Positions 1 through 64,000 of a stretch of DNA of 64,000 bases are shown piece by piece. A program made the position numbers and the translations under genes. Numbering within the stretch: the first letter of the stretch is position 1; the number at the start of each line of letters is the position of its first letter. Origin of the DNA: Polytrichum commune (lineage: Eukaryota > Streptophyta > Polytrichopsida > Polytrichales > Polytrichaceae); NCBI GenBank assembly GCA_950295325.1, contig OX485809.1:15686001-15750000 (forward strand), read 5' to 3'. The notes under the pieces were generated by a model. The model worked only from the letters and a program-made list of their open reading frames with translations. It did no database searches and was not told where the DNA came from.

Positions 1-146
1 AAGCAGTGTGCGTTTGTTCATGTGAGAATATAACCATGGGATGCCCCAACCTAATGCAAGGAGACTCATTAAGTCTGAATCTGCACTAGGTTGGGGCATC
101 CCATGGTTATATTCTCAGGGTTCACATGAATAAACGCACACTGCTT
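1..146. repeat. Long near-perfect hairpin (pre-miRNA-like or small foldback element)
   Basis: The first ~57 bases are almost exactly the reverse complement of 83-146. The outer stem pairs 1-24 with about 122-146, the inner stem pairs about 25-57 with 83-115, and the 3' arm carries a ~7-base bulge. The loop region of ~25 bases holds a further short self-complement (GACTCATTAAGTC). Size, stem length and small loop fit a plant miRNA precursor or a short foldback transposon. I recognise no known mature miRNA in it. The 5' arm begins at base 1, so the structure may continue outside the window. Confidence 0.75.
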
Positions 147-3100
147 AATAATGCTATGCATATAGAGTATTTAGAATCACATTTTTAATTTTTCTAGATT
201 CCAGTCTATTTGTGGTAGAAGTTACAGTCAATGAAGCCTTGACTTCTTTAGAGTAGTAGATAGTTGAGTAGGAGGTTCATTGTCATAGGATGAGTGTATG
301 TGCTTCATCTGTTTAGGAGAGCCTTGTGAGTCTTGGCTGTTTACTGCAGCTTAGAAAGGTGTTAAGAGTTGCATACATGACATGTTTGTATTCTTCATGG
401 CAGTGAAGAGAAAGCTGTGGATATCAGATGGAATGCACTCGGTTCATATTGTTACCATCTCAGAGGAGAACTTCAAAGCTAAGATTGATTCTGCAAAAAT
501 GGAGTCCAATCTTTTAGGTACAACTTATATAAAATACAGTCTCACCTTCGTCACTGTGGATGTTTAATCTTCTAATTGAACTGTAGTGCAACTAACATTC
601 TCTAATGGACTCTCTTGATGAGTAGAAGAACAAATCTCATTGTTATTCCTGCTAGCAACTGTATAGCTACCTTCATTTCTTAGATGGAGTGACCAGTTGC
701 TAGACAGCTGGGTGTCCCAATGTCATAAATAACTCAGCTGGTAATTTCCAAGGTCCTAAACTAACGACCATCTGATAAAAGCTGTATAGTTCAAGCATCT
801 GGTATCTCCTGATTTTGACCACTTGAAAGCTACTAATCTCTTTATTAAGCACGACCTTGGATTGTGGGTCCTGTGGTTGCAGTTTCACAAGCAGTGTTCA
901 CAAAGGAGCCTGTGGAGGGCCTTGTTGCTGCATCAGCAGACACTGCCATGGTCCTGATGAGAGGTTATATTGCATACAACCCTCTTGTAGTTCTGTTATC
1001 TCAGTCACTGTTTGTACAATTGATATATGTAAGCATAGTCTTTTATTACAGGGACTTGGGGCACTTGGGCAGAAATGTAGATATGCAGACAGATACTTAC
1101 AAGGTGAGGTGAATGTTTATGTTTTTAGAGTTCCAGATTTCAATAGGATTCTAAAGTTCATTATCTTATGATGGTCTTTCCAATCAACACGGTCTAAATA
1201 TTGTGAATGTTATCCATAATGGGTTAATAAGTTTGTGGTATTCAGTTCAATGCGTCCATCAACTTGCTGTTGGAGTCTTGAGTAGTTGCATCCTCATGGT
1301 TGGTCGTCTCACATCATCTAGTGGTTGGTTGGATGCAGGGAAGGTGGTTACTTATGTAATGGCTGGAGGTTAATATTTCATAAGTTTACATGATTCCAAC
1401 AGGTACTTGGTCATATCTCAGCTGGAAGCAATTTAAGTAGTGTCAATCAGAGTAAGTTGACCAAAGAAACACCACCCTAATCTGGTATCTCAAGGTACTC
1501 TTAACAGAATCACCAAAATGTGAACCCTGCATGGCTATAATCTGCACTGTGAACGTTAACTCTAGACTCTGGGAACACGATCGCAGTGTATTGCATACAG
1601 CTCATGGAGTGGTCATTAGTTATTTGTAACAAGGTGCTGTGAGGGGAGGTGTAGTGTTGAATTTATTGAGGAATGGCAAATAGATTATGAAGGGTAACAT
1701 ATGCAGATTCTGCAAATCTGTATCTGAGAAGGGTGATTGTCCCCCAAGTGAAAGTTGACGCAAAGGAGCAGTGCCAGCTTGTGAATTATGTTCCCTAGTT
1801 GATGTTATCACATGAATTGAGGACAGGGAGTATGGCCTGGACACTGGTTATGCAGCAACAGAGTGCGATGGCAAGGAACACCCTTGGCACAGGAAGAGCA
1901 GCACAGAACTCCTAAGGCTTCAATTTATTCTGTGGTGGTTGTCTTAAGAGACACACTCTCTTTCAGCTCTGGCTTCTGTGATTTCAAGTGAGTTTGACCC
2001 TTACTGAACACATTTTTATTCATGTAAGAAGGAAACCCATGATTTCAAATCGCCACGCCTTGACTTGACATATGAAATGTTTTGCAACATTTTGTTTGGG
2101 CAATGGAGTATTTGTTTCAGTTATGAATTTTAAGATTTTGTGGATGCAGCTTAGTGCATTTCCAGATACAGGGACATATTGCATTGGGGCCTGGCACCGG
2201 TTCAGATCAAGGAGCACAATATTCATTCTTCGACCTCTTCCTGCTTTATCAAAGTCTTGCCCAATAAGATAAATCGTTCTACAAGAGACAATGGTGAGCA
2301 CTGAACATCTGTCCGCTTCCTTCATTTTGCTTGTGTTAGCTTCATACTGACAATTGAGTTGAGGAGCTGGGAGTCTGGCAATAAACCTGACCGTGTTGTT
2401 GTTAGTGATTATTATTTCAGCATTGCATGTGTGAATATTTTATTCTGTGATTATTTCAAAGCTTTGTGACTTCTAAACTGTTGCGTGCTCAGACATAACG
2501 GAAGAGGAATTGGACTTCACGCTCGAGCTACAACTGCATGTCACCAAAATTTCATGAGCGCACCTTAACTGAAGAATGCTGACCTTGACATGGAAATGAA
2601 ACATGTAGCTGACAAAAGTAGTGATGCATCTGTTGGTTTTAAGAGCATTGGTATAAGTCTATGATTTGTCATGCTTTTGTTTCCAGAATATACAGGTTTC
2701 ATAGTTTTTAGGATAGATTAGGGGCAACGTTGCATCAATTTGTTTAAAAAATAAACTGACCACTGCCTCCATCAGTTAGATACTAGGTTGGCAGGTCAAG
2801 TTAATAAACTGTTTATTTGATGGCGGCTCAATATGTTTGATACCTGACGTTTCCTCCTTGCTCTAGTATGTGGTTTGGATTGGTTATAAACCAGCAGGTG
2901 CTACTGATAGATGGTGATCTTTACCTCATGTAGACTATCAAATAGAGATTGCAAAGAAAGAGCGATGGTGATATTATTGCACATCTGCATCTTAGTTTCG
3001 TCATTTGGTTTGAATGTCGAGTTAGTTGGTGACCTTTGCGTATCTGTAGCTGAAGCTCTAGAGGTAAAGCTAGCAAGGTATCAGCACTCTAAGCTGGAGT

Positions 3101-3881
3101 TCAAGTTGCAGGAATCTGGTTGATATTTTGTCCACATTGTGCTCACGGAGGACATCACCTTCTAAAGCCCAAGGTGGACATTTTTGTTGGGGCTCACTGC
3201 TGCTCCAGAAATCAGCATACAGGAAAATGGTTGAAAATTTGTGTGAACAATGCCAATTCTACAAAGCTTTCATCCTTATGATCAGATCTTCTGTAAGAAG
3301 TGCCAATTTTCATTAATGAGCTTCTAAATTGGACTAAACTGTTTTAGGTGATTTTGGGATGATTTTGCTTCCGCCTTCAATGTGCTAGTAGTATTCCCGC
3401 CCCAAATGTTGGCACATATTTGGGAGCTGTTTGGAGAGGAAGGAGTGTATATAGAATTTAAGTATGTACTTTAGTATATCGTTTGATCATCTCAAATTTT
3501 GTCTGAAACGAAGAGACTTTTCTTTCCAGATTTTCACAATGGAGTAATTTTTCATAGCAAAAAAATATTCTGGTAGGGTTGGACTGCCCTTGACAACTCA
3601 GGGTGGTATGAATGTTTCAATTGGGTACCCCGGGTACATAAAGGGTTAAGGTCTACCACAAGCAATTGGATCTCTATGCATATCATAGAGACATTTGTGC
3701 ATACGCTCAAAGCCCAATAGCAACTTAAAGACACAGGTAGTCATTGTGACATGACCCCATTTACATGTGTTGAGTCCAATCTACAATAGTCATAGATGGG
3801 ACTTGAACTTGTTAATAGGGTCATATTCTACTGAGTGCTTGTGTCAAATGGGAACAGCATGGTAGTACCCCATGCCTCATA
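147..3881. other. No supportable gene; possible exon fragments
   Basis: No ORF here is convincing by length or by a recognised motif. Two short pieces look exon-like. About 1051-1104 is preceded by a pyrimidine-rich stretch ending TTACAG and followed by GTGAGG. About 2493-2559 follows GCTCAG and stays open to a TGA (reads roughly DITEEELDFTLELQLHVTK). They could be the decayed 3' part of a gene or a non-coding transcript. I do not recognise either peptide. Confidence 0.2.
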
Positions 3882-4228
3882 AAATTAGGCGTTCGCATAA
3901 ATTAAATATATTGGCTTAATTTATGCGTGACATGCCCTTAGGGCGCCTAAAATAGGCGTTTTGCAAGAAATGGTTGGAAAATGCTCAGAATTGGACACTT
4001 GGAGTGTGTTTCGTATGGTGTTGTGTGGTGTGTTTTATTGTGTTGACAGTGAGAAGCCTCTGATCAGCGTGGACGACCATCAAGAGTGTGAACTATGTGT
4101 CGGATTGCGCAGACTTGTCGTCAAGTTGCACCCTAGACGTTTTCGGAATGTTATTTTTTTCATAATTTATGCATGCCACTCTAAAAATTTTATGCGTTTT
4201 ATGTATCTATTTATAGAACGCCTAATTT
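3882..4228. mobile_element. Small inverted-repeat element (MITE-like), TIR AAATTAGGCGTTC
   Basis: The 13-base word AAATTAGGCGTTC at 3882-3894 is repeated as its exact reverse complement at 4216-4228, giving a ~347-bp unit. Inside each end lies a second, looser inverted match (GCATAAATTA). No clear target-site duplication is visible, so the superfamily is unassigned. The open frame at 3961-4230 lies within the unit and has no recognised similarity. Confidence 0.55.
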
Positions 4229-5324
4229 AATCCACAATCCTAGTAGAGGTAGCAAGGGCATGCATTGTGTATGTATTTTGTTTTATGCAGTGGCATGGCA
4301 CATGGAGATGCTCTCAAGTCCAACTTTCATGTTGGTAGACTAAAATCTTGGAAGTTCGTGTGAACCCCTCCCAAAAGCCGATTCCATGCCTTTGCTATAC
4401 TTCCTATGAGAAGGTGGAGGTTTTTGTGCGAGGTGCACATTTTGTACCTTCTCATGTTCTAACACATGAAATTTTCATCAATGACATGAGCACGTTTTTT
4501 AAATGTCATTTAGTTTAGAGGTAGTTTTAGAGCTTTTGCTTCTTCTTTTCAAATATATATTTTTCGGCCAATTTTTGAAATAAGGCATGCTTTGAATTGT
4601 TGAAAAATAATAATTTTATTAAATTATTTAAAGAAACATTTCACCTTTAGAATATAGATGCAAATTTGAACTCCTTTAAATATAATTTTGTATGTATATC
4701 CATATTTATGTGTTCCAAATTTTTGTATATAGAGGTATTAATCTATACATGGTGCATGCATGTGATAAACTTTGTTTAATGTTATATGCACCCATGCCAT
4801 GAATTTGAAACTCTTTATATGTTAGGGACATCAAGGTGGAAACAATTTTGGCGACATGTTATGGCAAGTTTATGGTTCACTTGTATCATGGTGGACCAAA
4901 ATCCCACATGGAAGTTGGTTGTTAGAGAGGTCATGTTCAATCTTATCCTTGGAGTTCCAAGATGCCACATATGAAGTTGTGATAATATCAAAATACCATG
5001 ACTTTGTCAATAAGAGTGGCATTTGCAACTTGTCATGTAGCAACAATTGTCCTAATATGCCACCTTATGTAGTTGCTACCTAATCGTGAGATCATTTACG
5101 TGGGTTGATGATTCAAATAGTGTGAGCCAGAGGGAATCAATTGTATAGTGTATTGAATCTATAGGAACCACACAATTTCTACCTTCATGTCTTAGTTCCA
5201 CATGACGTAACTTTTGAGTAGAAGACAACTTTGAGTCATAACAGAACTTTCAACGTCAATATTCCGTTCGAATATTGTTGATGTAACACCCACAGTAAGG
5301 TATGTATACCCAAAACCTACATAC
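4229..5324. other. AT-rich spacer, nothing identified
   Basis: AT-rich sequence with short low-complexity runs around 4545-4640. No coding, RNA or transposon signature could be supported. Confidence 0.4.
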
Positions 5325-5328
5325 TTAA

Positions 5329-5919
5329 CCCCTAAAGGACCGTAAGGCCCCCAGGGGGCTTTTGATTGTAGAAAAGTGCAAATTGGATGAGATTGTTCCA
5401 AAGAAGCCCAAATTTGCGGGGAGAGGACCCTAGCTGTTTTTGCGAGATGGATCCAATGGTCTTTTCCAATCAGAAAATGATGAAGGATTGGATTTTTGGC
5501 GAATTCTTTGAGTTTTCAGTTTTTGGGCCCAATCTCATTGCTTGGAGACTTCAGAGTCCCATATCTTTTTTTCCACACCTCAGAATTTGACGAAAAAAAT
5601 TCCACATGAGGGTCATAATGTTCTTTACATGTGGTAAAAATTTCAGATGTTTTGGATCACTTCTAAGCAATCTGATTCCAGCATAAGTACGAAGTACCCC
5701 CTGCCCAAACAATTTCCATCAATCTTCTCAACGGTGGCAATTTCTCAGAAATTGTGCGATCTTGTCGATCTTTTTTTCATAACCAAGCTATGTAAGTCTT
5801 CTTTAGTTTCAACGGTGCCGATCGTGAAAATTACCCCACACTAATAAGAAATTGAGCTTGCTACAAGAGCTAATCAAGAAAACATGACCTAACCTAAAAC
5901 ACCCCCGGTCCTTTAGGGG
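5329..5919. mobile_element. piggyBac-like MITE with TTAA target duplication
   Basis: TTAA at 5325-5328 is followed by CCCCTAAAGGACCG, and the exact reverse complement CGGTCCTTTAGGGG ends at 5919 and is followed by TTAA (5920-5923). A TTAA duplication with termini starting CCC is the rule for the piggyBac superfamily. The 591-bp interior has no long ORF, so it would be non-autonomous. A shorter relative with nearly the same ends lies at 51278-51510. Confidence 0.7.
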
Positions 5920-6040
5920 TTAACCTCTAATCAAGACAATTGTCATACATATGGGGGCTTCAAATCTATGATAATGTGGTACATAGTGTTGGGTTTAAGT
6001 TTTGATTCGAGTCTGTGCTTGCCTACCTTTCTACAACTGA

Positions 6041-6242
6041 TTATCCCAATTAGTGTGTTATTATTCAAAGTCTTGCAATGCAATCATGTATTACTCGGGA
6101 GTCCAATTTTACTAACAAAAGTTGAATAAATTGTTTGGACATTCTAGAACATAGATGACTCTACTTGGTTGAATATTACATTCTCATTAAGTAGGTGTAG
6201 CACCGCGATACTCCGGATAGTAACATGCACTAAATGGGATAA
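6041..6242. mobile_element. MITE, TTATCCC family, copy 1
   Basis: Starts TTATCCCAATTAGTG and ends CACTAAATGGGATAA, an imperfect 15-bp terminal inverted repeat. The interior resembles the copy at 10708-10914 (shared words around the near-terminal TTGCAATGC or TACGCAATGC and ACTCCG). The target-site duplication is not preserved here (TGA before, CGG after). Confidence 0.6.
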
Positions 6243-6259
6243 CGGCTCCAAAACCGTTA

Positions 6260-6415
6260 ATGGAGGCAGCGATGGATGAAAGAAAAATGAGTCTGTTGAC
6301 TTTAGTTTGTGGATGAGAAAATTAATTTCTGTGCAGTTGGTGACAAGCATGTAAGTGTCCTCGTTGGGACATCATGATTGAGCCCACAGCCACACCTGGG
6401 TGCACATGAATGTAA
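6260..6415 (+). repeat. Dispersed repeat, copy 1 (relative at 8235-8450)
   Basis: Shares several word blocks in the same order with 8235-8450: GGTGGATGAA or GCGATGGATGAA, TCTGTTGACT, TGTGGATGAGAAA, GTTGGGACA, ATGATTGAGCCCA and GGGTGCACATGAA. No coding capacity recognised. Confidence 0.5.
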
Positions 6416-6563
6416 AAGTTTGGGGGCTTCAAAACTATGACACTAACTTATTATGGTACATAAAGTGTTGGTTTTAGGTCATGTGTTGGTTTTGGGTATA
6501 GGTATATGCAGCTGGAACCAATTCACATTTAATTTATTGTAGTAATGGAGTTGAGATGATTAT

Positions 6564-6928
6564 GATATGTGGTTGTTGTTCGGTTTGGTTTCAATGTTAC
6601 CCAACTCCTACATAGTAAAATTACCAAACAAAGCTTGTGTGTGTTACATTCACAAATCTATGCTCAAGCGTCAACAGAAACTAGATTTGAAGATCAAACC
6701 GCCCCTGATTTAGTTGTGGTTCTCAGAAGTGCATGTCTGTCAGTTCCTTAACTAAGTACGTTGATCCTCTCGATTGTGTGTTCATTATTGAGTGTTAATT
6801 GAAGACGTAGTCTGATGTCTTGTACACATGTGTTTATATGGTGTTTGTTCTTTGAATCTCATTAAACTACACACCGATTACATATAAAAGCCTGATTAAG
6901 AAAAGTAACCGAATAACACCCACATACC
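6564..6928 (+). mobile_element. Foldback MITE, GGTATGTGGG family, copy 1
   Basis: The unit starts GATATGTGGTTG and ends with AGTAACCGAATAACACCCAC then ATACC, which is the inverted form of the start. It aligns end to end with 12687-13046 and 58501-58872, sharing internal words such as ATTGAAGACGTAGTC and GATTAAGAAAA. About 365 bp, no ORF of note, no clear target-site duplication. Confidence 0.55.
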
Positions 6929-7404
6929 AGTAGGATGGGTTAGAGTCAGGGGCACCACATGGCAACCACCAACCATCAAACGGAGCCTTCCCATCCTCTA
7001 GGGTCTAAATTTGGCAAAACCAAAGATCAAGAATTCAAGATCAAATTTTGGTCTGAATTCTATCACCATGTGCGTGTGAAAGACAAAACTTTGACGATGG
7101 ACAATGAATGTGTGAGTACATGGTAGCTCAATAGATGGACGCCATGTTTAGCTCCACTTGAGCCCCCAATATTTTCTTCACAACACAATAGTTTCATGAT
7201 AACCAATTTATGGTGTGGTGCCCGTTTGGTGCACACAACATCAACAAGCAACTACATGATGGTCTCTTTCCAATGAAAGATGCTACGATTAAAAACACAT
7301 GTGATAATTTACACCTGCTTGTTCAAAAGTCCACAATACATACCTTGACTGGTCCCTATAAACGGAGAGTCCTAGAAGTCAAGGATAATTATGCCCATGT
7401 GATA

Positions 7405-8146
7405 CACATAACTCATGCCCCGATCATACCAAACTTCCCGTCCGTCCGGTTCCAACTGCGAAATTGCTAGGGATTATGTTGAGAAGTAGATGTTGGGCCA
7501 CCACTTTTCACACTATTACAGCCAGAGATGCTGACGGATGGTGCCAAAATTGGCTAGTGTGATCAACCCCTCACACCCCGATCACACCAAACTTTCCGTC
7601 CGTCCGGTTCCAACTGCGAAATTACTAGGGATTATGTTGAGAAATAGATGTTGGGCCGCCACTTTTTCACACTATTACAGCCGGAGATGCTGACGGATGG
7701 TGCTAGAAGTGGCTGGTGTGATCAACCCCTCACACCCCAATCACATCAAATTCTCCACCTGGTTCCAGCCATGAAATTGCTAGGGATTATGTTGAAAAAT
7801 AGATTTTGAACCACCACTTTTCACATTCTTACAACCGGAGTTGCAGACGGGTGGTGCCAGAAGTGGCTAGTGTGATCAACCCCTCGCACCCCGATAACAC
7901 CAAACTTTCCATTCGGCTCCAGCTGTGAAATTGCCGGGGACCATGTTGAGAAATACATGTTAAGCCACCACTTTTCACTTTATCACAACTAGAGATGCTA
8001 ACAAATGATGCCAGAAGTGGCTGGTGTGTGATCAACCCCTCACACCCCGATCACACCAAACATTCCGTCCAGCTCCCGCTGTGAAATCGTTGGCGAGATG
8101 CTGACGGATGGTGCTAGAAGTGGCTGGTGTGATCAACCCCTCCACC
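7405..8146 (+). repeat. Satellite-like tandem array, ~157-bp unit, ~4.6 copies
   Basis: The block CACACCCCGATCACACCAAA recurs near 7411, 7572, 7731, 7885 and 8041, giving periods of 154-159 bp. Each unit also holds CACTTTTCACACTATTACAG and GAGATGCTGACGGATGGTGC. The last copy has lost its middle. Neighbouring units differ by scattered substitutions, so the array is not very recent. Confidence 0.9.
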
Positions 8147-8234
8147 AATGAGCTTCGTAATCTCACCCAACGAGGCATTTTAATTTTTTAATTTTAATTT
8201 TTTTTGGGTGTCCACCCGGATTAGTTTGGGCGGA

Positions 8235-8450
8235 CGGTGGATGAAAAGGAAGCAAATCTGTTGACTCCACTCTGTGGATGAGAAAGCTAATTCGGTCGGG
8301 TGGGCAAGGCTCCGTAGTAAGCAGTGGGTGGCAGGCAGTGCAGGGCAGGCAAGGCAGGGCAGGGCGGGCAGGGCGGGCAGGCAGGCAGGCAAAGTGTCCT
8401 TCCTTGTTGGGACACCATGATTGAGCCCATGGGTGCACATGAACGCAAGG
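8235..8450 (+). repeat. Dispersed repeat, copy 2, containing GGGC-rich expansion
   Basis: Same word order as 6260-6415, but carries an extra ~110-base block rich in GGCAGGC and GGGC units between the conserved flanks, so the GC-rich part looks like a local expansion within this copy. The minus-strand open frame across it is low-complexity (Ala/Pro/Cys/Leu) and is not called as a gene. Confidence 0.5.
8357..8377 (+). other. G-quadruplex motif
   Basis: Five GGG runs separated by loops of only 1 or 2 bases (CA, C, CA, C), preceded by further GGC repeats. This is a canonical, very short-loop quadruplex motif on the + strand. Any regulatory role is inference. Confidence 0.8.
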
Positions 8451-8989
8451 TAACAGACAACTTAAACGCCTGTCCTCAATGAAAGAAAAAGCAAAAAGAA
8501 AAAAGAAGGAAAAGGGAAAAGAAAAAGAAAGACAGACTATAGCTAAACTACGTAAGGTAGACGGACCCCATTTTGCTGCTACTCGTACGCAATTTCCGCA
8601 TAAGTGTATACTGTTTATGGCATTTAGTGTTATGTACACTATTTGCAAAGAGCCTAATCTAGAGGTGTCAAAGTGTCATGTCCTCTAATTGTCAATTTGA
8701 CACTATTCGTCGACATAGGTAATTGTAAATTATAAATTTACTTACATTAACATAGCACATTTGTATACGTGAGATGATAGTTTTGTGTTTTAGTATGCAA
8801 GAGAAAGATATTCTCGAGCATATTCATGCCGAGTGTTGTTTGTGTACACTTCAGTCAGCTTGTAGACCATTGTGTAACATATGTATGCAGCTCGTAACAA
8901 TGTTGAACATACGCATGCCAAGATATTAGTAAGCGCACTTGAATGCCAAGTGTCATGAGGTGACACTATGTTCACGGGAGACACTACAT

Positions 8990-9200
8990 ACCATAAATGG
9001 TGTAGTACAAGTGCGAAACTGGAGTGATTCTCCCACATGAGTGGAGATTAATATCGCAACGTTTGACCCAAAATTCACAATATATTCCCAAGTTTTGGAA
9101 TTGCCATAAATTTTCAAAGGCAAGTTTCTCTCCCGACCTATATTCACAAGATAGGTTCACCTATTTCCGATAACTGGGAGATGAAAACTTGAGTACAAGC
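8990..9200. repeat. Inverted repeat arm A of interleaved pair
   Basis: This ~200-base arm pairs with 9475-9685 in inverted orientation. Shared blocks include TATCGGAAATAGGT, GGGAGAGAA, CCTTTGAAAATTTA and ATCACTCCAG, read on the appropriate strand. Arm B lies inside its loop. Confidence 0.75.
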
Positions 9201-9239
9201 AATGCCCTTTTCAAAGCTTCCGAATCCGTGCCCTTTTAA

Positions 9240-9420
9240 CTTAGAGTAGACGACATACCCATTTCCGACCCCCCCCCCCCAACAAAAAAAAATCCTTAAT
9301 ACATAAGAGTCCCCTCAAGCCATGAAGTTCCACACATATAGCCGTCATTTTCTAACGTGATGGAAAAGGCTGTAAAGTTTTGCACATGTCTCCATCACAT
9401 CTAGCATGATGGAAAAAAGC
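9240..9420. repeat. Inverted repeat arm B of interleaved pair
   Basis: Pairs in inverted orientation with 9738-9905. Shared blocks include the 15-base CATCACGTTAGAAAA, TGACGGCT, ACTC(T)TATGTATTAA and a C tract matching a G tract near 9868-9885. Because the partner lies outside the A loop, the two inverted repeats cross. Confidence 0.75.
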
Positions 9421-9474
9421 AAGTTAAATGGGCACGAATTTGGGTTCCTTGAAAACGCCACTGATTGTACTCAA

Positions 9475-9905
9475 CTTTTCGTCTCCCAATTATCGGAAAT
9501 AGGTCAACCTATGATATGAATATGAGTTGGGAGAGAAGCTCGCCTTTGAAAATTTACGATAACTTCAAAACTTGAAAATCAATTATGATTTTTTTGGGGG
9601 ATTAAATGCTGTGAGATTAATTTCCAAACCTGTGAGAAATCACTCCAGCATCACACATGTCCTACATGTCCTACATGTGAGATCACTCCAGCATCACATA
9701 TGTGCTATGAAATTGCTTAAGTTATCATATGTGGGCCTGTCTACACTACTTTTTCCGTCACGTTGAATGTGAGGGCGACATGTGTGAAACTTCACACGAC
9801 TTTTTCCATCACGTTAGAAAATGACGGCTTCACACGTCACGGCTTTAAGGGACTCTATGTATTAATGACGGGGGAGGGGGGGGGGTTTGGAAATGGGCCA
9901 GTCTG
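9475..9905. repeat. Partner arms A' (9475-9685) and B' (9738-9905)
   Basis: A' is the reverse complement of 8990-9200 and B' is the reverse complement of 9240-9420, so the order is A, B, A', B'. A short internal direct repeat (ATCACTCCAGCATCACA, twice, near 9648 and 9682) lies between them. The B pair ends in homopolymer C and G tracts. Confidence 0.75.
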
Positions 9906-10205
9906 CCACTAATGCCTTTACATCCGTTTGAAGAGGATGAATTCTGTCCTTGATGGAGGCCCGGGCCCTCTTTCCTTGTCATGTGGCCGTATTTTGACCC
10001 AGGCCCTGCAGGTGGATATTGTGGACGACTTTCGTGGGGCCGCCCCGCCATCCGTACCAAGCCCCTTCCCCTTCTTTACGAAATGGATGAATCTCATCCA
10101 TGGGTCACCTATTCGCAAAGGTGAAATGGCAAGGACCGAACCGGCCTAGCCCTAAGTACCTAGCGCGCTCTATAGTACACTAAACCTTGTATCTAGTGTG
10201 ACCGA

Positions 10206-10704
10206 GGGCCACTTCACACACGAGACTGCGAGCCCGTGACCGTTAACCCTTCAAGCACTCTCATTGGTGGAAAAGGCGGAGCCAGGCCAAGTTCGCTTCA
10301 CACTACGCTTGAGGGACCAACGGAGTATGTGAATGCAAGATGGATGTAAAAGTCCTCATGGATTCCCACATGGCATCGAAATGGACCATGTTTCATGGTC
10401 ACTTGGACTGTTTTCAAAAACCATCTCTTGGAGGTAGGCCTAACACAAAATTGGGAGACCATGGCACTCCGAACGCTCGCAACCGTTGATTTATTTTATT
10501 TTATAATGTGAGGAACCGCATGGATAGAAATTCATTGAAATAGCATTTGGTTGAGGGCCTGATCACATACGACTTCATACTACACTAAGGGTCTTTGACC
10601 ACACTAGATGATATTGGAGGTGTGTTGGGACGGCCTTTGGACACTTTCTTTTGGGCTCTCACAATTTCATGGTCACGGCTCTTGGCTCGTATGTGAAGTG
10701 GCCC
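10206..10704 (-). mobile_element. Harbinger-like MITE (GGGCCACTTCACAC family), inverted copy
   Basis: Begins GGGCCACTTCACACACGAG and ends with the inverted form GTGAAGTGGCCC; 499 bp. Relative to the copies at 29888, 33856 and 54135 it lies in reverse orientation. The flanking 3-mers are CGA and TCA, an imperfect duplication. Another MITE starts 4 bp downstream at 10708. Confidence 0.75.
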
Positions 10705-10707
10705 TCA

Positions 10708-10914
10708 TTATCCCGATTAGTGGGTATTTACTATTACGGAGTTACGCAATGCTATAACTGTTTGATGAGAATGTAATATTTTACTAAGCAAAGTCAATTA
10801 TGTTTTGTAATGTCCAAACAACTTATTGAACTTTCTTCAGTAGAAATCGCAATTCTGAGTAAGACATTATTGCACTGCGTAACTCCGAAGAGTAAGAGAC
10901 ACTAGTTGGGATAA
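10708..10914. mobile_element. MITE, TTATCCC family, copy 2 with TCA duplication
   Basis: TTATCCCGATTAGTG opens the unit and CACTAGTTGGGATAA closes it, with a second inner inverted pair (CGGAGTTACGCA and TGCGTAACTCCG). TCA precedes (10705-10707) and follows (10915-10917), a 3-bp duplication. The same TCA also borders the preceding MITE, so one element probably inserted at the edge of the other. Confidence 0.7.
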
Positions 10915-11744
10915 TCAATGTTAGATGTAAGCCTAATATTATTTGTCATTCTTTGTTAAAAATAATTAAAAAAAAGAAGTTTGGGCATTATAGAGTTATA
11001 ATGTTGTGATTACTTTCACTTATTGTGTGTGTTTTCGCCCTAACTTCAACTATCCATGACAACATTTCATTGCGGAGATGTTAGGATGCACAATACACCA
11101 AACAAATTTTTTCAATCTTTGGCTCATATTTCATCCAAATTTCAAGCATGCTTGACAATACTTGTAATCTTTTTCGTAAGAAGTGTTATTAGAAAAGTTG
11201 CCATGGTACTAATATTAAATACCATTTGACACTAAATACAATATTTAGTGCAGTACTTTTAATGTATAGGCCCGAGTTCTCTTTCATATATTAATTAGCA
11301 TTGTTCATGTGTTACAAAAATGAAGGTTGCAAGGTTAGAAAGCAAAGACTCTAGGAAATAAAATAAATAAAAATACTAAAAATAAAAATAAAAATATACT
11401 TTGGTCTCAAACTAAAGTTCTATTCCCGTATGGGTTAGTGTTTCAAATCACTTGGGGAGTTGTGCGAGCAATTTGTATTGCAAATAAAATAAATTCCTCA
11501 TAATCAAGATTACAGTGGTTTCCGTTGCCTGGGGGGTGGACTCTTCATTTGGAAACCTAAATGACGTGTATGGGTCACTATAAAATTAGACCACCCCTTC
11601 TTACACTCAAGTTAGTTCGTACGTGGTACGAAGAGTCCACCCCCTTGGTTCAGGTGAAACTCTTTAGGTTGATATGAGCAAATGGAGGTTTATAAAGTAT
11701 CAAAACATGAGAGTTGATTGAGTTTTGAATCTGAAAAGTTTTCT

Positions 11745-12093
11745 CTTGGGGGGGGGGGGGGTAGTCATTGGTTGGAGTAGCGATATACGTGCGAACAAAT
11801 GATAGGGTATTTTTAAAACATGGGGGCAAAAAATTATAAATGAACTTAAGAGTAATATAGGGTATCAAAAATGACACTGGACATCTTTAAAGTACTATAG
11901 GGTATGGAATAATAGGTAATTTGAGATTATAAGTAGTGCAAGCCATTTTTCTACTAACCCAAAGTAGAAAATTACATAATGATAGCATGTGGAAAAAAGA
12001 AGAGAATTGAAAGTAATACCCCCCTATAAAATAATGGTTGTTTGCACCTATATCCTTAACTTTTTAACACACTGACCCCCCCCCCCCCCCCAG
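11745..12093 (+). mobile_element. hAT-like MITE with poly-G/poly-C termini, copy A
   Basis: The unit starts CTT followed by ~15 G and ends with ~17 C followed by AG. It is flanked by an exact 8-bp duplication AGTTTTCT (11737-11744 and 12094-12101). An 8-bp duplication fits the hAT superfamily. The ~349-bp body is AT-rich and non-coding. The body recurs at 24439-24777 (inverted) and 55704-56047. Confidence 0.8.
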
Positions 12094-12143
12094 AGTTTTC
12101 TACATGATATGGAAAGACAAGTTAGTTTGGATGAACAATGGTA

Positions 12144-12391
12144 CTCCCTCCATCCCAAAATGATTGTCCGATTTATATGGCCAACTAGAAATTTGAAGCT
12201 CAAAGTCAAATAAATTCACATCATACTTTCTATATCAAGAAGTTTTTCGACATTGCAACTTCCAGGGGCGTTTCGGAGTAGTTGTTTCTTATTTTAAGAG
12301 TCATACTTACTGCTACTCAATCAACGGTTAGTAGACCTTATTAATCTCGCCAAAGTTAGAAACATGAACAATCATTTTGAGACAGAGAAAG
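12144..12391 (+). mobile_element. Stowaway-type MITE (Tc1/mariner), copy 1
   Basis: TA (12142-12143) is followed by CTCCCTCCATCCCAAAATGA. The far end is the inverted, slightly diverged form and is followed by TA (12392-12393). TA duplication with a CTCCCTCCGTCCC terminus is the plant Stowaway signature. 248 bp, non-coding, opposite in orientation to the copy at 13143-13427. Confidence 0.85.
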
Positions 12392-12686
12392 TATCAATTT
12401 AAGACATATAAACACGTGTCAAGTTTCGGTTATTACTTGATGTGCATTTATTATGAATTGTAACATCTAAATCAATTTGAATAACCTAAGGGATGTTATG
12501 AGGTTCTAGTCATGTATACAGAAATGCTGTCATGTTTTGAAGGCAGCGTTTCGATAGCATATCCCATGCACGTGACTTGTTTTCTTTCTTTTATTTTGAT
12601 AATTATAATTATAATTATCTTATTTTTGGATTATTTCGTCCAATTGAATTATGATTTTTCTTCTCGTAACTCCTAATATGAAATGA

Positions 12687-13046
12687 GGTATGTGGGCGTT
12701 ATTTGGTTACTTCTTTATGTTCTCCAACTTCTAACAATTAGATCTATACAAGAAAACTTGTGTTGCATTAGCAGAGCTATGATGAAACATCTGCAAAAAA
12801 AATTAAATTAAAAATTAGACCTCCCCTAATTCAGTTATGCTTATCGAAAGTGCATGTTTGTTAATTTCTTAATTAGATACATAGGTCTTCCCAATTGTAC
12901 TTACTTTTGAGTGTATAGTAGTTATTGATAATTGAAGACGTAGTCCAAATTCTTTAAAAATATGTCTTTATGATCCTCATCAAACCACATGCCAATCAAA
13001 TCTAGGGGTCTGATTAAGAAAACAAGCCACTTAAGACCCATCTACC
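12687..13046 (+). mobile_element. Foldback MITE, GGTATGTGGG family, copy 2
   Basis: Begins GGTATGTGGGCGTTATTTGG and ends in the diverged inverted form (CCACTTAAGACCCATCTACC). It aligns with 6564-6928 and 58501-58872 through shared internal words (GAAAGTGCATGT, AATTGAAGACGTAGTC, GTCTTTATG). A stray end of the same family (AAGTAACCATTTAAGACCCA) lies near 16078-16103. Confidence 0.6.
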
Positions 13047-13142
13047 TATCCCAATGTTTTGCTATATCCCCTCTCCCCCACCACCACCAATGCTCCAAAT
13101 TCTCCAATTGATTTTTGTTTGATTGTTTATGTCATGGTTGTA

Positions 13143-13427
13143 CTCCCTCCGTCCCAACATGATTGTTCGTGTTTCTAACTTTGGCGAGATTAAGGCCCAC
13201 TGACTATTGACTGAGTAGTTGTAAGTATGATATTTACAATAAAAAACAACAACTACTCTGAAACACCCCCAGAAGTTGCAGTGTTGAAAGACTTCTTGAT
13301 ATAAAAAGTTTGGTGTGAATTTTTTTGACTTTGAGCCTCAAGTTTCTAGTTGGGCAGATTAAGCGGACAACCATATTGGGACAAAAAAAATCTGGGAAGT
13401 AGGACTATCATTTTGGGACAAAGGGAG
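13143..13427 (-). mobile_element. Stowaway-type MITE, copy 2, inverted
   Basis: TA at 13141-13142 then CTCCCTCCGTCCCAACATGA. The other end is GGGACAAAGGGAG followed by CA, probably a mutated TA. Its interior is the reverse complement of copy 1 (TTTCTAACTTTGGCGAGATT against AATCTCGCCAAAGTTAGAAA). The right end looks partly duplicated (TTGGGAC occurs twice, ~40 bp apart). Confidence 0.8.
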
Positions 13428-14159
13428 CAGATTGTTTATTTGTAATTAATAATTTGAGGTGATCCTTTCTTATCATTGGGCCAAGGCATCATGGGCCCAA
13501 GATACACTAAATTTTCCTATAAGTGTGGTTGGAAAATTAGCGTGGAAATAATGGATGTTGGTCACACCAATATTCAAGATGAAATATGCAGGCTAAAGAC
13601 CCCGGGTCTTTCTCTAAGTCTTCATGGAGACTTTCAACCAATGCATTGAGTATTAGTTATAGGAGAAAAGAACTCAAAATAAAATAGTGTTTTGGTGTCA
13701 ATTTTGTAGAGAAAACCATTAAAGTGGCCCACACTTATTCAAACTAGAAGATTTGGCATGGGTCAAAAATTTATGTGGGTTCTAAAAAATCATTGTGACC
13801 CACAATATGTGGTTCTCTATGATTAAAAGGTAGGCACGCCTTAAATATACACTACACTAAATGTGGTACTTAGTGTCATTGGCTTAATAGTGTCACTTAA
13901 CCTAGTATGAGGCCTTAAAGTACATGCAACTAAAAGTGTCACTTCAAGCATTGAGCATATAAATCGCTATTAGATTAACATAAAATAAGTGTTTAGGCTT
14001 AGTGATTGGAAGGGGATTCCAATGCACCAAATAATGAATTCTTTGGATTTCCTATGAAAAGTCATAAGGGCTCAAAGTTTCATTGGTAAATGATCCAAGT
14101 TTTTAGGGGGGCTTGATATTCAGATGGTGAACATTCTCATAATCAATATGTACTTCTTG

Positions 14160-14760
14160 TGCAAGATTGGGGCAAGATTGGGGCAAGATCTTATGGTGTT
14201 GGTTGTAGCACCCTCTACGTTATGTATGGCTTACACTAATGATCATTAGTGTAAATTTGCATGACACACGGCATTAAATGCTCAACAATATTATGAGGTC
14301 TATGCCTAGGTTCCACAATTCTCAACAAGTTAACGATAAGTGCAAACACATGACACTTGGCCTTAGTATGCACAATAATATCCTCCTTGCATACTAAATT
14401 GGATAAATAGATGACACTTTACATTATTATGCCAAATATTTATTCTTACATTATCATCCTCCTACATACTAAATTGGAAACAAATGTCACTTGGCATTAG
14501 TGTGCTCAATGATTCTTTTTTTTTGCATAGAGAAATGTAAAACTATCATCTCAAGTAGGCACTCCGATGTGCTATGCTAATTGTCATAACATTCAAAAAC
14601 AAATGGTTCACAAAAAGGTATTATATGGACAAATAGTGTCATGTTCACAATTGACAGATGGTGAAAATCTAGGCCTCTAGACAACCTAGTTTAGGAGGAG
14701 TTTAGGCCCTTCGCAAATAGTGTACATGACAGTACATACCATAATAGTGTAATTGTATAG
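14160..14760 (+). repeat. Dispersed degenerate repeat family, copy 1
   Basis: Shares ordered words with 49735-50160 and 52595-53080: ATTATGAGGTCTATGC, CATTAGTGT, AAAACTATCATCT, CCCTTYGCAAATA followed by GTACRTGACA, and ATACCATAA. It contains a perfect 24-bp palindrome at 14231-14254 whose half is TTACACTAATGA. No coding capacity recognised; superfamily unknown. Confidence 0.5.
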
Positions 14761-15348
14761 AAACACCTATATTCAAGTGATAATGTATATGGCAAGGCTT
14801 GTAGTTAAAGAAAAATACACTAGGTAAACATGTGTTACAATGAGATTGGACCATGTGCTCAAATTAAGCACACCATTATGGGCTTGGTAGTTAACTACAA
14901 TTGTTCACTTTGGCGCCTTATAGTTGAAAATCTCAATTCTGATTTCGACACTTGATACAACAATCTACATGAATCTCAAATGCTAACCATATGAGATAAT
15001 TTGGGACCCCATCCAACGGTCAAAAGGATATGTGGGATTTTAGGCCCTTGTACCGTAAGGTAGACGTGCCTAATTTAGTTACTTATCTTAATTGAACATC
15101 TATGTATGTTGTTTGGTGTGTCTCCAAGAACAAGTACCAAAAAAACATGTGTTTGAAAGAGATTGGATTACATGCTCCTTTCTAGACTTAATAATCAACA
15201 TAATTGGAGGGACTTGCGTGTCCATTTAATGAGCACAAGAATCTTCACCTTGATCATGAACAAGACATCCGTATGAGCTCCAAAAATTATGAGGAAAGTG
15301 GCTATGGCCTTGCTTTGGATCTAGTAAGCATCTCGAACTAACAGTCAC

Positions 15349-16031
15349 CCGGGGGGGGGGGGGGCACGATACTAAGCACATGTGACTTTACATGTGTGCA
15401 CAAAAGGGATATTAATTTAAACTTTGCCATACTAAGTATACATATGCTACACAAATTATAACTTGTAGTTATGTACACATGTATTGATGACTTTTTAAAA
15501 ATACACAACATTTGTACTTGTATGGTAGTGTCACTAGACTTTATAGAATGCATAGTAAGTTTGGTAATCGTTGGGTGAAGTATAAGGTTCCAATTGACTT
15601 GATGAATCATTTATAAAACATGGAGATTGACTTATATTGGTATCGGAAAGGAACCAACAACAACTGGACATACGATCTTACTGATCATTCGATGGTAGAC
15701 TTAGAAACAATAGTCGCATACTTAGATGCTTATAAGTTACACTTGAAAAAGTCTTCAACGACTTTATTGATGAATGCTAGAGTTTTGCATTGTACATATG
15801 ATAGGGCTTCATTGTTATTCAAAAGTATATTTGTATACTTATGTTGATAACAATATATGAGTGTAATTTACTTTTTATGTATACACATTGTCACTTGTAT
15901 TTTTTACATTGAAAATGTACGTGTATTGTTTGATTTTACAGAAAAATAGAATTATATAATTTTTTTAGAATATATTACAAATGCACATGATCCTTGATTT
16001 CAATGAAAGGTGCAACCCCCCCCCCCCCCCG
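15349..16031. repeat. Segment bounded by inverted homopolymer G and C tracts
   Basis: A CCGGGGG tract of ~12 G near 15351-15362 and a C tract of ~14 followed by GGG near 16018-16032 bound ~680 bp of AT-rich sequence. The layout resembles the poly-G-ended MITEs, but the body differs and no target-site duplication is visible. It may be another element or coincidence. The frame at 15620-15847 inside it is unrecognised. Confidence 0.35.
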
Positions 16032-16104
16032 GGACAATCCCATGTTTCATTTGCTAGAAGAAGTGGGGCTAGTTGGGAAAAGTAACCATTTAAGACCCAT
16101 CTAC

Positions 16105-17400
16105 CTTAGATCTCAAGGACCACCCTTAGGCTACCTAGAATAGGTAGTACTTAAGCTAGGGGCCATATTATAGTCCACCGTTCATACTTATATGTTGGCT
16201 TGCCGGTTGTAGGCTAGCCCCGTGTGTCCCTATTGGTCATTAAAGTTGCCATCATAGTGTCTTGTTTACGGAAATCATTGCAACAAGGTCACTCATTGCC
16301 TTGTGAGTGAGTGAGTGTGTGTATGTGTGTGTTTGTGAATCTATGTTGCGGTACCACTACCTTACGGGGTTGTAAGTAGCAAGTATTAAATACACCTTAA
16401 AAAATCCATAGCCTCCAACAATTGAACACGGGTTGTTTGTTACTTAGTTTGAATATGTTAGCACACAAATTATTATGAGTGCGTCGTAAGGTCCTTCCAG
16501 TGCAACCAATGAGTGGGTGGAGTTGGTTGCGTTGTTGCATTTTAATAACAGTTTCGGGTTCCAAACCGGAATGGAATGGAGTGCCTTGTGATCAGTCCTT
16601 ATTATTTGTGTTTTTTGAAAAGTAGTACGCTTGGCTACATGTTGAGTTTAGAAGCATCCAAGGTGGCGAGCTTCAAATTTTGGAGTTTAGGGTGGCTACA
16701 TATAGATGAATTAAAGGGAGTACGTGGTGAATGCACAAAACCTATGTGTTAGTTTTGGGTGGCATTTTCTAATTTTACATGGAAGAAATCCAAGGCTACA
16801 TGGGGAGTGCTATCATGTCAGGAGTGAGCGGTGAGCGGTGAGCGGTGAGCAAGGAAAATCATTTGGAATTACACCCACTTGTACCCTATACCAGTGGTTT
16901 TCAACAAAAATAATAACATCTTATATTGAAGAATATGAGCGGGAAGTTCTAGCAAAGTGCAATTAACCTAATAAACACCATAATCCATAATCAACAATGA
17001 CAATATTGATTTAGGGTGAATGGTTTAATAGTAATATAATTGTTCAATTCAACATGTTATTCCATAGAGTACTGAATATTTCAACATTTTAGTCAACATG
17101 TTGTTAGATTCAACATCCTACTCCATTGAATATATTATTCATAAATATATTGGTGAGGACTTTAACCAAAGTTCAAGGATCCTAATGAACGCCTAACTCT
17201 ACAATCATCATCATGAACCCAAAGTTATTATTGATTGATATTTCCATATTCATGTAAGTTTGAGACATGTTGCCACATGTCCAACTAGAAACTCGCCAAT
17301 CCAATCAAATATTTAGTGTATGGTAATGACAAGTATCTAAATGTAGCTACACCATATTAGCCTAAGCATCAATATCATTGCATTCAACCACCTCGTCATC
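16105..17400. other. Unique-looking spacer, nothing identified
   Basis: Contains short simple repeats (GTGAGTGAGTGTGTGTATGT near 16305-16335; GAGCGGT repeated near 16828-16850). No gene or element supported. Confidence 0.4.
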
Positions 17401-17429
17401 CACATGCAGGTTTACAAGAAATTCTAGAT

Positions 17430-20400
17430 GACCTGCAGCGAGGAGGCGGTGTCGCCATCTATACCATGAGCTAAGAGGCACTCTTCGCATAAAAATGCAA
17501 CACCTTGGAACTTGAAGGAGAACTCAAACTTTTTCATTTTCCTACAAAACAAGAAAATGAATATTAGATTTAAAGTGTAGACATTAAATGCATTAGGGTT
17601 CTAGTGAGAGAAAAAAAGGTAATTGTAAACTTACGTACTCAAACAATTTTTCTAAGCAACCTTCTTCGGAATTGAGAAAGTCAATCTTTGGTTACGATCA
17701 ACTTGCGTTAGGAGTAGGCATTGTATTGTGCAATGGGGACAAGATGGCATCAAACAATGCGAAGTCTTCCTCATACATGACTAGATGGCAGCCACTATGT
17801 CTACAAGCATGAACACATGCACCTACAAATAAAACAACACGAAGTCAAAAAAAATTGTACAAGTCACCAACATATCGAAAATATCTATAGAGCTTTAAAA
17901 TCTTGAAAAGTAACCAACATGTAGACGCATAAGCATTGAGGACAATAAAATTAGGAGTTGTCAAAGCCTCAATCAAAATTTGCATGGATTCAAAGTCCTA
18001 TTCTCTACCACTTCTCGCAGGCACTTTGCCTTTCATAAGTTTCGTACTTGTAGACGTGAAATTGAAGTATACATCAAGCGCCTCCACATCCACCTGCAAC
18101 ATTGTAACTTTCTTTTGAAAATCAAATTCAGACTTTGGATTTGAATGAACAAAAAAAATGATGCAAAAACAACAAGCTTGTGAACCATAAACAAATGGTA
18201 AGGGGGTGAAGAACGCATTCAAGAAAACAATAGATTACAATGTATAGGGGTCTATTAAAGCTTGGCATTAATACAAAGTTTAGGATGTATTGTCAAAGAT
18301 GTGTCCATCAGAGAATACAATGGCAACTCGTTGAAACCCCACCTATGTTTCCGCATTACAAATTCATAAGAGACTACAAATGTCCTCACATCGTCCCACA
18401 TTTTCTTTTTCTCAAGGAGAATAGAAGAAAAAGGCCATCATCAGTGATATAGGCATAAGTAGATTGAAAGAGGGCATAAAATGTTCCTACTCTTGTGCAC
18501 AATCCAAGAAGGGATGTTAGCAAATGGAGAGGACACATTGGGCACAAGGAGGGCCCTTTGGCAAGTTAGAAATTATTAAGTCAAACCTTCCAAATGAGCA
18601 AGCCTCTAAAGACACCTTTCTTTTTGGCCTAAAGCCCACCTAGGCACAAAAAATTAAAGCAACAATTAAAAGTAGCAAAAACATATTTGGCATGTAGTGG
18701 AAAATTTTAATTACAAAGAAAAATTTCACATAGTATAATGAACTAACCTTCTTGACAAACCTAAATGTTTTCATCATTAATGGATTTTCATCTGCTCCAT
18801 TCTTCATCATTGTTTGGTATTAACGTCTTCTCCAACAAGACCAAACAAAGTATCTTCGAAGGTGAAGCATTATTTACAATGGCTTTGGCACTTGATGAGA
18901 GCGTGAAGACGAGAAGTGGTAGGAGGCATATATGCATCCTATGAGGATGACATATATGGCAGCTAGCTAGACTTGGATGCAAGTACAATAGCCTAATAGG
19001 CACCATCTTCAGGTCTTTACACCACATTTTTGTTTATTTTTTTAATCCAGATGTACCTCTTGCTTCACTACCTTATCCTCTATCATTTCAACATCATCCG
19101 CAAATAATTATTTTGTACATGTTTGCCTCCTAATCTCCTCTTCCTGTGTAGTATGAAATATAAGAGGACATTTTAGAAATCAAGGTCATTGCTTCAACAT
19201 TGGATAATCCCATATTTTTAATTGAATTGCGGAGAAAAAACAAAGGTCACTAAACATGTGAACCCGCAACGTGAAAATCCTTGGAACTGTGTTGAAGAAT
19301 ATTGTCATATGAGCCAAGAGCACACAAATAAAGTACCTATCAAGCATTTACAACTTGTTAAACAATGAGAGATGAAGCTTGGGATAACATTGATTATGTG
19401 ATTAAAGAAAATAAGAACATAGAAGGGAGAATAAAAGGAAACTTGTAAATAACTTGTTGTATAGCAATGCATCCCCGAAAGACTTTACTAAAGATGCTAT
19501 AGTCTGTGAATGCACTCTGCCACCAAAATAAATATTGGAAAGATTTAGACTATAACAAAATGCACCATTTTTCAACATAATCTGCAGGTTGGAAGATGGA
19601 GACATCCCAATAGATTTTCTCCTCCATGCCATTCTCTATATTCTCAAAATTTTAAAGTAAACCTGTAATTATAGAATGGCAACAAATGAAGCATAAAGAT
19701 CCCAACAACAAAAAACTACATAAAATGTAATATTAAATAAGTAAAAGGGCAACGGACTACATGTGCCCAAAAAGTGGCTTGGATTAACCATTTCTCCCAC
19801 TCTTTCTCTTTGACATCCTCCAATGAAACCATAGAGACTCTTGGAAAATGTCATGAATTCCACCACCACAACCACTTCATCTTGAACACAAATTCTACCG
19901 GTGTAGTTGCAATCATTTGCAATTTTTCCAATTTCATGTCAAGATCCAAACAACTTCCAAGTGTTCGTTAATATACACCAAAGTGAAATTCAATAATTAA
20001 GTGACTAAAATAAACCCAAAAGATCAAGAAATATGAGATGAAACGTATTATTTCACCTCGTTAAAAATCCACACCATTTGCTAGATTAGCAACAACCAAA
20101 AGTTGTTTGAACTCTTTTGCATGAATGGATGTTATTGCGCTTTTAGGAGTATCCTACATGATGTCCCATACCTGATTTCTTTGTTTTGATTGAGGATGGG
20201 TTTTCTCATTGTATATACAAGATGCATTTTTAGTCACAGATGTTATCTCGCAGTACATAAAATACAAAAGTACATAAGTCTCAAAATTTGATCTGACAAC
20301 TATAAATTTTGACATCATTGGTATGCATGATGTCAAGTAGTTGGCACCATCATTTAACGGTGACATATTATTTGTGCTAGCCCCTCTGGCAATAGGAATT

Positions 20401-20510
20401 CCAAATGTGTATGGTTGTTCAATAGGTGTCATGGACAAAATGTGTGACGGACACCCTTGGTACGCAACAAAAACAACCAATATCCAATTTTGAATTCTCA
20501 TTTAGACATT
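17430..20510 (-). pseudogene. Decayed multi-exon gene with DNA N4/N6-methyltransferase-like motifs
   Basis: Read on the minus strand, scattered exon-like pieces carry motifs in the order of an amino-DNA methyltransferase. About 18541-18585 reads FDLIISNLPKGPP, like the DPPY/NPPY catalytic motif with Asn-Leu-Pro in place of the usual residues. About 18285-18335 reads VAIVFSDGHIF. About 17950-18092 reads NFIVLNAYASTC, like the SAM-binding FxGxG motif. About 17720-17825 reads HLVMYEEDFALFDAILSPL. Further upstream, 19765-19830 reads KEKEWEKWLIQATFWAHVVR and 20160-20345 is also open. Exon edges with AG and GTAAG are visible (for example around 17633 and 18093). In-frame stops interrupt several pieces, so the gene is almost surely dead. 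The domain call is from motif memory only. Confidence 0.4.
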
Positions 20511-21031
20511 CTTCTTGTACATGTGACCTCCAATGCCCATATAACTACTACGATTACATGTATTGCAATGGGGGTTTGCAACTACAGCGAAAGGATTGGA
20601 TCAACTCCTATCCCATTTTCTATGCGAAATATGGCCATGCAAAAATCCACATTGGAGTTTGAGGTATGCCATTCCACACCTATATGCATTGCTTTATGTC
20701 ATGCTCACCTACTATATGTCAATTCCATATCCTTGGATATCTCCACGGCTTTTATTCATCTATGTGTGCATAATCACCTTGTCTCTAATGGTACATGTTG
20801 TGAGTCATTGGACATGACTCACCAACACGATCGTAAAGAAGTCATGAAAACATCCACTGCCAAGAACTCTTCTATAGTAATGGCAACGAGTAAATAATTC
20901 ATGGCACATAACCTTCTAAAATCTCCATCAGACAGTGAGGGCCATTACCTAGCACTTCATCATTAGAAATGGTCATGAATAAATTCAATAATTTTGCCTC
21001 CTCAAATTGTCATAACTTCGTGTCGGGTTCA

Positions 21032-21439
21032 CACGGGGAGGTCACTTCATTGTCAAGTTGACACCACGTGCGGACAAAGTTTGCTACCCCTATATTACAT
21101 GCCATATATAATTTTAAGATTTATGATATTTTTTCTACATATACATAACCATTGATAGTATCTTTTGTATACTTTTTTGAAATTTGTAGTCATCTTTATT
21201 TTTTTTAGTAATTGTTTTAGTTCAATTCTGTGTCATTCTAGTTAGAAACGGTATGTTTTATAAAAAAACAAATCATCAAATTTAGTTACCACTTTTAACT
21301 ATGTCATAGGTACTGTGTATATCTACTCATGAAAAAAATTTGATAAAATTTTGACCCATTTTGGTGGTGCAACTTACCAAAAGAAGATTTTTTTGGCCGC
21401 ACGTGGTGTTCAACTTGACAATGGAGTGATCCCCCTGTG
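21032..21439. mobile_element. hAT-like MITE with long TIR and 8-bp duplication
   Basis: Opens CACGGGGAGGTCACTTCATT and closes with the inverted form; the ends pair over ~45 bases, through GTCAAGTTGA and CACCACGTGCGG. CGGGTTCA occurs immediately before (21024-21031) and after (21440-21447), an exact 8-bp duplication as in hAT elements. The 408-bp body is AT-rich and non-coding. No second copy was noticed in the window. Confidence 0.8.
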
Positions 21440-22595
21440 CGGGTTCAAGGTATTTTGTTTGTAATGGAATAGATACGATGGATAGTTTTCTCGGGGCGAT
21501 CACACCCCCATATGTTTCATAACCATGTGCAATAATGGGGTATTTAATGAGGGGATATTTATGCACCTTTCAATATTTTTTCCCTCCCTATTTGTATACC
21601 AAAAGCTACTTTGACGTATTTTTTAACACCCTATATTTATTTTTAATTTTTAGAGAGGCTAATTTTTGGCATAATTTTTTTAATATAAATTATAAAAGTA
21701 CCAAATAATGAACATAATACTATAGCATTGCAAAACCAACTATGTGAGCAACAAACACTTCATAACATTCAAATTATCATTCATTTGGTTTTGATTAGTA
21801 ATACCAATCCTAAATCATTCAAAGTATCATTCAAAACACAACCAATAACACTTGGATACTAGTTAAAGGGTTACCAATAAACATGGAAGTAACAAAATAT
21901 ACAAGCTAAAATAGACAAGTTGTAAACACGGATAGAACAAAATAAGAAATACAATCATTTGTGACAAGACATGAAATGTTGCATAACTACCTACTCCAGA
22001 AAAAATAAGGTTGCATTCAAATACAAGAAAGCCAAATACAAAATTTTAAAAAGGTTTACTTGAATTGTGTTCACAAACACATTCAACTATAGTCCCATTA
22101 AAACCTTGTAACAAACATTTACAATGTGAAGCGTTAGGATACAACTATGCACCCTCCAATACTATCAAGATACATGTTCAACATCCTCTACACTGTCATG
22201 ATAAGTTTAATAAATTGTGAGAGGTCTAGCACCAATGACGTCAAAATCATAATCATTCTACCGATCCTACTACACACTTTTAGGGGATCCTATGTCTATG
22301 ACCTTTTTTTTTTTTTTTTAAGATTATTGTGATGAAGGAACTATCCACCACCTTATTTTACATATGACATGTAGGGGTGTATTTCCAATGCCATAGTAGA
22401 TCTAACAAAATTATAAATTGTACCCTAAATGAATTAAATTAAGCCTATTTTTGTTTATCTCATGTGGGTTTCTAAAATTCTGATAGTCACCTCCCCGAAA
22501 TAGTTTTATGGCCCTCAAGGACCATTCGGGTGGTCACATGCTTTTTGTACGTGCATTATCAAATTATCTTCTTTAATATCATTTCATTTTAAGCA

Positions 22596-22617
22596 TTATA
22601 TATATATATATATATAT
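22596..22617. repeat. (TA)n microsatellite
   Basis: Run of about ten TA units followed by T-rich sequence; a T homopolymer of ~17 lies at 22302-22319. Confidence 0.85.
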
Positions 22618-22689
22618 TTGTGGTGTTTTTAGGATATGCCAATATATGAACGTGCAGAATTGCCAACGTGTAACCTAATAGAGATTATT

Positions 22690-23060
22690 TATAACAAATG
22701 GCTCCAACAGTTAAGAAACAAGATGACTTGCTTGATTGAAGTGATAGTGGACGATTTGATTTGTGCATTTGAGCATATTGCAAATTATAGAGAGTAGTTG
22801 AGAAGGGTTCTACCAATAAAGACCCTGATCCATTGTCCTTGAAATTGAAGATTGCTGCCAAGTGTGGAAATCCCAAATTGTTGGCAAGTGCCATGAAGTT
22901 TTATCTAGGGTAGGAAAAACGTTATTTTTTGGATTGTCCTATAGTTCCCAACACCTGGCCAGTGAAAATATATGCCAATATATTGAGGGAGGAGGATTTA
23001 GCACTTGAGGACACATGTTTTCAACTGCAACAAATGAAGGCACTTACCTTGTCGTAGGCT
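22690..23060 (+). pseudogene. Unidentified coding remnant
   Basis: One forward frame has peptide-like composition interrupted by stops, including KGSTNKDPDPLSLKLKIAAK and, after a shift, REEDLALEDTCFQLQQMKAL. Neither is a family I recognise. It could be a decayed transposon or host gene fragment. The minus-strand frame over the same stretch is more likely a shadow. Confidence 0.25.
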
Positions 23061-24438
23061 TTTAACAATTGCGATCCTTCTCATTCCTTAGTTTGATTTT
23101 CATGTGCCACCAAACCCAAATGCCCACTCAACTTTCAGGGTCAAAAAGACAATGCATCGCAATCCAATAACACCAACGGCGGATCACAAAAACAAATGGG
23201 AGAGCGTTGGACTCATTGACACTAAATCATTGCTAATCATAATCTAGGATTTGTAGTGTTAATCAATATAGTCTTCAAGGAGGATATCGCATAGCGTGTC
23301 ACAATTGGCAGCATGCTACATTGCACATGCCCCAACTTCACAAAAGTACCATTCAAGCTTTGGGATAGAAAGGGAAATGGGTACAGTGCAAACAATTTAT
23401 TATGTGTTTAGATTTCTATGCAAGGTGGATTACGATAACGAGAGGTTCATTTATGCTCCAACATACTCCTACAACAAGGTCATGCGACTACTTCAATGTG
23501 CTGGTGTTGTAAAGTGTGAGTAATGTCCCAAGTGTTGTGTTTAGTCGCATATTTGAAAATGTCAGTAAGTGACACGTATTGGTCTGGATTGTTATGATAA
23601 AAATCAACAATGGACTTGTAGTTTGCAAGTATCTATGATACTAGGCCCCATTCATTCTTGTTCATTCAAAGCGTCAGTATTTTAAGATGATAAAAGTGAA
23701 AGTAAATGAATGCTTAATTTAGTACATGAACCCTAAAAATGTTCACATTTATTAAATTTGACTTTATCTCTCACATATTATCGCTCACAGCTCATGTGTT
23801 ACCACTCACTGCTCATTGCTTATATCTTAGCTTCCCTCTAGGCTACATGTATGCTTTGGTAACATGAGAAATAGCTCCACACATTTAATAGTAAGCAGAT
23901 AAGTGGCCCTAAATTCGTATTTGCAATCTAGATTAGCCACACACAACACAAATTAAGTTGGGGGATGAAGTTGTCATGATCAGATGACAAGCGAATATTA
24001 ATTAGTACAAAGAATGAGAGTGTATATTTGATGATTTATGGTCAATCTATCTATCGAATATCTAATTTTTGAAGACCTAAAGGCATGTTTGTGTAGACCC
24101 TCATGCATATGAAAAATCATGTTAATCTCTCTATTTTATATTTTAAAAAATGATTTATATATAGCAAAGAAGTAACAATACCCTTATTTACATCCTATAT
24201 ACACCTTTTCCATGCCTATGTGGGATCGAATGAACATGAAGACTTGACCAAAAAATGTTATTATTTGAGTGGTGAGTATTGAGTGATGAATAATAAATTA
24301 TATGCAACGAGGGTGGAATTATCTTCTAAAATACACGTTCTCAATATCCTAGAACCATGGTAAGTTGGTATGAAATTGTTAAACATGGTGGTTGGCTCAA
24401 ACAACATATAATCCTTGATATATATTTCTCCTTTGAAA

Positions 24439-24777
24439 CTCGGGGGGGGGGGGGCAGTGTATTAAAAAGTTAAGGATATAGGTGCGAACAACCACTATTT
24501 TATAGGGGGGTATTACTTTCAATTCTCTTCTTTTTCTCACATGCTATCATTATGTAAATTTCTACTTTGGGTTAATAGAAAAATGTCTTGCATTATTTAT
24601 AATTCCAAATTACCTATTATTCCATACCCTATAGTACTTTAAAGATGTCCAGTGACATTTTTGATACCCTATATTACTCTTAAATCCATTGATAATTTTT
24701 TGCCCCCATGTTTTTAAAATACCCTATCATTTGTTCGCACGTATATTGCTACTCCAACCAATGACTACCCCCCCGAG
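24439..24777 (-). mobile_element. hAT-like MITE with poly-G/poly-C termini, copy B (inverted)
   Basis: Starts CTC followed by ~13 G and ends CCCCCCCGAG. It is flanked by an exact 8-bp duplication CTTTGAAA (24431-24438 and 24778-24785). The 339-bp body is the reverse complement of copy A (for example CCAATGACTACCC at its right end). The right C tract is shorter (about 7) than in the other copies. Confidence 0.85.
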
Positions 24778-25026
24778 CTTTGAAACCACTCTAAACATCG
24801 TATTTAGGAAAAGTGCGCCAAAGTAAGTGTATTATTGTTCCTATAAATGTATCGTAATTTCTGCACATTCGGTTTCAATGAACAAGTTTGAATATTATTG
24901 TGTATTTGTAGCAGAGGGTTTTGTATTTTGTAGCATCAACTAGTACCATTGAATACAATAAAAATAAAGATAATCAATTACGTGGTTTAACACATTAATA
25001 TTGTTGAGTGAGTACAACTATGTTTA

Positions 25027-25403
25027 TTATCCCAATCAGTGTGTGTGGTATCAATTCCCAAAACAAGGACTATTTTGCAAGGTCTCAAAATTTAGTAAGG
25101 GTTGAAAATTTTACTAAGTGATACTAAATCCATGAATACATGCTCATTTACCATACATTTCAAGAAACTTAATGCATCCTCAAAGGTGCTTGTAGAGTGA
25201 TGAAACAAACCATATGCAAACACAAGCTTGTTGGTGAAAGTGCCATGATGAATAGTGCCAATGCATTTAGTGAATAGTGTCAGAATGAACAATGCCTCCT
25301 ACATCTTTTGGTGACACTAATTTCATAACATGTAGAAGTTGAATATCATCTTCATTGATTTCCCACACTCATTATTAGCCCTCCCTCACTAATTAGGATA
25401 ATC
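25027..25403 (+). mobile_element. MITE, TTATCCC family, longer subtype, copy 3
   Basis: Starts TTATCCCAATCAGTG and ends CACTAATTAGGATAA, followed by TCA (TTA precedes, so the duplication is imperfect). The 377-bp body matches 61573-61910 in the same orientation (TTCCCAAAACAA, TTTCAAGAAA, GGTGCTTGTAGAGTGA, TTAGCCCTCCCTCACTAATT) but not the short subtype at 6041 and 10708. Confidence 0.6.
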
Positions 25404-26512
25404 AGTGTGTAGATTTCATTGACAAATATGAATGCCTACTTTGATTAAAAATAGGTACCTAATAGTCATTTTGACAGTTTATACAAGTAGGTTTATGACA
25501 TCTCCAAAACCGTAATATCTTCAAAATCAATGAGCTTGATATCAGTTGTAAACTAAACTTGGTTGATATCAACAAAAATGTCACGTGTGAAAGAAAAATT
25601 TGATCAAGACATAAGATAAAGTCCAATATAGAATACTCATAGCTAAGGGCCACTTTGCCCTATCACTCTGGTTTGATTCTTGAGTTCACCAATCTCTTGA
25701 ATTCTCTAGCCACAGATAATAGTACAAACATGTAATGAGAGCTTAATAAATCAAACTCTCAATGACAAATGATGAGGTAATTTAGTATTTCAGACCAAGG
25801 AATCACTTCTTCATTGGAGATTGAGAAAAAAAAAAACCTAATGATAAGATAAAATACTTGCAGTCCAGTACAAACACCTTGGATTCAATATAATTACCCC
25901 GAGCACCAAACATTTGACTAGGTTAATGTATTTCACACACACATACTTCAAAACACACTTGTGTTTTATATTTTAATTCTCATTGAAAATCCAACAGAGT
26001 CATGGCATTACAAAGGGTAAGTTTTGGGCTCCCTTCTTCTAGACTTCCTTAGCCTTAAATAATTTTTCTAAAACACATGTGTAGATATCAAAGTTTAGAT
26101 CCATTCCTAACACGCTATGGTCTTTCTTATCTCTACTTCATGGAATTTAAGACAAAAACCTATTCATACCTACTTATTTGGACTTTTCTAGTTCATATGA
26201 AATTACGTTAACAATTGGATCTTATTTAGGCTTAACCAAAACAAAAAAACTGACACCACATTGCTATTGTTTATTTTTGAGCTACTGCTTTAGGGTTTTT
26301 GGGTGTTGCTTTTTTTCTTGTGCCAAGTGTTTTCTTTTTAGGTGCGCTCAAAATTTGTGTGTCTTCTTTTTCACCTACTTTTATGACATCATATTCTAGC
26401 ATATATTATCCTTTCTCGCTTTCAATATTTGTGCCTCAAATATCAAAAATATTGAAATCCTCTACTTAAAAATGAAATGGCCAAAATGCCCTTTATGATA
26501 TTTTAGGAGGGG

Positions 26513-26540
<28 letters not shown>
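26513..26540 (+). repeat. Poly-A tract, 28 bases
   Basis: Uninterrupted run of 28 A. It could be a retroposon tail or simple expansion; no retroposon body was recognised upstream. A (GAAA)n microsatellite follows at about 26695-26720. Confidence 0.8.
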
Positions 26541-26544
<4 letters not shown>

Positions 26545-26864
26545 TTGGAGACATGATATCCTCTTCTCTACTTTCCAAAAATTGGTTTTCAAAAAAACCC
26601 TTCATTTTGATCACAACAACCCTAATATTTCAATAATGTATATATTATACACCACAAATGAGAAGATACAATCAAACAATAATGAAAGGCAAGAAAGAAA
26701 GAAAGAAAGAAAGAAAAGAAGAAGACATTACACCTTCTCCACCATCTAGGGCTAAAAACGACTCTTTTCGTCTAACAGTTTAGATCTTGTCAGAATTTTC
26801 ATAATTTATGTGAAAAGTTCTCACGACTTATGTTGAGAATTGATTCGAGCAAAAAGCTAGACCC

Positions 26865-27055
26865 AACTCTCAACACAAGTCCCGTACCTCACCTTTAAAA
26901 AATGTTGCCATGTTGACATCCACGTCATACTTGGGACTTAAGACTTTGGACCCCATGTGAAGTGGTAAGTCCCAACTTTCATGCTCTCAACGGCTGAGAT
27001 TGCTCGGATTGACCTCAAGTGAGTTGGGACTTAGGACTTGACACCGGCCTTAAGA
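26865..27055. repeat. Dispersed repeat pair, arm 1 (inverse of 33360-33565)
   Basis: The segment is the reverse complement of 33360-33565 with moderate divergence. Shared blocks on one strand include CATACTTGG followed by ACTTA, GTGGTAAGTCCCAACTT, GAGATTGC and TTGGGACTTAGGACTTG. It is rich in the word AAGTCCCAA and its inverse near both ends, so it may be a foldback element. Confidence 0.55.
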
Positions 27056-27804
27056 GTTCAACTGCAACCATTGATCCATTAGAGAAAAGATGGATTCTCT
27101 GCTAGGCTACCAAAATTGATTGGATGGGGATTTTTGTAAAATTTAAGTTTGTATGTACTTATAAGAAAAGGATTCGTGTTTCCCCAATATTTCCATTCCA
27201 GCTTGCACACTGGTCCTTGTACACTCGATACACTTACCATTGGACAATGACATGAAGTACTTCTATGATTGACCTTATGCTTCTATATCTTGCAAACTTC
27301 ACACAAGATGGAGACCTTATTAGAATTTAGAAATATATGTAAAGTAAAGTGGATGAAATCATGGGAATAGGTCCAAAGCAGGAATTTATGGGCATTAATA
27401 CAAAGTCATCCAAGTTTTCTTAATGCTTAAGTTATCATCCACAAGGAATAGTGTCGGAGCTATTTAAAATCACCTTTCTAGTTTTACATCCTACTAGGAT
27501 GGGTGGGCCAAGCTAGCTTGCATAGGCTAACCCATAATTTAGGATAGTGAGTCTCATGCACACACCCTTTTCTAGATTCTAAAATCTTCTCAAAGTTTGA
27601 GAAGTGACAATAGAAAGTCCCAATATTTGTACCAACTTTCAAAGTAGGTTCCAAAACACAATGAGCTGGCAAGCTCTTTATAGAAATTTTATTCAGAAAG
27701 TGTCAAACCCACAATTTGTCCCTCTTTGAGACTCTTTGAAGGACTTTATGTATAACTTCTATTATGTCCCCATTATGTCACAATCTATGTACTTTAACAA
27801 GCAT

Positions 27805-27917
27805 GCATAGCCTTCAATAAATATCTTCGTACATGTCAACTTGTGGGACCTTCCAAAGAGTCCCATAATTTCTCTAATGATATTTGACAAGATGCTCTCA
27901 CCGTCAAACCCTTGTGT
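27805..27917 (+). repeat. Direct repeat of ~112 bp, first copy
   Basis: Repeated at 28416-28527 with high identity (CATAGCCTTCAATAA, CATGTCAACTTGTG, ATGATATTTGACAAGATGCT, CCGTCAAACCCTTGTG). The copies are 611 bp apart, with unrelated sequence between them. Confidence 0.8.
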
Positions 27918-28587
27918 AGGGGCGCATTTATTTTAAATTCATTTTGAAATATGCACTTTGATTGGCAAATGTTGAAGCTTTATTTTTATTTTTATTAGAA
28001 ATTCACTACTACAATCAATCCAAGCCATTAGGGTGAATATAGACACGCGTAAATTCGTCAATTGTCCCATATTATCATATAGCATTAGTACATTTAAACT
28101 CAACGGCAGTGCTTGAGCCCTAAGCCCTACCACACAAACTTGCAAATACCAGAATATAGATTCGGCGGGGGACGTTCGAAGCGTAATCTTGAATCAACAC
28201 TTGGACGGAGTAGAGCTCGGAGAATTGATCCTAGAAGAAGGGAATGTTTTCGACAATGATTTGCCATAAAGGACCCTCACAAATTGATGTCTTCGATGAT
28301 TCTCAAAAAATCATTAAAAATGTTTTGAAATATTTTTAAATTGATTTCATAATGCCGCCTCCGACCTCGAGAATGAAAGAATGCAACACTACCCTTGTGA
28401 CAAGTATGCTAGCATCCATAGCCTTCAATAAACATCTTCCTGCATGTCAACTTGTGAGACCTTCCAAAGAGTCCATCATTTCTCTTAATGATATTTGACA
28501 AGATGCTCTGACCGTCAAACCCTTGTGACAAGGATGCTGCTGAAATGCGGAGGAGATACCGAATTGCATGAGCTCGATCTGCATTCA

Positions 28588-28681
28588 GGGCCACTTCACA
28601 CACGCGCCAAGAGCCGTGACGATGAAATTGTGAGAGCCCAAAAGAAAGTGTCCCAAGGCCATCTAAAGACACCTCCAAGAT
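28588..28681 (+). mobile_element. Harbinger-like MITE, 5' fragment
   Basis: GGGCCACTTCACACACGCGCC and the next ~75 bases match the left end of the family copies at 29888 and 33856. The right part is missing. It lies ~0.4 kb upstream of the ATP-grasp pseudogene and follows directly on the second copy of the 112-bp direct repeat. Confidence 0.7.
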
Positions 28682-29100
28682 TACCGTTTCAGGGCCTCGT
28701 CTGGATTTACTAGGGTGGTTGCATTCTCTCTTCACCCAGGTGGAAGCTCCATGGTGTATATTGTTCATTTCTCGGATCGATGGTTCGTGTTGAATTCCAG
28801 AATGTAGTTACATCGGATACCGTTGTGTATGGTTGAGTACTGCATTACATTGTTACTGTAGAGGTTGTGACTTAGATGATGAGCTTGTCTCAAGTAGAGT
28901 CTACTGATGATCAGCACTTGCCAGGTGGTTTGAACTTGTGAGTTATATCGTCTAGCTTAGCAGTCAAATCTCGAAATGAAAATCAATGAAGCATGATGAA
29001 GTTTGCGAACCCTGTCATTGAGGATTCCCGAGATCAGGAATCTAATTCTTGTGTGTTCTCTTGTCAGTATCTGCGAGGATAGGAATTGGCCAGTTGCATC

Positions 29101-31455
29101 ATGCGGATCTGCGTTTTCCAATTTTCGTACGACGGCGCCAACAACGCACTTGAGGAGGTCGATCACTCGTTTCCAGACCCAGCCATGTTCACGTCGCAGC
29201 ACGAATTCCACCATCGCTACACCCACAAAGCAACCGCAGCCGCGGAGATCGACGCTGCTGTGGCCGAAGGCTTCGATATGTACTTCGACTTCCTTCATGG
29301 GGAGCCAGCACGAGGACACCGTGGCGGGACTGGACACCATCCGTCACCTCGAGTCACTCGGCCTTCCGATCGTCGGCCTCACCAGCAAAACTTTGAGCCG
29401 CTCAAAGCTGGACTTTGAAGCCGCGGCTCCCAAAGCTGGATGACCGGTGCCGGCCTTCGGCAGTGACGTGAACTTCCCGGTGTTCATCAAACCCGCCAAG
29501 ATGTGCGCCAGCATGTTCATCAACGAAAACTCCGTCTGCCACGACCAACATGAGCGCGACAAGCAGCTTCAACGCGTAAACGAGAATCTCTCCGCTGGCC
29601 GGAAGGAGGCATCGCCAGCACTACCCCCAAGGGCAACACCAACAGCCATAGCATCGGCCACTGCAACGGTGCCGGTGAAGTGAAGTTTGTGAACAATCAC
29701 GATGGCATTGTGGTGCAGGAGTACATCCCAGGGCGGGATTCCTCGGTGGTCGTGATTGAGATGGGCAACACCCCAGTGGCCCAGAATCCAACCAAGTACC
29801 GGCCGTTCCCAGCTGAGAAAGCGGAGGCAGGCATGGACTACATGGCAGTCGACGTGAAGTTCTACAAGGAGCTCAGTGAGGAGCTCAGGGCCACTTCACA
29901 CACGAGCCAAGAGCCGTGACCATGAAATTGTGACAGCCCAAAAGGAAGTGTTCCAAGGGCCGTCCCAACTCACCTCCAAAATCATGTAGTGTGGTCATGG
30001 ACTTTCAAGTGTAGTTTGAAGCCATACGTAACCGAGCCCTCAACCAAATGCTATTTCAATGAATTTCTATTCATGCGGGTCCTCACACATGATAAAATAG
30101 AATAAATCAACGGTTGTGAGTGTTTGGAGTGCCATGGTCTCCCGCTTTTGTGGTAGACCTGCCTCCAAGAGGTCGTTTTTGAATTTAGTCCAAGTGACCA
30201 TGAAGCATGATCCATTCGATACCATGTAGGAATCCCATGTTTGACTTTACATTCATCTTGCATTCACATACTCTGTCGGTCCCTCACGCATGAAGCGGCG
30301 AACTTGGACCGGCTCAGCCTTTTCAACCAATGAGAGTGCTTGAAGTGTAATGGTCACAGGCTCTCAGTCTCGTGTGTGAAGTGGCACTCAGTAAGGAGCT
30401 CCGTGTCCGCTCGGAGGATCCTGTGCTGTTTGACATGTTGCGAGATTTGGCGGAGAAAGCGTGGCATGTGAGCGGAATGCATGGAAGTAGCTGATGCAAT
30501 GTGGATATCTGGTCCGTGGCGGTGATGGGAAGCCTTTCATTCATTCTCGGGGCCAACCTTATGTGTTCTTACGTTGGGAGCACGAGTGGGGGGATTTGGT
30601 GATCCGGGAAAACGTTTCCTTCCTGGCGGCCACCGGGCCCTTATTAATGTGCTGATCACCACCAAAGTGCTGCTGCTGCAGATTGGGAAGTACAAGGCCG
30701 CCGTCAACGCCGTCGCAGGTAACAAGGATACATACCATGCCATCGCCTCGTCTATCTCTTCAACAGTCTGCAATTTTCAAATTCAGAACTTGACATTATT
30801 CCGGCCCTTGGCAGATGTTTTCGACTCATTTTATCCAGGTTATACTGGAATGGGGGAATTGGGTTTGCTTAAACTTCACGAGTCCTTAATTAGCTGAGCG
30901 GTTTGCTTTCTCCGGCACTCTCTTCGAATCGGCCTCCAGAACAGGCGCGTTTGGGTCGTGAGTTGCACGATCGAGCATCAAAAGAAACACGGAGCTCAAA
31001 AACCTTAGTGCAATCATCGGTAACGACATCTCCCCAGGAATGGTGCGAAATAACCCTCGCCCAGAGGTGTACAAGGAAGTCGTAATTGGACCCCTTCAAG
31101 AGGTAATCATGGACACAAACGAACACTTCGACCACATCGCTTGCATGTCGGGCCGGGGTTGCAGTACCTGGACGAGGTGACGCTATCGGTTGTGCTGGCC
31201 AGGATATTCCAACTGGCACGATCATCGGTGACGTTCACGGTGGATGAGATTCCGGACTGTTACAATTCTGCCTTGAAGCAGGCATGCATAGAGCAAATAT
31301 ATAACCATTTGCAGGTGATGGATGGGTTCGGGATTCCCAGAGGATGGAGGCTGGCTCATCGCAAACAATACCTCAACGGATGGAAGTCCCCGAACACAGG
31401 ATTTGTGGTGGCCCTAGCCTCGATGTCTTTCGATTTGAAGCACTTCAACCAGTAA
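29101..31455 (+). pseudogene. Broken ATP-grasp ligase gene, D-Ala-D-Ala ligase type
   Basis: The frame opens with ATG at 29101 (MRICVFQFSYDGANNALEEV). After a frameshift near 29300 it continues as HLESLGLPIVGLTSKTLSRS. A TGA stop lies at 29441-29443. Next come FPVFIKPAKMCASMFINE (ATP-grasp lysine region) and VVQEYIPGRDSSVVVIEMGN (ATP-grasp core). A 500-bp MITE interrupts at 29888-30387. Then follow SEDPVLFDMLRDLAEKAW, a TGA at 30492, CNVDI with a DGKPF-like piece, and GGHRALINVLITTK. A further open piece runs 31141-31455 and its link to the gene is uncertain. ATP-grasp ligases join a carboxylate to an amine using ATP; this order resembles D-Ala-D-Ala ligases. It is richer in G+C than its surroundings and shows no clear introns. 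Stops, shifts and the insertion make it non-functional. Confidence 0.6.
29888..30387 (+). mobile_element. Harbinger-like MITE inserted in the ATP-grasp pseudogene
   Basis: 500 bp, GGGCCACTTCACACACGAG at the left and CTCGTGTGTGAAGTGGCAC at the right, flanked by TCA at 29885-29887 and 30388-30390. Removing the element and one TCA leaves the host reading frame continuous across the junction (SEEL then KELRVRSED), so insertion hit coding sequence directly. A 3-bp duplication and GGGCC-type ends fit PIF/Harbinger (Tourist-like) elements, although TCA is not the classic TWA. Confidence 0.85.
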
Positions 31456-31614
31456 TTGTCACCGTCACTTAGCCGCGGCGGTTACTTGTGCAACCTATGC
31501 TATGTGTCTTCATGGAGTTGTGGCCACACACACACAAGGGAAGAGAGAGACCATTTGAGCGAACTGGGAAATTACTTGTAAAATGAGATCCCATTCGGGT
31601 TTTGGCTTAAATAA

Positions 31615-31838
31615 AGGCCACTTCGCACACGAGCCAAGAGCCTTGACCATGACATTGTGAGAGCCCAAAAGAAAGTGTCCAAAGGCCGTCCCAACACACC
31701 TCCAAAATCATGTAGTGTGGCCACGGATCCTTGAGTGTGGTGTGAAGCCATATGTGACCGGGCACTCGACCAAATGTTATTTCAATGAATTTCTATTCAT
31801 CCGGGCCCTCACACATGATAAAATCAAATAAATCAACC
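31615..31838 (+). mobile_element. Harbinger-like MITE, 5' half
   Basis: Begins AGGCCACTTCGCACACGAGCC and matches the family for ~225 bp (GAAAGTGTCCAAAGGCCGTC, TTTCAATGAATTTCTATTCA, ACACATGATAAAAT), then stops in the family's middle. The right terminus is absent. It lies just past the end of the ATP-grasp pseudogene region. Confidence 0.75.
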
Positions 31839-32989
31839 AATTTTAGAGGAACTTGTAGAATGTATCCCAGTTTAACGAACAAAAACTGGAAGATATCAAC
31901 ATGTAGTAGATGGTTAGATTTGGAAGCACTAGCATATCGATAGATTATGTCCAAAAATCTCCTTGGGCGTTGGAATATCCTTGTGCACATGCATTACAAT
32001 ATCAAAAAGTAATGAAAGCGGTGAAAATATCTAAATGTTGCCGTTCTATGCACATGCTCACATGCCTAGAAGTATGGATTGTTGTGTTAATCTTTAATGT
32101 TAGTGATTCCAAAATTTGCAATGAAATGAAATTCAGGAAAAGTTCAAAAAATTCAGGAAGTCGAAAAGGCTACCGGGATTGAAAGTACATCAGGATGGTT
32201 TCAAAAAACCAACTAATTCTTTAGAGTGCAGTAGCCTCCGTGAAATAGAGGCTAATGTTAACTGATCAATCTAATTGAAAGAAAGACTTGTAAGTCTCAG
32301 TTCGATCCAGCAGTGACACTCATGAAGGTAAGTGGGGTAAAAGGACATCCCATCTTCTGTATACTGCTGTGCTAGTTTAACAATGGCATGTGCAGGACTC
32401 TGCATAGTTTTACAATACCCGAATGAAGGTACCCAACTCTCGATGCCGATGCCTATGGGGTCAGTAATTTGAAATATATATTCTAATCACTTTAATGGCA
32501 CTTATGTGACATCACTTTTCCACCACATCGCGGATGCCTTCTTCGTTCAAGGAAACACGCCTCTTAGTTTGAGATACCAATGTTGAGTCCCGAAGCAAAA
32601 CTCATCAAAGGGTTGTTTTGGATCCCAAATTTTTTGGACCCATACCCCAATGTAAAATCACCCTTCAAGCAGGCATATCTTAAATGGTATTTTTTTCTTG
32701 CTCGCTATAGAATACGACTATGATTCACAAACCCTAAATTTTGGTTGATAAGAAAACGTAAATGAAGAAGCCAAATACAAACACACAGAAGTTTGCAACA
32801 TGCCCTTAAGTGCTATGGATTTCCAAAAGAGCCCACCTCCCAAAGGAGGCATAACACCCTATGTTGCATCACGGAATACCATGATCAGCATAAGGCTAAC
32901 GGGCTCACATTCATGTCGGTACTTAGATACATGCGTATTTTATTCTTTTTCTCTATTCTGAATTATCAAAAGATGATGGGCACACATGA

Positions 32990-33008
32990 ACCCCCCCCCC
33001 CCTCCTCC
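32990..33008. repeat. Poly-C tract
   Basis: About 12-13 C followed by TCCTCCC. No partner G tract nearby; recorded because such tracts mark element ends elsewhere in the window. Confidence 0.7.
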
Positions 33009-33359
33009 CAAATTTATGTTGCCTTTTGAATCTAGAATGGTTAACAAATTTGGAGCACATATCTTTTTGATGCCCGTTCTTAGATGCACACCTAACCGGT
33101 GCTCAAATTAGGCATGTCTATGTTAGATTATGTCACGTTATTTTTGTGTATGCCCACTTTTCATTTTCATTTTGTAGACGGATATGGGGATGGAAAACGG
33201 AGTTTGATGATGTTCAACATAATAGGGCTTGAAGCCATGATGGAAGAGTGCAAGTTCCACGTAGTGTGGAAGGCATTTGGACTTGTGAATCCCTACGCTT
33301 CCTTCTTATTTGTTTGCCCATGGTAGGGATGAACTTTAATTAGTTAAGTTGGGGCCGAC

Positions 33360-33565
33360 TTGATTACTTGAACCAAGTCCTAAGTCCCAAGCCACTTGAG
33401 TTGTCGATCCATGCAATCTCAACCATTGAGAACATGGAAGTTGGGACTTACCACTTTGCATGGGATCCCAAGCCCTAAGTTCCAAGTATGACATGGATGC
33501 CTATGTGACAATACTTTTTGGAGGTACAACTTGATACTTGTGTCGAGAATTGAAGCACAAAATCA
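33360..33565. repeat. Dispersed repeat pair, arm 2 (inverse of 26865-27055)
   Basis: Reverse complement of 26865-27055 with scattered differences: CAAGTCCTAAGTCCCAA at the left, AAGTTGGGACTTACCAC in the middle, ACTTGTGTCGAGAATTGA at the right. Confidence 0.55.
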
Positions 33566-33855
33566 AACTCATAAGTAAATCAAACCAACTTTTGTTTCTT
33601 TCCCTTCCCTAGACGTAACATGAATCAACGGTTCAACGTTGTGCCCATTTCCACCTCATGCCCATTGATGGAATCAATGTAAGCACCGTGTGGAAACGCT
33701 AAGGCGGCAAGATCGCAAGAGATTAGCAAGCTTAATTATGGGGGCAACCGGGTGGAGCAGGTACCGCAAGGCACACAATACCCTTGGCAACCAACATTGC
33801 CAATGTCACAAGGGAGGCTCCAAAGCCACCCTTGGGACTAGGTACTCGCCACTTA

Positions 33856-34355
33856 GGGCCACTTCACACACTAGCAAAAGAGCCGTGACCATGAAGTTGT
33901 GAGAGCCCAACAGAAAGTGTCCAAAGGCCGTCCCAACACACCTCCAACATCATGTATTGTGGTCACGGACCCTCAAGTGTAGTGTGAAGCCATATGTGAC
34001 CAAGTCCACAACCAAATATTATTTCAATGAGTTTCCATTCATGCAGGTCCTCACACATGATAAAATAGAATAAATCAACAGTTGTGAGCGTTCGGAGTGC
34101 TATGGTCTCCCGGTTTTGTGTGAGGCCTACCTCCAAAAGATGGTTTTTGAAAATAGTCCAAGTGACCATGAAACATCATCCATTCGATGCCATGTAGGAA
34201 TCCATGTAGACTTTACGTCTATCTTGCATTCACATACTCCGTTGGTCCCTCAAGCGTAGTGTGAAGCGAACTTGAACTGGCTCCGCCTTTTCCACCAATG
34301 AGAGTGCTTGAAGTGTAATGGTCACGGGCTCTCAGTCTCGTGTGTGAAGTGGCCC
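33856..34355 (+). mobile_element. Harbinger-like MITE, full copy with TTA duplication
   Basis: 500 bp between TTA (33853-33855) and TTA (34356-34358). Left end GGGCCACTTCACACACTAG, right end CTCGTGTGTGAAGTGGCCC. TTA is the classic PIF/Harbinger target, which supports the superfamily call for all copies. Same length and orientation as 29888-30387; differences are mainly single bases. Confidence 0.88.
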
Positions 34356-34745
34356 TTAGTTGGTGGGTTGCATTCTGAATCTAGTGTCGCAAATGAAATT
34401 CGGTATCTATTGGGGGTGGATCCAAGATGACGTAGAGCTCACCAAGATTGCGAAAAATGGACCAAAGGCTCGGGTGCTGGCAACAACTCGAAGATGGCTC
34501 AAATTGTTCTCCTTGGCTTGTTGCATCAACCTACTACTATATTGCTTGTCTCCTCGTTTTGGTTGTGCATATTTGGGTACTTCATCCAAGGTAGCATACG
34601 TGTTTTGTGCAATTTCATATACTCCCCTCTTGCATGGTCTCGCATTTGATTAATGTTATGAGAGATTGAAATTTGCAGTTAAATTTTGGTGCAAGTTCAA
34701 GAGTGTCGTGTGGACCTCAAATGGTGACATCAACAAATTGGGGTA

Positions 34746-35254
34746 CAAGAATCTCCCGCTTGAGTATGCACTTTGAACTGGAGCCGTTGGTGTGCACTTA
34801 GTTGGTAGGTGAGTACTTTACTCATTCTTTTCTAGACCCTCTGATTCGATGATACGCGATGGGAAACGGATGAAATCTAAGGCAACCTGCTTGACCGAAG
34901 CCCAACAATGTGAAATCATTGTTGAATCTGACAGTGATGCCAACTTCACAAGCATTGCATTGACGCTCTACACAGAGTTGTCCTCAACATCGATGACCAA
35001 TTGTTTTGCTCCGATGTTCAAACGGAAGTTGAACAAATGTATGATGAACTACGACGATCGTTTGAGACATTTCAATAAGACGTTAACAAACTAGCATGGA
35101 ATGTCAAGCGTAAAAAATTCATGCATTTGCAACAAATGACTTTACATGACATGTTCAAACAATAAAGTATAAACCTTGATTTTTGTCAAAAAAAATTGCA
35201 CACTTAACCGAGATGCGTACTTAAACGGGTGCGTACTTAAGCGGGAGATTACTG
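34746..35254 (+). mobile_element. pogo-like deletion derivative, second subfamily
   Basis: TA (34744-34745) then CAAGAATCTCCCGCTTGAGT; the right end is GCGGGAGATTACTG then TA (35255-35256). The ends match as inverted repeats over ~28 bases with about 4 differences. Near the right end AGTACGCA-type words repeat. The 509-bp element keeps a 3' coding remnant at 34849-35165. TA duplication and CAGT-type ends fit pogo/Tigger elements. Confidence 0.65.
34849..35165 (+). pseudogene. Transposase C-terminal remnant inside pogo-like element
   Basis: The ATG frame at 34849 (RMKSKATCLTEAQQCEII) runs to 35094. The neighbouring frame reads IDDQLFCSDVQTEVEQMYDE, a stop, then NKLAWNVKRKKFMHLQQMTL and DMFKQ before TAA at 35163-35165, followed by AATAAA. 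The short acidic tail ending in a hydrophobic-aromatic motif is like the end of Tigger-type transposases. At least one frameshift and one stop break it. Identification rests mainly on the flanking terminal repeats. Confidence 0.4.
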
Positions 35255-35256
35255 TA

Positions 35257-37280
35257 TTGCTATTGCGTTTAGGTGGTCCTCCACTATCACTCCTAATTAA
35301 GGACTAGGATTATGCAACCTTGTGCAAATGTCTTGAAGTTGCAAGTTACGGATAGCAAGCTTATGTCACAATCCTCTACATTTATATATTAATTAACATT
35401 GATTTCACATTGAATCAATCGCATTAAACTGTATCATTGAATCAATGCATACCAAATATAGGGTTTCAATTTAATATTGGGTTTCTACATATATAGTTGG
35501 AAGACCTGTAATCTCGAATTACTAACCTTAATCAATGTTAAATGATCACTAGCTACATGTCAAGCTAATATTGAAGTGAGACTTATCCTAAGGGTTACAT
35601 AATGTTATTGATACAACTCTAGTCAATTGCATTTGAGATGTTATAAGGTAGATGGTGCTAAAACCAACACCGCACCCCAAAACCAACATCTTATGATCAT
35701 GCATGGGAAATATATATTGATTATGAGAATGTCCATCCACCTAAACATTAGATTTTATGTCGGTTTTGGATCATCTACCGATAAAACTTCAAACCCTTAC
35801 AATTTCTGCATATAAATTTCAAACATTTTTTGGATGTGTTGGAATCCTCTATCAATTGCTAACGAATGACATATAAAATTTTAAATTACAATTATAGCAT
35901 CTCTACTCAAACCTTAAGGTGATGATTTCACTTGCTCTAGAGTTGTTCCTCTAGAGTTTCACCTTGTCATACTCTTTGTGAAGCAAGCTTGTTGTTGAAA
36001 TCGACATACAAATCACAACTCTATGGTTAGATTTCTCAACACCACAAGCATATGAGTCCTAGGCAATTGACCTACGTCATTGGAAACTTGTCCTCTGTAA
36101 CTAGAAAATTTACAAATCTAGCACTGTGGTAGATATGCATTGTTCTTTTATCAACGCGGGACGATTGCATAGAACTCATATGCTAGTAGTGCAAAGTAGT
36201 ACAAAGTAGTACAACACATTCCATATCCCAAATTTTCCAATAAGTTTGAATCTTTGGAGGTTTAGTCTATCAATACACATCAATGAGCAGGGAGAACCGA
36301 TTGCTAGTTACAAATGAACCAGTTGAGTTTGAGAAATAGCGAGATGAAGTTCAAAACTTCAGGAAAATTTGCCCATCATTTTAGAGGAATCTATGGAGCA
36401 TAGAACAAATCATCAAAGAAAAGCCGAAAAGATCACAACATGTAAGGTAGAAATACCATAACCCGTTAACCACCCTCTAGCCGTGCATTAGACCGCCGTC
36501 ATAATGGTGAAGTGCCATTTCTAAAACCGATCATGGCTCGGCGGCAACTTCAATGCGTGTACACTTAGTGCAGCCAATGGGAGTCAAGTGTTAATGTACT
36601 CATGGGGTAACCGATTTAGGCGATGTTCTGTATGGAAATGCGGATTACCGTGTACAGTAGGGAGAATTTAGTGAACGAGTAGGGGTTTGGACAACTTTCC
36701 ACTTTGAAAAATTGTACCATTTTTTGTATAGGGCAGAAAAATATGAAACAACTTGCATGCATTCTTCATGAATCCTTCTCGTCTATCTTGAAAAACTATC
36801 TCATGATTGTCAGACCAGATCTTCAATGCGTATCACCTTATTTTCACGGGTTATGGTATTCCTACCTTAACCAGTCGGACTTGGAAAAGAATAGGATTTT
36901 GACCGGTTACGGCCCAAAATCTCCATGGACGGACACTCCTACACTTGATTCAAGTGAATGTAGTATAATATTACTTTTGAGGTTTCGGTTGAGGTGAGAA
37001 GAGCCTACAACTGAAATATTGCCCTTAACTTAGGGTTTGACCACACACTAGGGTAATGTAAACCCTCCCCACATGTGGTCTCTCACTTTTATTAATTACC
37101 AGGCTGCAAGCCCACAAACCTCGGGCCTTCAATGCTTCCCAGGAACTTGATGAGCTCTTCTGTGACATGCCAGGCTTGAACACTCACTTTACACTACCTA
37201 ATCATTTACTAATCATCCTTTCGCATGACAGGACTCTCGCTCCAATTTATGGTGACATGATGAGATTAATATGTCTAAGG
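35257..37280. other. Spacer, nothing identified
   Basis: AT-rich non-coding stretch. Several short frames (35627-35815, 36704-36997) lack recognisable motifs. No repeat shared with the rest of the window was seen. Confidence 0.35.
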
Positions 37281-37532
37281 TACAGTCTAACCTTGATAAT
37301 ATCACACCATCCGTTTCACCATAAAGTGTGATATAAACAAGGTGTGACATATTTGATAATGTCACATTTTGAAGATTTGTGCATAATGTGATATTATCAA
37401 AAAAAAATAGGTAGAAAATCAAAATGAAATTACAATGTAAAAAAAAAAAAAAAAACAAACAAACAAACACAAGACTTCAATGTTTTTGAATGTAAAATAT
37501 AATTCAAAATTGTGAATAACAACATGAGCACA

Positions 37533-39248
37533 TCACAATGTGTCATTTAGATCAGGTAAAGACCTCTCACTAGAGACAAAGAAGCTTCTAATGTCACATT
37601 GTTTTAGTGATGTTAAATGTCCAACACCAATTCTAATGAGTTTGTCATGGATGTTTTCCATTCCTAACAACTCATGAGTGTTGAAAATCTGAGAACCTTG
37701 GCTAGCCATAAAATTCAAAACATCTTTAGCATATTTTTGTGCATCGCTTAGCTTCACTACTTTAGACTCATCATCATTGCTATCAACAATCAATGGGTCT
37801 TCTTCCATGGAATCAAGTACATGTTCGCCATCTTGCACTAATTGCACAAGCTCCTCAGTAGAATATTCCACCTCAAAATCATCTTCACCTTCCATGTTTA
37901 TGTACTCTAAAGGACTAAGCTTTTCTATAGGCTTGCCTTCAACATCCAAACCCAAATTCAATGCGGCGATGAGATTGCCCAATTCCAAAGCTGCTTCCTC
38001 CATTTTGGACTTCATACGTTCATCAGAATTGTTGATATCTGCATTCCACGCTGCAGGCAATATGGCAGACTTTCTCCAACAATTTCTAATGGTTTGATCA
38101 TCTAATTCATGCCATGCCGCCACACACCATAGCATTGCTTGAAATAGATCAACATTCAGTTTCCCCAAATCTTCATTTGAGTTATCAATTTGTTGCAAAG
38201 TCCAGGCAACAAGCTTGCGTTTATAGCACATTTTGAATGCTGCAATCACTCCTTGATCCAAAGGCTGAACAACTGAAGTCACATTTGGTGGAAGAAACAA
38301 GATAGTGATATGGGAGAGTACAAAAGCATTAAATCCATCTATAACTTTTTTGACCTCACCATGAATATCATGGCTTCCTACATTATCCATAATAATGCAA
38401 TTTTTTCTATCTTGCAATGCCATTCTTCGGTTCTCACTCTTCACCCAATGTGTAAAAACATCACCATTCATCCAGGCTGAATTGTTAGAATAATAGTGTA
38501 CTATACTATTTGGATCAAACTTCCGAGGAAAGCATCTGGGACGTGTTGATTTGTGAATGAAAACAAGCTTCAATCGCTCCTTCCCTGAGATATTAGTGCA
38601 AAGCCCCAATGTCACACGGTCCTTCTTCTTTTTATTTCCTTTTGCCTTCCCAATATTCAAAGTCTTGCAAGGAGAGGCTTTATAATACAAACCTGTCTCA
38701 TCAAAATTGAAGATGTCTTCAGGATCATATTTCTTCAATATGAATGGGATCTTTGCCATGGCCAACGCAGCTCCAACTCCATCTACATCTCCACTTTCTC
38801 CATGCAGATAATAACACTTTATTCCATGTCGAGTTTTGAAATTTTGCAACCACCCATGAGAAAGCTTGAACTCGGTATCAGATATGCCAAATGAATCCCT
38901 CAATTCTGTAGCCTTGTGCATAATGACATCATCAGTTACAACTCCCCTTCGTGCCCTAACCTGTCCAAACCATAAAACCAAAGCTTTTTCAAGCTGAGGC
39001 CATTTTCCAACTCGAGCACGTCGTACATTGCCTTCACGCACACATGTATCCACGTTCATCCACTTCTCTTTTGAATGAAGAATCTTGGAAATAGTGGTCC
39101 GATTCACAAGCTTGAATTTATGTTGGTCCACCATATATTTTGCAAGGTCTTCATGTTTCAAACCTAGATGAGCTTTGTGGACTTCACAAATTTTCTTCTT
39201 TTCAGAGTTTGATAAATCCACTCGTTTGTGCGTGGATTTACTTGCCAT
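37533..39248 (-). CDS. pogo/Tigger-type transposase (CENP-B-like, DDE_1)
   Basis: Intact 571-codon frame. Residues ~8-62 look like a CENP-B/Psq N-terminal helix-turn-helix (LSNSEKKKICEVHKAHLGLK). Residues ~75-145 are a second, Tc5-type HTH (HGWLQNFKTRHGIKCYYLHG). Residues ~165-400 are a DDE_1 catalytic core. Candidate catalytic aspartates are D183 in NFDETGLYY, D288 in IIMDNVGSH and D331 in PLDQGVIAAF. The D288-D331 gap is about ten residues longer than I would expect for Tigger proteins. The C-terminal ~170 residues are acidic with LSDAQKYAKDVLNFM, as in host-domesticated jerky/Tigger proteins. The protein would bind the element's TIRs and cut and paste it into TA sites. Lying between perfect TIRs, it is a transposon gene and not a domesticated one. 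The start is the first ATG, just downstream of an AT-rich leader. Confidence 0.93.
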   Translation of the reverse strand: MASKSTHKRVDLSNSEKKKICEVHKAHLGLKHEDLAKYMVDQHKFKLVNRTTISKILHSKEKWMNVDTCVREGNVRRARVGKWPQLEKALVLWFGQVRARRGVVTDDVIMHKATELRDSFGISDTEFKLSHGWLQNFKTRHGIKCYYLHGESGDVDGVGAALAMAKIPFILKKYDPEDIFNFDETGLYYKASPCKTLNIGKAKGNKKKKDRVTLGLCTNISGKERLKLVFIHKSTRPRCFPRKFDPNSIVHYYSNNSAWMNGDVFTHWVKSENRRMALQDRKNCIIMDNVGSHDIHGEVKKVIDGFNAFVLSHITILFLPPNVTSVVQPLDQGVIAAFKMCYKRKLVAWTLQQIDNSNEDLGKLNVDLFQAMLWCVAAWHELDDQTIRNCWRKSAILPAAWNADINNSDERMKSKMEEAALELGNLIAALNLGLDVEGKPIEKLSPLEYINMEGEDDFEVEYSTEELVQLVQDGEHVLDSMEEDPLIVDSNDDESKVVKLSDAQKYAKDVLNFMASQGSQIFNTHELLGMENIHDKLIRIGVGHLTSLKQCDIRSFFVSSERSLPDLNDTL

Positions 39249-39719
39249 TGGAAGTACCTATATTTGCCAAACCATTCCCCTAAATGAGCACTCAATATAA
39301 GTCACCATGATAATTTAGCAAAACTGGTGCATTGAATTGTTTTAGCAGCAACATTATTCATGTATCATCACAAATTCGATCAAAATAAGTAACGCACTGT
39401 ACCATAGGTGAGCGCAGATGAACAACACGTATCACAAGTCAGTAGACTGCCACATTTGATTGAAATGCCTCCAAGATTTTGAGTTGGTTACATAATTTTT
39501 TTGATCCTGAACACAAACAATGTCATGTATTGCCCAATTTACAATCGAAGATGTGAAACTACGAGCCAACATTCCTGCAAGTTCATACCATGAACCGATG
39601 AAATACAAAAAGGAACCTCAATGCTATTTCCAGGCATCACTCTACTTCAGCACCATGCTACCCATTCCAACAGACATTCTCAAATCAAAAGAAAACTCAA
39701 ACGAACCGTAATTGTCATG

Positions 39720-39990
39720 AACAATTTGCTGGCTGAGGCTGCGAGTCAAGAGGCTGGTGGCGAACTCGACGTTGCGCACCCAATTGGGCTCCTCCTGCTT
39801 GCCCGTTTTCCTGTGGTAGATGCCGAGGTTCGATTGCTGCGACTGCAGGTGAGCGACTGCGAGGGTTTTGACTCCCCTACTGGTTGGCCTTCTTGTTGCT
39901 GCGACTGCAAGTACCAGCGGTGAAGCTTGGCGGTGAGAGTCTCGAATGTGCCCAACCACACCCTCGTCAACCTGCAATGCACACATTGTT
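39720..39990. other. GC-rich segment inside the pogo element
   Basis: Clearly richer in G+C than the rest of the transposon, and CAG/CTGC-rich (GCTGCGACTGCA occurs in two variants near 39835 and 39897). On the minus strand pieces such as SNLGIYHRKTGKQEEPNWVR look coding but require a frame change. It could be a captured host exon, a 5' leader of the transposase or an older insertion. Not identified. Confidence 0.35.
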
Positions 39991-40317
39991 CAAAATGCGG
40001 GTTAGCCAAAGCAAGTTCGCACACTGCTCATCTGTCTTTTCAATTACTCTTACTCCAATTACTTGACATACATCTCGCACCTTGTCCTTAATAATTCATA
40101 CGCTACCGAATTCACAAAGCTATGCAACAATGCCAACGAAGGTTTACAAGAGCAAAAAACCAGCCAATCACTAGCTTCCAATGTAGCAACAACAACAAAA
40201 ACAACAACACAACGAAGAACACCTGCACTGCATGAAGAAACACAAGCCTATGATAGAAAGTGTGCATTTAAATTCCAAATGAACAATGGTTCATTATATA
40301 CAAGTGAGCTCGACCAT

Positions 40318-40473
40318 GAGCTTGACTAACCTACCTAGGAGACTGTTTCTACTTATGAGCTTGACTAACCTACCTAGAAGACTGTTTCTACTTATGAGCT
40401 TGACTAACCTACCTAGAAGATTGTTTCTACTTATGAGCTTGACTAACTAATCTAGAAGATTGTTCCTAATTGA
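40318..40473 (+). repeat. 39-bp tandem repeat, four copies
   Basis: Unit beginning GAGCTTGACTAACCTACCTA recurs at 40318, 40357, 40396 and 40435 with exact 39-bp spacing; the fourth copy is diverged. Lies inside the pogo element, upstream of the transposase start. Confidence 0.92.
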
Positions 40474-41270
40474 ATGCCCACTTAGGATGAGCGGCTAACA
40501 CTTATGATCTTACTAGATTCTCCTATGCGACTATTGACTATAGAAACAGTGAAGACCGTGCCACATATCTTGAGATTTCTACATTGCAAACCAATTGAAC
40601 TAATTTAGCTTAAATCGACACTACTCTGTACCAGCTCAGCTAAACCGTAGAACTTAACATCCTAAATTACTTCACACAAGCTGAAACCCTCAAAGACACA
40701 TAGATGAACACATGTGACGGAAGGTGGGGTGCATAGAGGCCAATAAGTCTTGGCAGCGCCGTCAAAGACAACACCTTTGAGTGCCGTGTATAGACAGCAC
40801 CGTTCAGGGTTGGTGCACAGAGGCGGCTCATGACCCTTTGAATAACATTGCATTTATCACAGGGGTGGCTCATGACCCTTTTGGCTACTACAATATGTCC
40901 ATCCAACCATCACATACAATCCATCCATATTTGATATTATCACATTTACACTACGGATTTTGGAAAAAAAATAGTGACATTAACAAGGGTGATAGGGATA
41001 ATAACGAGGGAGTTTTACACTAAGAAAATCGGTTTCAAACTTTTAGGTGACAGTATCAAGGTGTCCCATTAACAAGGGTGACATTATCAAGGTTAGACTG
41101 TATGTAGATGGGTCTTAAATCGCTACTTTCTTTTTACTAGCCTATATATGGAAACAAACAAATGATTAGCACGACATGGTTAGCAACTCTAAATCAAGGC
41201 CGTGGAAACTTTCCTTATAAATTTTGGAGCTCATGTGTCAAAGTGAAGGTTCTCGTGCTCAAGAAATGAC

Positions 41271-41624
41271 TAAGGTAGGGGTGGCAATTTCCGTCCAAAT
41301 TTCAGATGTGCCTAGTTGGGATGCTGAAATTATTTTTTTATAAATTTTGAGCGCTCTGCAAAGCTGGTGCAAGAGCAACTATGAAAAAATCAAAATTTTC
41401 TAGCATGTCTATGATTTCCTACAAATTTTTAAAGGAAACCTTGTAGAGTGACCAACACTCGCACATAGGGTACGTGGTAAATCCACAGGGTGGATTTCTA
41501 AAACCGGCCGCTGGCAGCCAATGAAATGTTGGCAGCGCTGTGAACGGTAAAAGCACCTTGATAGGTACTTCCGACCCTAGGGGTCGACTTTAGGACCCGC
41601 ACGGAAATTGCCACCCCTACCTTA
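41271..41624. mobile_element. MITE with perfect 24-bp TIR
   Basis: The left end TAAGGTAGGGGTGGCAATTT (continuing CCGT) is repeated exactly, inverted, at 41601-41624. About 354 bp, non-coding. GGGGTGGCAA-type ends occur on plant hAT-like MITEs, but no 8-bp duplication is visible, so the family is unresolved. It lies 170 bp from the right end of the pogo element. Confidence 0.7.
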
Positions 41625-44195
41625 TATAGTGTCGCCCCTCCCCCCGCCCCTAGTTATGTTGGCTATTGAACTTGGAATGATGTTTATCATGTTTTAATGT
41701 AGTGATCCATAATGTACTCAGCTAATGAGTTGTGTTCAACTACCCTGTATTCAAATTGAGTCTAAAGCACTGGGATTTCAAAGGCTTTGTTCTTGAATCT
41801 ACTGTGGGGCCCATGAACAAAACTCATCGGTTGAGTAACGTTATGTCCAACTTTTTCTTAAACATATGTCTTTTTGATATGTGTTATTGGAGCCACAACT
41901 AACCATATACCATTCAATTATAGGTTTCAAGTTAACGCAAACAATTGGAATAGGCACGTCTATCTTAAGGTGTGCGAACTCTATGTTCTCGTTCTTCTTA
42001 TCAAATTCTCATGTCTATATGGTACATGACAAACTTAGAATCAATAATGGACTTTAAAAAACCATGTGTGACAACGAGATTGGACTACTTATGTACTCCA
42101 AATATGTTAACCATTGTAAGTTTGATCATTAGCATATTAATCGGGACGGTCTATGTGCTCACTTTGAAGAGGATGAAAATCTTCATGTTGACCTCATATC
42201 CTTCATGTATCTCATTTCAATTCTTGAAACACGAAATGACAAATAATGTGATTCGTAATTGCTAACTGATCACTATATTCGTTAATTTGAGACTTTCTCT
42301 TGTCTCAAATTAATATATGGACCACAACAACATGGTCTAATGTTTGGGTCGTCCTACCTAAACCATGTAGTTCACATATTTTAACGTTCAAAAGTTAGCA
42401 TGATAGACCTTGAATTACGTTAATGAGATCAAGTTGGGTTGAATCAACCATACATTTATAAGGGCATGGGTTTTTCTTTTTGGAGAAACTTAACACGTTT
42501 GTCGTTAATCATTTTTGGCCTCTCTCATTGTAAAAGCCATTGAATCATGACAATGGATGATGTAGGCATGAACATCATCAATTTGGAGACCTCAAGCTTC
42601 ATGGTCACTTTGACATTTTTTGCTTAATGTAAACCAAACGGATCCTGAGACGCATTCAACAACCACTAACATATTTTAGGGGAACAAGGCTCGACTTCAT
42701 GGTCCATAATGTTACACATCCCCTAACCATTGTGGTACTTTTGGGCCATCCCCTTTCGAGGGAGCCTAAAAGTATCACACAAGCCCTTCGGTGAAGGTGG
42801 CCTGCATTTGCAGGTGCCCAAGCCGAACCCGGATGATAGGTGTATAACGTAAGTAGTTAGATTTTTAAGGGAGATTAAATATGCGTCGTAGTGCCTCCGG
42901 AGGTTGGGCCTTAGTTTTTTACTAGTGTGGCTTTTAACTCCACTAACCAATTTCATATCTAGTTCTAACCTTAACCTACAACCTATTCTACGCGCAGACG
43001 CACCAGCCTTGAAACCAAGGCAATCCTAATTTGTGAATTGGGATGGTTCTGATACACCCAACCGGGTGTGACTCATACCACCCTAACTCAACGAACGGAA
43101 TAACGACAATTTGATGGACCATTCAATTCTTCCTATTTCTTTATTTAGTTCTATTTAGTTTTCCAAGCGGGGGAACTTGGCCTAAGTCCCACCCTTCATA
43201 CAAATTCCTTCTTAATTACTTACTTTTGTTTGCACGTCCTAACTCACTACATTAACATATTAGGCATCACCCCTTACCTAGTTGGTGCACCCCTTACCTC
43301 TGAACCTTCTAAGGCCTCGTGCAGGTCCTTTGAAGGTCGAGTAACATCTCAAACCCTTCGGACATCAATGGTTCGAAGGGTGGTGTCACTCTACCGAGTT
43401 AAGTTTCCGATTCGGGTCTCTTGCCAACAAGGGTTTACGATTTATTTTGTATGTTTTGATTGTTAAATGTGTTTACACTGGATAGACCACGAAATGCAAC
43501 TCAATGGGACCAGGGTTACGGGCAACCTGTAGGTTCAACCTGTTGCGCAATCTTCATAGATTGGGGCCATTACTCCCAATCTATGGGGCCAACAACATAA
43601 TAGTGGATTCGAGGGTCATTAACCTCACATTTCTACCAACAACATTCAGATTGGTCGTGTCGGTAATTAATCCGACTTACCACACACGAAACTTGCTAAT
43701 AAATGAAGCTACTACCACCAAACATACCAAGGGCCCCGAAAACAATGGAGTTGGGTATTCCCTTGGCGGTCAAGTGGTCAAGTCACTTGACCTTACGAGA
43801 TAGGTGAGTGGGTTTATAGATGCGTACCTTAGCCGCGCTCCCTCCAACCCTAAATGGAAGGATAGCGTTAGTAAATTTACCTCAATTCTCCTCGGTTGAT
43901 TTGGGCTCGATGTAGGCCGAGCCGCTACCTCCTTCCTTGCTCCACTTCCCTAGCGTCGACCTTGCCTCCTTCTTTGTAACTAGTTTGGTAGTAAGCGTAC
44001 CTTAGTTAACAATTAAACTATAAAGTATTTATTTTGCACTGTAATTTAATCCTAAGAATAATATTTATACTTAGTGCACCTAATTATCTTTCCAATGATC
44101 TAAAAATCACTTGAATCGGATAAGAATTGCAAAAGTTATGAGGGTTGGAAATGTGAGGTCGATTCAACCGACCTTTCCAACCCACCTATCTAACT
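41625..44195. other. Non-coding, possibly transposon-derived stretch
   Basis: Between ~42710 and ~44190 base composition changes to a more even GC with many ACCTTAACC/GGGTT-type words, suggesting internal sequence of a large retroelement. I found no polymerase, integrase or gag motif, no primer-binding site and no pair of long terminal repeats. Confidence 0.25.
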
Positions 44196-44199
44196 TCTA

Positions 44200-44860
44200 A
44201 CTTCAAAAATTCATAGCACATTCCTTACTACTTGGGTCTAGGCTTTCCTTATACCATTGGAAAGCTATAAATATGTTCTAACTCGGAAAATTATGACCTC
44301 AGCAGGTTAAGCTAATAGAAATTCAGCAGACTCCTTGTAACACATCAGTCAATCAAGAAGGCTTAGACTATGTATCTCGCCTTCAACAATTCATATCTAA
44401 TTCAAATCTTACTCAAATAAAACGTTCTATATGACCCTAGAGAGATATTAAAAATATGTATTTGATAAAAATATGTGATTAGAAAGGTAAGCCAAAGTGA
44501 ACCCAGCAGATCCTCAGTAATGCAGCAGTCAACCAAAAGTTCTCAAACTATGTGTCCCATCTTCCACAATTCATATCTAATTCAAATCATGCTCAAATCA
44601 AATATTCTAAGCCATTTTGGAAAGCTACACAAAATTTCTACTTGGAAAAAATATAACTTCTTGGAATTAAAATTCCTATTGGGCTCGCAGGTCTGATCCA
44701 GCAGCCGCTACCCACAAGACCACCCAGTTTTTCTACTCCATCTTTGAAAATCCATAACTAATTGTCATCTTAACCAAATCACAAATGGAAAACGGCTATG
44801 GATAGCTATAGGAAATCTCTCTAAGAAAAAAATGATAAGTATATTTTTCTAGCTTCTGAA
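44200..44860 (+). repeat. Diverged tandem array, ~180-bp unit, ~4 copies
   Basis: CAATTCATATCTAATTCAAAT at about 44386 and 44566, with variants at ~44207 (AAAATTCATAGC) and ~44748 (AAATCCATAACTAATTGTCA), gives a ~180-bp period. Each unit also carries a GGAAAGCTA block and a CAGCAG block. Arrays of this type occur in untranslated regions of large plant LTR elements, which is the basis for suspecting one here. Confidence 0.6.
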
Positions 44861-45427
44861 CTAAGCCTTCAGGGCATTGGCAGATGAGGTCTACAATGCC
44901 TCCACTCAAAACTCTACCATCCAACCTACCTCTACAAAAGAAGGAATAATTTTTATTGGTGTATTAATAAACACACATTCTAACTAGGAGAGAGAGTAGA
45001 GGAGGTTCTCAAGCCTTTCTTTTAGGCCATTGAGAATGCATGCTAAAGGATTTTTTCCTAACTATATTGAAGCAGGGCTTCGCCCAAGCATTAGAGGAAG
45101 AGAGAGAGAGCTACAAGGTGGAAGGAGGGGTTTTTAAACCCTCTCACAAAAAGGTTGGACCCCTCCTCCACCGGATCCGTTTTTCAAACCCTTTCCCGAA
45201 ATTTTGGCTCGGGGGTTTTTCCGGTTGATGTTGCCACCCTCTCGTCGAGGTGACTCCGACGGGGAACCTAGAAATTTTTCTAATTTTTCGCCATCGAGTT
45301 GGCAAGGGGGCAAGTGGGCAAGTAGCCACCTTGCTCTCTTTATTTTTTTCTTCAAAAGTCTTCAAGCCGATTTTGTCTTCTTACGTAAAACACCTCCAAT
45401 AGTCTTGTGTGCCTCACACTAACTAAT

Positions 45428-45612
45428 AAACTAACACTTGCTTAGCTAGCATTTACTAACATTTGCTTAATAGCTAGCATCTACTAATATTTGTTTAGCT
45501 AGCATCTACTAACATTTGCTTAATAACTAGCATCTACTAATATTTGCCTAGCTAGCATCTACTAACATTTGCTTAATAGCTAGCATCTACTAATATTTGC
45601 TTAGCTAGTTGT
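45428..45612 (+). repeat. Short-period tandem array built on CTAGCATCTACTAA
   Basis: Two alternating subunits of about 25 and 28 bp (ending TTAGCTAG or TTAATAGCTAG) form a ~53-bp higher-order unit repeated about 3.5 times. Flanks degenerate into further CTAGC words. Confidence 0.88.
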
Positions 45613-45964
45613 TTTTACTAGCTAGCATATTTTTTCTACTTTGCTATCTTCTAGCACTACTTAGTTTCATTTTGACCTTCCTTCTTCTAGGCTAAATGCT
45701 AAATGAACTAATTTTTCCTAAATTCCCTATCAATTCTAACTTTTAATGCTAACATTCTAACTAAAAGTGATCCCGCAGAATGGTGGACCACTATAAAGGG
45801 TTCACAACCATATACCACTCAAAATGAGGTGTCTGATCAAGATATAAAGCCAAACTTGGCACATCTACGTTAACTAGAAAAAATGGAGAATGGTGTTCGT
45901 ATATCACATGTGCTCCTATAGCTTCATCACAAGGACATGAATACTAATATACCAATGTCAAACA

Positions 45965-46185
45965 ATCCGACGTGAATTTGAGCATGTTGGCCCTACCCTG
46001 CTTAAGGATCCCCTTGATGCAGGGTGGGGTTTCCTGCCTACCTTGCGATGGGCGGGCTCTTGGTTTTTCCGCCACAAGAAGATTTCACAGCCAGGAATTG
46101 AACCGCCAACCACTCCGTTCAGATTTGGGTACCTCTCCACTCTCATCCGGTAGTTTAAGGTCATCTTGGACCACAAGGCCATGAA
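45965..46185 (-). mobile_element. SINE-like retroposon (tRNA-type B box)
   Basis: On the minus strand the unit contains GGTTGGCGGTTCAATTCC, matching a pol III B box (GGTTCRANTCC), ~45 bases after GAGTGGAGAGGTACC, a loose A-box candidate. Parts recur at 60180-60305 (5' portion) and 58389-58490 (3' portion, TGACGTGAATTTGAG end). A shared 3' tail without a poly-A is visible. No clear target-site duplication. Confidence 0.45.
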
Positions 46186-46303
46186 GTTATTAAACTCACA
46201 ATGCTAATCGTGCCGGCGTTTTGTGGGTGTCGGAAACACGACGGCTCCACTCAAGTCACGGCACAAGAACGGCTTCCGTTTATGCCTTTCAACTACCTAT
46301 ATA

Positions 46304-46304
<1 letters not shown>

Positions 46305-46334
<30 letters not shown>

Positions 46335-46335
46335 T
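46305..46335. repeat. (CT)n microsatellite
   Basis: Run of CT units broken by one TTT. Confidence 0.85.
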
Positions 46336-46607
46336 TGGACGTTAGTACGATGAAAGCTTACCCTAAGTTCAATTCGGTCAAAACTAGGATTTGAGGCCAA
46401 GAGAATCGAACTTAAAAACAAGTTCGGCCGGCCCATGAGTGCCCATTACTAAAGGTGGGTGGGACTCATTTGTTCAACACCAAACAACATACTCTCCTTA
46501 ATGAAGGTTCCATTGGCACAGCTCTCAAGAGATTTCTTCAATACTGATGAGGCCCTTGCTAATTAACATCCCATGCATATTCCAATGTTCAAGACCCATG
46601 TACGAAT

Positions 46608-46642
46608 ACCCTGAAATCTACACCCCTTGTAGATTTCAGGGT
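46608..46642. repeat. Perfect 15-bp stem hairpin
   Basis: ACCCTGAAATCTACA and its exact reverse complement are separated by 5 bases (CCCCT). No T tract follows directly that would suggest a pol III terminator. Function unknown. Confidence 0.75.
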
Positions 46643-46649
46643 GTGGGTG

Positions 46650-48370
46650 CAGTAGTGTACCCACTGAGAAGCATGCTGGAGAAGTAATGAGCCAGTCCTT
46701 GTTTTTGAGTACAGACAACACAAACTTTGGCCTGGCGCCTATGAAGGGGCCAACAAATCTAGACTAAGTTATTGCTTTAAATCTTGGCTTTGAAACTTTC
46801 TTGGACCATTTCTGTGTCCAAGGTGACTCCAAAAGTGTACACTTAATAACTAATACACAAAAGTTATGACCCCACAAGGGGCCCAATTGAAGTAATGACT
46901 GCCCCTAATCAAGAGGCGGCGCCGGGTTATTAAGTATTACTAAGTATGATTAAGTTGCTAATTACTTTGCTAATTGCAAGGCTAAGTAAGAAGTCTACTC
47001 TAGTGTATGGTGTATACTGTACCTCACTGTAAGGGGGCTGACTGTTTACACAATGGACCGCGAAGTTGTCCCATGTCGGAAGGCCTTTTTTTCATGGTCA
47101 CACTTCCATGGTCAGATTTCTGAAAATTACAAAATTTTAAAGTTCCTGGGCCTCTCACTAAACGTAAGCTTAAACCGAATGTGGACCAAGAGGAGTGGAT
47201 GTGTTATTAAATTTGATACATGCCAAAAAATCACAGTATTGGGATTTACTCATGTTTTATCTTCTCCCTTCTTTCTTCCCTTCTTTCTACTTAACCATAG
47301 TAACGTTTGGCCAAAAATAACATAGTTACAAGTACACTTAAGTACAATTACAATGGAGTGAGAATTTATGTGTGTGAAGCTTGACCTCATAAGGGGTTCC
47401 AGTAAAATCCTACCCCCTACAAGATTATCATCAAAATTTATATTTGGGATACCAATACACCAAAGTTTGTCTTGTTTAGACTTTGTATGCAAGTATTATA
47501 AGGGTTGAAATTTTATTGTTGGATGACTCAAACCCAACATGGGAACCTCTTCTTAACCGACTATATGCTCCTAGGTGTTTTTCCAATGAATTTGGAATGT
47601 TCATGCCACATTGATGTTGAGGGAAATTTGAATTGCTTTCACCAATAGTTTGTTATGTTCAACCCCATGTATGTGGAAACCAACTCCATTAAGAAAATAT
47701 TGGGGAATAATTCTAATTAAAAAAAATCTCCATTCCAATAAAACTCGAGAGGGACACATGGTTGCAGAGTTGAAGCTATGAAGTTGAAGTAGCTAGTGAA
47801 AATAGTGATTTTTCTACATTTGGATGAAGGGATGGATCATAGAAAATCTCAATTAAATAGAAATATTATATATGCAGCTATTTGAATTTTGAATTTGGAG
47901 TTCATGTGCTTATTTCAAAGGTGGTCAAAGCTCATTGAGTGCCTCTCACAATGCCAAGCTTATATGCTATTTTGAAGCATGTTTGATGCAAGGTGTTGCC
48001 TGCATTACTAGATATGGTCGATCCTTAGAATGGGCAAGAATTTGTTTTTCCCTTGTTCAAATCTTAGTGAATTTCTACGAGCTTTGAAATCATTTCCGAG
48101 CATCATTCTCCTTTATACTAGAACAGAATAGAATATAACGAAACAAAATTTGCACCCATTTATTCTTGAAACAAAACAAAAAAAACTGCATGCCGAGGTG
48201 GGGGCTGATGAAGACATGACGTGGCGGTTAGAATTATTTCCTTGCCATCACCCTCAGGGTCCCTCGGGGTAGGAAAGGGCTAGGGTGGTGGACATTCTCA
48301 AAATCAATATATTCTAATTATGCAAGAATTTATAGTATAATACCGTGTTATGGAACCAACATCTACAGTG
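46650..48370. other. Spacer, nothing identified
   Basis: AT-rich non-coding DNA. Frames at 47053-47325 and 47250-47492 have no recognisable motif. Confidence 0.35.
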
Positions 48371-48385
48371 GACCTACCTTGGGGT

Positions 48386-49688
48386 CAGTGCTCAAAATTG
48401 AAGTCTTCAGTGCCCTTCAAATGGGTTTTGGGACTTCAAAAAATACCTCAAAGGAAACAGCCCTTCAAAACATAACCCTCATGTCTAAGTGCTCCCGTCA
48501 TTTGAAGTGTTGGATAAATAATACCCTTCAAATATTGTTCATCATCTCAAGTAGTTGTTTAACTTCGGCTATCTAACTTTGGGCTCCAGATCTAAGATCC
48601 AGATGGGAATTAGTTCAAAACTTGAGAATTTCGATCCCCGAATGATTCAGCTTCCAAGTTCCGGTGGTTTGAACTTTGAAGCTTCTGATCAGTTAGACTA
48701 GTCAAGCTTTTGATTTAGTTTGGTGTAGCTTATACTTTCTAAGTTTCTCTCAAACTTCAAAGTTTCGGTGATATGGGACCACTCAAGCTTTTGATTCAAT
48801 CTGGTGCAGCTTACACAAATCCTTTCGGTGCATACTTTTTGGTTGTGAGAAAGTGCATACTTTGCACTATGACTCTATGCCCGGGTGTGATGTAGGGGGC
48901 TCGTTGGAGGATTGCATCTCCCTTGGTAGACTATATGTCCAAAAGGTTATTGACTCACTAAATGATCGCTTCCCCGACTTGCCCATTTTTAATGCGGCCA
49001 GGCTTTTCAGCCCAAAACACTATCCCATGGATGCATTGGATCGAGGCACTTTAATTGAGCAATGGTTGAACCGGTTGGTGACACATTTCAAGTGGAGCTC
49101 TGTTCTTGTTGATCAAGCCAATGCGGAGTTGCTCGAATTTATGGAGATGTTATCTTCAGCTTGTCAACACCGAAGTATGCATGAAGCTTGTGTTTTTTGT
49201 GGCCGTGACCGAGAGTTTAAGATCAATTGGCCAACCCTAATGTCGTTATGGCAAGCCATACTTGTGATCCATACTAGCAGTGTTGTTTGTGAGCGTGATT
49301 TTTCAAAGTAGAATTGGGTTAAGAGCGAAAGGAGAACATGCCTAAACCTTGACACACTTGATGCATTGATGAGGGTTAGCCTAAACAGTTTGGGAGTTGA
49401 ATTCATGGATTGGAATGGCATTTTTGACACTTGGAAAACCGCTACAGTAACCAACAAGCATAGGGCATTGTCACTTCAGGAGGTGGAGTTAGATGGTTGA
49501 TTCTTCATTATTTCATTGTACTAGAAGCATGTACCTTGCAAATCATGCATAATTTTAAGACAAGTTTTATATTTCTTTGAAAATTTTCCATTGATGTCCT
49601 AGATTTAGATATGCCCTTCAAGTGCAATGCTGAAATTTCAGAGCCCTTCAAAATGAAATTCATATGAGGGCTTCAATTTTGAGCACTG
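48386..49688 (+). mobile_element. hAT transposon, internally deleted, perfect ends
   Basis: CAGTGCTCAAAATTGAAG at the left and CTTCAATTTTGAGCACTG at the right form an exact 18-bp TIR. CTTGGGGT lies on both sides (48378-48385 and 49689-49696), an exact 8-bp duplication. These are diagnostic for hAT. At 1303 bp the element is too short for a full hAT transposase; only the C-terminal part remains. Its 398-bp derivative is at 62076-62473. Confidence 0.93.
48853..49500 (+). pseudogene. hAT transposase C-terminal fragment with stop
   Basis: The frame reads KVIDSLNDRFPDLPIFNAAR and later FKINWPTLMSLWQAIL. It ends with a dimerisation region, HTSSVVCERDFSK, a TAG near 49309-49311, NWVKSERRTCLNLDTLDALM, then SLQEVELDG and TGA. 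The CERxFS, N-x-x-K and LDALMR pattern is the hAT C-terminal dimerisation domain as seen in zinc-finger 862-like hAT proteins. Full proteins are usually over 600 residues; the N-terminal zinc finger and the first catalytic part are missing. With the internal stop this copy cannot encode a working transposase. Confidence 0.85.
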
Positions 49689-49734
49689 CTTGGGGTTGAT
49701 GGTTGTTACTTTGTTTTATGAGAATTAGTATCAT

Positions 49735-50160
49735 ACCATGCGTCATAGAGTCATTGACCCTAATTTAAGGTTGATGCTAGGTTACACTAATGATCCACAA
49801 AAATTTCACCAAGTGCACTCACTAATATCTTGACACGAGTATGTTCAACAATGTTATGAGGTCTATGCATATGTTACAGAATGGTTTACAAGTTTGCCTA
49901 GAGTGTACACAAATAACACTGAACATTAGTGTCTTCAAGAATACCTTCCTTTGCATCTCAAGTCCCAGCATGCTACGCTAAAAATCTCATAATGTAATCA
50001 ATCTTCCACTTTCAAACATCACTCATGTTAACGAAATACTCTGGTATCGACAACCAAAGGATGTGACACTTTGAGACCTCTAGGCACCTAGTTTAGGCCC
50101 TTTGCAAATACTAGCGTACGTGACACCAATACCATAAATGGTGTACCACGAATGCTTTCA
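49735..50160 (+). repeat. Dispersed degenerate repeat family, copy 2
   Basis: Aligned by words with 14160-14760: TTACACTAATGATC, TGTTATGAGGTCTATGC, CTCAAGT, CCTAGTTTAGGCCCTTTGCA, GTACGTGACA, ATACCATAAATGGTGTA. It begins directly after the hAT element, which may have inserted near its edge. Confidence 0.5.
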
Positions 50161-50629
50161 AGTCGGACCATTGAATTCGCCTTCGTACAAGATAAGAGCG
50201 TGTATAAAAAAAATAAAGCAAAGCACTTGCCTCTAAGTTTGGAGTTTCGTAGCTTGGCCATCATGATCACACGTGGGTAGAGAGCGTTTCGGAATGGCCC
50301 TAAAATAAGAATATAAACTAGGATATATCCAATACGTTTCCAACCGGTCGGCAATCATTTGGCATGTAGGAAGGGGGACATATTTAACTTAAGGATTGGT
50401 ACGTGGTCGAGAAGTGTACATGGTAGTCTATAAATATACTAGTATTGTTAAAGGGAAGAGGAGGGCGGGGGGGTCGTTAAGGAGCCTGTGCACCGGCGGT
50501 CAACTTTCAACCAGTTTTATAAGCTCACCAGTTCGACGCAATTGGTGTCAAACCTTCTTAGAACCTCGGGGATGGACGGAGGGCGAGGGGGGGGGAGAGG
50601 ATGGATGGATGAAATATGGGAATGATGTA

Positions 50630-51066
50630 CAGTCTACCCTCTATAAATGTTAACCCTCGGGAGTGGATCAAAGTTAACATTTATAGAGGTGTTAACAATT
50701 AACAATTATAAAATTACTTTTTTGAGCAATATACAAATCTTAACATTTATAAATATAAGTAATTGTGAAGAGTCCTTGTGAGAGAATACCATTTATAAAA
50801 TTGCAAACCCAATCAAAACTTTATTCAATATCAAGTTTACAACTCACGGGTGAAGTATGAATCAATGGTTCTTTGGTGAGATTCATTTGCATGCACAACT
50901 TCATTCGCTAACATTTATAGAGTCAAATTTACAAAGAAGGGAGTACCATTTTGTTAACAGGTAACACGTTTAACATTTATAGTGTGCAATATGTGGGGAG
51001 TAGAAGAAAGTTAACATTTAGAGAGGGTTAACACTTATAGGTGTAACATTTATAGAGGGTGGACTG
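50630..51066. mobile_element. pogo-like MITE, third subfamily
   Basis: TA (50628-50629) then CAGTCTACCCTCTATAAATG; the right end is CATTTATAGAGGGTGGACTG then TA (51067-51068). Words AACATTTATAGA or their inverse recur at least six times near both ends, like subterminal binding sites. 437 bp, non-coding. The CAGTCTA start is shared with the complete pogo element but the subterminal motif differs. Confidence 0.85.
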
Positions 51067-51277
51067 TACTACACCTACATTCATCCACTCCGATCGCACT
51101 CAACGCTTCTCCCCATCCTCCTCGGCGGGGAGGCGAAGGCGAAGAGGCAACTCATCAAGGCATGCCACGGCTTGTCGGGGTGTGGTATTCAAGGGCCCAT
51201 GTGTGAGCGACCCATGGACGACCCACCACCGCCAGTGTAATATGTTTCCACTTCTTACGCTTAACCGGTATTTTTAA

Positions 51278-51510
51278 CCCTTAAAGGACATATGCTTTCC
51301 CGATACCACACCCAAAATATCTTTTAAATTTCATTTTAAGCATGATTAACCAATTAATTTACATAGGCTCTATTCTAAAGAAGTATAGATCTTGCTAAGG
51401 TGCTCGATTTGGCATTCTAAAAACCCCATTTGGTGCAATGGAGTAGAAGTTTTGAACAAGATTCTCCCAAAATAATACCAAGCCCGTGGGGCAGCATTGT
51501 CCTTTAAGGG
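51278..51510. mobile_element. piggyBac-like MITE, short copy, TTAA duplication
   Basis: TTAA (51274-51277), CCCTTAAAGGACA, then the exact inverse TGTCCTTTAAGGG ending at 51510 and TTAA (51511-51514). 233 bp. The terminal 13 bases match the element at 5329-5919 apart from one or two substitutions, defining a family. Confidence 0.75.
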
Positions 51511-52594
51511 TTAAGTAGTTCCAGACTTTTGATGAGTTCAGAAGGAAGGAAGCAAGCAGTCTTTTGAAATGCGAAGACTCGTGTTTCAAGTGTTGTTATT
51601 AGTAGTTGTTGGTGTGTAGTCATTGTGTAGGTGACTGTATGTGAAAAGACCGTGGACGTGATGTGCGCAAACGTTCTCGCATCACGATGGTGATTATAAA
51701 GTGGGCATGCGGCTACAATTCGTTTGGAATTGACCTGTTTTTTTTTTTGGAATTATGTAGATAATAGTGTCTCCTTCATCTCCTCTTGTTCAATTGCCAT
51801 TACATAACTCATACCCTTCCTAAAGCTACGTGGAGTTGGGAATTGCTTATGGATTATGCCACCTTTGTTATGGGTATGCATGCTTTTGTTGAGAATCAAC
51901 ATGAGTACGGTACCATTAGCAAAGGTGGTACCGTACATACAAAAACTATGAGATAGTGAGGTACCAATGCTCTAAATGTATTCATCCTCCCAATTTTATT
52001 TTTTTTAAATCCAATTTTTGTTAGGCTATTTTACAAAAAAGAAACTAAATTAGCACAATTCGTAGTACCACATGTTGTATATTAATGACTCATGAACATT
52101 TAATAAAAGTTAATGTAGATGTTAAAAAAATTTACAAAATTTATGCCTTAAGAATATGTTCCGCCTACCTTTTCTTGCACGTAATTTACACATAAATTGC
52201 CAGTAAAAACCCCTAGAGTAAAAGTAAGTATATTTCATTCACATATACGTTGTATCCCCAAAAGGCCATGTGTGCTAATCCATAAGGAAATAATTAGCAT
52301 CACCCTCGTGTCATACTTCAATGTTTTTTTCATAACAAAATGATTTGTGATCGATTATCCAGGGAATGTCAAAACAATTTCCAAATGCTTCTATTTTGCA
52401 TACATAACCGAGACAACCTACTCTAGTAGTTCCAAAAACTCCGTGTACGTACATGACACTATAATGCATTGTATGATGTTTATGTACAATGTCATTTTTT
52501 GTCATAATTTTTGTTGTGGTTATATAGGAGGGTTTGAATAAGGGGTCATGCACTCACGTGGCTCCAATTCTCAAAGAAGATGCCCCCTCCCCTT

Positions 52595-53080
52595 TCGAGT
52601 GTGTTTAGATACATTGATCATTAGTGTAACCATGCGACACTTGATATTAGCATGCTCAATAATATCTTCCTCTTGGATACTAGAATACAAAACTATCATC
52701 TTGAGTATTCCAATGTGCTTCACGAATTTTAGTTCGTGACACCTACGAGGGGGGGGGGGGTGCAGTAAAGACATGCCCCTTCCAAGTTTGCTATTCATTC
52801 ATTGGACAATTGGCTCCCACTAGACTAATTGGGATCTTTGACCCTGATTCAGGGGTTGCCTTGTATTAAAATAGCAAACATATGGATTCTACAATGTTTC
52901 TCAACTTTTTAACCCTCAACACAGTAGGTGTCACAAACTTTACAATGTCAAACTATAAGAAATTGTTCATTTCATAAAGGTACTTATGTTGGCATATAGT
53001 GAACGTGACATTTCAAGCCTCTAATAAGCAATTTACTATAACGGTATAACCCTTTGCAAATAATGTACGTGACACTAGAA
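52595..53080 (+). repeat. Dispersed degenerate repeat family, copy 3
   Basis: Shares GATCATTAGTGTAA, TTAGCATGCTCAATAATAT, AAAACTATCATCT, CCAATGTGCT, CCCTTTGCAAATA and GTACGTGACAC with 14160-14760. A run of ~12 G lies inside at 52749-52760, absent from the other copies. Confidence 0.5.
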
Positions 53081-53911
53081 ACTAGAAGTTTTGTAGGCTT
53101 TACCCCTCGCCCATGCCAATAGGGTGGCAAAAGGTATTGAAGCACACTAGAGCTAGAGATAAGATTGCATAAGCAAATACACATACACTAAAGCATATGA
53201 ACAATGTTTGGAGTGACATGGTCATCCTCACCTTTGCCTTGCCCTTTATTGTACTTTTCCTTCTTGTTTCATACAATGAATACGGTATATCTCAACTCCA
53301 ACTTCCCCACAAACCATATGCGTTTACTCAAATCTTGTCCTTTCTTATAACTCTGACGATCACTATCCCAAGACTTCCAACAAACTCATAATCTATCTTC
53401 AACACAATCTAGTATTCTAACTCCAACAAAAGGGGCCTAAATTATTATATTTCTAAAACAAACAAACAAACAAACAAACTAGGGATTCATGCCCACATGG
53501 TTTAAATGCCTACTTGAGATTGTAGAAAGGAGAATTTGGTCTTCTTGAAGAGGGTTAACGCTTTATTAAGTGTATGGGAGACCCTTAATAATGTATGAAT
53601 CTTAAACAAAAATAACATTTGTCTTTCACTTCTTGCAAACATCTAAATATTGCAGTGACTAGCCTACTTAAGAATCATTTTTCCTACTTGCTACATGCAA
53701 CAACCCACATATAAGCTCAAGTTGACTTGCAATTGGCACTCCATTCTTGTAGTTGACATGGTGAAATAAAATGACAATGAACTACCGATTTGGAATTAAT
53801 CCACTTATGATGCCACACTTAGAAATATAACACACAAAAATACACCCATGATGTCACGAAAGTGATCTATGTTGGTCCATCTTTAACCCTTAAGTGCTGG
53901 AGGTTTTAGGT

Positions 53912-53941
53912 CTCTCTCTCTCTCTATATATATATATATAA
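53912..53941. repeat. (CT)n(AT)n microsatellite
   Basis: CTCTCTCTCT followed directly by a TATA run. Confidence 0.85.
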
Positions 53942-54134
53942 GTCCAAGAATGAGGATTAGTTCATGCAGAGGAGAAAACTCACCCAAAAAAAATTCCAAA
54001 CAAACGAAATAAAAAGGAAAAGAAAAGAAAAGAAAATGAAAAGTGATGAAAATATCAAAAGGAGATGACACCCGTACGGTTGAAAGTTTAGCTGAGAGGT
54101 GCCCTCTGCTTAAAAAAGAAACTCCGGTAAGTAA

Positions 54135-54539
54135 GGGCCACTTCACACACGAGCCAAGAGCCATGACCATGAAATTGTGAGAGCCCAAAAGAAAGTGTCC
54201 AAAGGCCGTCCCAAGTCACCTCCAAAACCACGTAGCGCGGGCACGGGCTCTCAAGTGTAGTGTGAAGTCATTTGTGACCGGGCCCTCAACCAAATTCCAT
54301 TTCCATGAATTTCTACTCACGCGGGTCTTCACACATGACAAAACCAGAACAAATTTAACGGTTGTGAACGCCCGGAGTGCCATGGTCTCCCAGTAGGTTT
54401 TGTGTTACGCCTCCTCAAGCGTAGTGTGAAGCCGCGAACTTGGACCGGCTCCGCGTTCTCCACCAATGAGAGTGCATTGCATTGTATTGCAATGCAATGG
54501 TCACGGCACGGGCTCTCAGTCTCGTGTGTGAAGTGGCCC
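54135..54539 (+). mobile_element. Harbinger-like MITE, internally deleted, TAA duplication
   Basis: GGGCCACTTCACACACGAG to CTCGTGTGTGAAGTGGCCC, flanked by TAA (54132-54134 and 54540-54542). It lacks ~100 bp found in the middle of the 500-bp copies and carries a short ATTGCATTGTATTGCAATGC expansion near its right end. TAA fits the TWA preference of PIF/Harbinger. Confidence 0.85.
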
Positions 54540-54572
54540 TAAAAGAGTTAGTACAATGGCCGCCCACAACGG

Positions 54573-54882
54573 TCATTTGTGACCGGGCCCTCAACCAAAT
54601 GCCATTTCAATGAATTTCTATTCACGCGGGTCTTCACACATGATAAAACCAGAACAAAATCAACGGTTGTGAACGCTCGGAGTGCCATGGTCTCCCAGTA
54701 GGTTTTGTGTTACGCCTCCTCAAGCGTAGTGTGAAGCGGCGAACTTGGACCGGCTCCGCGTTCTCCACCAATGAGAGTGCATTGCATTGTATTGTATTGC
54801 AATGCAATGGTCACGGCACGGGCCCTCAGTCTCGTGTGTGAAGTGGCCCTAAAAGAGTTAGTACCATGGCCGCCCACAAAGA
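54573..54882 (+). repeat. Partial tandem duplication of the MITE and its flank
   Basis: 54268-54572 (the right three quarters of the MITE plus ~33 bp of flank ending GGCCGCCCACAA) is repeated at once as 54573-54882. The second copy is ~5 bp longer through one more ATTGT in the simple repeat. The left MITE end is not included, so this is segmental duplication and not a second insertion. Confidence 0.88.
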
Positions 54883-55140
54883 GTCCTTCCAGGAACGAAT
54901 CCGGTCTGTGAGCCCATCTAAATCTGGAGTTTCAGAAACAATAATGTGTTGGATTTGACCTGAACTTCAAATCCTCCAAAAGCAACTTTGTGCAGGCAAT
55001 TGCGTGAAAGAGGCTGCTCTCCTTGTGTACAAGCTCAAAATCCAATCATTCCAATTCGGTCTGTGTTTCTCAAAGCGTTTGTCATAGTTTTCACAGGTAC
55101 ATGTATAATTGCATTCAACTTACTTGCATGCTGCTCCAGC

Positions 55141-55178
55141 TCTCTCTCTCTCTCATTCATTCATTCATTCATTCATCC
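55141..55178. repeat. (TC)n and (ATTC)n microsatellites
   Basis: TCTCTCTCTCTC followed by five ATTC units. Confidence 0.85.
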
Positions 55179-55703
55179 CCCAGGGTGGCAACTAGTACAA
55201 AATAATTTATAACATATAATCCACCCATGTTATCCTTGTACATTCATGTCAAAGAACAGTTTTACAGAGCTTAGAATGGAGTGATGTGGTGCACATTGAG
55301 ACTGTCCATAATATGTAATGGTTTTTTGGATTTGAACGTGTCTGTGTATTATAGTACATCAATAATTTGAAAATAATGTGGACTTTCTCTTGGAGGGGGG
55401 GGGGGGAGGCTCGTCCACGATCTGGTCTCCATCAGACCTAATTGTAATTTAGATAATCTACAAAAATTTGAAGATAGTCTAGATTGCTTTGGCGTGTGAG
55501 CCCTAACCCTAACTCTCTTCCCGACTTCTCTCGGTGACTTCTCTCCCGCTTCTCTTTTGAAACTCTTGAATCCAAATTATTTGAAACATAATCTAGATCA
55601 TGTGTACGATTATGTGTACATAATCTATGCATTTGTGAAGTTTTTGGACGAACCCCCTGTAATTATTTGTTTGAGTTGCCACCCCGGGATTGATGATCCC
55701 AAG

Positions 55704-56047
55704 CTCGGGGGGGGGGGGGGTAGTCATTGGTTGGAGTAGCAATATACGTGCGAACAAATGATAGGGTATTTTAAAAACATGGGGACTAAAAATTATAAAT
55801 GGACTTAAGAGTAATATAGGGTATCAAAAATGGCACTGGACATCTTTAAAGTACTATAGGGTATGGAATAATAAGTAATTTGGAATTATAAGTAATGCAA
55901 GCCATTTTTCTATTAACCCAAAGTAGAAATTTACATAATGATAGCATGTGAAAAAAAGAAGAGAATTGAAAGTAATACCCCCCTATAAAATAGTGGTTGT
56001 TCACACCTATATCCTTAACTTTTTAACACACTGCCCCCCCCCCCAAG
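55704..56047 (+). mobile_element. hAT-like MITE with poly-G/poly-C termini, copy C
   Basis: Starts CTC followed by ~14 G and ends ~11 C followed by AAG. The body is nearly identical in order to copy A (TAGTCATTGGTTGGAGTAGC, ATAATGATAGCATGTG). CAAGCTCG occurs just outside each tract, so either the element ends in pure G/C with an 8-bp duplication CAAGCTCG, or it has CTC/AAG tips and the junction was trimmed. Confidence 0.78.
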
Positions 56048-56124
56048 CTCGACATTTCCTCATGATTGACTTGTTGAAAACGTGTGTCATACACTATGAT
56101 AACCAAGCTCGTAAATGACACCAC

Positions 56125-56681
56125 AGTCTACTCTCTCCAAGTGTTCTTAGATAGTACCAGTACGAGAGGGTGGGCAATTCAAACGACAACATTCACGAGG
56201 GTAACAATCATGTGGTAAAACTAAAGTAACAGGTCACACTTATAAGATAACATCACATATATTAATATTAATAATAACAATAATAATAATAATAAACAAG
56301 CTTACACTTGCACAGTGACCAAAATAAGAGCTTATTGTTGTTTAATGATCGAGACTCTTGGATAAGGGAAACAATGATGGATTATTATTCTGAAGGTAAA
56401 AGCTTTGTCTTGAGTTCATTAACGTTATTATGTTGTTGTTCTAGAAATATAGACAAGGTTGCCATTGCTTCATATGCTTGAGAAGATGAAACAATAGGAA
56501 CTGCCACTTCGTTGATTTCCGAATCAACCTTAATGATTCCAAATACCTCCAATGCACCAAGCATGTTTAACGTTTCTTCTTCAGTTGGAACGTAAGAATG
56601 ATTCAAATGAAACTCAAACTTCAAAGTGCACATACTATTGTGCACTCGTTGCCGTAAAGTACTCGCTACTCCCTGCTCCAA
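56125..56681 (-). pseudogene. pogo/Tigger transposase C-terminal remnant
   Basis: The minus-strand frame at 56385-56681 reads HSYVPTEEETLNMLGALEVF and VPIVSSSQAYEAMATLSIFL followed by EQQHNNVNELKTKL. The pattern of an acidic linker, a PVSSSEA-type helix and a terminal leucine-rich helix resembles the tail of plant pogo/Tigger proteins. The upstream catalytic part is absent. CACAGTCTACTCTCTCC near 56122-56138 resembles a pogo-type terminus (CAGTCTAC) at the gene's 3' side; no matching partner end was found. Confidence 0.4.
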
Positions 56682-57253
56682 TTGATAATTGAGAGAGTTT
56701 ATCTACATTCACAAAAGAAATAGGGAATTTGTTGTTTGTGTCTGCGCAAACATTGGCACTCAACATTACGTGATCTCCGAGCAAAATCAAGGCCTACGTG
56801 AGATTCTAGTGGCAACATGCACTTGCAATACTTGATTGGAGTATGCAACAAACCAAGTGAATAGCACTTGAGACATGTGCAATCAGAAGAATGAAAACCA
56901 TAAGAAGAGAAACTATGGTAAGAAATAGACATTGATAGACATACCAATGACTCTACGAACATATTTTTAAGTATCCGATTTTTGGGGGGGGGGGGGAACT
57001 CAACAATGAAACTCCTCACCACCCTATTGAAAAGCTTACAAGTGAATCAATTCGGATTGTCACATTGGTGAGGCTCACTCTCCACCACTCTCTGCATTTA
57101 CCCACTACCCAACACTATCTAGATAAAGCCACCTATTCCCGATCAGGATCCCATCGCGAACCTATAGGGTGCTATGATTTCAATCAAGTTGGGACTAATT
57201 TTGGTGATTTCTTTTCGTGGGTGATTAAAATAAGGTTCCATGCTTCATGGTTT

Positions 57254-57384
57254 CTAAGGGTAAGTTTTCATGTAGGTTGTTTTGCCCACCATATTCTAGT
57301 GGAAATGTAGATGCCACCAAGTGGAACCTACATTTTCATTAGAATATGATGGGCGAAGTGGCCTACGTTGAAACTAACCCTAAG
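57254..57384. repeat. Long imperfect hairpin
   Basis: 57254-57311 pairs with 57327-57384 over ~57 positions (CTAAGGGT with ACCCTAAG; CATATTCTA with TAGAATATG; TTTGCCCACC with GATGGGCGAA), leaving a ~15-base loop. Mismatches are spread evenly. It could be a miRNA-like precursor or a small foldback element. Confidence 0.65.
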
Positions 57385-58246
57385 TCTCCAACTTCAATTA
57401 TGGTATCACCGAGGAATCGATAGTGCCATGACACATGTCCCTAATTTTGAGTGCTAAAGTGAGGAGGAACTTGCCTCAAAATGAGCAGTTATCGCATAAT
57501 CTAGACATTGGTAATGTGTTCGGGCCAACTTTTGGCTTCAAAAGTTCACAACAATTTCAATATAGGGAAAAATATTACTGAAATTTTTTTGGTCCTCCTA
57601 CTTTCTATTTTCCTACATGGGCAAAATTTGCACAGCCTCGTACTTTTCTAGATTCGGCGCAAAATCTCTTAAGTGATCGGTTATGGGCGCCTCTACTCTA
57701 GCATTGGCTCACTCTCCACCCTCCAAACATTGTCACTTAGAGTAGTCGTCATAAATTCATATCATTAGAGTATGTGGTTCATAGATTTTGGTGCAAATAA
57801 CAGTTACACAACTCAAATTAACAATGAGAGGAGTAAAGTTTTTATAAAGGAGTAACATATAACACTTACAAGTGTATTTTCCAAGGAAGTATGAAAAATG
57901 TACGACTTATGCCAAAATAACACGTAAGCAACAGGTACCTAGTCTCCTCTACAAGAATTTACCTCACAAAAAATCAATCATTTTCTGCTTACAAAATGGA
58001 GAAAGAGTCCTCAATGCCATGGTGAATTAGATGTTCATAGAGCTCCAAAAGTTATGAGAAAAGGCTTTGGCCACACCTTGGAATTGCTGTTCACTCAAGC
58101 TATCCTAATTATGTGTTTAGTGTGATCATAGAAGAAATCACGGGATGATCGAAATTAAGTGTCCATGTTAGGCACATGTACATTATAAAATTCCCAAGGG
58201 TTGAACTTGGTCTTCAGCCTTCTCATCATGTTCATTTGTGCATGGA

Positions 58247-58250
<4 letters not shown>

Positions 58251-58278
<28 letters not shown>
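58251..58278. repeat. (CA)n microsatellite
   Basis: About fourteen CA units. Confidence 0.9.
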
Positions 58279-58280
<2 letters not shown>

Positions 58281-58388
58281 TTGCCTGTATCATTGGGTCC
58301 TCAACAACTAAAAGTCTCCGACAACTTGCCATTTCCAACGAGATTGACACACACATGTATAAAAATATATAACCAACATCAGGCAATC

Positions 58389-58490
58389 TGACGTGAATTT
58401 GAGTCTGTTGGCCCTACCTTACTTAAGAATCCTCTTGGTGCAAGGTGGAGTTTATTGTCTACCTCGCGGTGGTTGGGTTTTTTTGTTGAC
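58389..58490 (-). mobile_element. SINE-like element, 3' fragment
   Basis: Matches the left part of 45965-46185 (TGACGTGAATTTGAG, TGTTGGCCCTACC, GTCTACCT) in the same orientation. The B-box region is absent. A foldback MITE of the GGTATGTGGG family follows immediately at 58501. Confidence 0.5.
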
Positions 58491-58500
58491 ACATGCACAG

Positions 58501-58872
58501 GGTATGTGGGTGTGATGTGGTTATTTCATGTTCTCCACTTTTTACAAATTAGATTTACAGAACGAATCTCGTCTTGCATTAGCAAGTCTACGTTGAAGAA
58601 GCATCACCAAAATCTGGACTGAAAATCATCGTGAACCTCCCTTTGATTAGTTACAAATATCAGAAGTGCATGTTTATCAATGTCTTAACCGAAGACACAG
58701 GTCATTCCCAATTGTGCTTATCACTCAATGTGAAGTGTTTAACAAATCTGAACACGTACTCTTCTAAACATATGTCTTTATGGTGTTTGTTCTTTGATCC
58801 TCACCGAAGGACAATGCAATTAAAACATTGGTGTCCGATTAAGAAAAGTAACCGAATTAACACCCGCACACC
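58501..58872 (+). mobile_element. Foldback MITE, GGTATGTGGG family, copy 3
   Basis: Best preserved ends of the family: GGTATGTGGGTGTGATGTGG at the left and the inverted TTAACACCCGCACACC at the right. Internal words match copies 1 and 2 (AGAAGTGCATGT, TCTTTATGGTGTTTGTTCTTT, CGATTAAGAAAAGTAACCGA). Confidence 0.65.
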
Positions 58873-59951
58873 TTAAGTGTTCACAATAAATTGATTAAGT
58901 TAGCCTCCAATTTGCAATCACGGTACAGCTCTGAGTACTTGTATGATACTGAAGCCTGACATGAAGATGCGACGCACCGGGTAGTAACTTAAGCAAGCAA
59001 TGAAAATGAAATTGAATAGGCTTTTAACGTTCACAAAGCCAAAAGACTTATGGAACTACAAGTACATCCCGGGTGGGATTAAAAAGAAAAGAGAAAAAAA
59101 GGAGCTAATTCCCTAGAATAACGGAGTGCAATGTTCATGTCCACTTTTAACACCAATGAATAGGGAACATTGTATGGTGGTATAGCTAAACTGGGGCTAG
59201 AAACCCCAACGTTATCTAATTAAGTCAACTTGAAATGAATTAGCAACCAATTATACAAAATGGACAACGTGGTGGTGGTACTAGGAAGCCATAACAAGTA
59301 AATATATGTTAATGTTAGGTGCAAGCACGGTAAAGTGGATAGCTCTTGATCCTTGCACAGGCTTAAGTGAAAGTGATTCAAAATTTACTAACTTTGAATT
59401 TTTTGAAAGAAGAGATCATAATATTTTTTTGTCAAAACATGATAGTCTACAAAGCCGAGCAATTTATGTTCACAAAAGAAATCTCAAAAAAATGGTCTAC
59501 ATAATGTAGAAGACGATGCAAGCGGGTGTGCAAATGGTGATATTGAACAAGTAATAGTCAAATTTTTGTTGGAAATATGAAAAATTTACTTTGAATTGAT
59601 GATTTTCTACAAATGTCTTTGATGATGACCTCAATGTGTATAACATATTCAAAAAAATATGAAGAAATAAAAATCAAGTTTAAAATAGTCCAACTCATGA
59701 AATTTATGTCTAAAACCAAATCTAGCCTCTTTTTTTTTAGCATTTACTTTTAATGATAAGTTTAGAAGATCTCATATTGGATATTCTACATTTGAGTACT
59801 TATCACAACAACAATAGAGGTCAACATGAGAAAGAAAAAAATCAATTTAAACAACATTTTGCCACTATGTTTAAACGTTTGACCCAAAAAATTGGTTTTA
59901 AGATATCAAAGCATTGTTTTTGGTCCACTTTACCGTGCTTGCACCCTATTC

Positions 59952-60062
59952 TATAATGTCCAAACAACCAAATTGACCTTTATTGGCAGAAAAATGATAT
60001 ATACAATAAGTAATTAAGGCGTTGCATAATTCCAAATAATAAGTGACACTTAATACAACATT
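59952..60062. mobile_element. TTATCCC-family MITE, partial
   Basis: AATGTCCAAACAACCAAATTGA and the region to GTGACAC resemble the right half of 10708-10914. The left end and the closing terminus are missing. Confidence 0.45.
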
Positions 60063-60179
60063 TAGTGTAGCTTCTCATCAAGTTTCTCACCTATCAACCC
60101 CCCCCTCCGGTATATATATATATATATTTTTTTTTTTGAGGGGGGGGGGGGAGAGGAGGGGGGAACACAGGAGGCACTT

Positions 60180-60305
60180 GACCACTTGACCGGTTGTCCG
60201 TCAAGTAGAGAAACGATTTCACGGCCAGGAATCAAACTGCCAACCTCTCCACTTGGTTTGAGTACCTCTCCACTATCATCCAGTAGTTTAGGGTCATCTT
60301 GAAAA
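60180..60305 (-). mobile_element. SINE-like element, 5' fragment with B box
   Basis: Matches the right part of 45965-46185: GATTTCACGGCCAGGAATCA, AACCTCTCCACT, GTACCTCTCCACT, CCAGTAGTTTAGGGTCATCT. On the minus strand the B-box-like GGTTTGATTCC is implied with one change. A TA/T/G simple-sequence tract lies just before it (60113-60150). Confidence 0.5.
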
Positions 60306-61572
60306 TGAACTCCCCCGTATCAAAAGATCCAATACCAAACAAAAGCCAATCCATGGGCACTCCTCTCAGGTGTATCTACTCATAGCAGTTGTATGATGGT
60401 CCCCGACACCAAATACGGCGCAAAAACTACCTGAATATATTTGTACCACTCATTCCCGGCTTTCTACGATCTTTGAACATGGTAGATTTTAGAACTACGT
60501 TCATGAGTTTGTCACCATCTTGTTGCCAAGAATGAGTGACAAAAATCATAAGACCGCGACATGATCCTGCCGTAGTGATGGAAATGCTTTCCAAAAAGTC
60601 GCCGTATGCTTGGGTGTGTGCTCTTTACTTTCAAAAGGACCAACCTAACTCCATGTGGCATCCATCATAGAAACCTCAAAAAATTTAGAATATTAGGGTT
60701 GGTCTACTAGAAGGTTCATAGGTCGTTGACACTACACTACGAGGTAGATTTTAGGTTTTCAAATCTATTGTGGGGTTAGATTTGAACACTCAAAAAGTAT
60801 AGCACTTAATGGTAAAGAAGCGATGGCAAAAAATTGTTATCTTTGTAGTGGTCACTTCCAAGTCGGTCCCCGAGATCAATCAATTTTGAACTAAGCCTTT
60901 AAGAACCAACTTCGTACTTGAGGTTAAGTGGTTCGTGGTTAGGTATGGATTTTAAGGACGGACACCAAAAAGACATGTATTGAAAAAAGATTAAGACAAG
61001 GATGAGAATCTTTAACTTTAATAACAAACAAGATATTCATACAAGTTCTAAACATTTATGACTCGGTCAAATGGCCACGGGCGATTTTCATATTTGCCAA
61101 TCATCTCACATTAATTGCATATTTCATATTCTATGAGAAGTGGGTGCAACCTGCAAAACGTGTCCAAACAACACACACCTCTACCTTGTTACAAAAACCC
61201 TTAGCCACCAGCATTACATTATTCAGCTTCATAACAATGTTATGTGGAGCTGACACTATTCCACACACTATTCTTGAGTATTCCCCACATTCAAATTGAA
61301 TAATGTTATGGATATGAATAATGTTATGAGCCTCATACATGAGGTTGAATAAATGATAGTTGTCGCCAGTGTCCAAAGAGATTTCTAGACATAATCAGTA
61401 GAGATCCTAGTGTTTCCAAGTCCAACCAGTTACACAGTGACATCTTATGGTTCTTCTTTATTAAATTGGGGTATAATCTATAAAATCCTCTATATAATCG
61501 GTAATTTTCGTAAAGCCTTGAACTTCAACCGATTTTTTTTCAAAATCAACGACTTCATTTGTGCTACGATGA

Positions 61573-61910
61573 TTCCCCTAATTAGTGAAGGTGGTACTAA
61601 TTCCCAAAACAAACATTATTTTGCCAAGTCTGAAAATCAGTGAGGATTGAAATGTTTACTAAATGACACTGAATTCATAAAAATATATGTTCCCTTACCA
61701 TATATTTCAAGAAAACAAGTGCATACTCCAAGGTGCTTGTAGAGTGAAATATATATATATAAGCAAACACATGCTTGTGTGTGAACAATGCCAAGATGAA
61801 TAGTGTCGGGATCATATTGTGGCACTCATCTCATATCATTAAAGAAATTTAGTTTCACCTTCAGTATTTTCCCACATGCACTCTTAGCCCTCCCTCACTA
61901 ATTGGGACGA
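61573..61910 (+). mobile_element. MITE, TTATCCC family, longer subtype, copy 4
   Basis: Starts TTCCCCTAATTAGTG and ends CACTAATTGGGACGA, diverged forms of the family termini. The body matches 25027-25403. A (TA)n expansion lies inside at 61749-61761. Confidence 0.55.
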
Positions 61911-62054
61911 TCAGTGTAGCAATTGGTCCTTCGCATCCACTGGTTGTCATGCACTTGAAATTGCAACGGTGCTACTATTCTGCACCACATTTTCTTTTCT
62001 TTTGAAGTGTGAGATTAACAGAGGCCCAACACATATGAGCGCAACTGTAGTAGA

Positions 62055-62071
62055 GAGAGAGAGAGAGAGAG
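62055..62071. repeat. (GA)n microsatellite
   Basis: About nine GA units directly next to the left end of the 398-bp hAT derivative; it overlaps that element's expected target-site duplication. Confidence 0.85.
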
Positions 62072-62075
62072 CCCT

Positions 62076-62473
62076 CAGTGTTCAAGATTGAAGTCTTCAA
62101 TGCTCTTCAAGCACGATTTGGCCCTTCGGAATATACCTCTCTCAAAACAACCCTTCGAAATATAATGCAACCCCAAATTGAAAACGAAGACGTCACTTGA
62201 AGTCCTCAATATAATTCAGCCCACCACCATAACCAAGAAGCGTGTGGCATTGTCATTACAAGAAGTGGAGTTAGATGGTTGATTCTCAATTTTTCATAAT
62301 GTACTAGAAACTTGTATCATGCAATTCATGCACAAGTTTAATATGAGTTTTGTGTTTCATTTCTATATTCTTAGATTGACGTCTTGGATTTGAACCAACC
62401 CTTCAACTGAAGTATTGAAATTTGAGAGCCCTTCAAAATGAAACTCATGTGAGGGCTTCAATCTTGAACACTG
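62076..62473 (+). mobile_element. hAT MITE derived from the 48386-49688 family
   Basis: Left end CAGTGTTCAAGATTGAAG, right end CTTCAATCTTGAACACTG. Besides termini it keeps ~70 bp of the parent's coding 3' end (GTGGAGTTAGATGGTTGATT), so it arose by internal deletion from a coding element. The flanking 8-mers AGAGCCCT and GGTACCCT agree at only 5 of 8 positions, perhaps eroded by the adjacent GA repeat. Confidence 0.88.
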
Positions 62474-62604
62474 GGTACCCTATCTTGCAGGCCTACCTAT
62501 AAAGAGCCAAGCCCAAAGCCCAAAGGGGTAGGTAGTTATAAAGAGACCAGTCCAATGCAACTGGTGGAGCTCAAAGGGGTAGGTATGTTGGCAGGCACGT
62601 TTGC

Positions 62605-63425
62605 TTGTTTGGAGTTCAGTCTGCACTAACTTAACTAACTTAACACACTCGTGATCATGTGGAGGCCACACACGTTTGGAAATGCCACCAAGTTCGATTA
62701 GCCTTCACCAAAGCACATATCACTCAAATAAGTATGTCAAACCCCTAATGTCTTATGCAATCTATAGTTGGTCGACCAATAGGGGTTGTCCGGACCCCTG
62801 TGACACCAATTGGGATGGTTTTTGGAGTGTTTCAGCTACTCCTTTTGTTCTTGTTTGGGATTGTTATGTCCTTTGTTTGGAGTTCAGTCTGCACTAACTT
62901 AACTAACTTAACACACTCTTGTTCATGTGGAGGCCACACACGTTTGAAAATGCCACCAAGTTCGATTAGGCTTCACCAAAGCACGTATCACTCAATATAA
63001 GTATGTTAAACCCCTAATGTCCTATGCGACCAATAGCTGGTCAACCAATAGGGGTTGTTCGGACCCCTGTGACACCAGTTCGGATGGTTTCTAAACTGTT
63101 TCAACTACTCCTCTTGTTCTTGTTCGGGATTGCTATGTCCTTTGTTTGGAGTCCAGTCTGCACTAACTTAACTAACTTAACAAACTTAACATACTTGTGA
63201 TCATGTGGAGGCCACACACATTTGAAAATGCCACCAAGTTCGATTAGGCTTCACCAAAGCACATATCACTCAATATAAGTACGTTAAACCCCTAATGTCC
63301 TATGTGACCAATAGTTGGTCGACCAACAGGGGTTGTTCGGACCCCCGTGACACCAATTGGGATGGTTTCTCGAGTGTTTCAACTACTCCTTTTGTTCTTG
63401 TTCGGGGTTCCTATGTCCCGTCCCT
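62605..63425 (+). repeat. Tandem array, ~269-bp unit, three copies
   Basis: The block GGAGTTCAGTCTGCACTAAC (GGAGTCCAGT in copy 3) starts at 62611, 62879 and 63148. Each unit includes a short CTAACTTAA repeat, GTGGAGGCCACACAC, AGTTCGATTAG and GGACCCC(T/C)GTGACACCA. Copy 3 gained one extra CTAACTTAA-like word. Open frames inside the units follow the repeat and are not genes. Confidence 0.92.
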
Positions 63426-63429
63426 ATGG

Positions 63430-64000
63430 GTAATTATGGTTCGACGGAGTTGGATATTTTTGGATGAATTGTCACTCGGACATGTGCAGTAGGTGGTGAA
63501 CGGACTTTATACGTCAATGTATGAGAACACTAACATTCATATTATTTATAAATTAATTCAAACATGAGAGTGTGCTCTCAACTACTTTACAGTATAATTG
63601 GTCCACAAACACCTACTTGACATTTGTCATCTCCATGGTTTAAGGGTAACATGTTCTAAACGTGTGTGTGTGTGTGTTTTGGTTTTTTTGTTTTTGTTGG
63701 GTTGATCCCTATGTGCGTATGATTCCCAATAGATGTGAAACTTTGCATGATGCTCAAATGCAACATATCCTAAACATCTATCATTGGAACTTTTGAGTAG
63801 GATGTGTGTTGGTCGTTTTGGATCCATGTGGAAGGTGCGCAATTGTGGCACCACTACCTCAAATTACAAAGCTTTCCCAAAAATCACAAAATCATGGGTT
63901 CAAGATTGTGTGAGCTGATACGAGTAGACGTATTGCCTCTCTATCGAATGAGGGTAACATTTTGTCATTTGGAGATGTTGTGATCAGAGGCTCAATCAGA
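63430..64000. other. Spacer, nothing identified
   Basis: Short GT and T runs near 63661-63700; otherwise unremarkable AT-rich DNA. Confidence 0.4.

Follow-up and report, generated by a model that had tools for sequence, protein, structure and literature searches.

What kind of transposon gives rise to a short repeat that begins in a run of G and ends in a run of C, and how would a transposase find such an end? The question is raised by a 64-kb stretch of the Polytrichum commune genome (the window; C7:15686001-15750000, in a genome of 407.8 Mb, about 406 Mb of it in seven large contigs), in which an initial annotation had described a family of miniature inverted-repeat transposable elements (MITEs) with homopolymer termini, had assigned it to the hAT superfamily through its 8-bp duplications, and had considered transposase recognition of a nearly information-free terminus or of a G-quadruplex (G4) or triplex-forming end. 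The copies and their target-site duplications (TSDs) lie in the window as follows, percentages being identity to the family consensus.

11737-11744, plus strand: TSD AGTTTTCT left of copy 1, from flank comparison
11745-12093, plus strand: MITE copy 1, CTT G14 - core - C16 AG, 95.7%
12094-12101, plus strand: TSD AGTTTTCT right of copy 1, from flank comparison
24431-24438, minus strand: TSD of copy 2 (CTTTGAAA on the plus strand), from flank comparison
24439-24777, minus strand: MITE copy 2, inverted, CTC G7 - core - C13 GAG in element orientation, 97.6%
24778-24785, minus strand: TSD of copy 2 on the other side (CTTTGAAA on the plus strand), from flank comparison
55704-56047, plus strand: MITE copy 3, CTC G14 - core - C11 AAG, 99.1%
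56048-56055, plus strand: right flank CTCGACAT of copy 3, its matching left TSD missing

The coordinates originally assigned to the three copies are exact, as are the two 8-bp duplications described for copies 1 and 2. At copy 3, where the TSD is not intact, the left flank passes directly into CTCGGGG, and the left duplicate (CTCGACAT) was presumably lost through a deletion running from the CTCG of the TSD to the CTCG of the element. The window also holds ACTCCCTCCATCCCAAAATGATTGTCC at 12145-12175, which we take to resemble a Stowaway-type element end, and an open frame of ~573 residues at 37533-39257 with DDE_1 and Tc5-type HTH domains, that is, a pogo/Tc5-like transposase.

Genome-wide, 82 copies were examined, comprising the three in the window, 39 other core matches and 40 of 63 left-end matches. 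The core search gave ~1,600 first-look candidates, among which 40 were scored (window copy 3 being one of them), with 99-100% identity over core positions 1-312 in 39 and 1-310 in one. The left-end sample was drawn with the pattern CTCG7TAGTCATTGG, the first 40 listed of its 63 matches being fetched without regard to core identity; the 42 copies selected via core identity are accordingly those not selected by tract length. All but one of the copies could be parsed (81/82; L062, truncated at core position 136, was left out), and they share a plan of 8-bp TSD, CTC, G tract, ~312-bp core, C tract, GAG and TSD. With element boundaries set by the CTC/GAG caps, the TSD is exact over 8 bp in 68 of 81 copies and matches in at least seven of eight positions in 77, the remaining four, at 6/8 or worse, being L018, L026, L059 (a match shifted by one base) and window copy 3. 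Flanks paired across different copies gave no exact match in 6,480 comparisons and a 7/8 match in five, and shifting the register by 1-4 bases reduced the exact TSDs to 0 or 1. The duplications thus adjoin the caps, and the tracts therefore lie inside the element, as had been proposed. The 5' cap is CTC in 72/81 and the 3' cap GAG in 64/81, with CTT and AAG as the main variants; the target is weakly constrained: of 77 TSDs, 31 have T as their second base and 34 have A as their sixth.

Tract length varies between copies in the manner that slippage would give, from 6 to 23 on the left (the 42 copies unselected on tract) and from 6 to 22 on the right (all 81 copies). Left and right lengths are not correlated across the 42 copies (rho -0.28, p 0.08), nor is C tract length correlated with identity across 39 copies (rho -0.03). 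The elements are short (~335-350 bp) and non-coding, with terminal inverted repeats (TIRs) and many near-identical copies genome-wide, and the observation of a MITE family ended by G/C tracts is confirmed as correct and robust. With a mean K2P distance to the consensus of 2.1% in 39 copies, the family is young. The 63 copies with a left tract of seven G, combined with the fraction of unselected copies having exactly that length (5/42), lead to a rough estimate of ~500 MITE copies whose left end is intact.

A large locus ending in the MITE right end (87% over 167 bp), with a left end and TSD in the adjoining stretch, led to a complete element, here AUT1 (C5:50081001-50089423, minus strand, 8,423 bp). 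It runs from CTC G8 to C8 GAG, carries the TSD GTTTAAGG on both sides, and contains an open reading frame (ORF) of 1,513 codons from a TTG (1,518 from stop to stop, nt 3130-7683). The MITE consensus aligns end to end with its two termini, positions 1-167 with AUT1 1-166 at 94.0% and positions 168-335 with AUT1 8257-8423 at 87.6%, so that the two ends of AUT1 cover the whole consensus with nothing left over, as expected of derivation from an autonomous-type element. The junction between the two parts is identical in all three window copies, whose alignments to AUT1 are given below.

11754-11917, plus strand: copy 1, left part, AUT1 nt 4-166, 93.9%
11917/11918, plus strand: deletion junction of copy 1, from the alignment to AUT1
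11918-12082, plus strand: copy 1, right part, AUT1 nt 8257-8420, 84.8%
24447-24611, minus strand: copy 2, AUT1 nt 8257-8420, 85.5%
24612-24774, minus strand: copy 2, AUT1 nt 5-166, 92.0%
55713-55876, plus strand: copy 3, AUT1 nt 4-166, 92.7%
55877-56041, plus strand: copy 3, AUT1 nt 8257-8420, 86.8%

Three such large loci were fetched, two of which are complete. The second, AUT2 on C3, spans 6,880 bp (CTC G9 to C15 GAG, TSD TGCCACCC) and has a homologous ORF of 1,536 codons, while the third, L127, has a broken frame and no identifiable ends. Neither AUT1 nor AUT2 has any other frame of more than 166 codons in its six frames. A genome search with the protein gave 124 matches (121 scored out of 223 candidates), and nine lie in stop-free frames of at least 1,400 residues. 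A relative on C6 (L130) is 99.1% identical to the AUT1 ORF over 1,422 residues. The intact ORFs and this 99%-identical relative suggest that AUT1-type elements have been copied recently. Since AUT1 differs from the MITE by 6-12%, it is a member of the family and not the direct parent. It is highly probable that the MITE is the product of a single internal deletion in a family of 7-8 kb cut-and-paste transposons, whose ~1,500-residue protein is likely the transposase. Separately, AUT1 nt 1925-2147 matches the window at 61378-61562, 36275-36445 and 31840-31962 with 71-77% identity, and the 5' region of AUT1 may contain an unrelated repeat; elsewhere on C5, 14 equal-scoring chlorophyll a/b-binding matches are clustered within 100 kb (1751760-1846160). 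The genome as a whole gave 58 chlorophyll a/b-binding matches and 13 to dynein heavy chains, 12 of the latter above the cut-off, a combination that points to a non-seed plant or an alga.

The affiliation of this protein was sought through sequence and predicted structure. Pfam hmmscan of 11 aligned pieces from six loci gave no match above the cut-off, nor did NCBIfam for the AUT1/AUT2-type protein; PHROGs gave no match to the AUT1-type protein, 108 pattern matches in viral contigs included no relative, and searches of the PDB by phmmer or profile found no sequence match except coiled coils (GCN4 and troponin at E 0.6-1.5, rejected). Sub-threshold Pfam matches to SnoaL_2 (E 0.08), AT_hook (0.18), Polysacc_deac_2 (0.29) and Sushi (0.41) were taken as chance. 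The Pfam library includes models for KDZ, Mutator/MULE and Merlin transposases, and none of these domains was matched by the AUT1-type protein; the P/THAP9 models likewise gave no hmmscan match to it, and the P-type RNase-H model (PF21787) had no match in the genome or in the control genomes, which makes the control uninformative. The protein does carry conserved acidic motifs (AEDETK, SDGDSRRR and GSDxCExFFS). A relative of ~30% identity, L131, keeps AEDETK, NPLxxxLPRLV, GHASDGDSRRR, QDxxHxGKKLxNP and GSDxCExFFS, and the decayed homologue L123 does not keep GSD.

A model of the AEDET-to-GKKL segment built from six sequences (pLDDT 54, pTM 0.57) may be read as having the RNase-H-like order of helices and strands plus one extra strand. 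In a Foldseek search of this pLDDT-54 model against the PDB, the Drosophila P-element transposase occupied ranks 1-2 of 614 (6p5a, E 0.0069; 6pe2, E 0.0078; TM-scores 0.25-0.28), with no match below E 0.001. The third-ranked match is an unrelated Hsp90-type domain (E 0.035), ranks 4-11 are mostly RAG1, Mos1 and Transib, and many later matches are unrelated. A model of a 603-residue core (pLDDT 39) yielded nothing useful, its best match being RAG1 at E 1.0, and did not reproduce the P-element ranking. We take the protein to be a putative DDE/D-type transposase, possibly a remote relative of that of P elements, the low-confidence fold match being a lead and not a result.

P elements make 8-bp TSDs, as does Sola1, and the P transposase is about half as long as the protein described here. 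The likeness to P elements and THAP9 consists in the TSD length and in the weak structural similarity that puts the P-element transposase first and second for the putative RNase-H segment, whereas the doubled protein length, the CTCGGG caps, the plant host and the absence of a P/THAP9 Pfam match set the present elements apart. The chances are even that the protein is a member of an already described superfamily overlooked by the models, the candidates being Sola1, Novosib, a group related to Zisupton/KDZ and strongly diverged P elements. In favour of such a membership, Zisupton is described with 8-bp TSDs and TIRs in PMC12730594, both features being shared here, Sola1 is listed for a moss, Physcomitrella, in Table 1 of PMC9033089 (and reported from it also in PMC10741241) and likewise comprises elements of several kilobases, and the P element is the best fold match. 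Against it, the protein has no Pfam or NCBIfam match above cut-off, which would also set it apart from Zisupton (KDZ), and the review PMC10741241 gives Sola a 4-bp TSD versus the 8 bp found here. Two reviews recognize six or seven superfamilies of plant cut-and-paste TIR transposons (PMC9033089, PMC10741241), and PMC11939994 names P among the TIR superfamilies and reports it absent from the plant studied. Neither homopolymer-ended MITEs nor land-plant P-type transposons were seen among the titles, abstract openings and passages of the openly accessible literature consulted. A new superfamily of plant elements, its ~1,500-residue RNase-H-type transposases only remotely related to P and its homopolymer ends capped by CTCGGG and flanked by 8-bp TSDs, may have given rise to several MITE families that reach hundreds of copies in this non-seed plant; that description has a somewhat less than even chance of being right, with a divergent P group and Sola1 as the other candidates.

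The same ends are common to further element families. A search for CTCG7 excluding the MITE returned 77 matches, and among 20 loci fetched, eight hold further elements with these caps and TSDs of 8 bp.

L105: 816 bp, exact TSD
L106: 287 bp, exact TSD, right end C5
L107: 287 bp, TSD with one mismatch
L108: 1,266 bp, exact TSD
L109: 1,209 bp, TSD with one mismatch
L111: 284 bp, exact TSD, right end C4
L116: 417 bp, exact TSD, right end C3
L118: 1,311 bp, exact TSD

L118 encodes the C-terminal part of the AUT1-type protein and is near full length in 40 of 40 scored matches, and partial matches to L108 lead to longer copies, in which no ORF piece reaches the Pfam cut-off. At eleven of the 20 loci (L100-L104, L110, L112-L115 and L119), ~1.5 kb of sequence contained no corresponding end with its TSD, and these were set aside; L117 was rejected as a family member, its TSD being exact but its end CCCCTTG, and a hAT domain near L109 was rejected as its gene since it lies outside the element. 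The window itself contains remnants of such elements. At 15351-16030, G14 and C15 runs bracket what is left of the C-terminal part of a large related protein (L133 type; 70% over 63 residues at 15530-15718), with no CTC/GAG caps or clear TSD seen by eye. On the minus strand, within 21063-21535, a degraded stretch at 21063-21435 is 80% similar to the L116 family over 385 bp, and beside it lies a second fragment, from the end of that family (21494-21535).

These families bear on how the terminus might be recognized. The idea of a nearly information-free end does not hold, given an end of CTCGGG(G), related runs as short as C3-C5 and subterminal repeats on the left. Of the subterminal motifs, which were picked by eye, ATAGGGT has three copies within the first 160 bp of the MITE and as many in that stretch of AUT1; the first 300 bp of AUT1 also contain three, versus none in 6.4 kb of its interior, and AUT2 has two in its left 300 bp and one in its right 300 bp. 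The last 300 bp of AUT1 lack the motif, which therefore cannot mark both ends, so that something else must tell the right one. Because related ends are as short as C3 (L116), C4 (L111) and C5 (L106), the basic terminus was apparently close to CTCGGG(G), with a run that grew later, probably by slippage. Long G/C runs are common in this genome: outside the MITEs, the window has 12 runs of at least seven bases versus 2.8 expected under a first-order model, and, in ~63 kb, nine of at least ten (10-15 bases; at 9269, 9876, 15351, 16016, 32991, 52749, 55395, 56984 and 60140) versus 0.03 expected, and 124 kb of hAT loci contain 65 runs of at least seven and 16 of at least ten, many in G-rich tandem repeats. 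Such repeats, of the GGACGGGGGAGC type, occur in hAT loci L084, L085, L091 and L092, which have long frames.

It is accordingly unlikely that the homopolymer itself is recognized, as a G-quadruplex, a triplex or the ligand of a poly-G-binding domain. Left tracts of at least six in all 42 unselected copies and the tracts of AUT1 (G8/C8) and AUT2 (G9/C15) are in keeping with that idea, whereas the short right ends of L116, L111 and L106 and the frequency of long runs outside the elements speak against it. The proposed G4 end fares no better, as just five of the 42 unselected left tracts reach 15 bases (four of them unbroken G), and a within-tract quadruplex therefore cannot be required. An expanded run within a capped terminus explains the homopolymer end better than information-free recognition.

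That the large ORF is a captured or passenger gene and not the transposase is improbable, somewhat more so than recognition of the homopolymer: its protein does lack a family match, but it is the sole frame above 166 codons in both complete elements, fragments of it persist in L118, L120, L123 and L124, and it combines conserved acidic motifs with strands and helices arranged in RNase-H-like order in the weak model.

Assignment to hAT, the initial reading, found still less support, and it is very improbable that any of this genome's numerous hAT transposases mobilizes the MITE. The 8-bp TSD, short size and high copy number are shared with hAT MITEs, and the genome is rich in candidates (150 hAT dimerisation-domain matches scored among 1,060); the TSD length, however, fits hAT, the P superfamily and Zisupton/KDZ alike. 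The suggested search for an autonomous hAT with CTYGGGG ends covered 20 of the 150 loci and found a CTYG5+ left end in none, a C5+RAG string in five and both end types in none. In one of them (L092), a C8GAG end ~4 kb from the hAT domain could be counted in favour of hAT mobilization, but it appears to be a related family's right end, situated upstream of that domain, and was rejected as a hAT end. The four loci with visible ends of their own (L087, L089, L094 and L097) terminate in CAGAG or CAGTG, unlike the CTC/GAG caps and G/C tracts of the MITE. AUT1 argues strongly against hAT, since it supplies both MITE ends and encodes a protein without a hAT domain match (PF05699, Pfam hmmscan); against five of the hAT transposases encoded in this genome, hhalign put the probability at 0.1%, both profiles being shallow. 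The short repeats look like hAT elements but are probably not. As for the tracts being assembly artefacts, homopolymer length is error-prone in sequencing and the assembled tracts may be a base or two too long or too short, but TSDs outside the tracts in 77/81 copies together with conserved caps indicate that the tracts are real, and an artefact is hardly credible.

Under the preferred reading of an internally deleted cut-and-paste transposon, the transposase would recognize two signals, the CTCGGG(G) cap and the subterminal repeats, which are ATAGGGT and, in some members of the family, GTGCGA, and would cut at the CTC/GAG boundary, which is where the element ends; insertion would follow at a staggered cut, 8 bp wide as judged from the TSDs, in a loosely chosen target. 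Replication slippage would lengthen or shorten the short G run of the terminal repeat, long G/C runs being common in this genome.

An 8-bp TSD is easily taken for that of hAT, and because the full-length relative here is not hAT by the tests made, typing the MITEs of such genomes by nothing but the length of the TSD may assign them wrongly. Recent activity of the family, if real, would allow a direct test of how an end with a homopolymer is recognized. Should the protein prove P-like, the P group would be extended into land plants; if it is not, these moss elements would encode a new kind of transposase.
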